This document shows positions 1-64,000 of a DNA stretch of 64,000 bases, piece by piece; position 1 is the stretch's first letter, and every line of letters starts with the position of its first letter. Made by a program: the position numbers and the translations under genes. Source of the DNA: an uncultured Acidobacteriota bacterium. Its GTDB lineage: Bacteria; Acidobacteriota; Vicinamibacteria; Vicinamibacterales; CAVVIG01. The stretch is taken from assembly GCA_902825985.1 (NCBI GenBank), contig CADEDC010000003.1:94383-158382 (forward strand). Reading direction: 5' to 3'. Below the pieces are notes generated by a model that did not search any database, was not told where the DNA came from, and worked only from the letters and a program-made list of their open reading frames with translations.

Positions 1-1
1 C

Positions 2-505
2 GCGATTCAGCACATTCTGCTGACTCACGCGCACGTCGACCACGTGTCCGGTGTGGCTGCCGCCCGGCGCGCCCTCGGGGTGCGCATCTACCTGCATCGC
101 GACGATGAGTTCCTGTACGAGGATGCGGTGCAGCACGGCCTGCTCTTCGGCCTGCAGGTCGAGCCGCCGCCGCCAGTGGACGAGTATTACTCCCCGGGCC
201 AGGTCATCGCATTCGGCGACTATGAAGTCCGGCCGCACCACACGCCCGGCCACTGTCCGGGCGGGGTCTGCCTGCAGGTCGGCAAAATCGGCGAGGCGGG
301 TCAGGATCTCTTCGTCGGCGACACGCTGTTCGCAGGCTCGATCGGTCGTACGGACCTTCCGGGCGGAGACTATCAGACGCTCATCGCCTCCATCCGCGAC
401 GTGCTCTTCCGGTTCGGCGACGGGGCGCGGGTATATCCCGGGCACGGCCCGGCCACGACCATCGGTCAGGAGCGGCGGACCAACCCGTTTCTGCAGGCGG
501 AGTAG
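2..505 (+). CDS. MBL-fold metallo-hydrolase, 5' truncated by window edge
   Basis: The reading frame is open from the first bases, so the true start lies outside the window. It opens with a T-H-A-H-V-D-H metal-binding motif, the HxHxDH signature of the metallo-beta-lactamase fold. Downstream are the other metal-ligand regions: H-T-P-G-H-C-P-G, then V-G-D-T-L-F-A-G-S-I-G-R-T-D-L-P-G-G-D, and a C-terminal Y-P-G-H-G-P. The order and the GRTDLPGGD stretch are typical of glyoxalase II-like and persulfide dioxygenase-like hydrolases of the YcbL type. The substrate cannot be decided from sequence alone. It ends 11 bases before the convergent FHA gene. Confidence 0.9.
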   Translation, partial: AIQHILLTHAHVDHVSGVAAARRALGVRIYLHRDDEFLYEDAVQHGLLFGLQVEPPPPVDEYYSPGQVIAFGDYEVRPHHTPGHCPGGVCLQVGKIGEAGQDLFVGDTLFAGSIGRTDLPGGDYQTLIASIRDVLFRFGDGARVYPGHGPATTIGQERRTNPFLQAE

Positions 506-516
506 GGCAGCCCGGC

Positions 517-816
517 TCAGCTCTCGGCGACCCGTTCGACCTTGAGGGCGACCCGGCCGATCTGAAGCATGTCGCCGCTGCGCACCCGTGCCCGGTCGAC
601 CCGCTTGCCGTTCACGTAGGTGCCGTTCGTGCTCTCGAGGTCGATGACGTCGATCCGGTCGTCGGCGACTTCGAGCCGGCAGTGCAGCCGCGACACGAGG
701 GCGGCTTCGACGATGAAATCGGCCCGCGGCGCCCGTCCCAGGGTCTTGATGGTGCCTGGCGCGATCCGGAACACCACCGGGTCGGCGTCCGTCTCTGCAC
801 TGTGCAGGATCCACAT
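517..816 (-). CDS. Small stand-alone FHA domain protein
   Basis: The 99-residue protein is essentially one forkhead-associated domain, a phosphothreonine-peptide binding module. Hallmarks visible are L-G-R near residue 27, S-R-L-H-C-R-L (the conserved S-x-x-H) and S-T-N-G-T-Y-V-N-G at about residue 62. There is no kinase, signal peptide or membrane segment, so it presumably acts as a cytoplasmic adaptor. It is divergent from the adaptor/permease operon starting at 900 and convergent with the metallo-hydrolase. The partner kinase is not in this window. Confidence 0.9.
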   Translation of the reverse strand: MWILHSAETDADPVVFRIAPGTIKTLGRAPRADFIVEAALVSRLHCRLEVADDRIDVIDLESTNGTYVNGKRVDRARVRSGDMLQIGRVALKVERVAES

Positions 817-899
817 GCAGGCATTGTCTCACGGCGGACCCGCATCCGCCGGGCTGGCCGGCGACGAACTTCGGCCGCCGCAACTTCGTAAGGTGGATC

Positions 900-2108
900 A
901 TGAGCCAGGCAACTCGTCGGAGCCGGAAAGCTCTCCTCTACGCGCTGGTGGCGCTGGCTGCCGTCGGCGTCGGCGTCGCCGGATACGGCAGCTTGAAAGG
1001 CGCCTCGGCGGACGTCGACCCGTCGCAACTGGCCACCGTCGAACTCGGCACCATGGTGCAGTCGGTGGTGGCGACCGGCAAGGTCGAGCCGATCACGAAG
1101 GTCGAGATCAAGTCGAAGGCGAACGGCATCATCAAGGCGCTGCCGCTCGACATCGATGACGCGGTCGACGAAGGCGACATCCTGGCTGAACTCGACAAGG
1201 ATCAGCTGCAGGCGGCACAGCGCGGCGCCGAGGCGAACCTGCTGGCGGCGCGGGCGGCTCTCGAGGCCGCTGCCGCCCAGCTCCAGAAGAACATCGTCGA
1301 AGCCGAAGGGCCCGACGTGGCGTTCGCCCGCCGCGCCCTCGAGCGGGCGCAGTCGCTGTTCGCGCAGCGGCTGGTGGCGCAGTCCGGGTTGGACGACGCG
1401 CAGAGCGCGCTCGACGTCGCCGAGAATCGCCGGCGGGCCGCCGAGTCGCAGCTGGCGGTGAGCCGCGCCCGGGTCGCCGAGGCGCGCGCGCAAGTGGCTC
1501 AAGCACAGGCGGCGGCCGATCGCGCCGCCGAGGATCTCGCAAACGCGACGCTGCGCGCACCGATTCGCGGCACGATCCTGAGCCGGGACGTCGAGATCGG
1601 CAGTCCCGTGTCGTCCATCCTGAATCTCGGCGCCAACGGCTCGCTCATCATGACGCTCGGCGACATCGATCAGGTGTTCGTCCGCGGCAAGGTGGACGAG
1701 GCCGACATCGGTCGCGTGCAGTTCAATCAGCTGGCCCGCATCCGGGTCGAGACGTTCAAGGACAAGGTGTTCACCGGCCGTGTCACCAAGATCTCGCCGA
1801 TGGGGACCGAGAAGGACAACGTCACGAGTTTCGAGGTCCGGGTCTCCATCGACAACCCGGGCAAGGAGCTCAAGGCCAACATGACGGCGAACGCCGAGAT
1901 CGTCCTGCAGGAGTTCCCCGGCTCGCTGCTGCTCCCGGAGGCCGCGATCAGCTACGACGCGCAGCGACAGGCGTCGGTCGACGTCATCGATCCGGTGGCG
2001 AAGGGCGGCCGTCGCTCGGTGCCGGTGCGAGTCGGGGTCGGCAACGGCACCAGAATCCAGGTGCTCGAGGGGTTGAAGGTCGGCGACCGGGTCATTCTGC
2101 CGTCCTAG
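900..2108 (+). CDS. Periplasmic adaptor of the MacA/HlyD family
   Basis: This 402-residue protein has an N-terminal membrane anchor (about residues 10-30), a lipoyl/biotinyl half-motif, a long alpha-helical hairpin very rich in Ala, Arg and Glu (about 100-215), the second lipoyl half (A-P-I-R-G-T-I-L) and a beta-barrel domain. This is the order found in membrane fusion proteins of MacAB-type tripartite transporters. It would span the periplasm and couple inner-membrane permeases to an outer-membrane channel. An AAGG ribosome site precedes the ATG. It is followed after 10 bases by a MacB-like permease, so the three genes to 4694 form one operon. No outer-membrane channel or ATPase gene is adjacent. 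Confidence 0.92.
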   Translation: MSQATRRSRKALLYALVALAAVGVGVAGYGSLKGASADVDPSQLATVELGTMVQSVVATGKVEPITKVEIKSKANGIIKALPLDIDDAVDEGDILAELDKDQLQAAQRGAEANLLAARAALEAAAAQLQKNIVEAEGPDVAFARRALERAQSLFAQRLVAQSGLDDAQSALDVAENRRRAAESQLAVSRARVAEARAQVAQAQAAADRAAEDLANATLRAPIRGTILSRDVEIGSPVSSILNLGANGSLIMTLGDIDQVFVRGKVDEADIGRVQFNQLARIRVETFKDKVFTGRVTKISPMGTEKDNVTSFEVRVSIDNPGKELKANMTANAEIVLQEFPGSLLLPEAAISYDAQRQASVDVIDPVAKGGRRSVPVRVGVGNGTRIQVLEGLKVGDRVILPS

Positions 2109-2118
2109 GACGTCCGCG

Positions 2119-3414
2119 ATGCGCGAGGCCCTCGTCCAGTCGCTCGACAATCTCCGCGCCAACCGGCTGCGCAGCTTGCTCACGATGTTCGGGATCATGT
2201 GGGGCATGGTCTCCATCGTCATCCTCTCGGCGACCGGCGAGGGTTTCCGGCTCGGCAACGAACACGTGCTGCAAGAACTCGGTCGCAACGTCGGCATCAT
2301 CTGGGGCAACCGCACCACGCTGCAGGCCGGCGGCGAGCGCGCCGGGCGGCGGATCTTCCTCAGCGTCGACGACGCGCGGGCGGTGGCGGCGGAATCGTCG
2401 ATGGTCGCGGTCGTCAGTCCGGAGCTGGAGCGCGGCGGTGTCAGCGTCAAGAGCCCGTACAACGCCGCGAACGCCCGCATCACCGGCGTCGAGCCGCAGT
2501 ACCAGGGCATCCGCACCATCGAGGTGGCCAGCGGCCGGAATCTCTCCGTCACCGACGAGCAGCAGCGGGCCCGGGTGGCCATCCTCGGCCACGACGTCGC
2601 CAGGCAGCTGTTCGGCACGCGTCCGGTCGTCGACGAGACGGTCGCCATCAACGGCCTGCCGTACACCGTCGTCGGACGCATCCGTCTCAAGGAACAGGAC
2701 AGCAACTACAACGGTCCCGACAACAACAAGGTCTTCATCCCGTTCTCGACGATGATGCAGGACCTGCCGCGCACCGACGCGCCGGTCGGCTCGGTCTCGA
2801 ACATCGTCGTCGCGCCGCGGCCGGAGGTCATCGCGCAGCTGCCGACCGTGCTCGAGCGGCGGCGCGGGCGCATCGACGACATCGACTGGCCGCTCGAGAA
2901 GAACATCCGCGGCATCCTGGCGCGCCGCCACGGCTTCGACCCGGACGACCGCGAGGCGCTGAGCATGTGGGACACCTCGCTCGAGACCCTGATGTTCAGC
3001 CGCATGGTCGACCGGATGCGCGACTTCTTCGTCCTCGTCGGACTGGTGACGTTGACGCTCGGGGGCATCGGCGTGATGAACATCATGCTGGTCGCGGTCA
3101 AGGAGCGGACCCGCGAGATCGGCGTGCGCAAGGCGCTCGGCGCGACGACGAACGCCATCCAGCGGCAGTTCTTCCTCGAAGGCCTGTTCCTCGCCCTGGT
3201 CAGCGGCGCCATCGGCATGGGGCTCGCCCTCGGCCTCTGCGCGCTGGTCAACCTCGCGCCGATGCCGCCGCGGTTCTCCGGCATGATCGTCTCGCCGCAG
3301 AGCGGTCTGATGGCGCTCGGCGTGCTCATCGCGATCGGCGTCGTCACCGCCACGTATCCGGCCCGCCGCGCCGCGGAGCTGCCACCGGTCGAAGCCCTGC
3401 GCTTCGAGCTCTAG
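2119..3414 (+). CDS. MacB-like ABC transporter permease (FtsX family), copy 1
   Basis: The 431 residues have the MacB permease plan: a first membrane helix near residues 20-42, a periplasmic core of about 230 residues, then three helices at the C-terminus. The cytoplasmic E-R-T-R-E-I-G-V-R-K-A-L-G-A motif, which couples FtsX permeases to their ATPase, lies between the second and third helices. Unlike MacB itself it has no fused nucleotide-binding domain. It stands 10 bases after the adaptor gene and 17 bases before a paralogous permease. It may form a heterodimer with that paralogue, powered by an ATPase encoded elsewhere. The substrate is unknown. Confidence 0.9.
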   Translation: MREALVQSLDNLRANRLRSLLTMFGIMWGMVSIVILSATGEGFRLGNEHVLQELGRNVGIIWGNRTTLQAGGERAGRRIFLSVDDARAVAAESSMVAVVSPELERGGVSVKSPYNAANARITGVEPQYQGIRTIEVASGRNLSVTDEQQRARVAILGHDVARQLFGTRPVVDETVAINGLPYTVVGRIRLKEQDSNYNGPDNNKVFIPFSTMMQDLPRTDAPVGSVSNIVVAPRPEVIAQLPTVLERRRGRIDDIDWPLEKNIRGILARRHGFDPDDREALSMWDTSLETLMFSRMVDRMRDFFVLVGLVTLTLGGIGVMNIMLVAVKERTREIGVRKALGATTNAIQRQFFLEGLFLALVSGAIGMGLALGLCALVNLAPMPPRFSGMIVSPQSGLMALGVLIAIGVVTATYPARRAAELPPVEALRFEL

Positions 3415-3431
3415 ACGGCCGAGGCCCTGCC

Positions 3432-4694
3432 ATGAACATGCTGCGCGAGGTGGTCCGCGAAGCGCTCTACAGCCTCTATCACCATCGCTTTCGTGTCGGC
3501 CTGTCGATGCTCGGCATCTCGTGGGGCATCATCTCGGTGGTCACCCTGCTCGCCTACGGCAACGGCTTCGCGTCGGCGCTCGCCGCCGGCTTCCGCGGCG
3601 CGTTCTCGGACGGCGTCTCGGTGGCGTTCCCCGGCCAGACCAGCCTGCAGGCGGGCGGGGAACGGGCGGGGCGCCGCGTCCGCATGACGCCGGCCGACGT
3701 CGCCGACCTCGGTCAGCTGCCGTTCGTGAAGTCGGTCAGCCCCGAGTTCATGAGCGAGCACCCGGTCGTGCTCGGCAACAAGCAGGCCAGCCACATGGTA
3801 CGCGCCGTCGCGGCCAGCTACGGTGCGATGCGGAGCGAGACGCCGATGCCCGGCGGACGCTTCATCGACGACGAAGACGTGCGGCTGCGCCGCCGCGTCG
3901 CGTTCATCGGCAGCGAGGTGCAGCGCAAGCTGTTCGGGGCCCTGCCGGCGGTCGGCCAGACGATCCGCGTCAAGGGGATTCCGTTCGAGGTGATCGGCGT
4001 CGGCGTCGAGAAGGTGCAGATGTCGAACTACAACCGGCCCGACAAGTATTGCGTCTTCATCCCGTGGACGACGATGTCCTCGCTCGGCGACGCGCAGTAC
4101 GTCTCCAATTTCGTCTTCCAGGCCGTGTCGCCGACGCAGGAGGCGAAGGCGATTCGTCAGGTCCGCGAGCTGCTGGCCGAACGCCATCGCTACAACCCGG
4201 ACGACGAGCGGGCGCTCAACCTGTTCGGATCGGCCGACATGAAGAAGATCGTGGGTCCCATCGTCACCGGCCTGCAGCTCGTGCTGACATTCATCGGCAT
4301 CGTGACGCTGGCGATCGGCGGCGTCGGCATCATGAACATCATGTTCGTGAACGTGCAGGAGCGGACGCGGGAGATCGGCGTCCGCAAGGCGCTCGGCGCA
4401 CCACGGCGGCAGATTCTTGCGCAGTTCCTGCTCGAGGGCATCGTCACGACCGTGCTCGGCGGTTCGGTCGGGATCGCGGCAGCCTACGCGCTCGCCTGGC
4501 TGCTCAGCCCGCGGCCGTTCCTCGCCGAGCTGCTGGACGACTCGAGCGGCGTCACCGACATCCACCTGGTGCTGTCACCGGAGCTGGTGCTGCTGGCCGC
4601 GTCCATCTTGATGGGTGTCGGCTTCGTTGCCGGGCTGCTGCCGGCGATCAAGGCCTCGCGTCTGGATCCGATCGAGGCGCTGCGTTACGAGTAG
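3432..4694 (+). CDS. MacB-like ABC transporter permease (FtsX family), copy 2
   Basis: The 420-residue protein is a paralogue of the preceding permease. It has the same membrane topology, the shared L-Q-A-G-G-E-R-A-G-R-R stretch in the periplasmic core, and the same E-R-T-R-E-I-G-V-R-K-A-L-G-A coupling motif. The ATG at 3432 was chosen because the N-terminus then aligns with that of the first permease; the frame is open further upstream but only as a shadow of the first gene. It ends the operon, and the next gene is convergent. As with its partner, no nucleotide-binding domain is present. Confidence 0.9.
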   Translation: MNMLREVVREALYSLYHHRFRVGLSMLGISWGIISVVTLLAYGNGFASALAAGFRGAFSDGVSVAFPGQTSLQAGGERAGRRVRMTPADVADLGQLPFVKSVSPEFMSEHPVVLGNKQASHMVRAVAASYGAMRSETPMPGGRFIDDEDVRLRRRVAFIGSEVQRKLFGALPAVGQTIRVKGIPFEVIGVGVEKVQMSNYNRPDKYCVFIPWTTMSSLGDAQYVSNFVFQAVSPTQEAKAIRQVRELLAERHRYNPDDERALNLFGSADMKKIVGPIVTGLQLVLTFIGIVTLAIGGVGIMNIMFVNVQERTREIGVRKALGAPRRQILAQFLLEGIVTTVLGGSVGIAAAYALAWLLSPRPFLAELLDDSSGVTDIHLVLSPELVLLAASILMGVGFVAGLLPAIKASRLDPIEALRYE

Positions 4695-4712
4695 ACGGTG
4701 GACGCGGCCCGG

Positions 4713-6383
4713 CTACTTCATCGCCTGGAACGTCTTCCTCAACCACTCGACGACCGCTGACGACAGGACCGGACTGACCGTCCTGTCGGGCAGCGTGCCG
4801 TACTCGTCGACCTCGCCGGTGGTCGCCGGCACGAGCAGGTGATTGACACCAGGCACCTTGATGACTTCGACCACCGACTGTCGCGTCCGCGCCTTTGCGA
4901 GGGCGCCGAGCCGGTCGGCGTTGATCGGAGCCACCTGCCGGTCGAGTTCACCCTGGATAATGAGCAGCGGCTGGCGGATGTCGTTCATCGGCCGCGCCGG
5001 GTCGAAGGCCAGGAAGCTGTTGAACCACGGCACGTCGGCCTGGCGGCGCAGACCGGGAGGGATGGTGTCCCATCCCTGGCCGCTGACGACCGCCGCCTGA
5101 ATCCTCTTCTGCAGGTCGAGCGTGGCCTGCTTCTCCTCGTCGGTGCGGTTCGAGCGCGACAGCGCGTGCGACACCTGCGCCATGTTGAGCTCGGCGCCGG
5201 TGGTGCCCATCGCGGCGACGAGCACGAGCGCCCTGATCCGCTTGTCCCGCGCCGCGGACATCATGGCGACGGCGCCGCCTTCGCTGTGACCGAGCACCGC
5301 CACCCGCTTCCGATCGACGTCCTTGCGATCGGTCATGAACTTGACGGCGGCGCGCAGATCGTCGGCGTAGTCGGCGAGCGTCGCCGACTCCGGCCGGCCG
5401 CCGCTCTGGCCGACGCCGCGTTTGTCGTAGCGCAGCACCAGGAACCCGCCATCGGCGAGCGTGTTCGCGAGCTGACCGAAGATTGGAATGCCGAAGGCGT
5501 TCTCGTCGCGGTCGGTCGGACCTGAGCCGCCGACCAGGATGACGGCCGGCATCTTCGGCGTCGTGCCGGTCGGCTTCGACAGCGTCCCGGCGAGCGAGAA
5601 GCCGTTCGCCGGCACCCGGACCGCCTCGTCGCCGGCGCGCGTGATCGTCACGCGGCGGGCCGACACCGCCGCGATGTCTTCGCGGACGACGTCGAGTGTC
5701 TGCGCCGGCACGCTGACGCGGAGCAGCCGGCCGGCTTCGTCGCCCCAGATCTCGACGTCCAGCGCCGGACCCACCGGCGGCTGCAGGCGGACCTTCGTCC
5801 GTCTCACCTCGATGAGCCGCGACGTGGTCTGGATGCGTTCAGGTGTCGACTCGCCGACCGTCGCCGTGACGGTGCCCTGCGGGACGGTGTACAGCTGCAG
5901 CGTGGTGCCGGCGGCGGCGGTCCTCAGCCGGGCGGAGAACGCTTCGTACGGCGCGAAGAACGGGTTCGGCAGCAGCAGGGCGTCCGCGGCGATCGCATCG
6001 GTCTTCTCGCCGGGCGTGCCGTTCGTCGTGAACTCGCTGCGCGCCGCGCCGTCGGTGACGGTCGTACGCAGCGTTGTCGTCTGGTCGCGCGCCGTCGCCT
6101 CGAGCACCAGCGACCGCGGCTTCCAGGCCGCGTCGTACTTCACTTCCAGCCGCCGCGCCGCGATGTCCAGCGGCGGGCCGATGCGGCCGCTGCCGCTGAT
6201 CGTCCAGCCGTCGGCGTCCTGCACGACCGTCGCCTCCTCCGTGCCGACCTGGGCGGCGCGCAGGAAGATGACGAAGCGCGATGCCGCCGGCGCCGCAGCC
6301 GCCGGTTGAGCCAGGGCGGCCGCCGGCAGCAGGGCGGCGATGATGCACGCGGCCGCCCGGATAGAATGAAGCCAGCAGGGCAT
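4713..6383 (-). CDS. Secreted alpha/beta hydrolase with N-terminal extension
   Basis: From the ATG at 6383 the protein has 556 residues and a signal peptide ending A-A-L-A-Q near residue 26. About 230 residues of beta-rich sequence follow, of a kind I do not recognise, then a peptidase S9/dienelactone hydrolase-like alpha/beta hydrolase domain. That domain shows G-G-S-G-P-T-D-R-D, Y-D-K-R-G-V-G-Q-S, the nucleophile elbow G-H-S-E-G-G at about 365-370, and a late G-V-N-H carrying the catalytic His. It is probably a periplasmic or outer-surface esterase or peptidase. Its start codon overlaps the divergent ygfZ start within one CATG, and a TATGCT -10 box lies 5 bases upstream. Confidence 0.88.
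   Translation of the reverse strand: MPCWLHSIRAAACIIAALLPAAALAQPAAAAPAASRFVIFLRAAQVGTEEATVVQDADGWTISGSGRIGPPLDIAARRLEVKYDAAWKPRSLVLEATARDQTTTLRTTVTDGAARSEFTTNGTPGEKTDAIAADALLLPNPFFAPYEAFSARLRTAAAGTTLQLYTVPQGTVTATVGESTPERIQTTSRLIEVRRTKVRLQPPVGPALDVEIWGDEAGRLLRVSVPAQTLDVVREDIAAVSARRVTITRAGDEAVRVPANGFSLAGTLSKPTGTTPKMPAVILVGGSGPTDRDENAFGIPIFGQLANTLADGGFLVLRYDKRGVGQSGGRPESATLADYADDLRAAVKFMTDRKDVDRKRVAVLGHSEGGAVAMMSAARDKRIRALVLVAAMGTTGAELNMAQVSHALSRSNRTDEEKQATLDLQKRIQAAVVSGQGWDTIPPGLRRQADVPWFNSFLAFDPARPMNDIRQPLLIIQGELDRQVAPINADRLGALAKARTRQSVVEVIKVPGVNHLLVPATTGEVDEYGTLPDRTVSPVLSSAVVEWLRKTFQAMK
6362..6367 (+). promoter_or_regulatory. -10 box for ygfZ
   Basis: TAGAAT lies 14 bases before the ygfZ ATG, giving a leader of about 7 bases. 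The element sits inside codons 6-7 of the divergent hydrolase gene. No good -35 hexamer is visible. This is a motif-based prediction. Confidence 0.45.
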
Positions 6384-7437
6384 GTCACAGCATAACACCC
6401 CGGAAATCACGACACTGTCGAGCGAACCCGGCTATGTGGCGGCACGCCGCGCCGCCGCGCTCCTCGATCGCCGGACGCGCGGCCGCATCGTCCTGTCCGG
6501 GGCCGAGCGGGCCTCCTACCTCCAGGGGATGCTGACCAACGACATCGTCGCCCTGCACGCCGGTCAGGGGTGCTACGCCTGCTATCTGACGGCGCAGGGC
6601 CGCATGATCTCGGACATGTGGCTGTTCGAGCTCGGCGACGTGATGCTGATGACGTTGCCCGGCACGACCCGTGAGACGGTGCTCGGCAAGCTGGACCAGT
6701 TCATCTTCAGTGAGGACGTGCAGCTCGGCGACGTGACCGACAGCTTCTCCAGCCTGGCGGTCCTTGGGCCCGACGCGCCGCGGATCATTGCCGGCGTCGT
6801 GCCGGACGTGACGGCCGAACAGCTGTCCCGGCTGGACGAGGGTGGCAACCTGCGGACGACCATCGGCGGTGAACCGGCCGTCGTGCTGCGGGTCGGCGAC
6901 GCCGGCGTCGCCGCCTACGAGCTGCTGGTTGGTCCGGCGCAGTACGACGCCTGCTGGCAGGCGATGCGTGGCGCCGGCGCCGAGCCGCTGTCGGACGCCG
7001 CGGCCGAGACGCTGCGGGTCGAGGGCGGCGTGCCGCGGTTCCACCGCGACATGGACGAGGAGACGATTCCGCTCGAAGCGAATCTCGAAGGCCGGGCAAT
7101 CAGTCAGTCCAAGGGGTGCTACGTCGGACAGGAAGTCATCATCCGCGTGCTGCACCGCGGCCACGGGCGCGTCGCGAAACGGCTGGTCGGCCTGCGGGTG
7201 GTGGGTGACGTCATCCCGGCGGTGGCAGCCGCGGGAGCGCCTGGCGGACTCATCCGCAGCAGCGAGCGTGACATCGGCCGCGTGACCAGTGCGGTCTACT
7301 CGCCAGCCTGCGGCGGGCCGATCGCGCTCGGCTACGTGCACCGTGACTTCGTGGCGCCCGGCACGACGGTCACCATCGACGGGGTCACCGCGACGGTCAC
7401 GGCGCTGCCCTTCGTGCCGGCCTCAGCGGCCGCCTGA
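6382..7437 (+). CDS. ygfZ: YgfZ/GcvT-like folate-binding protein
   Basis: The 351-residue protein belongs to the aminomethyltransferase-like YgfZ family. These folate-dependent proteins help assemble or repair certain iron-sulfur enzymes, including tRNA-modifying MiaB. The diagnostic K-G-C-Y-x-G-Q-E motif is present at residues 244-251 with its conserved cysteine. Upstream are the folate-site features Y-L-Q-G-M-L-T-N-D near residue 48 and the V-E-G-G-V-P-R stretch before the motif. No glycine-cleavage genes are near, which favours YgfZ over GcvT. It is monocistronic and its 3' end overlaps the convergent mutT gene by 15 bases. Confidence 0.9.
   Translation: MSQHNTPEITTLSSEPGYVAARRAAALLDRRTRGRIVLSGAERASYLQGMLTNDIVALHAGQGCYACYLTAQGRMISDMWLFELGDVMLMTLPGTTRETVLGKLDQFIFSEDVQLGDVTDSFSSLAVLGPDAPRIIAGVVPDVTAEQLSRLDEGGNLRTTIGGEPAVVLRVGDAGVAAYELLVGPAQYDACWQAMRGAGAEPLSDAAAETLRVEGGVPRFHRDMDEETIPLEANLEGRAISQSKGCYVGQEVIIRVLHRGHGRVAKRLVGLRVVGDVIPAVAAAGAPGGLIRSSERDIGRVTSAVYSPACGGPIALGYVHRDFVAPGTTVTIDGVTATVTALPFVPASAAA
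6389..6394 (-). promoter_or_regulatory. -10 box for the secreted hydrolase
   Basis: On the minus strand TATGCT is followed after 5 bases by the hydrolase ATG at 6383, which would give a leaderless mRNA. It lies inside the first codons of ygfZ. The same TATGCT-then-start arrangement occurs at the SirB1-like gene (30096-30101). Confidence 0.45.
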
Positions 7438-7809
7438 CAGCAGCTCGATCACCTCCTGATCGGCCGGCGGAAACGACAGGCCGCGGAGCGCACCACGCGA
7501 CACCCAGCGCACCTCCTGACCCTGCTGCGGTCGCGGTTGTCCGGTGATCCGGCAGCGCAGGAAGTGGAGTTCGACGCGCCGGTCGTCGTAGTCGTGTGCG
7601 GTGGCCAGCACCTCCGCTCCGACGTCGGCGACGACGGCCAGCTCCTCCAGCATCTCGCGGGCGAGACACTCCGCGAGCGATTCGCCGGCCTCGCATTTGC
7701 CGCCGGGAAACTCCCAGTAGCCTGCGAGGTGCACGCCCTCCTGCCGTCGGGTCACCAGGAAGTGCCCGTCCTGCATGACGATGGCGGCGGTGACGACGAT
7801 GGTGCGCAT
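7423..7809 (-). CDS. mutT: MutT-like Nudix hydrolase ((d)NTP pyrophosphatase)
   Basis: The 128-residue protein has a Nudix box at residues 37-59 (G-x5-E-x7-R-E-x-x-E-E), with the usual Gly of the EExGU end replaced by Ala58. The preceding G-Y-W-E-F-P-G-G is typical of MutT, which hydrolyses 8-oxo-dGTP so that oxidised guanine is not built into DNA. The start codon shares one base with the mutY stop (TGATG), so the two are translationally coupled. All catalytic Glu residues are kept, so this is an active enzyme type and not the degenerate Nudix-like domain normally found at the end of MutY. Confidence 0.9.
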   Translation of the reverse strand: MRTIVVTAAIVMQDGHFLVTRRQEGVHLAGYWEFPGGKCEAGESLAECLAREMLEELAVVADVGAEVLATAHDYDDRRVELHFLRCRITGQPRPQQGQEVRWVSRGALRGLSFPPADQEVIELLSGGR

Positions 7810-8552
7810 CACGCCTTCGGCGCCCGGCGGGTGCCGGCGCCAGCCGACCCGGCCCGCCGCGGTGCCGCCGCGCCGCTGCCCGGCGTGAACGGATACGTCA
7901 CGCAGCCCCTGGCCATCGGACAGGCGGGGCATTTCGGCTGCCGCGCCGTGCACAGCGTGGCGCCGAAGTCCATCAGCGCCTGGTTGAAGTCGAAGACGTC
8001 CTTGCGAGGCACCAGCGCTTCGGACAGGGCCCACAGGTGACGCTTCATCGCATGGGCCTTCGGGTCGCCGGCGCCCACGAAGACACGGAACAAGACCCGC
8101 GCGACGTTGGTGTCGAGGATGGCCGCGCGCTGCCGGAAGGCAAAGCTGCGGATGGCACCGGCGGTGTACGCGCCGATTCCCTTGAACGACAACAGCGTCG
8201 CCTCGTCGTCCGGCAGCTGTCCGCCGAAGCGGGCCACCGCTTCGCGGGCGATGGTCTGCAGCCGTCGTGGCCGGATGTTGTATCCGAGCGGCCGCCAGGT
8301 GGCCGTGACTTCGTCTTCCGGGGCGCCGGCGAGCACGTGCATGGACGGGTATTTGGCCAGCCATTCCTCGTACTTCGGCAGCACGCGATCGACTTGCGTC
8401 TGCTGCAACATGATCTCCGAGACGAGGATGTGATACGGGTCGGCGGTGCGCCGCCACGGCAGATCACGACCGTGCCGGCGGTACCACGTCAGGAGGCGGG
8501 TCCGGAACGCCCGGCGCGCGGCGGTGCCGGGCGCCGCGACGGCGTCGGCCAT
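7809..8552 (-). CDS. mutY: A/G-specific adenine DNA glycosylase, short form
   Basis: From the ATG at 8552 the protein has 247 residues. It contains the MutY catalytic Glu46 in S-E-I-M-L-Q-Q-T-Q-V, a helix-hairpin-helix at about 123-134 (F-K-G-I-G-A-Y-T-A-G), the catalytic Asp147 in L-D-T-N-V, and the [4Fe-4S] cysteines 201, 208, 211 and 217 with C-x6-C-x2-C-x5-C spacing. The family usually has about 350 residues; the C-terminal 8-oxoG-recognition domain is missing, and a MutT gene follows directly. In-frame ATGs at 8657 and 8699 would add a basic, low-complexity tail and would overlap the pduO promoter, so I prefer 8552. Confidence 0.9.
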   Translation of the reverse strand: MADAVAAPGTAARRAFRTRLLTWYRRHGRDLPWRRTADPYHILVSEIMLQQTQVDRVLPKYEEWLAKYPSMHVLAGAPEDEVTATWRPLGYNIRPRRLQTIAREAVARFGGQLPDDEATLLSFKGIGAYTAGAIRSFAFRQRAAILDTNVARVLFRVFVGAGDPKAHAMKRHLWALSEALVPRKDVFDFNQALMDFGATLCTARQPKCPACPMARGCVTYPFTPGSGAAAPRRAGSAGAGTRRAPKA

Positions 8553-8661
8553 TGGCGGATGGCGGCGCCTGCTGCCTGTCGTCCGCCCGGTCGGACGAGG
8601 TTCGGCGGCGGTGGCGCGGCGACGGCCGGTCGGGCGCGCGGGCGGTTTGGCAGGCATCTCG

Positions 8662-8667
8662 TATAAT
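8662..8667 (+). promoter_or_regulatory. -10 box (TATAAT) for pduO
   Basis: A perfect TATAAT lies 16 bases before the GTG start of pduO, giving a leader of about 9 bases. No -35 hexamer with normal spacing is apparent. The element falls in the pduO/mutY intergenic region and supports both the GTG start of pduO and the downstream start of mutY. Confidence 0.6.
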
Positions 8668-8683
8668 TCGCCAGGACTCAACG

Positions 8684-9220
8684 GTGAAGATCTATACACG
8701 GACCGGCGACGCCGGCGAAACCGCGCTCTTCGATGGTACTCGCGTCAGCAAGGCCGATCCGCGCGTCGATGCGTATGGCGACGTCGACGAACTCAATGCC
8801 TGGCTCGGTCTCGTCCGGGCCAACGGCCTGCCTCCCGACCTCGACGGCGACCTCGTCTACATCCAGCGCGATCTGTTCGCCATGGGGGCGATGCTGGCCG
8901 ATCCGCGCCATCGCATCGCCGATCGCGTCGAGAAGGCCGCGCTGGGCGACGTCGACGTGGCGCGGCTCGAAGCGCTCATCGATCGCGTCGAAGACTCGCT
9001 GCCGCCGCTCCGCCATTTCATCCTGCCGGGTGGCTCCGCCACCGGTGCGACGCTGCACGTCGCACGCACGGTCTGTCGCCGCGCCGAGCGCCGCATCGTC
9101 TCGCTGACACCGCCGCCCGACCCGCTGGTGGTGCGCTACGTGAACCGCCTGTCGGATCTCCTGTTCGTCCTGGCGCGGGCGGTGAATCATCGCGCCGGCC
9201 AGCCTGAAACGCAGTGGTAG
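8684..9220 (+). CDS. pduO: Cob(I)alamin adenosyltransferase, PduO type
   Basis: From the GTG at 8684 the protein has 178 residues, standard for the family. It begins with the ATP-binding motif T-R-T-G-D-A-G-E-T and continues with G-T-R-V-S-K-A-D-P-R and A-Y-G-D-V-D-E-L-N, as in all PduO-type enzymes. The enzyme transfers the adenosyl group of ATP to reduced cobalamin to make coenzyme B12. The GTG start fits the motif spacing and the TATAAT at 8662. It overlaps hpnC by 7 bases and so probably leads the squalene operon, although no functional link between B12 and squalene is obvious. Confidence 0.92.
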   Translation: MKIYTRTGDAGETALFDGTRVSKADPRVDAYGDVDELNAWLGLVRANGLPPDLDGDLVYIQRDLFAMGAMLADPRHRIADRVEKAALGDVDVARLEALIDRVEDSLPPLRHFILPGGSATGATLHVARTVCRRAERRIVSLTPPPDPLVVRYVNRLSDLLFVLARAVNHRAGQPETQW

Positions 9221-10134
9221 CGGCCGCCGATTCGCATTCGCCGCGGGCGTCGTGGCCCGAGACCCTGGCCGGCGCCTACGCCGCGTGTGAGAGTCTCGCG
9301 CACGCGCACTACGAGAACTTTCCGGTGGCCTCCCGGCTGTTGCCGGCCGCGATGCGGCCGCATATCGCCGCCGTGTACGCGTTCGCCCGCATCGCCGACG
9401 ATTTCGCCGACGAAGGAACCGCCCCGGCGAGCGAGCGCCTGGCTCGACTGCGCGACTGGCAGATGCGCCTGCACCGTGCCGTCGCGACGCCGGTCGACAC
9501 GCCGGGCGACGACTACGACCGGCTGTTTCTCGCCATCGGACACACCATCCGCTCACGCGACCTGCCGGTCGCGCTGTTCGACGATCTGCTGAGTGCGTTC
9601 GCGCAGGATACCACGACGACCCGCTACGCCTCGTGGGACGATCTGCTCGACTATTGCCGTCGCTCGGCCAACCCGGTGGGCCGGCTGGTCCTGCGCATTG
9701 GCGGCTACGTCGATGCGGAGCTCGACCGCTCGTCCGACGCGCTGTGCACGGCCCTGCAGCTGACCAACTTCTGGCAGGACTTCGGCCGTGACTGGCGGGC
9801 CGGCCGCCTCTATGTCCCGCAGGACGTCAGCCGCGGCCGCGACGCTCGCGAACAGGATCTCGAGTGCGGACGGCTGAGCGATGCGTGGGTCGCGTCGATC
9901 GCCGGCTGCGTCGAGGCGACACGCCGTTTCTTCGCGGACGGGCGCGCGGTGTGCGACGGCGTCCACGGCCGCCTGCGCTACGAACTGCGATTCACCTGGC
10001 TGGGTGGTCGCCGCATGCTGGATCGGGTGGACGCCGGGCGTCGCGATTTGCTGCAGACCCGGCCGACGCTGCGCCGCGGCGATCTGCCGGCGCTGGTGTG
10101 GCAGGCGGTGCGCTGGCCGGGACGGGCGGCCTGA
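9214..10134 (+). CDS. hpnC: Squalene synthase HpnC
   Basis: The 306-residue protein belongs to the squalene/phytoene synthase family. It has the H-Y-E-N-F-P-V-A-S start typical of HpnC, the first Asp-rich motif R-I-A-D-D-F-A-D-E, and the Q-L-T-N-F-W-Q-D-F stretch with its second conserved Asp. In the three-step bacterial squalene route, HpnD makes presqualene diphosphate from two farnesyl diphosphates, HpnC converts it to hydroxysqualene, and HpnE removes the hydroxyl group. The GTG start overlaps the end of pduO, and the stop overlaps the hpnD start as TGATG. Confidence 0.93.
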   Translation: MVAAADSHSPRASWPETLAGAYAACESLAHAHYENFPVASRLLPAAMRPHIAAVYAFARIADDFADEGTAPASERLARLRDWQMRLHRAVATPVDTPGDDYDRLFLAIGHTIRSRDLPVALFDDLLSAFAQDTTTTRYASWDDLLDYCRRSANPVGRLVLRIGGYVDAELDRSSDALCTALQLTNFWQDFGRDWRAGRLYVPQDVSRGRDAREQDLECGRLSDAWVASIAGCVEATRRFFADGRAVCDGVHGRLRYELRFTWLGGRRMLDRVDAGRRDLLQTRPTLRRGDLPALVWQAVRWPGRAA

Positions 10135-10940
10135 TGGCCAGGAACACGAGCTTCTACTACGCCTTCCTGGTGCTGCCACCCGATCAGCGGCGCGCGATCA
10201 TCGCCGTGTGGGACTTCTGCCGCGTCGTCGACGATGCGGTCGACGAGGCGGCGAGTCGCGAGTCCGCGGCCCGGTCCATCGATTTCTGGCGGGCCGAACT
10301 GGCGCGCTGCTACGAGCGCGGCACGCCGCAGACGCCGCAGGGAATGCAGCTGCAGCCGTTGATCGAGCCGTTTCGCCTGCCCCGCCAGGCCTTCGACGAC
10401 GTCATCGACGGCGTCGCGATGGACCTCGACACGGTGCGATACGAGACGTTCGACGACCTGCTCGTGTACTGTCACCGCGTCGCCTCGGCGGTCGGACTCA
10501 TCTGCATCAGCATCTTCGGCTGCACGCATCCGGCGGCGCGCCAGTACGCGCTCGACCTCGGCGTGGCGCTGCAGTTGACCAACATCCTGCGCGACATCAA
10601 GGACGACCTTGCGCACGGCCGTGTCTACCTGCCGCAGGAGGATCTGCGCGCCACCGGCTGCCGCATCGAGGATCTCGCCGCCGGCGTCGTCACCGAACCG
10701 GTGCGCCGCCTCATGATGCTCGAATGCCGGCGCGCCCATGCGTTCTACGATCGCGCGGTGCAGTCGCGCCCGGCCGCCGACCGCCGCCGTCTCGTCGCCG
10801 CCGAGATCATGCGGGCGGTCTATTACGAGACGCTGCGGCGCATCGAGAAGCGCCAGTACGACGTCTTCACGACGCGCACCCGCGTGCCGAAGCCGTGGCA
10901 GGCGGCCATCGCACTGAGACAGTGGATGTGGCCGCGTTGA
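10134..10940 (+). CDS. hpnD: Presqualene diphosphate synthase HpnD
   Basis: The 268-residue protein is a second squalene/phytoene synthase family member. It shows S-F-Y-Y-A-F-L at the N-terminus, the Asp-rich motif V-V-D-D-A-V-D-E near residue 30, and the second motif L-T-N-I-L-R-D-I-K-D-D near residue 155. The NILRD form distinguishes HpnD from HpnC (NFWQD here). It condenses two farnesyl diphosphate molecules to presqualene diphosphate. The start is fixed by the TGATG overlap with hpnC, and the 3' end overlaps hpnE. Confidence 0.93.
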   Translation: MARNTSFYYAFLVLPPDQRRAIIAVWDFCRVVDDAVDEAASRESAARSIDFWRAELARCYERGTPQTPQGMQLQPLIEPFRLPRQAFDDVIDGVAMDLDTVRYETFDDLLVYCHRVASAVGLICISIFGCTHPAARQYALDLGVALQLTNILRDIKDDLAHGRVYLPQEDLRATGCRIEDLAAGVVTEPVRRLMMLECRRAHAFYDRAVQSRPAADRRRLVAAEIMRAVYYETLRRIEKRQYDVFTTRTRVPKPWQAAIALRQWMWPR

Positions 10941-12322
10941 GCGCGCCGGCGGCCGCGGACGTCCTCGTCGTCGGCGCCGGGTTCGCGGGGCTGAGCGCCG
11001 CGGTGCGGCTCGCCGGGCGCGGCCGGCGCGTCCTCGTGCTCGAGAAGCGCAGCCGCCTCGGCGGCCGCGCCACCGCCTTCCACGACCGCGAGACCGGCGA
11101 GCGGGTCGACAACGGCCAGCACGTCCTCGCCGGCTGCTATCGCGAGACGTTCGCCTTCCTGCGGACGATCGGTGCCGACCTGTACGTCGAACGGCAGCCG
11201 CAGCTGGCGGTCACCATGGTCGATCTGACGGGTCGGGTGAGCCGACTTGCCTGCGCGGCGCTGCCATCGCCCTGGCACCTGCTGGCTGGCGTGCTGAGAT
11301 GGGACGCCTTGTCGTGGCGCGAGCGGCTGTCGGTGGTGCGGATGGCCGCCCCGCTGCGCCGGGCGCGGCGGGCGCTGCGGCCGGATTCGACGGCCGCTCC
11401 TGCCGCCGACGCGGACGAGACGGTGGACGCCTGGCTCCGGCGACACGGGCAGTCGGATCGCCTGCGCGAGATGTTGTGGGACCCGCTGGCGCTGGCGGCG
11501 CTGAACCAGCCGTCGGACGTCGCGTCGGCGTCGAGCTTCGCGCGCGTGCTCGCCGAGATGTTCGGTCCCGATCCCGCCGGCGCGTCGCTGGTGCTGCCGA
11601 CCCGCCCGCTCGACGCGATGTACGCGGATCCGGCGCGGGCGTTCGTCGCGCGGCACGGCGGCGACGTCCGCCTCGGCGCCGCTGTCAGCGTCCATCTGCC
11701 GCCCGCCGGTTCGCCGACGGTACGCGCGGTGGCGGCCGGCGGCGGCGTCGACGAGTGGCACGCCCCGGCGGTGATCGTCGCGACGCCGTGGTTCACGTGG
11801 CCGACGGTCTTCACCGGCGAGACGACGCCGCTGGCGGCGACGCTGGCCGCGGCGCGCGACACGGCGCCGTCGCCGATTCTCACGGTGAATCTGTGGTTCG
11901 ATCGGCCGATTCTCGGCGAGCCGTTCGTCGGACTGCCCGGCCGCCGGATGCAGTGGGTGTTCGAGAAACGGCTGGTGGTCGGTGAGTCGGCGTCACACCT
12001 GTCGCTGGTCTCCAGCGGGGCGGCCGACCTGATGGCGATGACGAACGCGGCGCTGATTGCCGCGGCGCACGAGGAGCTGCGGGCGGCGTTCGCCAGCTGC
12101 CGCGCTGCCACGCTGCTCCGCGGCACGGTGATCCGCGAGCCGCGCGCGACGTTCTCGCTGGCGCCCGGCCAGCCAGCCCGGCCGGCGACGCGGACGGCGG
12201 TGGCCGGCCTGTACCTGGCCGGCGACTGGATCGCCACCGGATTGCCCGCTACCATCGAGAGCGCGGTGCGCAGCGGCCACCGGGCCGCCGACCTGGTGCT
12301 GGCCGATCGCGTCGTCCCCTGA
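10928..12322 (+). CDS. hpnE: Hydroxysqualene dehydroxylase HpnE
   Basis: About 464 residues, with an N-terminal FAD-binding Rossmann motif (V-V-G-A-G-F-A-G-L-S-A-A, then E-K-R-S-R-L-G-G-R-A) and a C-terminal flavin contact (L-Y-L-A-G-D-W-I-A-T-G-L-P-A-T-I-E-S-A). It is an amine-oxidase-like flavoprotein related to phytoene desaturases. Its place after hpnC and hpnD identifies it as HpnE, which reduces hydroxysqualene to squalene. No ATG is available; GTG at 10922, GTG at 10928 or TTG at 10937 are possible, and I chose 10928 because a GAGA element lies 8 bases upstream. Squalene-hopene cyclase is not in the window. Confidence 0.9.
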   Translation: MAALSAPAAADVLVVGAGFAGLSAAVRLAGRGRRVLVLEKRSRLGGRATAFHDRETGERVDNGQHVLAGCYRETFAFLRTIGADLYVERQPQLAVTMVDLTGRVSRLACAALPSPWHLLAGVLRWDALSWRERLSVVRMAAPLRRARRALRPDSTAAPAADADETVDAWLRRHGQSDRLREMLWDPLALAALNQPSDVASASSFARVLAEMFGPDPAGASLVLPTRPLDAMYADPARAFVARHGGDVRLGAAVSVHLPPAGSPTVRAVAAGGGVDEWHAPAVIVATPWFTWPTVFTGETTPLAATLAAARDTAPSPILTVNLWFDRPILGEPFVGLPGRRMQWVFEKRLVVGESASHLSLVSSGAADLMAMTNAALIAAAHEELRAAFASCRAATLLRGTVIREPRATFSLAPGQPARPATRTAVAGLYLAGDWIATGLPATIESAVRSGHRAADLVLADRVVP

Positions 12323-12326
12323 CTCC

Positions 12327-13496
12327 ATGACATCCATCGTCGTTCATTACAAGGAACTCGCGCTCAAGGGCAAGAACCGCCCGTGGTTCGTGCAGGTGCT
12401 GATCGGCAACCTGCGCAGCGCCCTGACCGGTCTCGACGTCGTCACGGTCACGTCGGTGATGGGGCGCATCGAGATCGAGCTCGGTCCTGACGCGGCCTGG
12501 ACCGAGGTGCGCGACCGCCTGTCGCGGGTGTTCGGCGTGGCGAACTTCTCGTACGCCGCGAAGGCACCGCTGGAGTTCGCACCGCTGGCGGCGACGATTC
12601 TCGAGGCGCTGGGCGACCGGCAGCCGGCGTCGTTCCGGGTGAGCGTCCGCCGCGCCGACAAGCGTTTTCCGTTCACGTCGCCGCAGATCGAACGCGAGGT
12701 CGGCGGCCTCATCAAGGAGGCGCGCGGCTGGCACGTGGACCTGTCGAATCCCGAGCTCACCATCCACGTCGAGATGCTGCCGGGCCAGGCGTTCTTCTTC
12801 TTCGGCAAGGAGCCGGGAGCGGGCGGTCTGCCGACCGGCACGAGCGGCCGCCTCGCCTGCCTGCTCTCAGGCGGCATCGACTCGCCGGTGGCGGCGTATC
12901 GGATGATGCGGCGCGGCTGTCCGGTGCTGCTCGTGCACTTCCACAGCTATCCCATCCTGTCGCGCGCCTCGCAGGACAAGGTGCGTGAAATCGCCCGCCT
13001 GCTGACCCGCCACCAGTTGCGATCGCGCCTGCTGCTGGTGCCGTTCGGCGAACTGCAGCAGCAGGTGCTGCTCGCCTGTCCGGCGGAGCTGCGGGTCGTC
13101 ATCTACCGTCGGCTGATGCTCCGGATCGCGGAGAAGCTGGCGCGCGCCTGGCGCGCCCGGGCGCTGGTCACCGGGGAGGTGGTCGGCCAGGTGGCGTCGC
13201 AGACCGTCGAGAACCTGACCGCGATTGCCGACGCATCCTCGCTGGAGATCCTGCGGCCGTTGATCGGGATGGACAAGGACGAGATCTCCGATCAAGCGGC
13301 CCGGATCGGGACGTTGCCGATCTCGAACATCCCGGACCAGGACTGCTGCACGTTGTTCACGCCACGGCATCCGGCCACCCGCGCCCGCCTCGAGCAGGTG
13401 CTCGCGGCGGAGCGGGCGCTGCCGATCGACGCGCTGGTCGCGGCGGCGGTGGCCGGCGTGGTCGTCGAGGAGTTCCGCTACCCGGTGCTAACATAA
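12327..13496 (+). CDS. thiI: tRNA 4-thiouridine synthetase ThiI, without rhodanese domain
   Basis: The 389-residue protein has a ferredoxin-like/THUMP N-terminal half that binds tRNA and a PP-loop ATPase domain with C-L-L-S-G-G-I-D-S-P-V-A near residue 181. ThiI adenylates U8 of tRNA and replaces its oxygen with sulfur, and in some bacteria also serves thiamine synthesis. The protein stops after the D-C-C-T-L-F-T-P segment, so the C-terminal rhodanese domain of the E. coli enzyme is absent, as in many bacteria; sulfur must then come directly from a cysteine desulfurase. It starts 4 bases after hpnE and is probably the last gene of that operon. Confidence 0.92.
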   Translation: MTSIVVHYKELALKGKNRPWFVQVLIGNLRSALTGLDVVTVTSVMGRIEIELGPDAAWTEVRDRLSRVFGVANFSYAAKAPLEFAPLAATILEALGDRQPASFRVSVRRADKRFPFTSPQIEREVGGLIKEARGWHVDLSNPELTIHVEMLPGQAFFFFGKEPGAGGLPTGTSGRLACLLSGGIDSPVAAYRMMRRGCPVLLVHFHSYPILSRASQDKVREIARLLTRHQLRSRLLLVPFGELQQQVLLACPAELRVVIYRRLMLRIAEKLARAWRARALVTGEVVGQVASQTVENLTAIADASSLEILRPLIGMDKDEISDQAARIGTLPISNIPDQDCCTLFTPRHPATRARLEQVLAAERALPIDALVAAAVAGVVVEEFRYPVLT

Positions 13497-13523
13497 CGGG
13501 CTGGCCGGAACGGAGGACTCAAC

Positions 13524-14972
13524 ATGTTTACGTCTATCAAGGAAATGACCGACGCCGTCGCCCCGGCGGCGACCGTCCTGAGCGACCGGGTCAGCGCGAC
13601 CAGCGCCGCCGGATTGAGCGCGGAGCTCGTCGATCGGCTGGCCTGGACCGCGGCGTTCGGTGCCGACGCGGAGCTGAAGGGCACGGCGCGCTGGATCATC
13701 CGGTCGCTGGCGGCGGCGCGCGGCGTCCGGCCGGCCTCGATTCACGATCTGTACATGGCGATGGGCCGCGGCGCGATCGGCGGGTTCACCGTGCCGGCCA
13801 TCAACGTCCGTGCGATGTCGTACGACACGGCCCGCGCCGTGATTCGCGCCGCCAGGAAGATCGATGCCGGCGCGTTCATCTTCGAAATCGCGCGGTCGGA
13901 GATCGGCTACACCGAGCAGCGGCCGCACGAGTACGCGGCCATCCTGTTCGCCGCGGCACTGCGCGAGGGCTTCAGCGGACCGCTGTTCATCCAGGGCGAC
14001 CACGTCCAGACCAACGCGAAGAAGTACAACAGTCCCGAGCGTGACAAGGAGCTCGACATCCTGCGCGCGCTCATCAAGGAGGAGATCGCCGCCGGCTTCT
14101 ACAACATCGACATCGACACGTCGACGCTGGTCGATCTCGACAAGCCGACGCTCGACGAACAGCAGGAGGTCAACGTCACGCTGGCGGCCGACTTCGCGGC
14201 GTTCATCCGCGCGCACGAGCCCCAGGGCGTCACGGTGTCCGTGGGTGGCGAGATCGGCGAGGTCGGCGGCAAGAATTCCGACGTCCATGAACTGCACGCC
14301 TACATGACGGGCTTCAACCGCAAGCTGAAGGAGCGCGGCGCCGATCTGATCGGTCTCAGCAAGATCAGCGTCCAGACCGGCACGGCGCACGGCGGCTTCA
14401 TCAACGCCGACGGCACGGTGCGCACCGACGTCAAGATCGACCTCGTCACGCTCGAAGAACTGTCGCGCCTGGCACGTACGGAATATGGCCTCGGCGGCGC
14501 CGTGCAGCACGGCGCGTCGACGCTGCCGGCCGAAGCCTTCGACAACTTCCCGCGCGTCGGCGCCTGCGAGATCCATCTCGCCACCGACTTCCAGAACATG
14601 GTGTACGACCATCCGGCCCTGCCGGCCGATCTCAAGGCCGAGATGTACGCCTGGCTGCGGGAGAACGCGACGGAGGAGCGGAAGCCGAAGGACACCGAGG
14701 AGCAGTTCATCTACAAGGCGCGCAAGAAGGCGATCGGGCCGTTCAAGCGGCGGCTGTGGGGGATGAGCGAGGACGTCCGCACGGCGATCGGCCGCTCGCT
14801 CGAGGAGCGCTTCGCGTTCCTGATGAAGCAGCTGAATATCGGCGGCACCGCCGCCGCCGTCGGAACCCACGTGACGGTCACGCCGGTTCCGCTGAGTCGT
14901 GAGGCGGAGATTGTCGCCGCCGGCGGCACGATCACGGCGGCCGAACGCAAGGCCGAAGGGCTCGCCGACTGA
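13524..14972 (+). CDS. Class II (zinc-dependent) fructose-bisphosphate aldolase family protein
   Basis: The 482-residue protein has class II aldolase features: G-G-F-T-V-P-A-I-N near residue 90, a Q-G-D-H-V-Q metal/base site, N-I-D-I-D-T-S, G-G-E-I-G-E-V-G-G, and A-V-Q-H-G-A-S in the phosphate-binding region. At about 480 residues it is longer than the usual 300-350; the extra sequence lies at the N-terminus (about 70 residues) and the C-terminus. The substrate could be fructose- or tagatose-bisphosphate or a related ketose. A GGAGG ribosome site stands 7 bases before the ATG. The thiI stop is 27 bases upstream, so it may have its own promoter. Confidence 0.88.
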   Translation: MFTSIKEMTDAVAPAATVLSDRVSATSAAGLSAELVDRLAWTAAFGADAELKGTARWIIRSLAAARGVRPASIHDLYMAMGRGAIGGFTVPAINVRAMSYDTARAVIRAARKIDAGAFIFEIARSEIGYTEQRPHEYAAILFAAALREGFSGPLFIQGDHVQTNAKKYNSPERDKELDILRALIKEEIAAGFYNIDIDTSTLVDLDKPTLDEQQEVNVTLAADFAAFIRAHEPQGVTVSVGGEIGEVGGKNSDVHELHAYMTGFNRKLKERGADLIGLSKISVQTGTAHGGFINADGTVRTDVKIDLVTLEELSRLARTEYGLGGAVQHGASTLPAEAFDNFPRVGACEIHLATDFQNMVYDHPALPADLKAEMYAWLRENATEERKPKDTEEQFIYKARKKAIGPFKRRLWGMSEDVRTAIGRSLEERFAFLMKQLNIGGTAAAVGTHVTVTPVPLSREAEIVAAGGTITAAERKAEGLAD

Positions 14973-15012
14973 GAGCGGAGAGCCGGCTCGCTCGCGCGAT
15001 CCGGCCGCGGCG

Positions 15013-15972
15013 TCACCCGCCCCGAATCCCGGCGAGGCGGCGCAGCTTGTCCGGATTGCGCACGACGTAGAGCGCCAGCACCACGTCCCCGTCGATCTCG
15101 AACGCCGCCGTCTGTATTGGACCGTCACTGGCCTCGACGATGACGCCAGGCAGGCCGTTGATCGTGGCGAAGCGCAGGGTGTAGTCGGCGCGCCACCCCT
15201 TCTGTGTGGTGCCGACGAGGAAGCGCGCCGCGCGATCGGCACCGTGGATCACGTTGAGTGCCGCGACCACCTTGCCGCCGCCGTCCGTGATGACGCGGAC
15301 ATCGCTGGCCAGCAACCGCATCAGCCCGCTCACGTCGCCGGACTGTGTCGCCGCGACGAACGTCGTCAGCAGCTGGGCGTGCCGGGCGGTGACGCCGTGC
15401 GATCGCGCCGGCGTGCCGGCCGGCCGCGAGTCGGCCGGTTCCGTCGCTGCGTCCGCAGCCGACGGCGGCCCCGTCACGCCGCGTGGGCGGGTCGCGCGCA
15501 CGTGCACGCGGGCGCGGCAGGCCAGCTGCCGACAGGCGGCTTCGCTGCGGTCCAGCGCGCCGGCAACCTCGGTGAACGAGAAGTCGAACACGTCGTGCAG
15601 CAGGAAGGCGGCGCGCTCCAGCGGCGACAGCCGTTCGAGCGTCAACAGCAGTGCAATCGACAGGTCCTCCGCCAGCTCGCTGCGGCTGTCGGGCGCCAGC
15701 GCCGCGGTGTCGACCACCGGCTCCGGCAGCCACGGACCGACGTACTCCTCACGTCGCGCGCGTGCCGACGTCAGCAGGTCGAGACAGATCCGGGTCGTCG
15801 TGGTCATCAGGAACGCCTTCGCCTCCGACACCTGGCTGCGGTCCACGCGATGCCAGCGGAGGTACGCCTCCTGCACGGCGTCCTCCGCATCGGCGAGCGA
15901 GCCGAGCATCCGGTAGGCGAGCCCGAGCAGGCGCCGGCGATGCGGCTCGAAGCTGGCGGACGGATCCGGCAT
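15013..15972 (-). CDS. ECF41-type (SigJ-like) RNA polymerase sigma factor with SnoaL-like C-terminus
   Basis: The 319-residue protein has sigma region 2 (R-M-L-G-S-L-A-D-A-E-D-A-V-Q-E) at residues 20-40 and region 4 (L-S-P-L-E-R-A-A-F-L-L-H-D-V-F) near 130. A C-terminal extension of about 120 residues with a SnoaL/NTF2-like fold follows. The extension carries D-G-G-G-K and a terminal N-P-D-K-L, hallmarks of ECF41, where this domain replaces an anti-sigma factor and tunes activity. The gene lies 23 bases after a carboxymuconolactone-decarboxylase-like gene, the classical ECF41 partner. An ECF41 consensus promoter precedes the pair, so it is probably autoregulated. A GTG at 15981 is an alternative start. 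Confidence 0.93.
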   Translation of the reverse strand: MPDPSASFEPHRRRLLGLAYRMLGSLADAEDAVQEAYLRWHRVDRSQVSEAKAFLMTTTTRICLDLLTSARARREEYVGPWLPEPVVDTAALAPDSRSELAEDLSIALLLTLERLSPLERAAFLLHDVFDFSFTEVAGALDRSEAACRQLACRARVHVRATRPRGVTGPPSAADAATEPADSRPAGTPARSHGVTARHAQLLTTFVAATQSGDVSGLMRLLASDVRVITDGGGKVVAALNVIHGADRAARFLVGTTQKGWRADYTLRFATINGLPGVIVEASDGPIQTAAFEIDGDVVLALYVVRNPDKLRRLAGIRGG

Positions 15973-15995
15973 GGCGTTCACGGCGCCGGTCGGGC

Positions 15996-16574
15996 TCACG
16001 CCGTGCGCACCACCGGCTTCGCCGGTGCCGCGGCGCGGCCGTGGTCCATCGCGACCGCCGTGCCCGCGACGACCACGCGCATGCAGGCCTGGCCGTGGCC
16101 GAGGGCATACTTGACCGTCGGGTAGATGCGCGCCGTGGTGATCGCCAGCGCGAGGCTCACGAGTGCGCGGCGCCCCCAGCGGTCCACGATCGCGTCGCGG
16201 TAGTGGTCGGCCGCCGCATCGTGGGCGAGCGTCGCGCCGGTGAAGCGCCAGACCAGCGCGACCTCCGGCGGCATGTCGTCGGGGCGATCGGCGAGGACGG
16301 CCCGCAGCACCGCCGGAGTGACGCCCGCCCGCTCGGCCATCGTGACGGCGATTTGCGTGCACGGCCCGCAGTCCTCGTGCCGCACGGCGGTGATCCCGGC
16401 CGCACACCAGGCGTCGAGCGGGATGTCGCGCCTGAACCTCCCCATGGCGGTGGCGCGGGTGAACAGCCAGGCCGCCCGTGGGCTCGCGTCAATCAGGTCG
16501 CGCAGGTAGGTCGCGTCGTAGTTCCACTGCCGTTCGAAGCGGTCGATCCCCTTCCGCATGGCCCATCTGATCAT
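15996..16574 (-). CDS. Carboxymuconolactone decarboxylase-like protein (AhpD-like), ECF41 partner
   Basis: The 192-residue protein has an H-E-D-C-G-P-C-T-Q motif with redox-type C69-x2-C72 as in AhpD-like alkylhydroperoxidases, followed by helical sequence. It is the COE-class (carboxymuconolactone decarboxylase, oxidoreductase or epimerase) gene found next to ECF41 sigma factors. Its enzymatic reaction and substrate are unknown. GGAGG lies 12 bases before the ATG, and the ECF41-type promoter is 25 bases upstream, so it should be the main target of the downstream sigma factor. Confidence 0.88.
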   Translation of the reverse strand: MIRWAMRKGIDRFERQWNYDATYLRDLIDASPRAAWLFTRATAMGRFRRDIPLDAWCAAGITAVRHEDCGPCTQIAVTMAERAGVTPAVLRAVLADRPDDMPPEVALVWRFTGATLAHDAAADHYRDAIVDRWGRRALVSLALAITTARIYPTVKYALGHGQACMRVVVAGTAVAMDHGRAAAPAKPVVRTA

Positions 16575-16599
16575 GTCACTTCATGGCCTCCGGATGTAA

Positions 16600-16626
16600 G
16601 ACGGGACAGGCCGGCCGCTTGTGACA
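16600..16626 (-). promoter_or_regulatory. ECF41 promoter (TGTCACA-N16-CGTC)
   Basis: On the minus strand TGTCACA (16626-16620) is followed by exactly 16 bases and CGTC (16603-16600). This is the published ECF41 promoter consensus. It lies 25 bases upstream of the carboxymuconolactone-decarboxylase-like start and directs transcription through that gene into the sigma factor gene. Confidence 0.88.
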
Positions 16627-16643
16627 TGACCGCGCAGAATCGG

Positions 16644-16705
16644 CCGAGCTGCCGGCCGCCGCAGCGCGTTGCCCGGGCAGCGGCGGTGGCCGGCGCAGAG
16701 CTCGG
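16644..16705. repeat. Imperfect inverted repeat, possible terminator hairpin
   Basis: CCGAGCT at 16644 pairs with AGCTCGG at 16705, and inner GC-rich arms (GCCGGCCGCCGC against GCGGCGGTGGCCGGC) extend the stem with small bulges. It lies just after the stop of the lipoprotein gene and upstream of the ECF41 promoter, so it could end the lipoprotein transcript. There is no T-run. Confidence 0.4.
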
Positions 16706-16725
16706 AGCGCTCGTCGTTCCCCGGC

Positions 16726-17817
16726 CTACTGTTCCTGCCACGCGAACGGCGGGAATGCCCCGCCGCTGTCTGCCGGGAACGGCACCAGGATGACCGGCGA
16801 CCGCTCTGCCGTCGCGATGTTCGCATCGGATCGGGTCGATCCGGCGACGACCATGAAGCCGACCAGTTCACCCGGACGCGGCACGTAATTGGCCATCGGA
16901 CCCCAACGGCTCGGGTCGTAGAGCCAGCCCGGGCCGATATCCGACGGCTTGGTCAACGCCTTCGTCGTCTGACCCGGCCGCCAGCGCTCGGCTCCCGTTC
17001 CGTACCACCGCCCGTTGACGTTGAAGAACACCCACAGCGTGGCCTCCTGCGTCGTCCCGTCGTTGGCGATGACGACCGGTGGCCACGTTCCGCGGCGCGT
17101 GTGATCGAGGAAGATCTGTCCGCCGCCGAAGCGCAGCGCCGTGATTCGTGACGTGATCGGCCAGCCGCGGACGTCCGGGCTGCCGACGATGGTGACACGG
17201 CCGAGGTCGAATCCGCCCGGCGCCGGATTGGCCGGCGCAGGGGGTGGGGGCGGCGGTGGCGGAGGTGGTGGCTCCACGGGCGGCGGCGGTGGTGTCGCCG
17301 ACCGCCGGCGCAGGGTTTCCGTGCCGCGCACCGGACCCAGGCATGTCGTGCCCGAGTACGGAATGGTCAGGGTGTTGCTGTCGACGATGACGCCGGTTCC
17401 CGACACCGAGAAGCTGCACGCCGCGAAGCCGCCGACGACGGCGGCCCCGTCCACCGAGACATGCAGCTGCTGCGGACCGGCCATCGTGCCATGAGCCGTG
17501 CCGCTGATTGTGAGATTGCCGCCGCACGTCGCCGAGAAACTGCCATTGAGGGCGCTGTCCGACTGGCTGGATACCTGCCACTGGAACTCACCGCACGTCG
17601 AGACATCCGGAATCGTGAAGCCGGCGTCGGAGGCCCAGACGCCGACCAGCGGGCCGTTCGGCGAGCCGCCCGCCACCGGCTCCGGCGTCGATGCGGGACC
17701 GGTGTTCGTCGGCACCAGCAGGGTCGTTTCCTGCTCGAATCCGGCACACGCCGCGAAGAGGGCGACGAGGATCGGCAGGGCCAGCCGCAGGCGCACGGGA
17801 CCGGATCGCGAAGTCAT
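16726..17817 (-). CDS. Lipoprotein of unknown function with proline-rich linker
   Basis: The 363-residue protein has a lipoprotein signal peptide (V-A-L-F-A-A-C, Cys near residue 24). A beta-rich domain of about 150 residues follows with several Cys and many Ser, Thr and Gly. Then comes a proline-rich linker around 175-200 and a C-terminal domain of about 160 residues with W-P-P-V-V-I-A-N-D-G and V-F-F-N-V-N-G-R-W-Y-G. I do not recognise either globular part. The tract suggests an extended arm reaching from the membrane. It is monocistronic, with an AGGGG ribosome site and a TGTAAT -10 box (17841-17846). Confidence 0.8.
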   Translation of the reverse strand: MTSRSGPVRLRLALPILVALFAACAGFEQETTLLVPTNTGPASTPEPVAGGSPNGPLVGVWASDAGFTIPDVSTCGEFQWQVSSQSDSALNGSFSATCGGNLTISGTAHGTMAGPQQLHVSVDGAAVVGGFAACSFSVSGTGVIVDSNTLTIPYSGTTCLGPVRGTETLRRRSATPPPPPVEPPPPPPPPPPPAPANPAPGGFDLGRVTIVGSPDVRGWPITSRITALRFGGGQIFLDHTRRGTWPPVVIANDGTTQEATLWVFFNVNGRWYGTGAERWRPGQTTKALTKPSDIGPGWLYDPSRWGPMANYVPRPGELVGFMVVAGSTRSDANIATAERSPVILVPFPADSGGAFPPFAWQEQ

Positions 17818-17820
17818 CTC

Positions 17821-17938
17821 TGCATCCCCTCGGCGAACCGATTACAGAATCGTGCGCCGAATCACGAACTTGCGCGTGACTCACGCGGAACTGGCCCGGT
17901 TTGGCCTGAGAAAGTCGGTTACGCCGACAGGGGATGCA
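17821..17938. repeat. 118-bp element with terminal inverted repeats and an internal palindrome
   Basis: TGCATCCCCT at 17821-17830 is repeated inverted at 17929-17938, and the arms continue imperfectly inward (CGGCG-AACCGA against GTCGGCGTAACCGA). The centre holds a perfect 7-1-7 palindrome, CGCGTGA-C-TCACGCG, at 17873-17887. The right arm includes the stop codon of the Nudix gene. It could be a small non-autonomous repeat or a regulatory region; I cannot decide from a single copy. Confidence 0.5.
17841..17846 (-). promoter_or_regulatory. -10 box (TGTAAT) for the lipoprotein gene
   Basis: TGTAAT on the minus strand lies 23 bases before the lipoprotein ATG with an AGGGG ribosome site between them. 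It is inside a structured intergenic element (17821-17938). Confidence 0.4.
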
Positions 17939-18470
17939 GAAGCCCCGCCAGGTAGTCGCGTAGCCCTTCGTTGGTGCTGCGGAACGCGAGCTCGTCCCAC
18001 GGGAGCGCCGCCGGCGTGAACTCGGCGATCTCGAGCCCTTCGTCGTCGCAGCACAGGCTGCCGCCCAGCGCCGACGCCGCGTAGACGACGATGACCGGCG
18101 CCCGGCCCGGATACGAGTAGATGTTGACGAGGCCGTCGAGGCGGACGTCGAGCCCGCATTCCTCGCGTGCCTCACGGACCGCCGCCACCGTCAGCGGCTC
18201 ACCGCGATCGACGTAGCCGCCGGGGAACACCCACTTGCCGTAGCCCGGGTCGATCGCGCGGCGAACCATGACGATCCGATTCGTCGCCGTCCGGATGATC
18301 GTGCCGACGGCAATCTTGGGGTCGAGGTAGAAGACGAACTGGCATCCCGTACAGACCAGCCGCTCCGGCTCGAGCGGCTTGAGCAGACGTCGCTCGAGCC
18401 CGCTGCCGCACCGCGGACAGAACCGGAAAGCGTGCGACTCGTCGTGGGGGTGCAGGTGGAACTCCGGCAC
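17919..18470 (-). CDS. Nudix hydrolase with N-terminal zinc ribbon (NudC-like)
   Basis: From the GTG at 18470 the protein has 183 residues. A zinc ribbon with C18-x2-C21 and C40-x2-C43 precedes a complete Nudix box at 85-107 (G-x5-E-x7-R-E-x-x-E-E-x-G-L). The zinc ribbon plus Nudix order is that of NADH pyrophosphatase and ADP-ribose hydrolase relatives; the protein is shorter than NudC. ATGs at 18494 and 18500 would also be in frame, but they place the N-terminus over the shared -10 box and the def start. A TATACT on this strand, 5 bases before the GTG, supports a leaderless mRNA from 18470. Confidence 0.85.
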   Translation of the reverse strand: MPEFHLHPHDESHAFRFCPRCGSGLERRLLKPLEPERLVCTGCQFVFYLDPKIAVGTIIRTATNRIVMVRRAIDPGYGKWVFPGGYVDRGEPLTVAAVREAREECGLDVRLDGLVNIYSYPGRAPVIVVYAASALGGSLCCDDEGLEIAEFTPAALPWDELAFRSTNEGLRDYLAGLLHPLSA

Positions 18471-18475
18471 GACCC

Positions 18476-18483
18476 AGTATAAT
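18476..18483. promoter_or_regulatory. Bidirectional -10 element between the Nudix gene and def
   Basis: The octamer AGTATAAT reads TATAAT on the plus strand (18478-18483), 9 bases before the def ATG. On the minus strand it reads TATACT (18481-18476), 5 bases before the Nudix GTG. One AT-rich element can therefore serve both directions, giving two nearly leaderless mRNAs. Confidence 0.6.
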
Positions 18484-18492
18484 TCCGGGAAC

Positions 18493-19038
18493 ATGGCCAT
18501 TCTGAAAGTGGCGCACATGGGCCACCCCGTGCTGCGGACGAAAGCCCGCGCCTTGTCGCCGGCGGACGTCCGGACGGCCGAACTCCAGACGCTGATCGAC
18601 GACATGATCGACACCATGGTCGAGTACCGCGGCGTCGGTCTCGCGGCGCCGCAAGTGCACGAAGGCATTCGACTCTTCGTCGGCGATCTCGGGGCGCGCG
18701 ACGAGGAGGACGCCGACGCCGAGCCGATGGTCCTCATCAATCCCGAGATCAGCCCGGTCGGGCCGGAGATGGTCGAAGACTGGGAGGGGTGCCTGAGCAT
18801 TCCGGACATCCGCGGCAAGGTGCCGCGCTACCGCGACATCAGGCTGAGGGCGCTCAACCGCAAGGGCGAACGGATTGAGATGCGCGCCAAGAATTTCTCG
18901 GCGCGCATCATCCAGCACGAAACCGATCACCTGGACGGCGTCCTCTTCTTCGACCGGATGAACGGCTTCGAGTCGCTGACCTTCCTCGAGGAGTACAGTC
19001 GCTACTGGGCGAAGCGCGAGGACGACGAAGAGGCGTGA
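18493..19038 (+). CDS. def: Peptide deformylase
   Basis: The 181-residue protein shows all three deformylase motifs: G-V-G-L-A-A-P-Q at 47-54, E-G-C-L-S at 98-102 and H-E-T-D-H at 142-146. The Cys and two His bind the catalytic metal and the Glu is the general base. It removes the formyl group from the N-terminal Met of new proteins. The ATG at 18493 fits family length and lies 9 bases after TATAAT, so there is no room for a ribosome site and the mRNA is probably leaderless. The acidic insert D-E-E-D-A-D-A-E near residue 70 is unusual. Confidence 0.95.
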   Translation: MAILKVAHMGHPVLRTKARALSPADVRTAELQTLIDDMIDTMVEYRGVGLAAPQVHEGIRLFVGDLGARDEEDADAEPMVLINPEISPVGPEMVEDWEGCLSIPDIRGKVPRYRDIRLRALNRKGERIEMRAKNFSARIIQHETDHLDGVLFFDRMNGFESLTFLEEYSRYWAKREDDEEA

Positions 19039-19157
19039 GCCGGCCGCCCGGTGCGGCGCCGGCGTCCGTCCAGGCGAGCGTCGCCCGCAGGTCGTCGATC
19101 AGCCGGCCACCGATCCTGCGCAGCATAGCCTCGGACCGCCGCCGTGCGACCTGGACA

Positions 19158-19676
19158 TCAACCGTTCTGCAGGACAGGCCAGACCGCCGCGCGCCAGGCG
19201 GCGACCTTGCGCGCGACGGGCAGGGCGGCATGCGCCGGGCTCGTCGAGGGCAGTCGGACGCGAGCGATGGCGACCGATTCGGGTTCGAGCGCCGGCAGCA
19301 CCAGCCGCTGGAACAGCGCCGCCGCGGTCGCCCCGTTGAACGCGATCAGCCGGATGTCGGGATGCGCGTGCAGGAAAGGCTCGAGGTCGTTCGCCACGAC
19401 CGATCGGCGCCGAATCGCCGCGTCACGACTCCCGCCGCGGGCGGCCGCCGCGCAGACGTCCCAGAGCGCCAGACGCGCCGCCACGAGCCGGCCGAGTCGC
19501 TCGCGATAGGGCAGCGCCACCGGAATGCCGGTGAGCTCGGCGATGATCGCCCAGAAACCGTTGCGCGGGTGCGCGTAGTACTCACCGGCGGCAATCGACG
19601 CGTCTCCCGGAAGGCTGCCGAGAATCAGCACCCGCGCATCATCACCCGCGACCGGTCCGAGGTTCGAGGCGGTCAG
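19158..19676 (-). CDS. Uracil-DNA glycosylase family protein (hypoxanthine-DNA glycosylase-like)
   Basis: About 172 residues. Near the N-terminus it has L-I-L-G-S-L-P-G-D-A-S followed by Y-Y-A-H-P-R-N-G-F-W, the signature of the hypoxanthine/deoxyinosine-DNA glycosylase branch of the uracil-DNA glycosylase superfamily. L-I-A-F-N-G-A-T-A-A and a C-terminal L-P-S-T-S-P-A-H complete the fold. It would excise deaminated bases from DNA. No ATG, GTG or TTG gives a full-length product; CTG at 19676, overlapping the thyX stop as CTGA, gives the expected 15-residue lead to the LGS motif. A GTG within that motif would truncate the enzyme. Confidence 0.82.
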   Translation of the reverse strand: MTASNLGPVAGDDARVLILGSLPGDASIAAGEYYAHPRNGFWAIIAELTGIPVALPYRERLGRLVAARLALWDVCAAAARGGSRDAAIRRRSVVANDLEPFLHAHPDIRLIAFNGATAAALFQRLVLPALEPESVAIARVRLPSTSPAHAALPVARKVAAWRAAVWPVLQNG

Positions 19677-21322
19677 CGCGGCGGTTCCGTGATCGCGCGC
19701 TGCTGGCGCTTGGATTCCAGCGCCCGCTCGGCGTCCAGCCGTTCGAGTTCCACCTCGCTGTGATCGGCGAACTGCATGGCCCCGGCGATCGCGTGATGAC
19801 CGGCGACGTCGGCGATGCGTCGGTGCATGTGTTGGCATACCCGCCGATACGAGGGATGGCCCTGAGGCGCCGTGCGCAGCTCGATCACGTGCATCGCCTC
19901 GCGTGCGTTCATGTCCATGTAGAAGCGGACACGGTAGGCCATGACCACCGCATAGGGCGCGACGTCGACGCGACCGCGCGCGACGAGGGCATCGTGCAGC
20001 GTCGCCGAGGCGTCCATCACCGTCTGCCAGTCGTGAAGTGCGCCGAACTCCTCGATGGCGGCCGGCCGCACGTGACCGTGACCGGGGTGGAGCGGCTGCC
20101 ACTCGATCGTCAACATGCGGTGACGCTGCAGGTCGCGAAACGCGCCGTAGTCGGTGAGCACATCGAAGCGATAGCGGGTGCGCTCGAAGGCCCGGCCGGG
20201 CCGGTGCCGGCGATTGGTGCGGTCACCGAGGTAGGCGCGCAGCAGCGCGGTCCGCGCGTCGGAGTCGAGCCGACGAGCCAGCGCCATCAGCTCGTCGTCG
20301 GAGCGCTGTGCCACCGAGTACAGCGCCGAGGCGACCACCTTCACCTCGCCGTCGGGGTCGAACTCCGTGAGCCGGACTTCGTCGGCCGCATCGACGTCGA
20401 CCGCCGGGCCCGCGAACTCGCGCGCGAGGACCGGCAGCGCCGCCGCCAGGAAGCCGGCGCGGGTCATCGCGAGATACTCGATCGAGCGGACGCCGCGGCC
20501 GGGTTGGTCGACGCGGGCGAGAAACGCCGGAATCACCTGTCGCAGCTCCACCAGCATGGCCGCCGCGCAGTCGCGCACTTCGTCGAGCGGATGCGCGAAC
20601 ATCCGCAGCAGCAGCGCCTCGTACGCCTGACCGGAACCGAACAGGCCGACGTTGGACGTGGTCGACGCCGGCAGCAGACCGCGCAGCGTGTCGAGCGCCT
20701 TGGCGCGAATCACGGACCGGTAGACGCCGTCGGCATCGCCCGCTGCCTTCGGATGCTTGCGGCGGAAGTGTTCCTCGGCCACCGGAATCCACTTCGCATA
20801 GGTCGCGAATGCCAGGTCCATCGTCTGGACGTAGCGCTCGCGCAGGCGGGCGTCCGTCAACTCGGCCGGCACGTGGTACTTCCAGCGCCCGTGCGGCCGA
20901 TCCGTGTACGGCACGTAGCGGGTGGACTGTTCGAGGTACGCCATCAGGCGCCCCCACTCGAGCACCTTCGTCAACACGTTCGACACGCCTTCGCAGGCGA
21001 GGTGGGCGCCGCCGAGCTGGGCGACGGAGTCGTCGCCGTATTCGCTGAGCACGCGCGCGAACAACCGGTCGGCCCGTTCGACGCCGACGGCGGAGGTGTC
21101 GAAGGCGGCACCCGTGACGCCGGCCTGGCCGAGGAATTCGTCGAGGAAGAGGCGGCGCAGCGATTTCGCCGAGCGGGAGTAGCGCGCGAACAGCGCGCCC
21201 TTGACCGTCTCTGGCAGGTTGGTCAGCGCAAAGATCGGCCGGTCGCTGTTGGTGAAGTACGGCGCGAGGAGACGCGCTTCGTCCGCGGTGAAGGTGTCCT
21301 GGGTGACGGGAGATGTCGGCAC
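19673..21322 (-). CDS. thyX: Tandem ThyX-like FAD-dependent thymidylate synthase
   Basis: From the GTG at 21322 the protein has 549 residues, about twice the usual ThyX length. The first half has S-E-Y-G-D-D-S-V, the motif remnant W-G-R-L-M-A-Y-L-E-Q-S-T-R-Y at 123-136 and L-P-A-S-T-T-S-N near 218. The second half has R-H-R-M-L-T-I-E at 400-407 and an R-F-Y-M-D-M-N-A-R-E-A-M-H block near 490. ThyX makes dTMP from dUMP with methylenetetrahydrofolate and FAD. The full R-H-R-x2-S-x-N-x2-S-x-R-Y motif is split between the halves. A TACAAT box 10 bases upstream supports the GTG start. Confidence 0.85.
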   Translation of the reverse strand: MPTSPVTQDTFTADEARLLAPYFTNSDRPIFALTNLPETVKGALFARYSRSAKSLRRLFLDEFLGQAGVTGAAFDTSAVGVERADRLFARVLSEYGDDSVAQLGGAHLACEGVSNVLTKVLEWGRLMAYLEQSTRYVPYTDRPHGRWKYHVPAELTDARLRERYVQTMDLAFATYAKWIPVAEEHFRRKHPKAAGDADGVYRSVIRAKALDTLRGLLPASTTSNVGLFGSGQAYEALLLRMFAHPLDEVRDCAAAMLVELRQVIPAFLARVDQPGRGVRSIEYLAMTRAGFLAAALPVLAREFAGPAVDVDAADEVRLTEFDPDGEVKVVASALYSVAQRSDDELMALARRLDSDARTALLRAYLGDRTNRRHRPGRAFERTRYRFDVLTDYGAFRDLQRHRMLTIEWQPLHPGHGHVRPAAIEEFGALHDWQTVMDASATLHDALVARGRVDVAPYAVVMAYRVRFYMDMNAREAMHVIELRTAPQGHPSYRRVCQHMHRRIADVAGHHAIAGAMQFADHSEVELERLDAERALESKRQQRAITEPPR

Positions 21323-21332
21323 GATGGGCGAG

Positions 21333-21338
21333 ATTGTA
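21333..21338 (-). promoter_or_regulatory. -10 box (TACAAT) for thyX
   Basis: TACAAT on the minus strand ends 10 bases before the GTG at 21322, giving a leader of at most about 4 bases. No -35 consensus is seen. This supports the GTG start over the upstream in-frame ATG at 21475. Confidence 0.5.
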
Positions 21339-21495
21339 CCAACGACCGGCCGCCGCGCCAGCGGCGGCGCCGGGACGGCCGGCGACGCGCCTTGCGGCGG
21401 CCGGCGCCCCGGCAACGGGGCCCCGGCCCGGTACGCCTGCCGGCGACGTGATGGGCCGGGCAGATCGCGGGACAATACTAGAAATCAGGCCGTAT

Positions 21496-21525
21496 TTGAC
21501 TTATTTGTGAAACGATTCACATAAT
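21496..21525 (+). promoter_or_regulatory. Sigma-70-type promoter of the LolD/FtsX-like operon
   Basis: TTGACT (21496-21501) and CATAAT (21520-21525) are separated by 18 bases. The predicted leader to the ATG at 21566 is about 34 bases and contains a small hairpin, GGACGC paired with GCGTCC (21530-21547). A CRP-type palindrome fills the spacer. Confidence 0.7.
21506..21521. promoter_or_regulatory. CRP/FNR-type operator TGTGA-N6-TCACA
   Basis: The 16-bp sequence TGTGAAACGATTCACA matches the CRP consensus TGTGA-N6-TCACA exactly and forms TGTGAA-ACGA-TTCACA. It lies between the -35 and -10 boxes and overlaps the -10, so a bound CRP-like or TetR/GntR-like regulator would repress here. Confidence 0.72.
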
Positions 21526-21565
21526 TGCCGGACGCGCCTCTGCGTCCGACGCCAGCGGGAACACG

Positions 21566-22240
21566 ATGATCGACCTCGACCGCGTCACCAGGCAGTTCGA
21601 AGGGAAGCGGAACGTCACCGCGCTGCGCGAGGTCAGCCTGACCATCGCGAAGGGCGACCTGGTGTCGATCGTCGGGCCGTCGGGATCCGGCAAGTCGACT
21701 CTGCTGAACCTGATGGGCGGCCTCGACCGGCCGACGACCGGTTCGGTCGCCATCGACGGTGAATCGCTCGCCAACCTGGGCGACGACGGCCTGACCCGAG
21801 TGCGGCGCGACAAGATCGGTTTCATCTTCCAGTTCTTCAACCTGCTGCCGACCCTGTCGTGCCTCGAGAACGTCGGGCTCCCGTTGCATCTGCGCGGCTG
21901 GGCCCGCAGGAAGGTGCACGAGCGGGCGATCGAACTGCTGCAGCTCGTCCAGCTCGGCCACCGGGTGCACCATCTTCCCGAAGAGCTCTCGGGCGGCGAG
22001 CGCCAGCGCGTCGCCATCGCTCGCGCCCTGTCGATCTATCCGCCCATCCTGCTCGCCGATGAACCGACCGGCAATCTCGACACGCGCACCGGCGGCGACA
22101 TTCTGGCGCTGATCGACGACCTGCACCGGCGGCTCGGCGCGACCGTCGTCATCGTCACGCACGATCTCCAGGTGGCGGAACGCTGCCAGCGGACCATCAC
22201 GCTGCGCGACGGTGGCATCGAACAGGACGTCCGGCGATGA
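21566..22240 (+). CDS. ABC transporter ATPase, LolD/YbbA-like
   Basis: The 224-residue protein is a stand-alone nucleotide-binding domain. It has Walker A G-P-S-G-S-G-K-S-T at 37-45, the Q-loop in I-F-Q-F-F-N-L-L-P-T, the signature E-L-S-G-G-E-R-Q-R-V-A near 142, Walker B L-L-A-D-E-P-T-G-N-L-D and a switch His. The FQFFNLLPTLS and TGNLDT segments place it with LolD, MacB and YbbA, which drive FtsX-type permeases rather than import systems. It overlaps the permease gene by ATGA, so the two are made as a pair. It could in principle also serve the ATPase-less permeases at 2119-4694. Confidence 0.94.
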   Translation: MIDLDRVTRQFEGKRNVTALREVSLTIAKGDLVSIVGPSGSGKSTLLNLMGGLDRPTTGSVAIDGESLANLGDDGLTRVRRDKIGFIFQFFNLLPTLSCLENVGLPLHLRGWARRKVHERAIELLQLVQLGHRVHHLPEELSGGERQRVAIARALSIYPPILLADEPTGNLDTRTGGDILALIDDLHRRLGATVVIVTHDLQVAERCQRTITLRDGGIEQDVRR

Positions 22241-24789
22241 ACCTGCTCCGTCTCATCAGCTGGCCGTACGTCCGCAAGCACGTGCTGCGGACGGTCCTGA
22301 CCACCGCCGGCATCGTCCTCGGTGTCGCCGTGTTCGTCGGCATGCACACCGCCAACCAGAGCGTCCTGTTCGCCTTCAACAGCACGGTCGATCGCATTGC
22401 CGGCAAGACCGAGCTCCAGGTGTCCGCCGGCGAAACCGGCTTCGACGAAGCGGTGCTCGAGACGGTGCAGGGTGCCGCGACGGTCCGGGTTGCCGTCCCG
22501 GTCATCGAAGCGGTCGTCGACAGCCAGCGGGAAGGCCAGGGCAACCTGCTCGTCCTCGGCACGGACATGACCGGCGATCGCAGCCTGCGCGACTACGACC
22601 TCGAGGACGCCGACGAGGCGATCATCGACGATCCGCTGGTGTTCCTGGCGCAGGCCGACTCGATCATGCTGACGAAGGCGTTCGCCGATCGAAACGGCCT
22701 CTCGGTCAACAGCGTGATGACGCTCGGCACGGCACTCGGGCCGCGGGCGTTCACCGTCCGCGGCATCATGAAGTCGAAGGGGCTGGCCAGTGCGTTCGGC
22801 GGCAATCTCGCCATCATGGACATCTACGCCGCGCAGCGGATGTTCGGCCGCGGCCGGACCTTCGATCGGATCGATCTGGCGACGCGCCCGGGCGTGACGA
22901 TTGAAGAGGCGGGGGCCGAGTTGCGGACGCTGCTCGGCCCGGGGTTCCAGGTCGATGTGCCGGCCGGACGCGGGCAGCAGTTCCAGGCGATGACCGCCTC
23001 CTACGGCATCATGGTCAGCATCTCGAGCCTCTTCGCCCTGTTCATCGGGATGTTCATCATCTACAACGCTTTTGCGATTGCCGTGACGCAGCGGCGATCG
23101 GAGATCGGCATCCTGCGGGCGCTCGGGGCAACCGGCAGCCAGGTTCGCCGGCTGTTCCTGCTCGAGAGCGCCGCGACCGGCCTGGTCGGGTCGCTCGGTG
23201 GCCTGGCGCTCGGGCTGCTCATGGCGCGCGGCATCGCCGCCTCCATCGGAACGATCATGCAGGACGTCTATGGCGTCGCCCAGCGTGCCGACGAGATCGC
23301 CACCAGTCCGGCGCTGCTCGGCCTCGCGCTGGCGGTCGGGGTGGGCACCAGCGTCGTGGCGGCGCTCATCCCGGCCGGCCAGGCGGCGCGGGTGGATCCG
23401 GTGCAGGCGCTCCAGAAGGGCAGGTACCAGGTGCTGTCGGCAGGCGAGAATCGCGCCCGCCTGATGGCCGCGGCGGCGCTCGGCATCGTCTCCGTCCTGT
23501 GCGTCGCCGTGCCGACGTCGCGTCCGGTCTTCTACGCCGGCTATCTGCTGGCCATCGTCGTCGCGCTGCTGCTCGGGCCGATTCTCGCCCTCGTGCTCAG
23601 CCGGGCGATCCGGCCGTTGTTGAAGTGGCTGCGGCCCGTCGAAGGGGCGTTGGCGGCGGACAGTCTCATCCAGGCGCCGCGGCGGACGTCGGCCAGCGTC
23701 GCGGCGCTGATGCTGTCGCTCGCCCTGGTGACCGCATTCGCGGGCATGGCGCGCGCCAGCTACAACTCGATTCTCGACTGGGTGAACGGCACCCTGAACC
23801 CGGATCTGTTCGTCAGCCCGTCGCAGGACGTCGTGACCAGGACCCTGCGTTTCCCGGCCGCGATGGGCGACGAGCTGGCGGCGCTGCCCGGCATCGAGCG
23901 TGTGCAGCGGGTGCGCAACGCCCGCATCCTGTTTCGCGGCACACCGGTGATGATCGTCGCGACCGACATCGCCAGCCTGGCCGAGACCGCGCCGCGTGAA
24001 CCTGTAGAGGGACATCCGACCGAGATGTACCGGCTGACCGCCGCGGGACAGGGGCTGATGATCTCGGACAACCTCGCCAGACTGGCCGGCCTGCACGCCG
24101 GCGACGCGATCGAGATTCCCGCGCCGGCCGGCATCATCTCCCTGCCGATTGCCGGCATCATCGTCGACTACTCGGATCAGCAAGGGTCGATCATCATGGA
24201 CCAGGCGGTTTACCAGCGCTACTGGCGTGACGACACGGTGAACGTCTTCCGCATCTATCTCCGGGACGACGCCACCGCCGACGCCGTGAGCCGGTCGATT
24301 CTGTCGACCTACGCCGGTGAACGGCAGGTGTTCGTGCTGACCAACGGCGAGCTGCGGGACTACATCCTGCGCGTCACCGACCAGTGGTTCGGCCTGACCT
24401 CGATACAGATTGCCGTCGCGGTGTTCGTCGCCATCCTCGGTATCGTCAATACTCTGACGGTATCGATCACGGACCGCCGGCGCGAGCTCGGCGTGCTCAA
24501 GGCCGTGGGTGGCCTGCGCGGCCAGATCCGCCGGACCATCTGGTTGGAAGCGATCAGCATCGGGACGCTCGGGTTGGTGCTCGGCTTCGCGCTCGGCGCG
24601 CTGAACCTGTACTACATCCTGCAGATCATCGAGCGCGACATTGCCGGCATGCGGCTGGACTACGTCTTCCCGTTCGGCACGGCCCTCGCGCTCGTCCCGG
24701 TGATTCTGATCGCGGCGTTCGTGGCGGCGCTGTGGCCGGCCGAGTCGGCGGTGCGTGGGTCGCTGGTGGAGGCGCTCGAGTATGAATGA
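22237..24789 (+). CDS. ABC transporter permease with two FtsX units (YbbP-like)
   Basis: The 850-residue protein has an N-terminal helix, a first periplasmic core, three helices with R-R-S-E-I-G-I-L-R-A-L-G-A at about 285-300, three further helices around 410-460, a second periplasmic core and a last helix group with R-R-R-E-L-G-V-L-K-A-V-G-G. This duplicated FtsX plan is that of YbbP and of permeases that extract lipids or lipoproteins from the inner membrane. The start is fixed by the ATGA overlap with the ATPase. A LolA-like gene follows with an 8-base overlap, which suggests a lipidic substrate. The exact substrate is unknown. Confidence 0.93.
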   Translation: MNLLRLISWPYVRKHVLRTVLTTAGIVLGVAVFVGMHTANQSVLFAFNSTVDRIAGKTELQVSAGETGFDEAVLETVQGAATVRVAVPVIEAVVDSQREGQGNLLVLGTDMTGDRSLRDYDLEDADEAIIDDPLVFLAQADSIMLTKAFADRNGLSVNSVMTLGTALGPRAFTVRGIMKSKGLASAFGGNLAIMDIYAAQRMFGRGRTFDRIDLATRPGVTIEEAGAELRTLLGPGFQVDVPAGRGQQFQAMTASYGIMVSISSLFALFIGMFIIYNAFAIAVTQRRSEIGILRALGATGSQVRRLFLLESAATGLVGSLGGLALGLLMARGIAASIGTIMQDVYGVAQRADEIATSPALLGLALAVGVGTSVVAALIPAGQAARVDPVQALQKGRYQVLSAGENRARLMAAAALGIVSVLCVAVPTSRPVFYAGYLLAIVVALLLGPILALVLSRAIRPLLKWLRPVEGALAADSLIQAPRRTSASVAALMLSLALVTAFAGMARASYNSILDWVNGTLNPDLFVSPSQDVVTRTLRFPAAMGDELAALPGIERVQRVRNARILFRGTPVMIVATDIASLAETAPREPVEGHPTEMYRLTAAGQGLMISDNLARLAGLHAGDAIEIPAPAGIISLPIAGIIVDYSDQQGSIIMDQAVYQRYWRDDTVNVFRIYLRDDATADAVSRSILSTYAGERQVFVLTNGELRDYILRVTDQWFGLTSIQIAVAVFVAILGIVNTLTVSITDRRRELGVLKAVGGLRGQIRRTIWLEAISIGTLGLVLGFALGALNLYYILQIIERDIAGMRLDYVFPFGTALALVPVILIAAFVAALWPAESAVRGSLVEALEYE

Positions 24790-25642
24790 CGCAGTCGGAT
24801 CGTCGCCGGTCGGCCCGGCCTGCCGCCGGGTGCCGATCGCCCTTGGCTCGTCGCCGGTCGGCGGCCGGACGGTTCGCCGGCCGCGCCTGCTGGCCGGCGC
24901 GCTGCTCGGGCTCACACTGGGGTCACCGGCGCTGGCCGCGGCGCAGGATGCACGGCAGATCGTCCAGGAGGTGCAGAAGCGCGGCGACGTGCGATCACAG
25001 CGCTATGAAGGGCTGTTGCAGGTGTTCAACGCGAGGGGCACGGTGTCCGACAAGCGCTGGATGCTCGAGCGCCTCGGCTCCTACGGCGCCAGCCGGGTGG
25101 TTCTCCGCTTCACGCAGCCGGCGGAAGTGAGGGGCGTCGCCCTGCTGGTCGTCAACCACCCGGACCGTGCGTCCGATCAATGGATGTGGACGCCCAGCAT
25201 CGAGCGGGACCGTCGCATCGCGCTCCAGGATCGCTCGCAACGCTTCTTCGGCACCGACTTCAGCTTCGAGGATCTCGAGGAACGCGACGTGCAACAGTTC
25301 GACTACGTGCTGCAGGGCGAGGAGGCGGTCGATGGTGAGAGCTGTTGGCGCATCCAGTCGGTGCCGACGCGGACGAAGTCGTCGCAGTACACGCGGTCGA
25401 TCGTCTGGGTCCGCAAGTCCACCTACACCTTCGCGCGGATCGACAACTACATCGGCGACCAGGTGGTGCGTCGGCTCACCTACGGCGACATGGCCGACGT
25501 CCAGGGCATCTGGACGGCCCGGCGGCTGGAGATGACCGATCTGCGCAGCGGCAGCCGCACGCGCCTGACGCTCGATCGGCTGCAGTACAACGTGCCGATG
25601 ACGGCGGACGACTTCACCCTGCAGGCGCTGCGGCGGCAGTAG
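24782..25642 (+). CDS. LolA-like outer membrane lipoprotein-sorting protein
   Basis: The 286-residue protein has a signal peptide (R-R-P-R-L-L-A-G-A-L-L-G to A-L-A-A-A-Q, about residues 40-65) and a LolA-like beta-sheet domain with V-L-R-F-T-Q-P-A-E-V-R-G, W-M-W-T-P-S-I-E-R-D-R-R-I and G-T-D-F-S-F-E-D-L. Such proteins carry acylated molecules across the periplasm. The lead before the signal peptide is long (about 38 residues) and contains a repeated G-S-S-P-V-G, so the true start may lie further in. It overlaps the permease gene by 8 bases and is followed by the barrel gene, making an ATPase-permease-carrier-outer membrane series. Confidence 0.88.
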   Translation: MNDAVGSSPVGPACRRVPIALGSSPVGGRTVRRPRLLAGALLGLTLGSPALAAAQDARQIVQEVQKRGDVRSQRYEGLLQVFNARGTVSDKRWMLERLGSYGASRVVLRFTQPAEVRGVALLVVNHPDRASDQWMWTPSIERDRRIALQDRSQRFFGTDFSFEDLEERDVQQFDYVLQGEEAVDGESCWRIQSVPTRTKSSQYTRSIVWVRKSTYTFARIDNYIGDQVVRRLTYGDMADVQGIWTARRLEMTDLRSGSRTRLTLDRLQYNVPMTADDFTLQALRRQ

Positions 25643-25643
25643 C

Positions 25644-26927
25644 GTGAGCGGACGCCTGCACGCCTCGGCGTTGGCTATGATCGGCGTCCGACCGCTGGCA
25701 GTCGCGTTCGCCAGCCTGGTGCTGCTGCGGGTGCTGGCGCCGGCCGCCGCCGATGCCCAGACGATCGCCCAGCGCGGCTTCGTCGAGGTGCGCGGCACGC
25801 TCTTTCCGCAGTCGGCGACCAACGATTCACGCCGCCTCGTCGGGGATCTGGCCGCCCGTGAGGAGATCTTCGTCCGCGCGACCGGCTGGCTGCGGCTGGC
25901 CGCCGGGCTCGAGGCCCGCGCCAACAGCTACGACCAGGTGGACGTGTCGTGGCGCCTCCGCGTCGAGGACCGCACCCGGAAACGCCCGGCGCTGAACGTC
26001 CGCCGGCTGTCGGCCAGCGTGACCCGCGGCGGCTGGACCGTGGATCTCGGGAAGCAGTTCATCCGCTGGGGCAAGGTCGACATCGTGACGCCCACCGATC
26101 GATTCGCGCCGCGCGACTATCTGACCGTCATCGACAACGACTTCCTGGCCGTGCGTGGCGGCCGCGTGACCTTCACGGCGGGCGACGACACCCTCGAAGC
26201 GGTCGTTGTACCGTGGTTCACGCCGAGCCGACTGCCGCTGCCGACCCAGCGTTGGACGGTCGCGCCGGCCGGCGTGGCGATTGTCGACGTCCCGGGCGGG
26301 CCGCTGCCATCCCGGGTCCAGACCGGGGCCCGCTGGTCGCACCTGGGCGATGGCTACGAGTTCTCGGTGGCCGTCTTCGACGGCTTCAACCACCTGCCGA
26401 ACGTGCAGGCCCTTCCGCTCGCCGGCCTGCCGCTCACGGTCGGCGTGACGCCGACCTACCCGCGGATGACGATGTATGGTGGCGACGTCGCCGTGCCGAC
26501 GACGTGGCTGACGCTGAAAGGCGAGGCGGCGTACTACACGACGTCCACCCCGGGCACCGACGAGTTCGTGCTGTACGTGGCGCAGCTCGAACGCCAGACC
26601 GGCGAGTGGCTGCTCATCGGCGGCTACGCCGGATCGCTCGTGACCCGGCCGGGCGGCGGCAACACGTTCGCGCCGGATCGCGGTACCACCCGCGCCTTCA
26701 TCGGCCGCGCCTCGTACACGATCGATCCCAATCGTACGGTCGCCGTCGAGACGGCGCTTCGCCAGAACGGCGACGGCGTCTACGTCAAGGGCGAGTACTC
26801 GCGGGCCAGCGGGGCGCACTGGCGTACGACACTGGCTGGCGCGTGGATTGGCGGCGACCCGGCCGACTTCCTCGGGCAGTTCCGGCGGAACTCACACCTG
26901 ACCCTGACCTTCCGCTACTCTTTCTGA
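25644..26927 (+). CDS. Outer-membrane beta-barrel protein, DUF1302-like
   Basis: The 427-residue protein starts with GTG at 25644 (ATG at 25677 is possible) and has a signal peptide ending A-D-A-Q near residue 38. The rest alternates polar and hydrophobic residues in the manner of barrel strands and ends in F-R-Y-S-F, with the C-terminal Phe recognised by the barrel assembly machinery. The segment W-T-V-D-L-G-K-Q-F-I-R-W-G-K-V-D resembles DUF1302 and alginate-export-type barrels. As the last gene of the lipid-transport-like operon it is the natural outer-membrane end point. No ligand can be named. Confidence 0.82.
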   Translation: MSGRLHASALAMIGVRPLAVAFASLVLLRVLAPAAADAQTIAQRGFVEVRGTLFPQSATNDSRRLVGDLAAREEIFVRATGWLRLAAGLEARANSYDQVDVSWRLRVEDRTRKRPALNVRRLSASVTRGGWTVDLGKQFIRWGKVDIVTPTDRFAPRDYLTVIDNDFLAVRGGRVTFTAGDDTLEAVVVPWFTPSRLPLPTQRWTVAPAGVAIVDVPGGPLPSRVQTGARWSHLGDGYEFSVAVFDGFNHLPNVQALPLAGLPLTVGVTPTYPRMTMYGGDVAVPTTWLTLKGEAAYYTTSTPGTDEFVLYVAQLERQTGEWLLIGGYAGSLVTRPGGGNTFAPDRGTTRAFIGRASYTIDPNRTVAVETALRQNGDGVYVKGEYSRASGAHWRTTLAGAWIGGDPADFLGQFRRNSHLTLTFRYSF

Positions 26928-26930
26928 GGC

Positions 26931-27752
26931 ATGCCGCCGCCAGCGTTCGAGCCGCTGCTCGTCGAAGTCGACAATGCCGGCCCGACCACCGGCACCGGCA
27001 ACAACACCTACCTGCTGACGTCGGCAGACGCCCCGGCGTGTTTGATCGACGCCGGCGTCGGGACCGCGGTGCACCTCGACCGCCTGGCGCACCACCTCGC
27101 GGCCCGCCAGACATCCCTGGCGGACGTGCTCGTCACCCACGCGCATCCGGACCACAGTGCCGGCGCGCCGTCGCTCTCGCACCGGTTCGGCGTGTCGCGG
27201 TTCACGAAGTACCGCTGGCCGGCCGAAGACGATCGCCGTATCGCATGGGCGTACGTCGACGACGGCACCGCGCTCTGCGTGGCCGGCACGACGCTCGTCG
27301 CGCTGCACACGCCGGGGCATTCGCCGGATCATCTGGCGTTCTGGCACGAGCCGTCGGGCACGATCTTCACCGGCGATCTCGTCAACCGGCGCTCGAGCGT
27401 CGCGATCGTCTTCAGCCGCGGCGGCGACCTGACCAGCTATCTCGCCTCGCTCGAACGCCTGCTGGCGCTGAACCCGACCCGGCTGCTGCCCGGACACGGC
27501 CCCGCGATCGAGCACGCCGGCGAGGCGTTGCGGACGACCCTGGCCCACCGCCGCGCCCGCGAGGCGCAGGTGATGGCGGCGCTTGGCACCGGTCACGAGA
27601 CCGTAGGGGCGATCGCGGATTCCATCTATGATGGTCTGCAGCCGGCCCTGATGCCGCTCGCCCGCGAGACCGTGCGGGCGCATCTGGAGAAGCTGAAGGC
27701 CGACGGCCGCGCGATCGACGAGCGCAGCCGCTGGCGGGCGTCGACAAGGTGA
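26931..27752 (+). CDS. MBL-fold hydrolase, LACTB2-like, with C-terminal winged helix
   Basis: The 273-residue protein has a metallo-beta-lactamase motif T-H-A-H-P-D-H at residues 69-75, then H-T-P-G-H-S-P-D-H and F-T-G-D-L-V with further metal ligands, and L-P-G-H-G-P. The last 60 residues (E-A-Q-V-M-A-A-L through V-R-A-H-L-E-K-L) form a winged-helix tail typical of LACTB2-like proteins, some of which are RNA endonucleases. The gene begins 3 bases after the barrel gene stop, so it is probably in the same transcript. Its role in that operon is unclear. Confidence 0.88.
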   Translation: MPPPAFEPLLVEVDNAGPTTGTGNNTYLLTSADAPACLIDAGVGTAVHLDRLAHHLAARQTSLADVLVTHAHPDHSAGAPSLSHRFGVSRFTKYRWPAEDDRRIAWAYVDDGTALCVAGTTLVALHTPGHSPDHLAFWHEPSGTIFTGDLVNRRSSVAIVFSRGGDLTSYLASLERLLALNPTRLLPGHGPAIEHAGEALRTTLAHRRAREAQVMAALGTGHETVGAIADSIYDGLQPALMPLARETVRAHLEKLKADGRAIDERSRWRASTR

Positions 27753-27770
27753 GCGCGAGGAGCGCGCGAC

Positions 27771-29144
27771 ATGGAAAAGATCATCGACTTCATCAACGTC
27801 AACCGCGACCGCTACCTGAGCGAGCTGAAGGCGCTGCTGGCCATCCCGTCGATCAGCGCCCTGCCGGCGCATCGTGACGACGTGGCACGGTGCGGCGAGT
27901 GGTGCGCCGACGAACTGCGACGCATCGGACTGCAGAATGTCGCGTTGAAGCCGACACCGGGCAATCCGGTGGTGTACGGCGACTGGCTCGGCGCGGACGG
28001 CGCGCCGACCATCCTGTTCTACGGCCACTACGACGTGCAGCCGGTGGATCCGCTCGGCCTCTGGGAGTCGCCGCCGTTCGAGGCGACCGTCCGTGACGGC
28101 GAGATCTACGCGCGCGGCGCCGCCGACGACAAGGGCCAGATCTTCATGCACATGAAGGCCATCGAGGCCCACATGAAGCAGAACGGCCGGCTGCCGGTGA
28201 ACATCAAGGTCATCCTCGAAGGCGAGGAGGAGGTCGGCAGCACCAACCTCGACACGTTCATCGGCGAGAACAAGGCCGCCCTGGCCGCCGACGTCGTCGT
28301 CATCTCCGATTCGACGATGTTCGCGCGCGGCGTGCCGTCGATCTGCTACGGGTTGCGCGGCCTCGTCTACTGCCAGATCGATCTGCGCGGCAGCGCCACC
28401 GACCTGCACTCCGGCTCGTTCGGCGGCGCCGTCGCGAATCCCGCGTTCGTGCTCGCCCAGATGATTGCCGGCATGAAGGACCGCGGCGGTCACATCAAGG
28501 TGCCGGGCTTCTACGACGAGGTGGTGCCGCTGACCGAGGCGGAGCGCCAGGCATGGGCGACGCTGCCGTTCAACGAGCGACAGTACAAGAAGGACTTCGG
28601 CATCCCCAAGCTCACCGGTGAAACCGACTACACGACGCTCGAGCGGACGTGGGCTCGCCCGACGCTCGAAGTGAACGGGCTGCTGTCCGGGTTCACCGGT
28701 GACGGGGCGAAGACCGTGCTGCCGGCCGTGGCGATGGCGAAGATCAGCATGCGCCTGGTGCCGAACCAGGATCCGGACACGATCGCCCGCCGGTTCGAGG
28801 ACTACGTGCGGAAGATCGCGCCGAAGACGGTGGAGTTGACGGTCACCCGCATGCACGGCGGCAAGCCGTGGATGACGGCCTACGACAACCCGTACGTCCA
28901 GGCCGCCGGCCGCGCCATCGAGCGGGGCTTCGGCAAGACGCCGGTGTTCACGCGCGAGGGCGGGTCGATTCCGGTGGTCTCGACCTTTCAGGAGGTGCTC
29001 GGCGTGCCGGCCGTGCTGTTCGGCGTCGCCCTGCCCGATGACAACGCGCACGCGCCGAACGAGAAGCTGGACGTCGGCTACTTCCACTCCGGCATCATCG
29101 CGTCCGCCCTTCTCTACGACGAGATCTCACGGGTCGCGAAGTAG
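27771..29144 (+). CDS. M20 family dipeptidase/metallopeptidase
   Basis: The 457-residue protein has M20 zinc ligands in F-Y-G-H-Y-D-V-Q-P near residue 83, G-A-A-D-D-K-G-Q near 117 and the E-G-E-E-E-V-G-S stretch near 150 with the catalytic Glu and the next ligand. The bacterial dimerisation domain follows and a last His lies in D-N-A-H-A-P-N-E near 430. It closely fits the dipeptidase subgroup related to carnosinases. No signal peptide is present, so it is cytoplasmic. It begins 18 bases after the metallo-hydrolase and may be co-transcribed. Confidence 0.93.
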   Translation: MEKIIDFINVNRDRYLSELKALLAIPSISALPAHRDDVARCGEWCADELRRIGLQNVALKPTPGNPVVYGDWLGADGAPTILFYGHYDVQPVDPLGLWESPPFEATVRDGEIYARGAADDKGQIFMHMKAIEAHMKQNGRLPVNIKVILEGEEEVGSTNLDTFIGENKAALAADVVVISDSTMFARGVPSICYGLRGLVYCQIDLRGSATDLHSGSFGGAVANPAFVLAQMIAGMKDRGGHIKVPGFYDEVVPLTEAERQAWATLPFNERQYKKDFGIPKLTGETDYTTLERTWARPTLEVNGLLSGFTGDGAKTVLPAVAMAKISMRLVPNQDPDTIARRFEDYVRKIAPKTVELTVTRMHGGKPWMTAYDNPYVQAAGRAIERGFGKTPVFTREGGSIPVVSTFQEVLGVPAVLFGVALPDDNAHAPNEKLDVGYFHSGIIASALLYDEISRVAK

Positions 29145-29192
29145 CGCGGCCTGCATCCGGTCGGTCGCTGGGGTGTGGCCCCGGGCGGCAGT

Positions 29193-30089
29193 CTAGTTCA
29201 GGCTGGCGACACGACGCTTGAGCGTCTTCACGTGCTCCCAGATCTGCGCCTGCTCGTCCTTGTCGCCGGCGCCCGACGGGGCGAGTTCGAGGTACGCCTG
29301 CAGGTCGCGCAGGGCACGATGGAAGTCGTTCATGTGATACGCGAGCAATCCGCGGTCACGCAACTCGCCAATCCCCGACGGATTGATGGCCAGCAGCAGC
29401 TCGGTCACGTCGCGCGCCTGCGGGAACGAGTACATCTTCACGTAGGTGCGCTTCAGGTTCAGCAGCATCCGCACGAGAATCTGCGGCTTCGTCGCATGCG
29501 CGAAGCGCCGGATGTCGTGGTCGCTGTCCTCACCGGCGTGCCGTTGCAGCAGCTCGCGGCAGGCATCCTCGGACAGCAGAGCGCCGCCGTGGAACGCGTC
29601 GATGATCAGGTCGCCGCCATCGTCGAGCGTGCGCCGTGGTGCCGGACAGCGGATGAGGAAGTGGCCGGGGAAGTTGATCCCTTCGACGCGCAGCCCGACC
29701 CGGCGCGCCACCTCCATGTAGACCAGTGCCAGCGAGATCGGAATGCCGGTGCGGCGGTCGAGAACTTCGTTGAGGTAGCTGTTCCGCGGGTCTTCGTAGT
29801 GGCGTTGGTTTCCGGTGAAGCGCTCCTCGAGGAAGAGATAGTCGCTGAGGGCGGTGACCTGCGCCAGTGTCAGCGGATCCGCGAAGCGCGGCGCGTCCAG
29901 GGGCAGGCGTGATGCCGAGGCGACGCGGCGCCCCGCTTCGTCGCCAAGTTCGTCGAGCCGATCGAGGTAGCGCGACGCGTCGAGGTGCGGGTACTCAATC
30001 CGCGCGATCATCAGCGCGGCGACCGCCAGGTCGGGGTCGGGACTCAACGCGAGGCTGGCGAAGCCACGGATGCACTGCTCGCCAAGCAT
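29193..30089 (-). CDS. SirB1 family protein (transglutaminase-like plus TPR)
   Basis: From the ATG at 30089 the protein has 298 residues. It matches the SirB1/transglutaminase-like family: L-S-D-Y-L-F-L-E-E-R-F-T-G-N near 85, then R-T-G-I-P-I-S-L-A-L-V-Y near 115, N-F-P-G-H-F-L-I-R, and a C-terminal TPR-like part with L-A-Y-H-M-N-D-F-H-R-A. The transglutaminase fold probably has no cysteine nucleophile, because Ser stands in P-I-S-L, as is common in the family. The biochemical role is not established. A TATGCT box 6 bases upstream of the ATG argues for this start over the one at 30107 and for a leaderless mRNA. Confidence 0.87.
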   Translation of the reverse strand: MLGEQCIRGFASLALSPDPDLAVAALMIARIEYPHLDASRYLDRLDELGDEAGRRVASASRLPLDAPRFADPLTLAQVTALSDYLFLEERFTGNQRHYEDPRNSYLNEVLDRRTGIPISLALVYMEVARRVGLRVEGINFPGHFLIRCPAPRRTLDDGGDLIIDAFHGGALLSEDACRELLQRHAGEDSDHDIRRFAHATKPQILVRMLLNLKRTYVKMYSFPQARDVTELLLAINPSGIGELRDRGLLAYHMNDFHRALRDLQAYLELAPSGAGDKDEQAQIWEHVKTLKRRVASLN

Positions 30090-30095
30090 GGAGAC

Positions 30096-30101
30096 AGCAT
30101 A
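30096..30101 (-). promoter_or_regulatory. -10 box (TATGCT) for the SirB1-like gene
   Basis: TATGCT on the minus strand ends 6 bases before the ATG at 30089. It lies directly downstream of the terminator hairpin of the TonB receptor gene. Confidence 0.45.
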
Positions 30102-30105
30102 GCCC

Positions 30106-30141
30106 AAAACGCGGAAGGCGGGGCCGCTGCCCCGCCTTCCG
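30106..30141 (-). terminator. Rho-independent terminator of the TonB receptor gene
   Basis: A perfect 13-bp stem (30112-30124 with 30129-30141) with a 4-base loop is followed on the minus strand by CGTTTT. It stands 27 bases after the receptor stop codon and separates it from the SirB1-like gene. Confidence 0.85.
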
Positions 30142-30168
30142 GTTGTCGCGATGCGCGGTCGCGTGAAA

Positions 30169-33100
30169 TCAGAAGCGGACGCCGAACGTGACGCGCAGCT
30201 GGCGCGGTGACGTGTAGGCCAGGCGGTTCAGCGCGTTGCCGAAGTTCGGCCCCTTGGCCCAGTTCGTGCCTTCGACCGCTGCCGTCGTGAACGGGTTGAA
30301 GGTCGCGAACGTGCCGCCGCCCGGCACCACCGCGGTGCGAACGCTCTGGTCGATGCTGAAGAGGTCGACGGCGCCGCCGTTCTGGAACACCGTGCCACCG
30401 CAGGCACACAGCTGGAAGCTGTCGAAGAGATTGATGACCTGCGCCTGGAAGAACAGGTCCAGCGCCTTCGCACCGGTCCTGACCCCGAACTTGTAGGTCG
30501 ACGCGAAATCGAACCGCCTCTGACCCGCGGTCCGGAACGCATCGCGTGCCGTGTAGAAGTAGGTGGTCACCGTTCCCGGCGGCGGCGACACGTAGCCGGG
30601 GTTGGTCACGTACGGCCGCGGATCGACGCCGCCAACCGCCCCGTACGGCAGTCCGCTCTCGAGCAGCTGTATTCCGCTGAACGACAGCCCGGACACCCAC
30701 GGCAACGTGTAGGTGGCCCACACCCGCGCCCGGTGCCGCTGGTCGGCCGACAGATCACCGGTCGGGTAGTTCCACGACGCCTGTGTGTACTCGGGATATC
30801 GCAGCGCCGTCGCGGCGGTCGGGCCGGCGTTGCGGCTCTCGCCGTCGTTGTTGCCCCACAGACGCGACAGCGTATACGTCGCACCGGCGTCGCCGCCCTT
30901 GAAGCGATAGGTGCCCTGGAACGTCGCGCCGGAGTAGTGACGCGTCAGCCCGTCGCTGTTCTCGATGAGCGTGACGTCGAATGCCTGACCGACCGCGTTG
31001 CTGACGCGCCCGGTGCTCATGTCGGTGCGCTGGACGTAGAAGCCGCTCCAGTCGCGATAGACGTAGTCGGCCCGGACCGAGGCACGGCTGAACTGGCGGC
31101 TGATCCCGGCCGAGTACTCCATGACCCGCGGCGACCGCAGGTCGGTGCCAATCCTGGTGTTCACCCCCGGCAGGTTGGGCGCCTGCGCCAGCGGCAGGTC
31201 CGCGCCGCCGTTCGCGTTGTACCAGGCGAACACCTGGGCGATCGCGGCGCGCGTGTCGACCAGCGTGCCGGCGGTCGCGTCGGCGTTGATGCTCGGTCCG
31301 CGATACGTGTAGACGAAGCCCTGCGAGTTGCCGGCGGTCGACGAAGCGTCCGCGATGCTGTTGGCAATCGCATCGACGAATTGCGCGACGTTCGCCGTCA
31401 CCGACCACGTCTGGCTGCCCGTCGGATCGAAGACCACGCCGAGCCGCGGACTGAGCGCACCGGTCGTCGTCACCAGCTTGCCCTCCTGATCCCGTCCCTG
31501 GTTGCGGTCGAAGCGGACGCCGAGGTTGGCCGTCAGGCGGCCGTTCACGCGCCAGCTGTCGTTGTAGAAGGCGCCGTGCGTCCGGAAGCTCGAGCCGTTG
31601 CTCAGCACCGGAATCGGGTTCCACTGGATGAACGTCGTGCCGTCGCCGAGGAACTGCGGGTAGATGACCGTGGCGTCGCCCGAACCGCGCAGCACCGAGG
31701 TGGTGCCGAGGATGCGATAGTCGCTGCCCGACTGGTAGTTGTTGGCGCTCCGGATGTCGTTGAAGTTGTCGTAGCCGAACGTCATCGCATGCGTGCCGGC
31801 CGCCCGGCTCGACAGGAAGTACGAGCCCTTGATGTTGACGTTCTCGTTGTCACGACGCTCCGGCGAGCAGACGCCGCAGAACGTGTCCGACCAGTAGCGC
31901 GAGCTGCCGCGCGCGCGGTCGACGAGCAGCGTGCCGTCGATGAGGTCGCGGGTCTTGGCGCCGACCCCTTCCGCCGCCGAGTTGCGCCGCGACCACAGCA
32001 CCTCCACGAACAGGTTCGACGACAGCACGCCGTTGTAGTTGAGCGAATAGAGCGACTGCGGCTGCTTGCGCGTGCCGAGGCTGTTCAGATCCATCGACAA
32101 CGCCGCATTGAACGTCGAGTTCTCCTGATTGTCCACGACGGTGGTGTAGGTGCCCTGGAACCGGTGGTTCGACTCCGGCGAGTAGGTCAGCTTGCCCTCG
32201 TAGCGGCGCGTCGGCCGCTTGAAGTCGTACGGGATGTTGGTCACCGCCAGCGTCCGGCGCTCCGCCTGCGTCTGGATGCGGCCGGCCGTGAAGAACCACA
32301 GCTTGTTCCTCAACGCCGGTCCGCCGAGGGTGTACTCGTGCTGCGGCACCAGATCGTCCAAGCGGGTGTCGCGTCCCGCCGGGTCGCGGGCGATCGTCGT
32401 CTGCTCGAACGGCGTGTGGGTTCGCCACTTGTCGTTGTTGAACGACTCGCGGAACGACCCCGACAGCGTGTTGCCGCCCGATTTGGTGACGACGTTGACG
32501 ACGCCGCCAGAGAAACGCCCGAACTCGGCCGAGATGCCGCCGGTGGCGATCGTGGTCTCCTGGATCGCGTCCTCGATGAACAAGGCGTTCGGTTGACCGC
32601 GAAGGTTCTCGTTGATCGTGACGCCGTTCATCAGGAACAGGTTCTGGAACGACGCCGAGCCCGAGATCGACACCCCGCCTGCCGCGCCGGTGGTGTGTAC
32701 CGACGGCGCCAGCAGCAGGGCGGCGTTGATGTCACGGGTGTTGGGCAGCGCCGCGATCAGGTCCTGTTTCAGATTGAGAGCAACCTGGGCCGTTCGCACC
32801 AGCACTTCGGCCGGCTGCGCCGTGACGTCCACCGACTCGCGCACTGTCGCAAGCCCGAGCGTGACGTCCAGCGGAACCTTGTTGGTCGCCGCCACCGACA
32901 CCGTGCGGACGGTGCGTTCGAACCCTTGCAGTTCGAAGCTCACCGCGTACGAACCCGACGGCAGCATGGGGAACATGTAGTCCCCGTTCTCTGTCGTGAC
33001 GATCGTCCGCACCCCTTGCAGGTTTGGCGACTCGACCGAAACCGCAACTCCCGGCAGCGTGCCGCCCTGTGGATCGGACACGCGACCGGAAATCGTGCCG

Positions 33101-33180
33101 GTGGTGCTCTGGGCCCCCGCGACGCCAGGGGTCGCGACGATCGCGAGCAGCACAACCAGCCAGTACTTGGCAAAGCGCAT
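30169..33180 (-). CDS. TonB-dependent receptor with N-terminal carboxypeptidase-regulatory-like domain
   Basis: The 1003-residue protein has a signal peptide ending G-V-A-G-A-Q, then an Ig-like carboxypeptidase-regulatory domain (G-T-I-S-G-R-V-S-D-P-Q-G-G through Y-A-V-S-F-E-L-Q-G-F). A plug domain follows around 110-230 (N-T-R-D-I-N-A-A-L-L, then G-G-I-S-A-E-F-G-R-F-S-G-G-V-V-N-V), then a barrel ending V-R-F. This OAR-like layout is very common in Acidobacteria and Bacteroidetes and serves TonB-driven uptake of large ligands such as glycans, siderophores or peptides. The ligand cannot be read from sequence. GGAGG lies 6 bases before the ATG. No TonB or ExbBD gene is nearby. Confidence 0.93.
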   Translation of the reverse strand: MRFAKYWLVVLLAIVATPGVAGAQSTTGTISGRVSDPQGGTLPGVAVSVESPNLQGVRTIVTTENGDYMFPMLPSGSYAVSFELQGFERTVRTVSVAATNKVPLDVTLGLATVRESVDVTAQPAEVLVRTAQVALNLKQDLIAALPNTRDINAALLLAPSVHTTGAAGGVSISGSASFQNLFLMNGVTINENLRGQPNALFIEDAIQETTIATGGISAEFGRFSGGVVNVVTKSGGNTLSGSFRESFNNDKWRTHTPFEQTTIARDPAGRDTRLDDLVPQHEYTLGGPALRNKLWFFTAGRIQTQAERRTLAVTNIPYDFKRPTRRYEGKLTYSPESNHRFQGTYTTVVDNQENSTFNAALSMDLNSLGTRKQPQSLYSLNYNGVLSSNLFVEVLWSRRNSAAEGVGAKTRDLIDGTLLVDRARGSSRYWSDTFCGVCSPERRDNENVNIKGSYFLSSRAAGTHAMTFGYDNFNDIRSANNYQSGSDYRILGTTSVLRGSGDATVIYPQFLGDGTTFIQWNPIPVLSNGSSFRTHGAFYNDSWRVNGRLTANLGVRFDRNQGRDQEGKLVTTTGALSPRLGVVFDPTGSQTWSVTANVAQFVDAIANSIADASSTAGNSQGFVYTYRGPSINADATAGTLVDTRAAIAQVFAWYNANGGADLPLAQAPNLPGVNTRIGTDLRSPRVMEYSAGISRQFSRASVRADYVYRDWSGFYVQRTDMSTGRVSNAVGQAFDVTLIENSDGLTRHYSGATFQGTYRFKGGDAGATYTLSRLWGNNDGESRNAGPTAATALRYPEYTQASWNYPTGDLSADQRHRARVWATYTLPWVSGLSFSGIQLLESGLPYGAVGGVDPRPYVTNPGYVSPPPGTVTTYFYTARDAFRTAGQRRFDFASTYKFGVRTGAKALDLFFQAQVINLFDSFQLCACGGTVFQNGGAVDLFSIDQSVRTAVVPGGGTFATFNPFTTAAVEGTNWAKGPNFGNALNRLAYTSPRQLRVTFGVRF

Positions 33181-33249
33181 CGAGAATCCTCCGCGTACGT
33201 TATCGGCGGACGAGCAGCAAATTTCAGTACTGTGATGTGCAGACCAGCG

Positions 33250-33299
33250 GATTTCGGCAGAAATCTGCGATACGCCTGAAAAGCGTATCGTTTTCAGGC
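33250..33299. repeat. Chain of four overlapping inverted repeats
   Basis: Four dyads overlap here: GATTTC-GGCA-GAAATC (33250-33265), GCAGA-AA-TCTGC (33257-33268), CGATACGC-N7-GCGTATCG (33268-33290) and GCCTGAAAA-N8-TTTTCAGGC (33274-33299). The last two share bases and cannot form at once. The array covers the stop codon of the HAD gene and lies upstream of the TonB receptor, so it may be a terminator, an operator or both. Confidence 0.7.
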
Positions 33300-33977
33300 A
33301 GTCCGGATCAGCTCAGCCAGCCGCGACCAGGACAGATCGTCCAGATTCGATACAGTCAGGTCTGCGTCGAGCGTCTCTGCCGGATAGGTGTGCGCCACCG
33401 CGACCGTCCGCAGTCCGGCCGCACGGGCCGACTCCAGACCCCAGTGGGAGTCTTCGATGGCCACGTAGGCCGCCGGATCCGGCCACCCGGTCCGCACGGC
33501 CGCCAACCGCTCCACCGCCCGCAGGTAGGGCGCCGGCGACGGCTTGCTGGCCTCGGCATCTTCGGCCCCGACGATGAGGACGAAATAGCCGTCGAGCCGC
33601 TCCTTCTCGAGGACGCGCACGATTTCGGCCCGCAGCGCGCCGGAGGCGATGGCCAGCGGACCGTCGGCCGCCAGCCGTTTCACCAGGTCGGCGGCACCGG
33701 GAAACAGCACCGACTGCTCGGCTTCGAGCCGCTCGAGCCGCACGGCCTTCCGGTCGATCAAGACGCCAATCTGCGCATCGGTCCACGCCAGGCTGCGGTC
33801 CGCGGCAATCGCCGCGAACGCCCCCGCATCGTCGTACCCGAGGTACTTCTCGTAGTACTCGGCCCGTGGCAGGTCGACGCCCACTTCCGCGAGCACTTCC
33901 CGAAAACCCTGGAAGTGCAGCGGTTCGCTGTTGGCAAGGACGCCGTCGAAGTCGAAGACGATGCCGCGCAGACTCAC
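33294..33977 (-). CDS. HAD-superfamily phosphatase, beta-phosphoglucomutase-like
   Basis: From the GTG at 33977 the protein has 227 residues. HAD motif I is F-D-F-D-G-V-L at residues 8-14, with the nucleophile Asp9 and acid Asp11. Motif II is in I-A-S-G-A, motif III Lys in A-S-K-P-S-P-A-P-Y, and motif IV is I-E-D-S-H-W-G. The helical cap after motif I and the sequence style match beta-phosphoglucomutase and related sugar-phosphate phosphatases. The GTG overlaps the stop of the DUF1684 gene as GTGA. It is the last gene of the minus-strand run. The exact phosphorylated substrate is unknown. Confidence 0.87.
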   Translation of the reverse strand: MSLRGIVFDFDGVLANSEPLHFQGFREVLAEVGVDLPRAEYYEKYLGYDDAGAFAAIAADRSLAWTDAQIGVLIDRKAVRLERLEAEQSVLFPGAADLVKRLAADGPLAIASGALRAEIVRVLEKERLDGYFVLIVGAEDAEASKPSPAPYLRAVERLAAVRTGWPDPAAYVAIEDSHWGLESARAAGLRTVAVAHTYPAETLDADLTVSNLDDLSWSRLAELIRTA

Positions 33978-34594
33978 GACTTGAGCTTCTCGCCCGCGTG
34001 GATTGGCACCTTCAGGCGGTTCTCGGCCGGCGGAAAGGGGCAATCGTAGGTGATGTTGAAGTAGCAGTATGGATGGTAGGCGTAGTTGAAATCGACTTCG
34101 TACACGCCGGTCGAGGTGCGATCGAGATCCATGTACCGACCGGCCGGATAGGTCTCGGTACCGCTGGTCATGTCGCTGAACGGCACGAAGAGCCGGTTGA
34201 GATCGGCGGCCCCCTCTTCGACGAACGCGGTCAACTTCATCGGCTGACCCTTCAGCGTGAACTCCAGGACGCCCACCCGGCGCATCTGGCGCTGCTGCCC
34301 GGTCGAGGTCGGCATCATCATGGTCGGGCTGTCCGTGGACGGGCGCAGCACACCAGGGACGTTGTAGTCCGGATCGACCGGAAAATAGGCGAGCGGCAGG
34401 AACTCTGCCTTCTTGTCTTCCGGGACCGGGTCGTTGGTCGCCCTGAAGTTCGCATCCTTGGCGGCGCGGGCCGCCTCGACCTTGCCGACGTAGTCCATCG
34501 CTCCGGGTGGGGCGTTCCGGCAGGCCACCCCGGTGATGGCCATGACTCCGGCCACGACGACGAGACGGGTGAGGGCAACCAGGGTGCGTGACAC
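33974..34594 (-). CDS. DUF1684 lipoprotein
   Basis: The 206-residue protein starts with GTG and has a lipoprotein signal ending I-T-G-V-A-C near residue 25. The rest is a DUF1684 domain with its conserved features: G-R-Y-M-D-L in the middle and a C-terminal N-Y-A-Y-H-P-Y-C-Y-F-N, then C-P-F-P-P-A-E-N-R-L and I-H-A-G-E-K. The function of the family is unknown. A TAATAT box and AAGGATC lie just upstream, so it may have its own promoter as well as read-through from fadE 51 bases away. It is coupled to the HAD gene by GTGA. Confidence 0.88.
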   Translation of the reverse strand: MSRTLVALTRLVVVAGVMAITGVACRNAPPGAMDYVGKVEAARAAKDANFRATNDPVPEDKKAEFLPLAYFPVDPDYNVPGVLRPSTDSPTMMMPTSTGQQRQMRRVGVLEFTLKGQPMKLTAFVEEGAADLNRLFVPFSDMTSGTETYPAGRYMDLDRTSTGVYEVDFNYAYHPYCYFNITYDCPFPPAENRLKVPIHAGEKLKS

Positions 34595-34601
34595 GATCCT
34601 T

Positions 34602-34607
34602 ATATTA
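34602..34607 (-). promoter_or_regulatory. -10 box (TAATAT) for the DUF1684 gene
   Basis: TAATAT on the minus strand ends 7 bases before the GTG at 34594, with AAGGA in between. It lies in the 51-base gap after fadE. Confidence 0.4.
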
Positions 34608-34645
34608 CCCGCCTCCCAACCCCCTCGACAGCCCCGCCATGCGGT

Positions 34646-36445
<1,800 letters not shown>

Positions 36446-36483
36446 GGTGTGCGCTCCACCGGATCACTCCGGTTCTGCGTGGT

Positions 36484-37659
36484 TTACGCCCGTTCGACGA
36501 TGCCGGCGGCGCCCATACCGCCGCCGACGCACATGGTGACGAGGCCGTAGCGGCCGTTCCGGCGCTGCAGTTCGTAGAGCAGCGTGGTGGTCAGCTTGGC
36601 GCCGGTACAGCCCAGCGGATGGCCGAGGGCGATGGCGCCGCCGTTGACGTTGAGCCGCGCCGGGTCGATCGGCAGCTCGCGGAGGCAGGCAATCACCTGT
36701 GCGGCGAAGGCTTCGTTCAACTCGATGAGGTCGATGTCTTCGAGCGTGAGTCCGGCCTGTTTCAGCACCTTCCGGATCGCCGGCACCGGTCCGATGCCGA
36801 AGCGCTCGGGCTCCACCCCCGCGGTGGCGTAGGCGACGAAGCGGCCGAGCGGCGTGAGATCGCGCTCCCTGGCGAAGGCCGCCGACGTCAGCACGAGCGA
36901 GGCGGCGCCGTCGCTCATCTGCGACGAGTTGCCGGCGGTGACCGTCCCCTTCACGTGAAACGCCGGACGCAACCCGCCGAGCGCCGCGAGCGACGTATCG
37001 CGCCGCGGTCCTTCGTCGACGGCGAACTGCCGCTCGGTGGTCGCCGGCCGGCCGTTCGCGCTGTCGACCGTCCGCGCCGTCACCGGCACGATCTCGTCGA
37101 CGAAGCGGCCGGCCGCGATCGCGGCCAGCGCCTTTTCATGGCTGCGCAGCGCGAACGTATCCTGTTCGTCGCGCGAGATTCCGTGTTCGCGGGCGTGGTT
37201 CTCGGCGACGAGGCCGGTGCTGAGATAGACGTCCGGATACTGATCGACGAGGGCGGGATTCGGGGCGACGGTGTGGCCCCCCATCGGCACCAGGCTCATC
37301 GATTCGGTGCCGCCGGCGACGATGGCCGAGGCGCCGCCGCACATGATGCGCTCGGCGGCATAGGCGATCGCCTGCAGTCCCGACGAACAGAAGCGGTTGA
37401 CGGTGACCGCCGACGCGGTGACCGGGATGCCGGCGCGCAACGCGGCGATCCGCGCCACGTTGAGCCCCTGTTCGGCTTCCGGCATCGCGCATCCGACGAT
37501 CACATCGTCGATGTCGGACGGCTGCACGCCCGGCACCCGCCGCAGCGCTTCGGCCATGGTGGCCGCGGCGAGCTCGTCGGGCCGCGTGCCGCGGAGCGTG
37601 CCTTTCGGCGCCTTGCCGGTCGCGGTGCGAACGGCGGAAACGATGACGGCGTCTTGCAT
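36484..37659 (-). CDS. fadA: Acetyl-CoA acyltransferase (thiolase)
   Basis: The 391-residue protein has the thiolase active-site Cys in [10 protein letters not shown] near residue 90, N-E-A-F-A-A-Q near 345 with its His in [15 protein letters not shown], and the second catalytic Cys in [10 protein letters not shown] at the end. It cleaves 3-ketoacyl-CoA to acetyl-CoA and a shortened acyl-CoA. The [11 protein letters not shown] start is standard. It is fifth in the operon after tetR, fadN and two hydrolases, and directly precedes fadE. Confidence 0.95.
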
Positions 37660-37664
37660 GATGT

Positions 37665-38336
37665 TCAGTCCTCCGGCCAATCCGACAAGAGATCTTCGAG
37701 CGCGTCGCCCACCTGGCTGGCCTTGCCGTCGAACAGGTGGTTGGACGCCTCGATCACGACGAGCTCCTTCGGGTCCACGGCGCTGGCGTAGAACGCGCGG
37801 ACGTCGTGAACCGAGCACAGCTCGTCGAACTCGCCGTGCACGAGAAATTTCGCCTTCGTGCTGTCGCGCACGCCGCCGAAGTCGTAGCGGTCGACCGGCA
37901 GGGCGACGCCGATCAGCGTCGACACGCGCGGATCCTCGGCACCGACGGTCATGCCAATCCATGCCCCGAACGACATGCCGCCGGCCCACAGCGGCACGCC
38001 GGGATGGCGCAGCGCCATGACGTCGAGCGCCGCCCTGAAATCGTCGCGCTCACCCACCCCCTCGTCCCACGTGCCCTCGCTGCGGCCGACGCCGCGGAAG
38101 TTGAAGCGGAGCACCGCGCAGCCGATGCGGGCCAGCGCTTTCGCCGACTGGTAGGCGCCCTTCGTGTGCATGGTGCCGCCGTGTTGCGGATGCGGATGGG
38201 CGAAGACGACCGCCGCCCGCGGCCCGTGCGGCGGCGCGGTCCGGAGCAGCCCCTGGTCGTCGACCTGCGGAACGGACACCGGTTCGTCGAGAAGCGCCTC
38301 GAGCCGGCCGGCCGGACCCTGTATCTCACGCAGCAT
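37665..38336 (-). CDS. Alpha/beta hydrolase in the beta-oxidation operon, copy 2
   Basis: From the ATG at 38336 the protein has 223 residues. It shows [10 protein letters not shown], the oxyanion region [11 protein letters not shown], the nucleophile elbow G-M-S-F-G-A-W and a late Asp and His (D-E-L-C, S-N-H-L-F). This is the small bacterial esterase/peptidase type with a His-Pro-His-Pro loop. It overlaps the upstream hydrolase gene by 11 bases and precedes fadA by 5 bases, so it is firmly within the fad operon. An acyl-ester or acyl-CoA thioester substrate is likely from context but not shown. Confidence 0.87.
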
Positions 38337-39159
38337 CGTGTGTCGTCCTGGTGGCTGGCGCAACGAGCGCCGTATCGGCGAAGGTCTTGATCGTCGAAGC
38401 GAAGGCGCCTGGTTTCGTCACGAGGCCGAGATGTCCGGTGCCGGCGAGGACCGCCGCGCGGGCGTTGCCGATGAGCCGGGCGTACGCCGAGCCGGCGTCG
38501 CTCGCGATGACATGGTCCAGCCCTGGTTCGCCGGTGACGACCAGCGTCGGACTGCTGACGCCCCGGCACTGCGCCGCGGCATCCAGCCGGGCGATGAGCC
38601 GGGCCCGTGCTGCCATCCGCGACGCGGAGAGCGGCGCTGCCATGAACGTCCGGATCTGCTGGCGCGTGAAGCGTCGGCGGGCCGCCGGATCGGGAAAGGC
38701 GGCCCTGAGCTCGTCGCGCATCCGCCACGGCGATTCCGCGAGGAACGCCGGGCCGAACAGCCATGGGACCCGGGCGTAGAGATCGTGGCGCGGCCGCAGA
38801 TGCCAGCCTGGCGCCGGCGTCGACACCAGCACGAGCGCCCGCGTCCGCGCCGGACGGGTCGCCGCGAACCGCAGCGCCACCAGGCCGCCGAACGACACGC
38901 CGCACACAATCGCGGACGTCACACCGCTCGCATCCATCACCGCCTCGACCTGATCGGCGAGCCCGTCGAAGCCGCGGCTGCCGTCGTACGGACGGCCGGA
39001 GGCCCGCTCGCCGGCGAGCGAGAAGGTGATGACCCGGAAGTACTGGGCCAGGGCGTCGACGGCCGGCCGCATGTACTCCCATCGTCCCTGCACGCCAGGC
39101 ACCAGCACCAGCGGCATTCCGGCGCCGCGTTCGATCACGTCCATCGTCCCCACTGCCAT
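38326..39159 (-). CDS. Alpha/beta hydrolase in the beta-oxidation operon, copy 1
   Basis: From the ATG at 39159 the protein has 277 residues. It has the alpha/beta hydrolase fold with L-V-L-V-P-G-V-Q-G, S-L-A-G-E-R-A-S-G and a nucleophile elbow G-V-S-F-G-G-L near residue 95. The acid and His are in V-V-T-G-E-P-G-L-D and G-T-G-H-L-G. It resembles lipases and esterases of the AB hydrolase-1 family. It starts 26 bases after fadN. With the next gene it adds two ester hydrolases to a beta-oxidation operon, which suggests supply of fatty acids from esters. Confidence 0.87.
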   Translation of the reverse strand: MAVGTMDVIERGAGMPLVLVPGVQGRWEYMRPAVDALAQYFRVITFSLAGERASGRPYDGSRGFDGLADQVEAVMDASGVTSAIVCGVSFGGLVALRFAATRPARTRALVLVSTPAPGWHLRPRHDLYARVPWLFGPAFLAESPWRMRDELRAAFPDPAARRRFTRQQIRTFMAAPLSASRMAARARLIARLDAAAQCRGVSSPTLVVTGEPGLDHVIASDAGSAYARLIGNARAAVLAGTGHLGLVTKPGAFASTIKTFADTALVAPATRTTHDAA

Positions 39160-39185
39160 CCTGATAGATCCCGCCCGTGTCAGGC

Positions 39186-41480
39186 CTAGTTCCGCAGCGG
39201 CTTGCCGGTCTTCAGCGTGTGCTGGATCCGTTCGAGTGTCTTGCGTTCGCCGCACAGCGCGAGGAACGCCTCGCGCTCGAGATCCAGCAGGTAGTCCTCG
39301 GAGACCGTCGTGCGATGCGGCAGGTCACCGCCGGCGAGGATCTTGGCGAGTGCGCGCCCGATCACGGCGTCGTGGTCGCTGATGCGCCCGGCGCGCCACG
39401 CGAGGTGGACGCCGAGCTTCAAGGCCGCATACACCCCCTGGCCGCCGACCGGAATCGCGGTCCGCGGCACGGCCGGCCGGTAGCCGTCGGCGACCCGCGC
39501 CAGCGCCAGTTGCTTCGCGTCCCAGATCAGGCGGTCGCGGTTCATCGTCTCGCCGTCGACGTCGCGCAGGTAGCCGAGTTCGCGGGCGTGGCGGGCGCTC
39601 GTGGAGACCTTGCCGAAGCCGAGCGTTTCGAACACCGGCTGGACGAACGGCAGCAGGTCGTCGCTGACCGGCGCCGACTCCATGGCGCGGGCGAGCATTT
39701 CCTTGGTGCCGCCGCCCGCCGGAATGAGGCCGACGCCGACCTCGACCAGGCCGATGTAGCTCTCGGCCGCCGCCTGTACCCGGTCGCCATGCATCGCGAT
39801 CTCGCACCCGCCGCCGAGCGCGAGGCCGGCGGGCGCAGTGACGACCGGCACCGGACAACGGCGCAGCGCCTGCGTCGCGCCCTGGAACTGCCGGACCATC
39901 AGGTCGATCTCGTCCCAGTTCCCCTCCTGCGCCTCGAGCAGCAGCAGCATGAGGTTGGCCCCGGCCGAGAAATCCGGGGCGTCGGTGCCGACGACCAGGG
40001 CCGCGAAGTTGGCTGCGGCCTCCTTGACGCCGGCGTGCAGCATGCTGATGGTGTCGGCGCCGATGGCGTTCATCTTCGAGTGGAACTCGACCGCGAGCAC
40101 GCCGTCGCCCAGGTCCACGAGGCTGGCGCCGGCGTTGCGCTTCACGACGCGCTGCCGATCGTGCGCACTCTTGAGGATCTGCAGGTCGGCCGCCGCCGGC
40201 GGCAGATCGCCGGCGCGGAATCGATCCTGCCCGGCGGCCAGCCGCTCGGCGACCAGCGCCGGCGGCACGACGCCGGGCAGCGACGCGAGGACGTTGGCGA
40301 TCCCGATGGCATCCCACGTCTCGAATGGCCCGAGCTCCCAGCCGAAGCCCCAGCGCATCACCCGATCCACGTCGTCGATCGAGTGCGCGATGTGCGGTGC
40401 GACCTGTGCCGCATACAGCAGCGTCGGCCCGAGCGTCGCGCGCAGGAACGCGCCGACGCGATCGGCGCCCAGGTACAGCGTCCGGATCCGTTCCGGCAGG
40501 GTGTCGATCGATTTCGCCGCGTCGAGCGCGGCGAGCCGCGCCGACTGCTTCGCCCGGTAGGTGAAGGTCGACGGGTCGAGCGTCAGGATCTCCGAGGCGC
40601 CGCCGGCGCCCTTGTGGCGCTTGTAGAAGCCCTGGCCGGCCTTCTCGCCCAGCAGCCCGCGCTCGATCATCTGTTCGATCAGCGCCGGCAGGGTGAAGGC
40701 GTCGCGGGCGGCCGGCTCGGTGAGCCGCTCGGTCATGTTCCGCGCGACATGGCCGAGGACGTCGACGCCGACGACGTCCATCGTCCGGAACGTCGCGCTC
40801 TTCGGCCGGCCGATTGCCGGGCCGGTCATCGCATCGATCTCTTCGATGGTGAAGGCGCCGGACGTCAGCGCCCGCAGCACCTGCATCATGCCGTAGACGC
40901 CGATGTGGTTGGCGATGAAGTTCGGCGTGTCGCGGGCGATGACGACGCCCTTGCCGAGCCGGTGATCGGCGAACCACGCCACCCGCTCGAGCACCGCGCG
41001 GTCGGTGTCCGCCGTCGGGATCAGTTCGAGCAGCCGCAGATAGCGCGGCGGATTGAAGAAATGCGCGCCGAGCCAGTGCCGCCGCAGATCGTCGCTGCGG
41101 CCCTCGGCAATCGCCGCAATCGGAATGCCGGAGGTGTTCGACGTGACGATCGTTCCCGGCGCGCGCGCCGCATCGACGCGGGCCAGCAGGTCGCGTTTGA
41201 CGTCGAGCCGCTCGACCACCGCCTCGACGATCCAGTCGACGGCGCCGAGCCGCGACAGGTCGTCGAAACCGCCGGTCGTGATCAGCGCCAGCCCCGCCTT
41301 CGTGAACAGCGGATCGGGCTTCAGGGCCACCGCTCGCTTCAGGCCGTCGCGCGCCGTCTGCTCGGTGAGATCGAGCAGCAGCGTCGGCACGCCGGCATTG
41401 GCCAGGTGGGCGGCAATCTGGGCGCCCATGGTGCCGGCGCCGAGGACGGCGGCAGATCGAATCGGTGCGCTGGCGGTCAT
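39186..41480 (-). CDS. fadN: Bifunctional 3-hydroxyacyl-CoA dehydrogenase/enoyl-CoA hydratase, FadN type
   Basis: The 764-residue protein starts with the NAD-binding site V-L-G-A-G-T-M-G-A-Q-I-A. The hydroxyacyl-CoA dehydrogenase domain follows (A-H-F-F-N-P-P-R near 140, N-F-I-A-N-H-I-G-V near 205) and a crotonase domain fills the C-terminal third (F-S-A-G-A-N-L, A-G-L-A-L-G-G-G-C-E). This dehydrogenase-first order is that of B. subtilis FadN, the reverse of E. coli FadB. It hydrates enoyl-CoA and oxidises the hydroxyacyl-CoA. Its ATG overlaps the tetR stop as ATGA, so it is the first structural gene of the operon. Confidence 0.94.
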   Translation of the reverse strand: MTASAPIRSAAVLGAGTMGAQIAAHLANAGVPTLLLDLTEQTARDGLKRAVALKPDPLFTKAGLALITTGGFDDLSRLGAVDWIVEAVVERLDVKRDLLARVDAARAPGTIVTSNTSGIPIAAIAEGRSDDLRRHWLGAHFFNPPRYLRLLELIPTADTDRAVLERVAWFADHRLGKGVVIARDTPNFIANHIGVYGMMQVLRALTSGAFTIEEIDAMTGPAIGRPKSATFRTMDVVGVDVLGHVARNMTERLTEPAARDAFTLPALIEQMIERGLLGEKAGQGFYKRHKGAGGASEILTLDPSTFTYRAKQSARLAALDAAKSIDTLPERIRTLYLGADRVGAFLRATLGPTLLYAAQVAPHIAHSIDDVDRVMRWGFGWELGPFETWDAIGIANVLASLPGVVPPALVAERLAAGQDRFRAGDLPPAAADLQILKSAHDRQRVVKRNAGASLVDLGDGVLAVEFHSKMNAIGADTISMLHAGVKEAAANFAALVVGTDAPDFSAGANLMLLLLEAQEGNWDEIDLMVRQFQGATQALRRCPVPVVTAPAGLALGGGCEIAMHGDRVQAAAESYIGLVEVGVGLIPAGGGTKEMLARAMESAPVSDDLLPFVQPVFETLGFGKVSTSARHARELGYLRDVDGETMNRDRLIWDAKQLALARVADGYRPAVPRTAIPVGGQGVYAALKLGVHLAWRAGRISDHDAVIGRALAKILAGGDLPHRTTVSEDYLLDLEREAFLALCGERKTLERIQHTLKTGKPLRN

Positions 41481-42097
41481 CTCGTCACGGCTCCACGAAG
41501 AAAGAGATCGAGCACCGGCTCGGCGTCGCTGACGAGCGAGTAGCGGCGGCGGCTGAGCACCCAGTTCGTCGCCATCTCGTCGAGCGCACCGAAGAACACC
41601 TTGGCGGCGGTGGTCGGGTTCAGCTCGCGACGGAACAGGCCCGCCTCCTGCCCCTCGACGATCGCGGCGCGAATCTGATTCAGGTACTCGCGGAACAGCG
41701 ACGAGGAAAACCGTTCCATGAACTTGACCGACTGGCGCAGTTCCACCTGGAAGACGATGGCCAGGTTGCGGTCGCGGCCGAGCCGGCCGAGGTGGACGCG
41801 TGCGAACCGCCGCAGCCGCTCTGCCGGATCGGCGACGCCGGCAATCGCGTCGCGGCCCTCGTCCAGCGCCTCCTTCATCGTCCGCTCGAAGACCGACGTG
41901 AGGAGGTCATCCTTGCTGCGGAAGTAGAGGTACACCGTGCCGGCGGCGACGCCGGCGGCGCGTGCCACGTCGGCGACCTGCGAGTTGAAGAAGCCGCGGT
42001 CGGCGAACGTATCGATGGCGGCGCGCAGGAGGGCGTCGCGCTTCGGCAACGGCGGCGGCGGTGAGCTGCGGCGGCGCGCGGGGGCGGCTGAAGCCAT
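41477..42097 (-). CDS. fadR: TetR-family regulator, FadR (YsiA)-like repressor of beta-oxidation
   Basis: The 206-residue protein has a basic, proline-rich tail of about 18 residues, then a TetR helix-turn-helix at about 20-65 (A-A-I-D-T-F-A-D-R-G-F, V-A-A-G-T-V-Y-L-Y-F-R-S-K) and a helical ligand-binding domain. Its start codon is 1 base from a palindrome matching the B. subtilis FadR box, and it is co-transcribed with fadN through ATGA. The natural reading is a long-chain acyl-CoA-responsive repressor controlling its own operon. The ligand is inferred from operon content. The symbol refers to the TetR-type FadR, not the GntR-type E. coli protein. Confidence 0.87.
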   Translation of the reverse strand: MASAAPARRRSSPPPPLPKRDALLRAAIDTFADRGFFNSQVADVARAAGVAAGTVYLYFRSKDDLLTSVFERTMKEALDEGRDAIAGVADPAERLRRFARVHLGRLGRDRNLAIVFQVELRQSVKFMERFSSSLFREYLNQIRAAIVEGQEAGLFRRELNPTTAAKVFFGALDEMATNWVLSRRRYSLVSDAEPVLDLFLRGAVTR

Positions 42098-42098
42098 T

Positions 42099-42118
42099 CT
42101 GAATGAATGTTCATTCAG
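42099..42118. promoter_or_regulatory. FadR-type TetR operator
   Basis: CTGAATGAA-TG-TTCATTCAG has perfect 9-bp arms and contains TGAATGA-N4-TCATTCA, the published B. subtilis FadR box. It lies immediately upstream of the tetR ATG. A TTGACG (42136-42131, minus strand) 17 bases further upstream would be the -35, so the operator covers the -10 and start point. Confidence 0.88.
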
Positions 42119-42162
42119 TCGTCGCGCCGACGTCAAGCGGAACCGGAGGCGCCAGCCGCGGC

Positions 42163-42963
42163 TCACCGCCAGCGTGTCAGGATGGTCTCCCGCCTGAACA
42201 GCGCCACGCTCACCAGCACGAGCGCCAGCCAGACGACCAGCAGGCCGCCGCCGATGAGGAGGAGCAGACCGGCCGAGAGCCAGAAGGCGCCGATGAACTG
42301 CGCCACCAGCAACGCCGTAATCGGCACGATCAACAGGACCCCCACCTGCTGCGCCGTGCGGGCATCGTTGACCCGCGACGACACGATCAGCGCCGCCTGC
42401 AGGCCGACCAGCGCCGCGGCCGGTGAGATGACGCCGATCAATATCAGCGTCCGCAGGTTGAGCATCGCCGCGGCAACGCCTGGCAGCGCCAGCCAGATCA
42501 TGCCGGTGAAGTAGCCGACGAGGCACACCAGCGCGACGCCGAGACTCGGCCACAACGCCCCGAGCACCTTGGCGACGAGCAGCTCGGTCGTGGTCGTCGG
42601 CGTCGCCAGCAGCGGCTCCAACGTCCGCGCCTGCTTCTCGCCGACGACGGAATGCGCCGCCAGTGCCATGGCGCCGGTGATCGGGGTCAACAAGAAGAGG
42701 AGCAGGAACTGCTGCAGCAGGAAGAACTGCACGCGTGCGTCGTCATTCAGGTGCGTCGGGGCGCCAATCACCTGGCTGACGCGCAGCAGGTCGGCGTCGT
42801 CGCCGAGCCGGCTGTCGGTCCACGCCGGGATGCCGACGGCGATGACGAACGGCAGCACGAGCGAGATGGCGCCGACGACCAGCACGGGCATCAACGCGCC
42901 GGGATTGCGCCACAGATCCAGCCACTCCTTGCGCAACAGCGCGTCCAGGCGGCGGCGGTTCAT
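42163..42963 (-). CDS. ABC-2 type exporter permease (NatB-like)
   Basis: The 266-residue protein starts with R-R-R-L-D-A-L-L-R-K-E-W-L-D-L-W-R-N, typical of ABC-2 permeases, and has about six hydrophobic segments. A conserved cytoplasmic stretch E-K-Q-A-R-T-L-E-P-L-L-A-T-P near residue 120 is the NatB/YhaP signature. Its start overlaps the ATPase stop by ATGA, so the two form one exporter. Sodium or drug export is possible by analogy with NatAB; the sequence does not decide it. Confidence 0.9.
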   Translation of the reverse strand: MNRRRLDALLRKEWLDLWRNPGALMPVLVVGAISLVLPFVIAVGIPAWTDSRLGDDADLLRVSQVIGAPTHLNDDARVQFFLLQQFLLLFLLTPITGAMALAAHSVVGEKQARTLEPLLATPTTTTELLVAKVLGALWPSLGVALVCLVGYFTGMIWLALPGVAAAMLNLRTLILIGVISPAAALVGLQAALIVSSRVNDARTAQQVGVLLIVPITALLVAQFIGAFWLSAGLLLLIGGGLLVVWLALVLVSVALFRRETILTRWR

Positions 42964-43874
42964 CGGCTGTCCTCGATCAGGCGGAGGTACACGTCTTCGA
43001 GCGCCGGCAGCTGCGGCCGCACTTCGAGAACCGGCGCACCCGCCGCGACCAGGGCGGCGACGAGCGGCGGCGTGTCCTGTTCGATGTCGCGCACGGCGAG
43101 CGTGATCGTCGGCCCGTCCGCACGGGCCAATGGGTCGACCGCCCGCGCCGCCGGCAGCCAGGTGGCGGCATCAGCGGCGACCCGAACGACCAGCCGTCCG
43201 GTCGCCAGCCGCCGGCGCAGCGCGGCGGGTGTGTCGACGGCGACCAGCCGATGGTGCAGCACCGCGATGCGGTCGGCCTGCCGCTCGGCTTCGTCGAGGT
43301 TGTGTGTCGACAGCAGGATGGCGCACCCACGACCTCGCCGTGCGTCGAGCATGTCCCGCACCGTCCGCGACACCTCCGGGTCGAGGCCCGATGTCGGTTC
43401 GTCGAGCAGCAACGCCTCGGGGTCGTGCATCAGGGCGCGACAGATGGCGACCTTCTGCCGCATCCCTTTCGACAGTTCGGCGGCTCGCGCCGCCTGGTGC
43501 GGCTGCAGGCCGAACGACTCGAGCAGCTCGTCCACCCGGGTGTCGACGGCCGGCAGATCGTAGATGCCGCCATAGACGGTGAGGTTCTCCCGGACGCTGA
43601 GGCGATCCCAGAGCCCAGGAGCCTCGGTCAGGAAGCCGATGCGACGCCGCAGCCGGCTGCCGCTGTGCGCCGTCATCGCCACGCCGCCGATGGTGACCTC
43701 GCCGCTCGTCGGCGCAATCAGTCCCGCCAGCATCCGCAACGTCGTCGTCTTGCCGGCACCGTTGGGGCCGAGCAGCGCCACCACCTCGCCGGGCGCCACG
43801 GCGAGCGTGACGCCGTCGACGACCGTGCGGTTACCGAATCGACGGGTGAGATCCCGCGCCGCGATCACGTCCAC
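42960..43874 (-). CDS. ABC-2 exporter ATPase (NatA-like)
   Basis: The 304-residue protein has Walker A L-G-P-N-G-A-G-K-T-T near residues 35-44, signature L-S-K-G-M-R-Q-K near 136, Walker B A-L-L-L-D-E-P-T-S-G-L-D and a switch region L-S-T-H. The LLGPNGAGKTTT and LSKGMRQK forms are typical of ABC-2 exporters. A C-terminal tail of about 90 residues follows the core. The start is a GTG at 43874. The permease gene overlaps by 4 bases. The 168 bases between this gene and the E1 gene hold nothing I recognise. Confidence 0.92.
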   Translation of the reverse strand: MDVIAARDLTRRFGNRTVVDGVTLAVAPGEVVALLGPNGAGKTTTLRMLAGLIAPTSGEVTIGGVAMTAHSGSRLRRRIGFLTEAPGLWDRLSVRENLTVYGGIYDLPAVDTRVDELLESFGLQPHQAARAAELSKGMRQKVAICRALMHDPEALLLDEPTSGLDPEVSRTVRDMLDARRGRGCAILLSTHNLDEAERQADRIAVLHHRLVAVDTPAALRRRLATGRLVVRVAADAATWLPAARAVDPLARADGPTITLAVRDIEQDTPPLVAALVAAGAPVLEVRPQLPALEDVYLRLIEDSR

Positions 43875-44042
43875 ATGTTAGCCCGGTCGCCCGCTCCGGC
43901 CGCCGCCGTGCCGGGCTGGTCCGCCGCCGGTGCATCGCGGTGACGGGACGACAACCGCGTTCCCCGAAGCCGTCGGGAGCGAGTGCGGCGAGCGAGACCG
44001 ACGTAGCGACGAGCGTGACGAGTGTCGCGCGGGCCCGGCCGG

Positions 44043-46205
44043 TCAATAGGCCGCGGTCTCGCGGATGGCCTTCAGGATGTCGGACGACTGCGGCAGGATG
44101 ACCTCTTCGAGATCCGGGCAGTAGGCGACCGGCGTATCGAGCGCCGCAACCCGGCGCACCGGCGCATCCAGATGCCAGAAATGATCCTGCGCGATGCGGG
44201 CGGCGATTTCGGCGCCGAATCCGGCGGTCAGCGAATCCTCGTGCGCGATGACGACGCGACCGGTCCGCGTCACCTGCTCGGCGATACCCTCCCAGTCGCA
44301 CGGCGCGATGGACCGCAGGTCGACGACGGCGGCGCTGATGCCGTCCTTCTCGGCCTGCTGTGCCGCCAGCAGTGCCCGCTGCACCAGCGCGCCCCAGGTC
44401 AGCACGACCACGTCGTCGCCGGGGCGGACGACGCTGGCCCGGGCGAACGGGATGGTGAAGTCCTTCCCCGGATACTCACCCTTGTTGTAGGTCTGTCGAT
44501 AGAGGTGCTTGTGCTCGAGGAACAGCACCGGATCGTCGCAGCGGATCGCCGTCCGCAACAGCCCGGCCGCATCCACCGCGTTGCTCGGGTAGACGATCCG
44601 CAGGCCGGGGCAGTGCGCGAAGATGCTCTCGCCGGACTGGCTGTGGTACGGCCCGCCGCCGCGCAGGTAGCCGCCGATCGGCACGCGGACGACCACCGGA
44701 CACGAGAAGCGATTGCCGGATCGGTAGCGCAGCATCGCCAGTTCGTTGCGGATCTGCATCATCGCCGGCCAGATGTAGTCGAAGAACTGGATCTCGACGA
44801 CCGGCTTGAGGCCGCGCATCGCCATGCCGATGGCCCGGCCGACGATGCTGGCTTCGGCGATTGGCGAATTGAACACGCGATCGCCGCCGAACTGCCGCTG
44901 CAGACCGTGCGTGACCTTGAAGACGCCGCCCTTGCCCTTCACCTCGCCGAGCACGTGGCTGCGGCTGGCATCGGCGACGTCCTCGCCGAACAGCACGATT
45001 TGCGGGTTGACCGCCATCTCGTCGCGCAGCGTCCGGTTGATGGCTTCGACCATCGTCTCGGGCCGGCCCTCGAACTGCGGTGCTGCCTCGAAGGCCGCCG
45101 CCGTGGGGTCGACGTCGGGGGAGTACACGAAGTGCGCCGCCGTATCCTTCGCCGGCTTGGCGGCCTGCAGTGCGATCCGCGCCGCCTCTTCGATTTCGCG
45201 ATCGACGTCGAGCGCCACCTGCTCGAGATCGGCCGCCGTCGCGTAGCCCTCAGCGATCAGGAGTGCCGCGAAGCGGGTCAACGGATCGCGCCGCACTTCG
45301 TCCTCGCGCTCGGCCTGGGTCTTGTAGAGCCGTTCGTCGTCCGACAGCGAGTGCGAGTACGGCCGGACGACATGCGCATGCACCAGTGCCGGACCCTTGC
45401 CGGCGCGTACGTACGCCGCCGCCTCGCGCATTGTCCGCAGGCTCGCCAGGAAATCGGTGCCGTCGACGCCGGCGACGTGCAGTCCGGGGATCGCGCTGAG
45501 GATGTTCGAGATGCTGCCGCCCGGTGTCTGCACTTCGACCGGCACCGAGATGGCATAGCCGTTGTCCTCGACCAGGAACAGGACCGGGGCATTGCGCGTG
45601 CAGGCGGCGTTCACCGCTTCCCAGAACTCGCCTTCGCTCGTCGAGCCCTCGCCGAGCGACGTGTAGACGATCTCGTCGGCGTGGAAACGCTGCGCGGCAT
45701 CGGGGATGCCGGGGACGCGGCTGAATATCTGGCCGGCCTCGGCGCAGCCGACTGCGTGCAGCAGCTGGGTGGTCGTCGAGCTGGATCCGGCGACGATATT
45801 GAGCGCCCGGTGGCCCCAGTGCGACGGCATCTGCCGGCCGCCGTTCGATGGGTCGGCTTCGGCGCCGACGCCGGCGAGCAGCATGTCGAGCGGCGTCATG
45901 CCGAGCTGCAGCGACAGAGCCCGGTCGCGATAGTAGCCGTGGATCCAGTCGTAGCCCGGTTTCAGGACGAGGCCGGCGGCGACCTGGATCGCCTCGTGGC
46001 CGGCACCACTGATCTGGAAGTAGATCCGGCTCTGGTTCTTGAGCAGGATTTCCTTGTCGTCGAGCTTGCGCGAGCAGAGCATCACCCGGTACGCCGCGAT
46101 GAGCTCACCCCGCTGCAGACCCTCGGCGCCGGCGTCGTGCGCCGTCGCCGAACCCCGCGTTTCGGTGGCGGCCGTGGCCCCGCCGTTCACGACGCTGGAA
46201 CCCAT
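44043..46205 (-). CDS. Fused 2-oxo acid dehydrogenase E1 alpha/beta subunits
   Basis: From the ATG at 46205 the protein has 720 residues. The first half is an E1 alpha subunit with [15 protein letters not shown] and the thiamine diphosphate motif G-E-G-S-T-S-E-G-E through E-D-N-G-Y near 165-195. The second half is an E1 beta subunit with [20 protein letters not shown] and E-H-K-H-L-Y. Such fusions decarboxylate branched-chain 2-oxo acids or pyruvate and pass the acyl group to an E2. No E2 or E3 gene is adjacent. An extended -10 lies 13 bases upstream. Confidence 0.93.
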
Positions 46206-46218
46206 GATCAACCGCCGA

Positions 46219-46224
46219 ATTATA
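46219..46224 (-). promoter_or_regulatory. Extended -10 (TGCTATAAT) for the E1 gene
   Basis: On the minus strand TATAAT is preceded by TGC, forming a full extended -10, and ends 13 bases before the E1 ATG. The leader would be about 7 bases. The divergent cupin gene starts at 46268. Confidence 0.65.
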
Positions 46225-46267
46225 GCATCCGCTCCCGATGATATATGCTCGTCGCGGCTGGGAGACG

Positions 46268-46630
46268 ATGGGTGAAAAGGGCGTCACGCTGCACCGCTGG
46301 GACGAGATTGCGCTCGAAAAAGTGACCGAGATGCTGTCGCGGAAGGTGGTCAGTGGCGAGCGCGAGATGCTGGTCCAGGTCTACATCAAGCGTGGCTGCC
46401 TCGTGCCGATGCACGCGCATGAGAGCGAGCAGATGACCTACGTCCTGCAGGGGGCGCTGAGGTTCCTGGTCGGTGGCGATGAGATCACGGTGCGCGAGGG
46501 CGAGGTCCTGCTCATCCCCTCGGGTGTGCGCCACCAGGCCGAAGCCCTCGAAGACACGTTCGAGCTGGATGTGTTCAGTCCAATCCGGGCTGAATGGACC
46601 GTCGTCCCGGACGAGGAACCGGCCGTCTGA
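46268..46630 (+). CDS. Small cupin-domain protein
   Basis: The 120-residue protein is a single cupin barrel. Motif 1 is [16 protein letters not shown] with two His and a Glu that can hold a metal, and motif 2 is I-P-S-G-V-R-H-Q-A. The ATG at 46268 is preceded by GGGAGA and fits the family better than the upstream ATG at 46238, which would lie close to the likely promoter. The substrate is unknown; such proteins are often small dioxygenases, isomerases or sensors. The stop is directly next to the convergent rhomboid gene stop. Confidence 0.88.
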
Positions 46631-47365
46631 TCAGTGGACGCGACGGTCCCAGTCGTCGGCGCGGCCGCCCTGGTACACGTCGAACTTCTTCCGCACCCGA
46701 TTGATCTTCCACTTCAGGTAGCGGTACTTCACCTCTGACCACGGGTGGATGGAGCCGCTCTTCAGGTAGAGGTATCCGATCAGCAGCCCGCCGAGGTGGG
46801 TAGCGTGTGCGACGCCGCCTGAATCCGACACCGACGAGTAGAACGCCAGGGCGCCCATGATCATCACGAAGTACTTCGCCGGAATCGGGAAGACGAAGTA
46901 CATGTAGATCGGGCGATCGGGGAAGTAGAGGCCGTAGGCCAGCAGCAGACCGTAGATGGCGCCGGACGCGCCAACGACATAGGACGAGCGCAGGCCCGGC
47001 GACAGCAGGTAGGCGAAGCCCACCGTCAGCACCGCCGCGCCGATACCGGTGACGAAGTAGTACTTCAGGAAGGCGCGGGTGCCCCACAGCCGTTCGAGCT
47101 CGGCGCCGAACATCCAGAGCGCCAGCATGTTGAACAGGATGTGGAATGCCCCGGCGTGCAGGAACATGTAGGTGCCGAGTTGCCACACCCGGAACTCGGT
47201 GACGACATCCTCAGGGCGCAGGCCGAGGAGGTAGGTGATCGCATTGCCGGCGATCATCTGGACGACGAACAGCGCAACGTTCGCGCCGATCAATGCTTTG
47301 AGCGCGGTGGACACCGGCCCGGGTCCGAACGACAGCGTTGATGCGTACGGTGAGGAACGGCGCAT
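46631..47365 (-). CDS. Rhomboid-family intramembrane serine protease
   Basis: The 244-residue protein has about six membrane helices. Family marks are H-I-L-F-N-M-L-A-L-W (His75, Asn79), the nucleophile in G-A-S-G-A-I-Y-G (Ser134) and the base in H-A-T-H-L-G-G (His190), so the catalytic dyad is intact. A cytoplasmic tail of about 45 residues rich in Lys, Arg and aromatic residues follows the last helix. It cleaves membrane proteins within the bilayer; substrates are unknown. A TACGAT with an upstream TGA 15 bases before the ATG may be its -10. Confidence 0.92.
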   Translation of the reverse strand: MRRSSPYASTLSFGPGPVSTALKALIGANVALFVVQMIAGNAITYLLGLRPEDVVTEFRVWQLGTYMFLHAGAFHILFNMLALWMFGAELERLWGTRAFLKYYFVTGIGAAVLTVGFAYLLSPGLRSSYVVGASGAIYGLLLAYGLYFPDRPIYMYFVFPIPAKYFVMIMGALAFYSSVSDSGGVAHATHLGGLLIGYLYLKSGSIHPWSEVKYRYLKWKINRVRKKFDVYQGGRADDWDRRVH

Positions 47366-47499
47366 GGAACAGGGCGGATCGTATCACGTCCACTACGAGC
47401 GGCTGCCGCCGACGGAGCAACTTCCATGCCCCGCGTTGCGCGCGCCGCGCCGGGGCGGGCATCCACGTGCGCCCGCTGCCGCCGGCCGGCTGAGCAAGG

Positions 47500-47952
47500 C
47501 TACCGTGAGGCGAGACTGCTGCGCACGAGCTCGCTGACGATCTTGCCGTCGACCGTCTGCCCGCTGAGGCGTACCATCACCGCCTTCATGACGCGCCCCA
47601 TGTCTTTCGCCGACGTCGCGCCGGTTTCGGCGATGGCGGCGTGGACGGCATCCTGCAGCACCGCCGGATCGATGGCCGGCGGCAGGTAGGTCTCGAGGAT
47701 CGTGATCTCTTTCGCTTCCTTGTCCGCGAGATCCTGGCGACCGCCGCTCACGAACTGCTCGATCGAGTCCTTGCGCTGCTTGACCAGGGCGCTCACCACC
47801 TGCAGCGACTCCGCGTCGTCGAGCCCGCGCTTTCGTTCGACTTCACGATTCATCAGCGCCGCCTTGAGCATGCGGAGCGTGCTCAGCCTGGCGGCGTCCT
47901 GCACCTTCATCGCGTCCGCGATCGCCGCGGTCACGGTATCAATGAATGCCAT
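47500..47952 (-). CDS. yqeY: GatB/YqeY domain protein
   Basis: The 150-residue protein has the YqeY layout: A-R-L-S-T-L-R-M-L-K-A-A-L near residue 22, the helical D-S-I-E-Q-F region and the C-terminal G-A-T-S-A-K-D-M-G-R-V-M-K-A-V-M. This is the tRNA-binding tail domain found in GatB and as a single protein. Its role is probably tRNA-related but not established. It begins 28 bases after the secretin-N-like gene and is likely co-transcribed with it. Confidence 0.9.
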   Translation of the reverse strand: MAFIDTVTAAIADAMKVQDAARLSTLRMLKAALMNREVERKRGLDDAESLQVVSALVKQRKDSIEQFVSGGRQDLADKEAKEITILETYLPPAIDPAVLQDAVHAAIAETGATSAKDMGRVMKAVMVRLSGQTVDGKIVSELVRSSLASR

Positions 47953-47980
47953 GCGTGTCTCGATCGGCGCCCGGTCGGAT

Positions 47981-48754
47981 CTATTGCGGCTCGGGCGGGG
48001 CGCCCGGACCGGACTGCGGCGCCGGCGCCACCATGCCCGGTGTCGACACGCCGGGCGGCATCACCACGCCACCCGGAGCGGCGCCGGGAACCGTACCGGT
48101 CGGGAACGGCTGGTTCGGGTTGACCGTCTGCGCCGGCCCGCCGTTCGGAATCGGAAACGGGCTGCCGGTCTGGGGAAATGCCGGCGAGCGCTGCGGAAAG
48201 CTGCCCGGAGGCCCGGACGGGGCGCCATTCATCGGATTCGGGAACTGCGGGAAGACCGGCCCGCGCTGAGCCGGCAAGCCGGGCGGCGGCACGCCGGCGT
48301 CTTCCATCTCGACCTCGTCCATCGCATTCGGCATCTGCGGCGGTTGAAAGGGCGCCGCCGCGGCCTGAACCGGCGTCGCCGCCGCCGCCGTGACGCGCGG
48401 CGGCGTGCTGGTCGGCATCACCAGGATACGGTCGAACTGTGACGCGTTGTCGATCGGGACGGCTCGCGGCGCGGCCAGGTAGCCGCTGACCGACCGCAGC
48501 AGGATGTCGAGCGCCTGTGCTTCCGGCACCCGCACCAGTCGCAGCGACACCGGCGCGCCGGCGATCCGCTCGGCGTTGACGACACGCGTCTGGCCGACGC
48601 GCGCCCACTCGGTGAGAATCTGCCGCACCGTCGCGTCCTTGGCGTCGACCGACACGAAGCCGTCGCTGATCGTGATGTGCACGTCTGCCGCCGCCGGCGC
48701 CAGCGGCAGCAGCGACAGCCCGGTGACGAGCGCCGAGAGCAGAGTGGTGCGCAT
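47981..48754 (-). CDS. Secreted protein with secretin/TonB short N-terminal-like domain and proline-rich tail
   Basis: From the ATG at 48754 the protein has 257 residues with a signal peptide ending A-P-A-A-A near 24. An STN-like domain follows, V-S-V-D-A-K-D-A-T-V-R-Q-I-L then A-Q-A-L-D-I-L-L-R-S near 90, as found at the start of secretins and some receptors. The remaining 130 residues are rich in Pro, Gly and Ala with short repeats such as F-P-Q and P-N-P. No barrel follows, so it may be a periplasmic peptidoglycan-spanning or accessory protein. A TATACT box 7 bases upstream suggests a leaderless mRNA. Confidence 0.78.
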   Translation of the reverse strand: MRTTLLSALVTGLSLLPLAPAAADVHITISDGFVSVDAKDATVRQILTEWARVGQTRVVNAERIAGAPVSLRLVRVPEAQALDILLRSVSGYLAAPRAVPIDNASQFDRILVMPTSTPPRVTAAAATPVQAAAAPFQPPQMPNAMDEVEMEDAGVPPPGLPAQRGPVFPQFPNPMNGAPSGPPGSFPQRSPAFPQTGSPFPIPNGGPAQTVNPNQPFPTGTVPGAAPGGVVMPPGVSTPGMVAPAPQSGPGAPPEPQ

Positions 48755-48761
48755 GGCTTCG

Positions 48762-48767
48762 AGTATA
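48762..48767 (-). promoter_or_regulatory. -10 box (TATACT) for the secretin-N-like gene
   Basis: TATACT on the minus strand ends 7 bases before the ATG at 48754, so transcription should begin at or next to the start codon. Confidence 0.5.
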
Positions 48768-48802
48768 CGCGCCGCCTCGCGGGGTACCAAGCCCGGCCGT
48801 GG

Positions 48803-49765
48803 CTACTTCCCGCGGAAGTAGTCGATGACCTGCACGAGGATGTCGTCGAGATCGTGCTTCGGCTCGTAGCCGATCATCGCGTGCACTTTCGTGAGGTCCG
48901 GGACGCGTCGCGGCATGTCCTCGAACCCCGACTCGTACGCCTCCTCGTATGGGATGAACTTGACGGTCGACGTCGAGCCGCAGAGCTCGCGGATGCGGCC
49001 GGCCAGGTTCGTGATGGTCACTTCCTGCGTATTGCCGATGTTGATGACCTGGCCGATCGCCGCCGGGGTCTGCATCAGCGTGATCAGCGCGCCGACGACA
49101 TCGTGCACGTGCGTGAAGGCCCGCGTCTGCGTGCCGTCGCCGAACACCGTGATCGGTTCGCCGGCCAGCGCCTGGCGGACGAAGTTGGGAATCACCATGC
49201 CGTAGCGCCCGGTTTGCCGCGGCCCGACGGTGTTGAAGAAACGGACGATGATCACCGGCAGCTTCCGCTCCTTCCAGTAGGCGAGCGCCAGGAACTCGTC
49301 GATCGCCTTGCTGCAGGCGTAGGCCCAGCGGTGCTTCGGCGTCGGCCCGAGCACGAGATCGGAATCCTCGCGGAACGGCACGTCGTTGCTCTTGCCGTAC
49401 ACCTCCGACGTGGACGCGATGACCACGAGCTTCTTCTTCTTGTTGGCGTGCTTCAGCACCACCTCGGTGCCATGGACGTTGGTCTCGATCGTGTGCACCG
49501 GCTGCTCGACGATCAGCTTGACGCCCACCGCGGCGGCGAAGTGGAAGACCACGTCACTGCGGTCGATCAGCTCGGCGAGCAGCGGCTCGTTCTCGACGGT
49601 GTCGATGAAGTACTCGAAGCCGGGGCGCCCCTTGATGTGCGCGATGTTGTCGATCGACCCGGTCGACAGATTGTCGAGGATGAGCACTTCGTGGCCGTGG
49701 GCGAGCAGCGCTTCTGCCAGATGCGAGCCGATGAACCCGGCGCCGCCAGTGATGAACACTCTCAA
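48803..49765 (-). CDS. NAD-dependent nucleotide-sugar epimerase/dehydratase (extended SDR)
   Basis: The 320-residue protein has the NAD site T-G-G-A-G-F-I-G-S-H at residues 6-15, [16 protein letters not shown] and the catalytic Y-A-C-S-K (Tyr-x3-Lys) near 150, then R-F-F-N-T-V-G-P-R-Q. It is a typical extended short-chain dehydrogenase acting on a nucleotide sugar, most like UDP-glucose epimerases or UDP-glucuronate decarboxylases. It is last in a four-gene minus-strand operon, 48 bases after the aminotransferase gene. The exact sugar is not determined. Confidence 0.9.
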   Translation of the reverse strand: MRVFITGGAGFIGSHLAEALLAHGHEVLILDNLSTGSIDNIAHIKGRPGFEYFIDTVENEPLLAELIDRSDVVFHFAAAVGVKLIVEQPVHTIETNVHGTEVVLKHANKKKKLVVIASTSEVYGKSNDVPFREDSDLVLGPTPKHRWAYACSKAIDEFLALAYWKERKLPVIIVRFFNTVGPRQTGRYGMVIPNFVRQALAGEPITVFGDGTQTRAFTHVHDVVGALITLMQTPAAIGQVINIGNTQEVTITNLAGRIRELCGSTSTVKFIPYEEAYESGFEDMPRRVPDLTKVHAMIGYEPKHDLDDILVQVIDYFRGK

Positions 49766-49813
49766 GTCGTGATCCTTTCCGCGGTCGCGTCGACAGTCGC
49801 CTGCCCGACGCGG

Positions 49814-50914
49814 CTATCGGACGGTACACACGGCAGCCGCGACCTCGCGGACCGTGCCGTCGTCCAGCCCGGGATGCAGGGGCAGGGAGATGACCTGGGC
49901 GCAGGCGATCTCCCCGTACGGACACCGCGCCGGCGACAGGTTCGCGAACGCGGGCTGCGACGGGATGGCTACAGGATAGTGCACCAGCGTCTCGATGCCG
50001 CAGCTTTCCAGGTGCCGCCGCAGGCGCAGCCGGGCGTCAGGCGGATCGCCGGCCCGAACGACGAACAGGTGATAGACGTGGCCGCCGTCGAGTTCCGGCG
50101 GCACGATGACCGGAGCGGCCGCCAGCTGCTCGCGGTAGATGGCGGCGAGCCGCCGTCGCGTGGCGGTCCAGCCGCGCAACAGCGGCAGCCGGGCCCGCAG
50201 GATGGCCGCCTGCATCTCGTCCAGCCGGGTGTTGACGCCGAACTCGAGATGCTCGTAGCGGCGGTCCTGACCGCCGTTGCGCAGCCGGCGGATGCGCGCG
50301 GCCAGGCTGGCGTCGTTCGTGACGACCGCGCCGCCGTCGCCGAGCGCACCGAGGTTCTTCGTCGGGTAGAAGCTGAAGGCACCGGCGGCACCGATCGTTC
50401 CGACCGGCCGCCCGTTCGCCGTCGCCAGGTGCGCCTGGCAGCAGTCCTCGACGATCGCCAGATGGTGCCGCCTGGCAATCGCCTCGATCGCCGCCATGTC
50501 GGCCGGCTGTCCGTAGAGGTGCACCGGCAGGATCGCGCGCGTCCGCGGCGTGATCGCCCGTTCGGCGGCGGCCGGGTCGATCGTCAGGCGCGCCAGATCG
50601 ATGTCGGCGAACACCGGTGTCGCGCCGGCCATCTGAATCGCCAGCGCGCTGTAAGCCGCAGACAGCGGCGACGTGATCACCTCATCGCCGGCACCGATCC
50701 CGAGCGCCCGGATGATGAGGGCAATCGCATCCGTGCCGGTGCCGACGCCGACGGCATGCGCTGCACCGCTGGCCGCCGCGAATTCACGTTCGAAGTGCTC
50801 GACTTCGGGGCCGAGCACGAACCAGCCGCTGTCGAGGACCCGCGCGACCGCCGCCCGCACCGCCGCGCCGTCCTCGCGCAGCTGCATCGGCAGGAACGGG
50901 ATGCGGGCCGTCAT
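49814..50914 (-). CDS. DegT/DnrJ/EryC1-type sugar aminotransferase
   Basis: The 366-residue protein has the fold-type I layout of sugar 3- or 4-aminotransferases: G-V-G-T-G-T-D-A near 55, P-V-H-L-Y-G-Q near 130, E-D-C-C-Q-A-H-L and the PLP lysine in F-Y-P-T-K-N-L-G near 180, then N-x-R-L-D-E-M-Q-A-A-I-L. It would transfer an amino group to a keto-sugar nucleotide, and the two SDR genes around it could provide the keto group. The ATG overlaps the stop of the upstream SDR gene by ATGA. Confidence 0.92.
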   Translation of the reverse strand: MTARIPFLPMQLREDGAAVRAAVARVLDSGWFVLGPEVEHFEREFAAASGAAHAVGVGTGTDAIALIIRALGIGAGDEVITSPLSAAYSALAIQMAGATPVFADIDLARLTIDPAAAERAITPRTRAILPVHLYGQPADMAAIEAIARRHHLAIVEDCCQAHLATANGRPVGTIGAAGAFSFYPTKNLGALGDGGAVVTNDASLAARIRRLRNGGQDRRYEHLEFGVNTRLDEMQAAILRARLPLLRGWTATRRRLAAIYREQLAAAPVIVPPELDGGHVYHLFVVRAGDPPDARLRLRRHLESCGIETLVHYPVAIPSQPAFANLSPARCPYGEIACAQVISLPLHPGLDDGTVREVAAAVCTVR

Positions 50915-51978
50915 GCCGGCACGCCGGCGGCATCCGGGTCGGCGAGGTAGGCCGCCAGGTGCGTCCGATAGTAGGCGACGCTGCGCTGCAGCCCGTCGCG
51001 CAACGACACCGTCGGCTGCCAGCCGGTCGCGCGCCGGAACTTCTCGGAGTTCGCGTAGAAGCTGCCGATGTCGATCGCCTTCTTGTCGGCCGGCCACGCC
51101 ACGAGTTCGACCGACCCGCTGCCGGCCGTCTCGATGAGCAGGGTCGTCAGATCGCGATGGCTGATGGGTTCGCTGCCTCCGACGTTGAAGACTTCACCGT
51201 TGCACGCATCGGACGCGCCGGCCCGCAGGAAGGCGTCCGCCGCGTCGTCGACGAAGACGAAGTCGCGGATCTGCGCGCCGTCGCCGTAGACCTGGATGAC
51301 GCCGCCCTCCACCGCGAGCCGGATGAACCAGCCGATGAAGCCCTGACGGTTGTGCCGGACCAGCTGTCGCGGTCCGTAGACGTTGGTCAGCCGCAACGAA
51401 CAGGTCCGCAGGTTGAACACGTTGTTGTAGACCAGATGGTAGTACTCGCCGGCGACCTTGTTGATGCCATTGACATCGGTCGGCCGCACCAGGTGGGACT
51501 CGTCCACCGGCAGCGAATCGGGTCGCCCGTACACCTGACGCGTGCCGGCAAAGACGACCTTCGTGCCCGGACTGTGGTAGCGGCAGGCCTCGAGCAGCGC
51601 CAGGTGGCTGCGGCAGTTGACCTCGAGGTCGAGCTCGGGGTCGCGCATGCTGTCGATGTGACTCACCTGGCCGGCGAGGTTGAAGATCACCTCGCGATCG
51701 CGCACCAGGCCGTTCATCGCCGCGCGGTCGCGCACATCGACGATGTGGAGGCCGACGTGCGCCGCGATGCCGGCGATGTTGAGCGGATGGGCGCCGGCGT
51801 CCTTCAGACGCGAGTCGACGATCGCGACGTCGGCCCCGAGGGCGACGAGCTGATGCGCGAGGGTGCTGCCGATGAAGCCGAGGCCGCCGGTGACAAGGAC
51901 CCGCCGGCCGCGATAGAACGCCTGATATGCGAGCGCTCGAGACGCCAGCCGCCGAGAGCCCAATGCCTCGTCGGTCAT
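50911..51978 (-). CDS. Extended SDR nucleotide-sugar protein lacking the usual catalytic Tyr
   Basis: From the ATG at 51978 the protein has 355 residues. The NAD site T-G-G-L-G-F-I-G-S-T is near residue 30 and F-N-L-A-G-Q-V-S-H near 97. Where extended SDRs have Tyr-x3-Lys, this protein reads N-G-I-N-K, so the Lys is kept but Asn replaces Tyr. R-L-T-N-V-Y-G-P-R and D-F-V-F-V-D-D follow as usual. It may be an altered dehydratase or a non-catalytic sugar-binding member. ATGA overlaps join it to the glycosyltransferase before it and the aminotransferase after it. Confidence 0.88.
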   Translation of the reverse strand: MTDEALGSRRLASRALAYQAFYRGRRVLVTGGLGFIGSTLAHQLVALGADVAIVDSRLKDAGAHPLNIAGIAAHVGLHIVDVRDRAAMNGLVRDREVIFNLAGQVSHIDSMRDPELDLEVNCRSHLALLEACRYHSPGTKVVFAGTRQVYGRPDSLPVDESHLVRPTDVNGINKVAGEYYHLVYNNVFNLRTCSLRLTNVYGPRQLVRHNRQGFIGWFIRLAVEGGVIQVYGDGAQIRDFVFVDDAADAFLRAGASDACNGEVFNVGGSEPISHRDLTTLLIETAGSGSVELVAWPADKKAIDIGSFYANSEKFRRATGWQPTVSLRDGLQRSVAYYRTHLAAYLADPDAAGVPA

Positions 51979-52715
51979 CGGGATTCGGCCGGCGCCTTCC
52001 GCGCTGACTCTGGGCTGCCGATCAAACGCCACGGGGTGATCGCCGACTCCAGCAGCACGCCCCTCGAGATCTTCGACTCGCCGACCCGCCGTTCGACGAA
52101 GGTAATCGGCACCTCGGCGACACGGCAGCCCCGCCGGCTGGCGACGAACAGCATCTCGACGAGGAACGAGTAGCCGTCGGAGATGAACCGATCGAGTGGC
52201 AAGGCGGCGAGCGCCTCGCGGCGCCAGCAGCGGTAGCCGCTCGTGCAGTCGCGCGCGCTGAGCCGCGTGATCGTCCGGATGTAGATGTTGGCGAAACGGC
52301 TGAGCAGCTGGCGGCGCTTCGGCCAGTTCACGATGGCACCGCCGGGCACGTAGCGCGAGCCGATGACGACGTCGGCGTCGGCGGTGGCGCCGATCAAGTG
52401 CGGCAGGTGTGCCGGGTCGTGCGACAGATCGGCGTCCATCTGGCCGATGACGTCCACCGGTTCGCCGATCGCCCGCGTGATGCCGTCGATGTACGAGCGG
52501 CCCAGGCCGCGGCGGCCGGTCCGATGCATCACCTGAATCCGGCCGGGATGCTGCGCCGCAAGTTCGTCGGCCAGGGCCCCGGTGCCGTCCGGTGACTGGT
52601 CGTCCACCACCATCAGCCGCACGTTGGGGTGCAGCATGAGCCCGGCGACGAGCGTCGGCAGATTCCCACGTTCGTTGTAGGTGGGGACGATGACCAGCGC
52701 CGAGCGGCTCACCAC
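51975..52715 (-). CDS. Polyprenol-phosphate glycosyltransferase, DPM1-like (GT2)
   Basis: The 246-residue protein has the GT2 start I-V-P-T-Y-N-E-R-G-N-L, V-V-D-D-Q-S-P-D-G-T and the metal-binding M-D-A-D-L-S-H-D-P near residue 95. G-S-R-Y-V-P-G-G and S-G-Y-R-C-W-R complete the dolichol-phosphate mannosyltransferase signature. There is no C-terminal membrane domain, as in DPM1. It would load a sugar on undecaprenyl or another polyprenyl phosphate at the inner membrane. The start is one of two adjacent GTG codons (52715 or 52712). It leads the four-gene operon. Confidence 0.92.
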   Translation of the reverse strand: MVSRSALVIVPTYNERGNLPTLVAGLMLHPNVRLMVVDDQSPDGTGALADELAAQHPGRIQVMHRTGRRGLGRSYIDGITRAIGEPVDVIGQMDADLSHDPAHLPHLIGATADADVVIGSRYVPGGAIVNWPKRRQLLSRFANIYIRTITRLSARDCTSGYRCWRREALAALPLDRFISDGYSFLVEMLFVASRRGCRVAEVPITFVERRVGESKISRGVLLESAITPWRLIGSPESARKAPAESR

Positions 52716-53062
52716 CGCCCCCTTGCCGTCAGGGCCGGTGGGAGACTCGAGCGGCCGGTCTCGCGCATGCGCAGGATTGGGCGTCGCAAACTGCTAATGG
52801 TAATCGCTCCGGGCCGATTCCGGGAAGAACGGCACACGATCGCCCGTCAATGCGCGGTCTCGCTCTGCCCGTCCGGCCTCTCGGAGGCGCCTGTCGTCGG
52901 TGGGCGTGGTGGGCGGTAGTTTAGGGCAGTCCCACGAAAACAGCGTACAAAAAGCGAATATTAGGCGCAACTCACTGAAGGATGTGGTTTTGCGTTGACA
53001 GTCCGGTTGGCGGTCCCCTACTATTCGAGGGAAATTATTGGTCAGAAGTGGAGTAATTCGCC
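52716..53062. other. Intergenic region between the glycosyltransferase operon and mraZ
   Basis: This 347-base stretch between divergent operons contains the mraZ promoter (52995-53024) and two TGGGC words at 52901-52905 and 52910-52914. The latter recall the TGGGN words bound by MraZ in E. coli but stand about 80 bases upstream of the -35, with a period of 9 rather than 10. A palindrome GCGCATGCGC lies near 52764-52773. I see no gene or RNA here. Confidence 0.5.
52995..53024 (+). promoter_or_regulatory. Promoter of the division and cell wall cluster
   Basis: A perfect TTGACA (52995-53000) and TACTAT (53019-53024) are 18 bases apart. The leader to the mraZ TTG is about 31 bases and includes a GGAG ribosome site at 53050-53053. 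This is the best full -35/-10 promoter in the window. Confidence 0.75.
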
Positions 53063-53503
53063 TTGTTCAGGGGCAACTCGCCCGCACGTATTGACGACAA
53101 AGGCCGGCTCAAGCTGCCCCAGGGATATCGCGCCGCCCTGGAGGAGAAGTACGGCCGCACCTTGTTCCTCACCAGCCTAACTGGTGAGTACGTGCGTGTC
53201 TACCCGATGCCGGTCTGGCTCGAGATCGAACAGAAGCTCGGGGCGATGCCGTCGACGCACCCCTCGCGACTCCGCTTCCTCGACCGCGTGAACTACTTCG
53301 GCGATCTCGGTGAGCTCGACGCCCAGGGGCGCGTGCTCGTGCCGTATCGGCTGCGCGACTCGGCCGGCATGTCCGGCGACGTCGACGTCCTCGGCCAGGT
53401 GCACTACCTCGACGTGTGGAACCACGATCGGTTCCTCGGCAAGCTCCAGCGCGAGCCGTTCACCGACGCCGACGCGCAGGCCCTCGCGGGGTTCGGCATT
53501 TGA
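53063..53503 (+). CDS. mraZ: MraZ transcriptional regulator
   Basis: The 146-residue protein is made of two AbrB-like MraZ repeats. It has F-R-G-N near the start, D-D-K-G-R-L-K-L-P in the first half and D-A-Q-G-R-V-L-V-P in the second, each carrying the DxxGR DNA-binding core. MraZ forms a ring and represses its own dcw cluster in E. coli. The TTG start gives the family's standard M-F-R-G beginning and has GGAG 9 bases upstream. The stop overlaps the rsmH start. Confidence 0.93.
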   Translation: MFRGNSPARIDDKGRLKLPQGYRAALEEKYGRTLFLTSLTGEYVRVYPMPVWLEIEQKLGAMPSTHPSRLRFLDRVNYFGDLGELDAQGRVLVPYRLRDSAGMSGDVDVLGQVHYLDVWNHDRFLGKLQREPFTDADAQALAGFGI

Positions 53504-54387
53504 TCGCGCACATCCCCGTCCTGTGCGCCGAAGTCATGCAGCAGCTGCATCCCGAGCGCGGCGGCCTGTTCGTCGACTGCACGGTGGGGCTCGGCGGCCA
53601 CGCCAGGGCGCTGCTCGAAGGCGGCGCGACGCGCGTGCTCGGCCTCGATCGCGACCGGCAGGCGCTGGATCGCGCCCGCACGACGCTCGAGCCGTGGGCC
53701 GACCGGGTCACCCTCGCGCATGCCGACTACCGCTCGCTCGCGAGCGTCCTCGACGCCGAGGGCATCGCGGTCATGGACGGTGCGCTCGCCGACCTCGGCG
53801 TCTCGTCGATGCAGTTCGATGCGCCCGGCCGCGGCTTCAGTTTCCAGCGCGACGAGCCGCTCGACATGCGGATGGACATGTCGCAGGGCGACACGGTGGC
53901 CGATCTGCTGGCCCGCGTGCCGGAACGCGAGCTCGCCGACGTCATCTTCCAGTTCGGCGAGGAGCGCTTCTCGCGGCGCATCGCCCGCTCGATCGTCGAG
54001 CAGCGCGCCACCGCGCCGATCGACACCACCGCCCGGCTCGCCGCCATCGTCCGGCGCGCCATCCCGTATCGCGGCCACCAGCGCATCGACCCGGCGACGC
54101 GGACCTTCCAGGCGTTGCGCATCTGGGTGAACCGCGAGCTCGAGGGGCTCGACGCGTTCCTGGCGACCGCGGTGCGCCGCCTGCGGGCCGGGGCGCGACT
54201 CGCCGTGATCACGTTCCATTCGCTGGAAGACCGCATCGTCAAGCACACGTTCCGGGCGCTGGCGCACAGCGACGAGCCGCTGATCGCGGTGCTGACCAAG
54301 AAGCCGATCGTGCCCGGTCCAGACGAGATCGACGCCAATCCGCGGGCCCGGAGCGCCAAGCTCCGTGTCGCGGAGCGGCTCGCGTGA
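53500..54387 (+). CDS. rsmH: 16S rRNA (cytosine-1402-N4)-methyltransferase
   Basis: The 295-residue protein starts at a TTG that overlaps the mraZ stop (TTGA). It begins I-A-H-I-P-V-L-C-A-E-V and contains the SAM site D-C-T-V-G-L-G-G-H-A near residue 26, L-A-D-L-G-V-S-S-M-Q-F near 100, R-G-F-S-F-Q-R-D-E-P-L-D-M-R-M-D and I-T-F-H-S-L-E-D-R near 235. It methylates N4 of C1402 in 16S rRNA. The upstream ATG at 53416 would put the N-terminus inside mraZ and is not supported. Confidence 0.94.
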   Translation: MIAHIPVLCAEVMQQLHPERGGLFVDCTVGLGGHARALLEGGATRVLGLDRDRQALDRARTTLEPWADRVTLAHADYRSLASVLDAEGIAVMDGALADLGVSSMQFDAPGRGFSFQRDEPLDMRMDMSQGDTVADLLARVPERELADVIFQFGEERFSRRIARSIVEQRATAPIDTTARLAAIVRRAIPYRGHQRIDPATRTFQALRIWVNRELEGLDAFLATAVRRLRAGARLAVITFHSLEDRIVKHTFRALAHSDEPLIAVLTKKPIVPGPDEIDANPRARSAKLRVAERLA

Positions 54388-54413
54388 CGCCCTTCAGCCA
54401 TCGCGGAGTGGAT

Positions 54414-54800
54414 ATGGAGCCGTTCGAATACGCCATCAAGAAGGATGTCCGGAACAATCCGATCGTCCGCGAGGTCGATCGCACCCGCCATCGCGAGCTG
54501 TGGCAGTCGGTCGCGGTCGGCGTCGTGCTGATGACCGTGCTGCTGTTCTGGACCTGGCAGCATTTCGAACTGCTGCGCCACGGCTACGAGATCGGCCAGG
54601 TGCAGAAGGACCGGGCGCGCGAAGAGGAGCAGCGGCGTCAGCTGCGGCTCGAGTACGAAACGCTGCGGGCGCCGCGGCGGGTCGAGGCGCTGGCGACCAG
54701 CCAGCTGCACCTGGTGTCGCCGACGCACGCCGACGCCGTGGTGATCGAGCGCGTGCAGCCGGCCGATCCGCCGGCCCGGACCGTGGTGGCGCGGCGGTGA
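54414..54800 (+). CDS. ftsL: FtsL-like divisome protein
   Basis: The 128-residue protein has a cytoplasmic tail of about 35 residues, one membrane helix (S-V-A-V-G-V-V-L-M-T-V-L-L-F-W) and a periplasmic coiled coil rich in Glu, Arg and Gln. This is the bitopic FtsL/DivIC pattern; sequence conservation is low, so the call rests on topology and position between rsmH and ftsI. The ATG at 54414 has GGAG 7 bases upstream. A GTG at 54384 overlapping the rsmH stop is also possible and would add 10 residues. Confidence 0.8.
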   Translation: MEPFEYAIKKDVRNNPIVREVDRTRHRELWQSVAVGVVLMTVLLFWTWQHFELLRHGYEIGQVQKDRAREEEQRRQLRLEYETLRAPRRVEALATSQLHLVSPTHADAVVIERVQPADPPARTVVARR

Positions 54801-56881
54801 CGGCCTGGCTCGCGAGGGTCACGCGGCCGTTCACCCGCCGGCCCGCCGCGGCGCCGGCGGCGCCGCGTGACGAGGCGGCGGCGTGGCGTCGTCTGATGTC
54901 CGCCCGCCTGCGCGTCGCCGGGATCGCCGGCGCCCTGTGGGCGACCGGCATCAGCGGACGGCTGGTCTACCTGCAGGTGGTCCAGCACGAGGTCCTCGAA
55001 GCGCGGGCCAGCCGGCAGCACAATCGCACGATCGATCTGGCGGCCAAGCGCGGCGACATCGTCGATCGGCACAGCCGCGTGCTCGCGATGAGCGCGGAGG
55101 CCGACTCGATCTACGCCGTGCCGGGCGAGGTGATCAAGGAAGACCGCGACGCCTGGATCGTCAGCACGGTGGCGAAACTGTGCGGCGCGTTGCGCGACTG
55201 CACGGCCAGCGAGCGCAAGACGCTGGTCGAGCGGATGGTCAGCAAGCCGGCGTTCGCCTTCGTCCGCCGCTTCGTCGAGCCCGAACAGTCGGCGCGCATC
55301 ACGGCGCTGAACCTGAAAGGCGTCGGCATCCTGAAGGAGAACCGCCGCTTCTACCCGAACGGCGAACTGGCGGCGCACGTCCTCGGCTACGTCGGCACCG
55401 AACACAACGGGCTCGGCGGCATCGAAGCCACCTACGACAAGCTGATCATGGGCCACGGCGGCATCGCGCTGGTCCAGACCGATGCCACCGGCAAGGCATT
55501 CAGTCGCGTCGAGAAGCCGCCGACCGTCGGCGCCTCGCTCGAGCTGACGGTCGACACCTACCTGCAGCATCTGGCGGAGCGCGAACTGCGGACCGGCGTC
55601 GCCCGCAATCGCGCGCGCGGTGGCACGGCGATCATCATGAATCCGCGGACCGGCGAGATTCTCGCCATGGCCAACGCGCCGACGTTCGATCCGAACGAGT
55701 ACCGTGCGGCGGCGTCGATCGAACGTCGCAACCGCGCCGTCCAGGATCTCTACGAGCCGGGTTCGACGTTCAAGATCGTCACCGCATCGGCCGCCATCCA
55801 GGAGAAGGTGATGCCGGTCGATGCGCCGATCGACGTCGCCGGCGGCCGCATCAAGATCGGCGCGCGCGTCGTCCACGACGATCACCAGTACGGCACGCTG
55901 TCGTTCAGCGACGTCATCGTCAAGTCGAGCAACGTCGGCGCCATCCGCATCGGTTTCCGCCTCGGCACCGAGCGCCTCAGCCAGTACGTGGAACGCTACG
56001 GGTTCGGCCGGCCGTCGTCGCCCGACTTCCCCGGCGAGTCGCCGGGCATCGTGTGGGATGCCGACAAGTGGACCGAGAGCGCGCTCGCCTCGGTGTCGAT
56101 GGGCTACCAGGTCGGCGTGACGCCGCTGCAGATGGTGGCTGCCGTCAGCGCGGTCGCCAACGGCGGCCAGCTGATGGAACCGCGGGTCGTCGGGGCGGTG
56201 TACCGCAACCAGCTGCGCTACCCGGTGCCGCCCCGGGCCGTCCGTCGCGTCATCGATCAGGTGACCGCGGCGTCGCTGACGACGATCATGGAGGGCGTGG
56301 TCGAGCGCGGCACCGCCAAGACCGCCCAGATCGACGGCTACACGGTTGCCGGCAAGACCGGGACGGCGGCGAAGCTCGTCGACGGCCGCTACTCCAAGCA
56401 GGACTACAACGCCTCGTTCGTCGGGTTCGTGCCGTCGCGCGATCCGGCACTCGCGATCATCGTCGTCATCGACTCGCCGCACGCCGGCACCTACTACGGC
56501 GGCACGGTGTCGGCGCCGGTGTTCAAGCGGATTGCCGAGGACGCGCTGCGCTATCTCGGGGTGCCGCCGTCGATCGACGGCGCGCCGCCGGTGCTGGTCG
56601 CCCGGGCGCCGCTGGCGCCGCCGGCCCGGCCGCAGATCCACCCGACCGCGGCGCGCGGGCCGGCGGGTGCCGACGGCGTGCCCGATGTCGCCGGGATGAG
56701 CGCCCGTGACGCGATGCGGGTGATGGCGCAGGTCGGGCTGACCCCGCGCCTGGTCGGCGACGGTTTCGTGATCGCGCAGGTGCCGTCGCCGGGAGCCCCG
56801 GTGTCGCCGGGTACCGACGTCCGTCTGGTACTCGGCCGGTTGCAGGCCCGCCGCGATCAGGACACGACGGCCAAGCCATGA
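54797..56881 (+). CDS. ftsI: Peptidoglycan D,D-transpeptidase FtsI (PBP3-like) with a PASTA domain
   Basis: From the GTG at 54797 the protein has 694 residues: a short cytoplasmic tail, a membrane helix near 40-60, a class B PBP dimerisation domain with R-G-D-I-V-D-R, and the transpeptidase domain with S323-T-F-K326, S377-S-N379 and K520-T-G-T. A single PASTA domain ends the protein (V-P-D-V-A-G-M-S to V-R-L-V-L-G). It cross-links septal peptidoglycan with FtsW. PASTA tails on division PBPs are typical of Gram-positives and some other phyla, not of E. coli. The start overlaps the ftsL stop as GTGA. Confidence 0.94.
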   Translation: MTAWLARVTRPFTRRPAAAPAAPRDEAAAWRRLMSARLRVAGIAGALWATGISGRLVYLQVVQHEVLEARASRQHNRTIDLAAKRGDIVDRHSRVLAMSAEADSIYAVPGEVIKEDRDAWIVSTVAKLCGALRDCTASERKTLVERMVSKPAFAFVRRFVEPEQSARITALNLKGVGILKENRRFYPNGELAAHVLGYVGTEHNGLGGIEATYDKLIMGHGGIALVQTDATGKAFSRVEKPPTVGASLELTVDTYLQHLAERELRTGVARNRARGGTAIIMNPRTGEILAMANAPTFDPNEYRAAASIERRNRAVQDLYEPGSTFKIVTASAAIQEKVMPVDAPIDVAGGRIKIGARVVHDDHQYGTLSFSDVIVKSSNVGAIRIGFRLGTERLSQYVERYGFGRPSSPDFPGESPGIVWDADKWTESALASVSMGYQVGVTPLQMVAAVSAVANGGQLMEPRVVGAVYRNQLRYPVPPRAVRRVIDQVTAASLTTIMEGVVERGTAKTAQIDGYTVAGKTGTAAKLVDGRYSKQDYNASFVGFVPSRDPALAIIVVIDSPHAGTYYGGTVSAPVFKRIAEDALRYLGVPPSIDGAPPVLVARAPLAPPARPQIHPTAARGPAGADGVPDVAGMSARDAMRVMAQVGLTPRLVGDGFVIAQVPSPGAPVSPGTDVRLVLGRLQARRDQDTTAKP

Positions 56882-58392
56882 CCTGGTCGGCCCTGTTCGC
56901 CCTGCTCGTCGCCCGCAGCCTCGTCGCCCGCGCTCCGCAGGGCGGCGACGGCCTGGCGGCGCAGACGGTGACGGGCATCGCCTACGACTCGCGGCGTGTC
57001 TCGCCCGGCCACGTGTTCGTCGCGTTGCGCGGCCTGCGCACCGACGGCGCCGGGTTCGCCCGTCAGGCGCTCGACCGCGGCGCCCTGTGCGTCGTCGCCG
57101 AACAGCCGGCGCCAGGCGATGTCGCCGACCGCTGGGTGCAGGTGCACGACGGCCGGCTCGCGCTGGCGCTGCTCGCCGACGGCTTCCAGCGTCACCCGAG
57201 CGGCGAGATGCAGGTGGTCGGCATCACCGGCACGAACGGCAAGACGACGACGGCGCATCTCGTGGCATCGGTGTTCGACGCCGCCGGGCTGCCGAGCGGC
57301 CTGCTCGGCACGGTCGGCTATCGCATCGGCGGCGAGGTCCGGCCGGCGACACACACCACGCCGGAAGCGCCGGACGTCCAGGCGCTGCTGCGCGAGATGG
57401 TCGACGGCGGCTGCACCGCGTGCGCCATGGAAGTGTCGTCGCACGCCCTGTCGCTGCGCCGCGTCGACGGCATGACCTTCGCCGCCGCGGTGTTCACGAA
57501 CCTGACGCGCGATCACCTCGACTTCCACGAGAACATGGAAGCGTACTACCTGGCGAAGCGGCGGCTGTTCGAGATGCTGCCGCGCTCGGCTCCGGCGCTG
57601 ATCAACGCCGACGATCCACGCGCCGCCGCCCTGATCGAGACGTGCGGCCGACCGATGACGTACGGCGTCAGCCGTCCGGCGGACGTCAGCCCGGGCCCGC
57701 TGTCCTATTCACTGGACGGCCTGGCGTTCGACGTCCGGACGCCGCGCGGTGCGCTGCACGTCCGCTCGTCGCTCGTCGGCCGGCCGAATGTCTACAACGT
57801 CCTGGCGGCCGTCGCGACCGCCGTCGCACTCGACCTGCCGCTCGCCGCCATCGAACACGGCATCGCCGCCCTGCCAGGCGTTCCCGGCCGCTTCGAAGTG
57901 GTGTCGGCGGCGGCCGACGGCCTGACGGTCATCGTCGACTACGCGCACACCGACGACGCCCTGCGCAACGTGCTGGAGACGGCGCGCCCGCTGACCAGCG
58001 GCCGTCTCATCACCGTCTTCGGCTGCGGCGGCGATCGCGACCGGACCAAGCGGCCGCTCATGGGTGCCGTCGCCGGCCGCCTGAGCGATCTGATCCTGAT
58101 CACGTCGGACAACCCGCGCGGTGAGGATCCGGCGCGGATCATCGAGGACGTCCAGCGCGGGATCACGCCGGACACCCGCAAAGACAGCAGCCAGCGGATC
58201 CTCGCCATCGTCGATCGGCGCGCCGCCATCGTCCGCGCCATCGAGCTGGCGCGACCGGGAGATCTGGTGTTGATCGCCGGCAAGGGCCACGAGACGTACC
58301 AGATCATCGGCGACCAGGTGCTGCCGTTCGATGACGCGGCGGTGGCGCGCGACGGGCTCGCCCGCCGGCGCAGCAACCCGGGTGTGGTGTAG
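56878..58392 (+). CDS. murE: UDP-MurNAc-L-Ala-D-Glu:meso-diaminopimelate ligase
   Basis: The 504-residue protein has the three Mur ligase domains, with the ATP site G-T-N-G-K-T-T-T at 118-125 and H-T-T-P-E-A-P near 160. The third residue is selected by D411-N-P-R414, the motif of enzymes that add meso-diaminopimelate rather than lysine. The organism should therefore have DAP-type peptidoglycan. The ATG overlaps ftsI by ATGA. The next gene is mraY after 8 bases, with no murF between them. Confidence 0.95.
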   Translation: MTWSALFALLVARSLVARAPQGGDGLAAQTVTGIAYDSRRVSPGHVFVALRGLRTDGAGFARQALDRGALCVVAEQPAPGDVADRWVQVHDGRLALALLADGFQRHPSGEMQVVGITGTNGKTTTAHLVASVFDAAGLPSGLLGTVGYRIGGEVRPATHTTPEAPDVQALLREMVDGGCTACAMEVSSHALSLRRVDGMTFAAAVFTNLTRDHLDFHENMEAYYLAKRRLFEMLPRSAPALINADDPRAAALIETCGRPMTYGVSRPADVSPGPLSYSLDGLAFDVRTPRGALHVRSSLVGRPNVYNVLAAVATAVALDLPLAAIEHGIAALPGVPGRFEVVSAAADGLTVIVDYAHTDDALRNVLETARPLTSGRLITVFGCGGDRDRTKRPLMGAVAGRLSDLILITSDNPRGEDPARIIEDVQRGITPDTRKDSSQRILAIVDRRAAIVRAIELARPGDLVLIAGKGHETYQIIGDQVLPFDDAAVARDGLARRRSNPGVV

Positions 58393-58400
58393 CGCCGGCC

Positions 58401-59486
58401 ATGCTGTATCACCTGCTCTACCCGTTCCACACGGAGTTCGGCGTCCTCAACGTGACGCGCTACATCACGTTCCGGACGGCCGCCGCCAGCATGTCGGCGC
58501 TGGCCATCAGCCTGGTGCTCGGGCCATGGATGATCCGCAAGGTCCGGGAGTTCCAGATCGGTCAGGTCATCCGACAGGAGGGGCCGACCTCGCACAAGGC
58601 GAAGGCCGGCACGCCGACGATGGGCGGCCTGCTCATTCTTGCCGCGTCACTCGGCCCGACGCTGCTGTGGGCCGATCTGACGAACGCCTACGTGTGGATC
58701 GCCGTGCTCACCACGGCGTCCTACGGCGCGGTCGGCTTCCTCGACGACTACCTGAAGATCGTCCGGCGTTCGCACCACGGCCTGTTGCCGCGCTACAAGA
58801 TGGGCTGGCAGGTGGCGATCGGCCTCGCGGTCGGCGTCGTCCTGCTGCTGCTGGCGCAGAGCGGCGACTACAACACCCGGCTGATCTTCCCGTTCTTCAA
58901 GCGCCTGATCCCGGACCTCGGCTGGATGTACGTGCCGTTCACCGTCTTCGTCCTCGTGGCGTCGTCGAACACCGTGAACCTCACCGACGGTCTCGACGGC
59001 CTGGCGATCAGCACGTTTGCGATCGCCGCGGCGACGTTCACCGCGCTCGCCTACGTGACCGGCCACCGCGAGTTCGCCGAGTACCTGCTGCTGGTGCGCT
59101 TTCCGCAGTCGGCCGAGCTGACGGTGTTCTGCGGCGCGCTCGTCGGCGCGTCGCTCGGCTTCCTGTGGTTCAACTCGTACCCGGCGGAGATCTTCATGGG
59201 TGACGTCGGGTCGCTGGCGCTCGGCGGCGCGCTCGGCACGGTCGCCATCCTGATCAAGCAGGAACTGCTGCTCGGCATTGTCGGCGGCGTGTTCGTCATC
59301 GAGGGGCTGTCGGTGATCATCCAGGTCACGTCGTTCAAGCTCACCGGCCAGCGGGTGTTCCGGATGGCACCGCTCCATCATCACTTCGAGCTGATCGGCT
59401 GGAGCGAGCCCAAGGTGATCACGCGGTTCGTCATTCTCGGCATCGTGTTCGCCCTGTTCAGCCTCACGACATTGAAATTGCGGTGA
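58401..59486 (+). CDS. mraY: Phospho-MurNAc-pentapeptide transferase
   Basis: The 361-residue protein has about ten membrane helices and the MraY motifs K-A-G-T-P-T-M-G-G near residue 70, F-L-D-D-Y-L-K near 115, N-L-T-D-G-L-D-G-L near 193 and the C-terminal P-L-H-H-H-F-E-L. It transfers phospho-MurNAc-pentapeptide to undecaprenyl phosphate, making lipid I. The stop overlaps the murD ATG as TGATG. Confidence 0.96.
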   Translation: MLYHLLYPFHTEFGVLNVTRYITFRTAAASMSALAISLVLGPWMIRKVREFQIGQVIRQEGPTSHKAKAGTPTMGGLLILAASLGPTLLWADLTNAYVWIAVLTTASYGAVGFLDDYLKIVRRSHHGLLPRYKMGWQVAIGLAVGVVLLLLAQSGDYNTRLIFPFFKRLIPDLGWMYVPFTVFVLVASSNTVNLTDGLDGLAISTFAIAAATFTALAYVTGHREFAEYLLLVRFPQSAELTVFCGALVGASLGFLWFNSYPAEIFMGDVGSLALGGALGTVAILIKQELLLGIVGGVFVIEGLSVIIQVTSFKLTGQRVFRMAPLHHHFELIGWSEPKVITRFVILGIVFALFSLTTLKLR

Positions 59487-60904
59487 TGACGACCCGGATG
59501 TCGAAACACACACTGGACGTGACCGGGCGCCGGGTGGCGGTGGTGGGTGCCGCGCGCAGCGGCACGGCCGCGGCGGAGTTCCTGATCGGCCGCGGCGCGC
59601 AGGTGACGCTGTCCGATCTGCGGCCGGCGATCGCCGACGCCGATCGCCTGCGCGCCGCCGGCATCGCGCTCGAGCTCGGCGGCCATCAGGAGCCGACGTT
59701 CACCGGCGCCGATCTCGTGGTGTTGAGCCCCGGCGTGCCGCCGGAGCTGCCGGTCCTCGCCGCCGCCCGCGCGCACGGCGTCCCGGTGCTCGGCGAGATC
59801 GAGTTCGCGTCGCGCTTCCTCCCCGGCCGGGTCATCGCGATCACCGGGACGAAGGGCAAGTCGACGACGACGGCACTGACCGGACGCATGCTCGACGCCG
59901 CCGGCTTCGACGTCACCGTCGGCGGCAACATCGGGGCGCCGCTGAGCGGTCAGATCGAACGCTCGACGCCTCACACCCTGCACGTCGTCGAGACGAGCAG
60001 CTTCCAGCTCGAGCAGGTCGAGACGTTCCACCCGTGGATAGCCGTGATGCTGAACATCTCGCCCGATCATCTCGACCGGCACCGCAGCGTCGAGGCCTAC
60101 GCGGCAGCGAAGGCACGGATCTTCGAGAACCAGACGGCCGACGACTGGGCCGTGATCAACGCCGACGATCCGCTGGTGCTGTCGCTCGCCCGTCGCGGAC
60201 GCGCGCGGCTCCAGCACTTCAGCCGACATGGCCTGCCGGCGTTCGGCACGACGCTCGAGGACGGCTGGGTCGTGTCGCGCGGCGCGGCGGGCACCCGGCG
60301 GCTGCTGCCGCTGTCCGCGGTCCATCTGCTCGGCGCCCATCTGGTCGACGACGTGCTCGCCGCGGCGACGGTCGGCTGCCTGGTCGGCGTGCCGCCGGAC
60401 GCGATGACGACGGCGGTCGACGGGTTCCGGGGCCTCGAACATGCGATGGAGCTGGTCGGTGAGGCAGCCGGCATCCGCTTCGTCAACGATTCGAAGGCGA
60501 CCAACGTCGATGCCGCCCGGCGCGCCATCGAGAGCTTCGACCGCGGCCTCGTGCCGATCATCGGCGGCCGGTTCAAGGGTGGCGACCTTGGCCTGTTGCG
60601 TCAGCCGCTGACGCAGCGCGCCACCGCGGTCGTCGCGATTGGCGAGGCGGCCGACCTCGTCGCCGAGACGCTCGCAGACGTGGTGCCGGTGCACCGCGCC
60701 GGCTCGATGGACGCCGCGGTCGACCTCGCATACGCGCTGGTCCGGCCGTCGGGCGTGGTCCTGCTGGCACCGGCCTGCGCCAGCTTCGACATGTTCAGCG
60801 ACTACGCCGATCGCGGACGGCGGTTCAAGGAAGCAGTGGCACGGGTCATCGGATCTGCGGGCCGACCGGGTCGGCCCGATGCGACGGAGGGAGCTGCCGG
60901 CTGA
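59486..60904 (+). CDS. murD: UDP-MurNAc-L-alanine:D-glutamate ligase
   Basis: The 472-residue protein begins with a Rossmann-like UDP-binding motif (V-V-G-A-A-R-S-G-T-A). It then has the ATP site G-T-K-G-K-S-T-T-T near 125 and N-I-S-P-D-H-L-D-R-H near 190, as well as N-D-S-K-A-T-N near 330. It adds D-Glu to UDP-MurNAc-L-Ala. Starts at GTG 59483 or ATG 59498 are possible; ATG 59486 gives the TGATG overlap with mraY. Its stop codon is provided by the left arm of an inverted-repeat element. Confidence 0.95.
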   Translation: MTTRMSKHTLDVTGRRVAVVGAARSGTAAAEFLIGRGAQVTLSDLRPAIADADRLRAAGIALELGGHQEPTFTGADLVVLSPGVPPELPVLAAARAHGVPVLGEIEFASRFLPGRVIAITGTKGKSTTTALTGRMLDAAGFDVTVGGNIGAPLSGQIERSTPHTLHVVETSSFQLEQVETFHPWIAVMLNISPDHLDRHRSVEAYAAAKARIFENQTADDWAVINADDPLVLSLARRGRARLQHFSRHGLPAFGTTLEDGWVVSRGAAGTRRLLPLSAVHLLGAHLVDDVLAAATVGCLVGVPPDAMTTAVDGFRGLEHAMELVGEAAGIRFVNDSKATNVDAARRAIESFDRGLVPIIGGRFKGGDLGLLRQPLTQRATAVVAIGEAADLVAETLADVVPVHRAGSMDAAVDLAYALVRPSGVVLLAPACASFDMFSDYADRGRRFKEAVARVIGSAGRPGRPDATEGAAG

Positions 60905-61024
60905 GCGGTGAGCAGTCGTCAGTCGGTCCTCGCGATGCAGGATCGGCTGCTGGGAACGCAGGCTACCCCGGCCTGTGAAGCTGGTGCCTCCACCGGGACC
61001 GGCTGACGACCGCTGACCGCTCAG
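60901..61024. repeat. 124-bp REP/MITE-like element with 29-bp terminal inverted repeats
   Basis: The arms at 60901-60929 and 60996-61024 are inverted copies matching at 26 of 29 positions and enclose 66 bases. The arms are themselves made of similar short words (CTGAGCGGTGAGCAGTCGTCAG). It sits between murD and ftsW, and its left arm carries the murD stop codon. It would fold into a long hairpin in the mRNA of the cluster. Confidence 0.78.
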
Positions 61025-61039
61025 AGCAGTCAACACACT

Positions 61040-62140
61040 ATGGCGCGCAAGCTGAAATCCGACAAGGTGCTGTTCATCACCACGGTGCTGCTGGTCTTTC
61101 TCGGCGTCGTGATGGTCTACAGCGCGTCCGAGGTCCTGGCGCGAACGCGCTTCGGCGACGGCAACCTCTTCCTGCGCAAGCAGGTCATGTGGGCGGCGCT
61201 CGGCCTCGGCAGTCTCGCGCTCGTGATGCGCATCGACTATCGGACCTACCGGCAACCGCTGTTCGTCTGGTCGTCGCTCGGGCTCGTGGTCCTGGCGCTC
61301 GTGGCCGTCCTGTTCAGCGCGCCGATCAACAACGCGCGCCGCTGGTTCTCGGTCGGCGGCCTCGGCATCCAGCCGTCCGAGCTCGCCAAGCTGAGCGCCA
61401 TCTTCTTCGTCGCCTGGTTCCTGGAACGCCGCCTGAGCAGGGTCAACGAGTTCCGCCACGCCCTCCTGCCGATCGGCATCGTCCTGCTGCCGATGCTGGC
61501 GTTGATTCTGCTCGAACCCGACTTCGGCACGTCGATGATGATCGCGCTGACGGCGGCCGCGATGATCTTCGCCGCCGGGCTGAACTACGGCTACTTCGCC
61601 GGCGCCGTCCTGCTGGCGCTGCCGGCGGTGGCGTTCCTGGTCATCTCGAGCCCGTACCGGATCCGCCGGCTGATGACGTTCCTCGACCCGTGGGCCGACC
61701 CGCAGGGCGACGGCTTCCAGATCATCCAGTCGCTCATCGCGGTCGGCACCGGCGGCTGGACCGGCAAGGGACTGACGCAGGGCGTGCAGAAGCTGTTCTA
61801 TCTGCCCGAGCCGCACACCGACTTCATCTACTCGGTCATCGCCGAGGAGTTCGGGCTGATCGGCACCATCCTGACGCTCATCTGTTTCTGCATCATCGCG
61901 TGGCGCGGCATGAAGGCGGCGTCCAACGCTCCCGACGCGTTCGGTTCGCTGATCGCCGTCGGCCTGACCACGATGATCGCGGTGCAGGCGCTCGTCAACA
62001 TCAGCGTCGTCCTCAGCCTGATGCCGACCAAGGGGATTCCACTGCCGCTGGTCAGCTCCGGCGGGTCGTCGCTGCTCATCAACCTGATCGGCATGGGTGT
62101 GCTGTTGAACGTGTCGCAACACGCGTCGACCGAGGCCTGA
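61040..62140 (+). CDS. ftsW: Peptidoglycan glycosyltransferase FtsW
   Basis: The 366-residue protein has about ten membrane helices and the SEDS-family segments V-M-V-Y-S-A-S near residue 25, R-R-W-F-S-V-G-G-L-G-I-Q-P-S-E near 97-111, L-L-E-P-D-F-G-T-S near 155 and the C-terminal P-L-V-S-S-G-G-S-S near 340. It polymerises lipid II at the septum together with FtsI. The ATG has no clear ribosome site, unlike its neighbours, and comes 15 bases after the inverted-repeat element, so it may be expressed differently. Confidence 0.95.
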   Translation: MARKLKSDKVLFITTVLLVFLGVVMVYSASEVLARTRFGDGNLFLRKQVMWAALGLGSLALVMRIDYRTYRQPLFVWSSLGLVVLALVAVLFSAPINNARRWFSVGGLGIQPSELAKLSAIFFVAWFLERRLSRVNEFRHALLPIGIVLLPMLALILLEPDFGTSMMIALTAAAMIFAAGLNYGYFAGAVLLALPAVAFLVISSPYRIRRLMTFLDPWADPQGDGFQIIQSLIAVGTGGWTGKGLTQGVQKLFYLPEPHTDFIYSVIAEEFGLIGTILTLICFCIIAWRGMKAASNAPDAFGSLIAVGLTTMIAVQALVNISVVLSLMPTKGIPLPLVSSGGSSLLINLIGMGVLLNVSQHASTEA

Positions 62141-62144
62141 ACCG

Positions 62145-63236
62145 ATGACGGCTGAGGCCCTGCGGGTCGTGATTGCCGGCGGCGGGACGGGCGGACACCT
62201 GTATCCGGGGATTGCCGTCGCCCGTGAGCTGCTCCGGCGCCGCCCGGAGGCGCGGGTCTCGTTCGCCGGGACGGCCCGCGGCATCGAAGCCCGCGTCCTG
62301 CCGCGCGAGGGGTTCGATCTGGATCTGATCCGCAGCGCCGGGTTGAAGGGCAAGTCGCTCGCCGCTCGCGCCCGGGGCGCGCTGATGATTCCACTGGGGC
62401 TCGGCGACGCCTGGCGCATCCTGTCGGCCCGCCGGCCGCACCTGGTCATCGGCGTCGGCGGCTACAGCTCGGGGCCGGTCGTGCTGGCGGCGGCGGTGCG
62501 CCGCATCCCGACGATGCTGCTCGAGCAGAACGCCGTGCCCGGTCTGACCAACCGGCTCCTGGCGTCGGTGGTTCGCGCGGCGGCGGTGACGTTCGAGTCG
62601 TCGCAGCGGTTCTTCGGCGACAAGGCGTTCGTGAGCGGCAACCCGGTGCGGCCGGAGTTCCTCGAGTCCGCCGGACCGCTGGCGGCGGCGGACCGGGGCA
62701 GCGTGCAGGTGCTGGTGTTCGGCGGATCGCAGGGCGCGCACGCCATCAACGTGGCGATGAGCGAAGCAGCGCCGGCCCTGGCCGCGGCACGGCCGGCGCC
62801 CTACGTCGTGCACCAGACCGGTGAGCGGGACGCCGAGTCGGTTCGCGCTGCCTACCGCGGCGCCGGATTGCAGGCGGAAGTCGAGCCGTTCCTCTTCGAC
62901 ATGGGGCGCCGCCTGCGCGTCGCCGACCTCGTCGTCTGCCGCGCCGGCGCGACGACGCTGGCCGAGCTGACGGCGGCCGGCAAGCCGGCGATTCTGATTC
63001 CGCTGCCGACGGCGACCGACGACCATCAACGCCGGAACGCCGAGGCGCTCGCCGGCGGCGGCGCGGCGGAACTGCTGCTGCAGAGCGAGGCCAGCGGCGA
63101 ACGGCTGGCGGCGCGGATCCTCGAACTGGCATCCGACGCCCCCCGTCGCCAGCAGATGGCGGCGGCGGCGCGGGGACTGGCGAAGCCGGACGCGGCGCGC
63201 GTGATCGTCGATCGCGCGCTGGCGCTCGCGAGCTGA
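62145..63236 (+). CDS. murG: UDP-GlcNAc:lipid I N-acetylglucosaminyltransferase
   Basis: The 363-residue protein has the MurG G-loop [11 protein letters not shown] near residue 11, a second glycine motif G-V-G-G-Y-S-S-G-P near 105, E-Q-N-A-V-P-G, and the donor-binding G-G-S-Q-G-A and [11 protein letters not shown] segments. It makes lipid II from lipid I on the inner membrane. It begins 4 bases after ftsW. Confidence 0.95.
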
Positions 63237-63247
63237 CGGACGACATC

Positions 63248-64000
63248 GTGCTGGGCAAGACGCGCCACGTGCACTTCATCGGGATCGGCGGCATCGGCAT
63301 GAGCGGCATCGCCGAGCTGCTCGCCAACCTCGGGTACGTGGTGAGCGGGTCCGATGCGAAGCGCTCGCCGGTGACCGACCGGCTCGGGACGCTTGGCATC
63401 GAGGTGCGGATCGGGCACGCGGCGGCGCAGGTCGGAGCGGCGGACGTCGTCGTGGTGTCGTCGGCCGTGAAGCCGGCGAACCCGGAGGTCGTCGAAGCCG
63501 GACGGCTCGGCGTACCGGTGATCCCGCGAGCCGAGATGCTCGCGGAGCTGATGCGGCTGCGCTACGCCGTCGCGGTGGCGGGGGCGCACGGCAAGACGAC
63601 GACGACGTCGATGATCGCGCTGGTGCTCGAACGCGCCGGCCTCGACCCGACGGCGGTGATTGGCGGGCGTCTGAGCGCGTTCGGCAGCAATGCGCGGCTG
63701 GGGCGCGGTGAACTGATGGTGGCCGAGGCCGACGAAAGCGATCGGTCCTTCTTGCACCTGTTTCCGGCGATTGCAGTGATCACGAACATCGACCACGAGC
63801 ATCTGGAGAACTACGGCGGGTTCGGCGAACTGCAGCAGGCGTTCGTCGACTTCGCCAACAAGGTCCCGTTCTACGGCGCGGTCGTCGCCTGCGCCGCCGA
63901 CGCGTCCCTGTCGGCGGGGTTGCCGAAGGTGACCCCCCGGCCCCTCACCTATAGCCTGGCCTCGCCGGCGGCGGCGCTCACCCCCGACGACACGACCATC
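63248..64000 (+). CDS. murC: UDP-N-acetylmuramate:L-alanine ligase, 3' truncated by window edge
   Basis: The frame is open from a GTG at 63248 to the window edge (251 codons). It begins with [15 protein letters not shown], the MurC UDP-binding signature. The ATP site G-A-H-G-K-T-T-T-T follows near residue 115, then E-A-D-E-S-D-R-S-F and N-I-D-H-E-H. It adds L-Ala to UDP-MurNAc. It starts 11 bases after murG. About half of the protein is missing. Confidence 0.94.

Follow-up and report, generated by a model that had tools for sequence, protein, structure and literature searches.

The window analysed here is a stretch of 64,000 nucleotides. It carries a cassette of four ORFs on the + strand, whose coding region was delimited by ORF translation and Pfam to positions 21566-26927. 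Coding starts at 21566, the initial 70 bases of 21496..26927 being upstream DNA. The genes of the cassette and those that follow it are:

21566..22240, + strand: ATPase of a type VII ABC transporter (LolD/YbbA-like), 224 aa; ABC_tran 1.1e-34
22237..24789, + strand: single-chain double-FtsX permease, 850 aa; FtsX twice and MacB_PCD twice, ten predicted helices
24782..25642, + strand: LolA-like periplasmic carrier, 286 aa; LolA_like PF17131 2.5e-51
25644..26927, + strand: predicted outer-membrane beta-barrel, DUF1302-related, 427 aa, C-terminal RYSF
26931..27752, + strand: MBL-fold hydrolase; PF00753 and BLACT_WH
27771..29144, + strand: M20-family peptidase, after the MBL gene; Peptidase_M20 2.6e-34

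The ORFs and the Pfam matches agree with the preliminary description, in which four genes with these roles were named in overlapping order. In detail, the ATPase and permease genes overlap by 4 nt and the permease and carrier genes by 8 nt, and a gap of 1 nt lies between carrier and barrel. The carrier start was placed at the ATG at 24782, the mechanical ORF beginning at a GTG at 24755. A Thy1-type thymidylate synthase gene is the 5′ neighbor of the cassette. The MBL gene begins 4 nt past the last base of the barrel gene and is probably co-transcribed with the cassette in this genome. Both the MBL and the M20 gene were rejected as core parts: among the 80 best-ranking of 148 relatives, 11 loci have a downstream MBL match and 13 the M20 cluster. 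The hydrolase TesA was not found among the cassette neighbors tested (the Thy1-type gene upstream; carrier, barrel, MBL, and M20 genes downstream), and the adjoining genes tested gave no match to TPR proteins.

The ATPase retains intact Walker A, signature, Walker B, and H-loop motifs. Its best NCBIfam model is LolD (238.8 bits, under the cut-off of 307.75), and, of the E. coli proteins set against it, LolD is the nearest (46.5% identity, vs 45% for YbbA). The helices of the permease are predicted to be arranged 4+2+4, with two MacB_PCD periplasmic domains; ten hydrophobic segments appear in the average of a 46-row alignment and eleven in the window sequence alone. The FtsX-like core, the MacB-type periplasmic domains, and the paired ATPase with intact motifs assign the ABC pair, as judged by domains and motifs, to the type VII ABC transporter superfamily. 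Against the NCBIfam LolC/E model the permease scores 111.4 bits and does not reach the cut-off of 362.45, and its family profile gives 67.1 bits to LolE, 47.5 to LolC, and 16.1 to YbbP. The ABC pair had been called YbbAP-like; the ten-helix layout is in accordance with this term, but since the permease is nearer to LolE than to YbbP the term is valid for the layout only. Orthology with YbbAP was rejected on the permease sequence and on the different partner gene.

The carrier exceeds the curated cut-off of LolA_like PF17131, and PF03548 (LolA) is absent from its matches at E<=0.1. By eye, its N-terminus is Sec-type signal-like without a lipobox. The predicted model adopts the LolA superfamily fold and matches the solved P. 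gingivalis LolA3 (9tp6), for which the available text of the source reports a hydrophobic groove (PMC13103446). The hydrophobic cavity on which the earlier proposal relied is consistent with this fold; for the window carrier itself, a groove is predicted by homology to 9tp6. A strand-face estimate showed a modest hydrophobic face (0.41 vs −1.13), by a method that selects the better face by construction. For LolA3 of F. johnsoniae, a more polar binding site and the lack of a deletion phenotype are reported in the available part of the source (PMC11885536).

Pfam gave no match for the window barrel itself, with none to PF06980 (DUF1302) at E<=1. DUF1302 is weakly reached by 5 out of 32 aligned barrel homologues (best 0.0037), and the window barrel scores 57.9 bits against a Prevotella protein annotated as DUF1302. 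The homology to DUF1302 is only remote, and the "DUF1302-like" label is not borne out as worded; plain membership in PF06980 was rejected, as the Pfam gathering score was not reached. PHROGs returned nothing for carrier or barrel. The predicted barrel model has an OprD/AlgE fold and matches OprD/Occ porins and AlgE, Omp85 and FadL barrels not being among the matches listed in the fold searches. A sequence search of solved structures gave a single chance-level match (6cum, E 0.89). Barrels of the OprD/AlgE type usually pass polar solutes.

The exact order ABC-FtsX-LolA-barrel, whose conservation in relatives was decisive for the earlier proposal, was found again in 58 of the 80 related loci with names, a sample that leans to close kin because it was taken from the top of 148 relatives. 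In the well-flanked part of this sample (at least 3.7 kb before and at least 1.7 kb after the carrier), 47 of 54 loci show the exact order and one is reordered. In the other six (L055, L058, L062, L071, L083, and L096) at least one recognised gene is absent, and in L055, L058, and L071 the barrel was not recognised. The gene-label profiles were built partly from the same 80 loci; the same order was also obtained for them with the window's own proteins and homologue alignments. The genes flanking the cassette vary between clades, which marks the cassette as the conserved unit, and the recurrence of the four-gene order is far beyond chance. Outside the four genes, no cluster occurs in more than 14 of these best 80 loci, nor do they have a conserved substrate, biosynthesis, or catabolic gene next to the cassette.

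A survey of 297 Acidobacteriota genomes, with scoring limited to the best first-look candidates in each (about three for the permease, six for the barrel, and nine for the carrier), found the carrier at >200 bits in 21 genomes. The permease (>700 bits) was found in 23, including all 21 carrier genomes, and the barrel (E<=1e-30) in 14, all within the 23. The bit limits were chosen after inspection of the lists, and with so few candidates scored per genome the absences are not proven. A carrier match in a 22nd genome (G090, 142 bits), next to an MMPL gene (L162), was left out of the count. The 21 carrier genomes cover 13 family codes, and the distribution of the cassette in Acidobacteriota is patchy, in scattered lineages. 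Permease and carrier are at most 800 bp apart in 16 of the 21 and on separate contigs in five (G005, G151, G180, G227, and G267). In G180 and G227 the split is suggestive of a break in the assembly, and in G151 the ATPase directly precedes the carrier, with the permease on another contig.

PF17131 carriers are also found beside other pumps. For other phyla, the evidence consists of nine plasmid loci, hand-picked from 22 matching records, and the labels of the 80 related loci. An MMPL/RND gene is adjoining or one gene away in eight of the nine plasmid loci, four of which also have the barrel. Within Acidobacteriota, 77 loci were hand-picked from the best-first listed carrier matches, so the shares of the engines are not phylum frequencies. 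Among these matches, MMPL/RND pumps (engine B) are near the carrier in 27 of 77 loci and single-FtsX genes (engine C) in 29, engine C meaning at least one single-FtsX match in the chain (two in 18 of the 29, an ATPase in 19). Ten of the 77 had no engine by the chain rule; ABC/FtsX matches are nearby in L166, L178, L180, and L194, and an MMPL match in L168. Where the barrel is in the chain, 26 of 44 loci have MMPL, again among the matches listed, and the carrier-barrel pair is present in 26 of the 27 engine-B loci among them, as well as in Prevotella beside MMPL. The frequent pairing of LolA-like proteins and DUF1302 barrels with MMPL/RND pumps, as put forward in the preliminary description, is borne out by these counts.

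The carrier tree comprised 107 of 167 rows (every plasmid row and every row from the Acidobacteriota genomes, together with the window and 20 loci chosen by hand from the 80 with names) and came from a quick search, with SH-aLRT support only and midpoint drawing. The engine label, with A denoting ABC plus the fused permease, needs two changes on this tree when sixteen no-engine rows are left out. With these rows as a fourth state, 15 changes are needed against a shuffled mean of 57.4, and none of 200 shuffles was as low. Fourteen carrier positions are specific to engine A: E63, G77, L79, K91, W93, G99, S104, V119, L121, Q149, R151, T158, E167, and Q202. As related carriers elsewhere often lie beside an MMPL/RND pump, the power source seems to have been exchanged.

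Among known systems, AmeABCD and the P. putida genes PP_0765/PP_0766 and PP_2018/PP_2019 combine a DUF1302 barrel, a DUF1329 LolA-superfamily protein, and an RND or efflux transporter, according to the available text (PMC6394551, PMC10866462). In the window, an ABC ATPase and a ten-helix permease take the place of that transporter, no RND/HAE3 pump is in the cassette, and the second periplasmic protein of those sets (AmeC, PP_2018) was not seen in it. The MMPL-PF17131-DUF1302 operon, for instance of Prevotella nigrescens, shares with the window the carrier family, a homologous barrel, and contiguous genes, but an MMPL pump replaces the ABC pair and its carrier falls outside the cassette clade. 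LolCDE-LolA resembles the cassette in the homology of ATPase and permease, a LolA superfamily carrier, and, by model, extraction onto a soluble carrier. It differs in having separate four-helix subunits rather than one fused 850-aa permease; moreover, the cassette has a PF17131 carrier and a barrel, lacks LolB, and stays below the NCBIfam LolD and LolC/E cut-offs. YbbAP-TesA likewise has an ATPase and a ten-helix single-chain type VII permease (PMC12646458, available part), but its partner TesA was not found among the tested neighbors of the window ABC genes, and YbbP is more distant in sequence than LolE/LolC. The route had also been called undescribed, a word to be used with caution. An export system for a non-polar ligand, proposed in 2026 for Borrelia BBJ23-29, is similar, with a type VII ABC transporter, a LolA-like carrier, and an outer-membrane barrel; the available text describes a four-helix homodimeric permease, an Omp85 barrel, and two TPR proteins (PMC13078400), whereas the window has a ten-helix single-chain permease and a barrel modelled as OprD/AlgE-type. 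No description of the ABC-PF17131-DUF1302 arrangement was recognised among the papers listed in literature searches, judged mostly from titles and abstract openings.

The same genome encodes, on contig C65, a paralogue of the permease (507 bits), also double-FtsX, one gene away from a CrtC-type lipocalin gene. Loci of this kind, with ABC, double-FtsX, and CrtC/lipocalin genes, were seen also on Caballeronia and Eleftheria plasmids; they have a homologous permease type, with a lipocalin-type, possibly lipid-binding partner replacing the LolA-like carrier and barrel of the window.

On balance, the cassette is somewhat more probably than otherwise an ATP-powered variant of LolA-like/DUF1302 export, its predicted task being to bring a hydrophobic molecule to the outer membrane. 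Two copies of the ATPase would power the ten-helix permease through mechanotransmission, the mechanism of LolCDE and YbbAP. The permease would then hand the molecule to the carrier, in whose groove the acyl or hydrocarbon part would be shielded. As the cassette is without LolB, the carrier would dock on the barrel, a protein with the fold of 18-strand porins, from which the molecule would enter or cross the outer membrane. In MMPL versions of the route a proton-driven pump would perform the first step; in the window cassette, ATP would power it instead. We infer the direction of the route, the substrate class, and every protein contact, and likewise the completeness of the route and the lipid nature of its cargo, both of which had been suggested earlier. 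Relatives that handle hydrophobic compounds were counted for this reading: in the available parts of the sources, deletion of ameABCD lowers monoterpene tolerance (PMC6394551), P. putida requires a DUF1302/DUF1329 pair on Tween20 (PMC10866462), and extraction of hydrophobic compounds is the role proposed for YbbAP-TesA (PMC12646458). Counted against it were the lack of a conserved substrate or biosynthesis gene beside the cassette in the best 80 loci, the patchy distribution, the six well-flanked loci short of a recognised gene, the five genomes with carrier and permease on separate contigs, and the recognition of the barrel in only 14 of the 23 permease genomes. The modest hydrophobic face of the carrier, the findings on F. 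johnsoniae LolA3, and the polar solutes usual for OprD/AlgE-type barrels also weigh on this side.

The housekeeping Lol system was rejected as the main reading: a canonical PF03548 LolA (contig C101) and a LolC/E above the NCBIfam cut-off are encoded elsewhere in the genome, and the cassette is thus probably not the housekeeping lipoprotein route. A specialised second Lol route, in which the permease extracts a subset of lipoproteins, the LolA-like protein carries them, and the barrel aids surface display, agrees with the closeness of the permease profile to LolE and LolC, with that of the ATPase to LolD, and with the carrier fold. We nevertheless consider it unlikely, given those canonical proteins, a carrier of PF17131 and not of PF03548, and the many sister carriers near MMPL/RND pumps; moreover, LolA3 of P. 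gingivalis is described, in the available text, as interacting only very weakly with its LolB (PMC13103446).

Still less likely, in our estimation, is an inward or two-way route, with the barrel admitting hydrophobic nutrients for the carrier to ferry to the inner membrane and with the ABC pair acting as an uptake or clearing device. OprD/Occ porins, which are the nearest barrel folds, are uptake channels. Growth on Tween20 requires the related DUF1302/DUF1329 proteins (PMC10866462), and on a C28 alkane an MMPL protein with a LolA-like domain is up 42-fold and a porin-like protein appears only there, in the available part of PMC6304351. On the contrary, the type VII ABC examples in the available text of PMC12646458 cover extraction, efflux, enzyme regulation, and antibiotic sensing, with no import among them, and the best 80 loci have no catabolic gene conserved beside the cassette. 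A further reading, in which the ABC pair and carrier work in envelope maintenance or in the efflux of metabolites and the co-transcribed barrel is an independent porin, seems quite improbable. The three well-flanked loci in which no barrel was recognised point this way, as do the fewer genomes with a barrel than with a carrier (14 vs 21, best candidates scored) and, weakly, the C65 permease, near which five tested genes gave no barrel-family match, as the window barrel itself gives none. Against it stand the barrel in its exact position in 58 of the best 80 loci and the carrier-barrel pairs that also accompany MMPL pumps, in Acidobacteriota (among the matches listed) and in Prevotella.

Most of what is known about shuttle-type export of lipids to the outer membrane comes from Lol and RND/MMPL-linked sets. 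If the ATP-driven export reading holds, a conserved version equipped with a barrel of its own would demonstrate that pumps are exchangeable while carrier and exit stay. As a broader and rather doubtful extension, the PF17131 carrier and the DUF1302-type barrel may form an engine-independent trans-envelope lipid pathway, a shuttle-and-exit module taken over by different motors (MMPL/RND; ABC plus the fused ten-helix permease; ABC plus single-FtsX permeases). Each motor would come with a carrier lineage and docking residues of its own. On this view, the lineage that includes the window would be the first one described to pay for DUF1302-type export with ATP, and not with the proton gradient, and its cargo would be a lipid particular to Acidobacteriota. 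Members of this phylum have unusual membrane lipids, and the cassette may offer a handle on how they build or decorate their outer membrane. The 14 engine-A positions of the carrier provide a residue set for testing carrier-pump docking.

Four genes on the forward strand of the window, overlapping or touching each other, compose the cassette. The features of the region are as follows:

Upstream of the cassette, - strand, thymidylate synthase complementing protein (Thy1)
21566-22240, + strand, ABC ATPase (ABC_tran in Pfam)
22237-24789, + strand, permease of 850 aa (two FtsX and two MacB_PCD stretches in Pfam)
24782-25642, + strand, LolA-like carrier (LolA_like PF17131 in Pfam, 2.5e-51)
25644-26927, + strand, barrel, adjoining the carrier gene
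26931-27752, MBL-fold hydrolase, closely downstream of the barrel
27771-29144, M20 peptidase, closely downstream of the hydrolase

The carrier has a further, sub-threshold Pfam match to DUF1329 (1.7e-4), and the Pfam search of the window's barrel returned no match.

The four-gene module is real and conserved, and both its parts and their association are directly observed. Carrier relatives were sought in one genome per species (84,980 genomes) and the best 80 of the 148 relatives were kept. The chain is exactly ABC-FtsX-LolA-barrel in 58 of these 80 loci. Among the 54 loci in which the carrier is preceded by at least 3.7 kb and followed by at least 1.7 kb of sequence, 47 have the exact order, one is reordered (L066) and six lack at least one of the recognised genes (L055, L058, L062, L071, L083, and L096). 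Thus, the gene order which the preliminary description proposed as a candidate lipid-export operon is indeed conserved in related genomes. The other neighbours vary from clade to clade. Labels are of Acidobacteriota type in 77 of the best 80 of the 148 relatives. The remaining three, that is, VFZL01000007.1 (L043, Acidimicrobiia), CALQBJ020000008.1 (L050, Bifidobacterium breve), and DYJN01000013.1 (L121, Arcobacter), look like mislabelled public MAG records that bear the cassette; the first, the only one cross-checked, shares its carrier with a genome assigned to the genus of the window.

Profiles of the permease, carrier and barrel were searched in a draw of 297 Acidobacteriota genomes. With bit limits chosen once the match lists had been seen, 23 genomes have the permease (>700 bits), 21 have the carrier (>200 bits) and 14 have the barrel (E<=1e-30). 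All 21 carrier genomes, spanning 13 family codes, and all 14 barrel genomes contain the permease, and 13 of the latter contain the carrier. Under the assumption of independent genomes, which does not hold, the chance of the 21/21 overlap is ~3e-30. When the limits of the searches alone are applied, 46 genomes match the permease profile, with the weaker matches scoring 367-518 bits, and 22 match the carrier profile. The permease lies <800 bp from the carrier in 16 of the 21 genomes and on a different contig in five, of which at least two are probably assembly breaks. In genome G151 (L052/L139), the ATPase is followed directly by carrier and barrel, and a permease of the cassette family is located on another contig. 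The carrier matches G261:C35 and G167:C10 have one in-frame TGA each inside the matched stretch.

The Walker A, signature, Walker B and H-loop motifs are all present in the ATPase, which shares 46.5% identity with LolD of E. coli and 45% with YbbA; the LolD model gives it 238.8 bits, below the cut-off of 307.75. Ten hydrophobic segments appear in the permease when 46 aligned rows are averaged, and eleven from the window sequence alone. The pair had been described as YbbAP-like, and this holds for the segment layout (4+2+4, as in YbbP) but not for the permease sequence, the family profile being nearer to LolE (67.1 bits) and LolC (47.5) than to YbbP (16.1). Judging from sequence, the most fitting description is a type VII permease that combines the layout of YbbP with a sequence of Lol type.

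The cassette was also considered as the housekeeping Lol route. This was rejected as the main reading since the same genome has a separate PF03548 LolA (contig C101) and a LolC/E, the one match over the cut-off, beside an ABC ATPase (contig C88). The only PF17131 protein of this genome is the cassette carrier.

PF17131 is common in the phylum (254/297 genomes at E<=0.001, 206/297 above the cut-off), and its neighbouring pumps, or engines, differ. A chain rule on neighbouring genes was applied to 77 of the listed PF17131 loci and to nine plasmid loci. In the 77 loci, engine A (ABC with the fused double-FtsX permease) was found in 11, engine B (MMPL) in 27, engine C (single-FtsX genes) in 29 and none in 10. 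The chain includes a barrel in 8/11, 26/27, 6/29, and 4/10, respectively. Among the 29 C loci, 18 have two single-FtsX genes, and the chain includes an ATPase in 19. An MMPL/RND gene belongs to the chain in seven of the nine plasmid loci; in Leisingera such a gene lies one gene away, and in Persicobacter an FtsX gene takes its place. Thirteen loci with two single-FtsX matches and an ATPase beside the carrier (L145, L146, L154, L156, L179, L182, L189, L190, L192, L193, L205, L210, and L211), some with a barrel match after the ATPase, appear to represent this route with an ABC pump whose permease is unfused. In L167 (G001:C2), carrier and MMPL matches share one long open frame, apparently an MMPL-LolA-like fusion.

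In the carrier tree (107 rows), all 27 A rows form one clade with ten unlabelled rows (SH-aLRT 99) and without any B or C row. The engine label changes twice, the minimum possible for three states. Because three B rows sit in the half of the tree holding A and C, the simplest reading, on a tree drawn at the midpoint, would be that MMPL gave way to ABC on two separate occasions. At fourteen carrier positions, conservation is >=90% among the A carriers and <25% among those of B and C; these positions are candidates for engine-specific docking. Carrier residues 134-169 form a charged stretch of very high conservation (W-x-W-x-P...RR...QDR..RFFGTDFSFEDLEERD), with some positions common to all three engine types and others specific to A. 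Read as export by carrier and barrel, the module would be of an already known kind, in a variant whose motor has been exchanged. This putative exchange is notable and testable for specialists.

In the proposed ATP-driven shuttle, the type VII pair would extract cargo from the inner membrane and pass it to the LolA-like carrier, which would deliver it to the barrel. Direction, cargo and contacts are suggested by analogy with LolCDE, with YbbAP-TesA (PMC12646458), where the extraction of lipids is likewise at the stage of a proposal, and with the RND-linked DUF1302/DUF1329 sets (PMC6394551 and PMC10866462). Among the papers considered, the closest published idea is Borrelia BBJ23-29 (PMC13078400), whose barrel and permease differ from those of the cassette. 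The function and cargo of the module are predictions. From the patchy distribution of the cassette, we infer that the molecule carried is most likely a hydrophobic product, such as a lipid, that only some Acidobacteriota make.

Elsewhere in the window's genome (C65:20000-30000, L214), a paralogous ABC gene accompanies a 904-aa double-FtsX permease (507 bits to the cassette permease family), with a CrtC/lipocalin gene one gene away. The annotated arrangement is comparable on Caballeronia and Eleftheria plasmids (two records examined of 42 matching), where permease relatives adjoin a gene annotated as carotenoid 1,2-hydratase. Therefore, permeases of the cassette type come with different possible lipid-binding partners. 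Within the window, positions 900-3411 hold an HlyD-type adaptor gene and, after it, a gene for a MacB-type FtsX permease, a pair predicted to be a type VII export locus of its own and of a more conventional kind.
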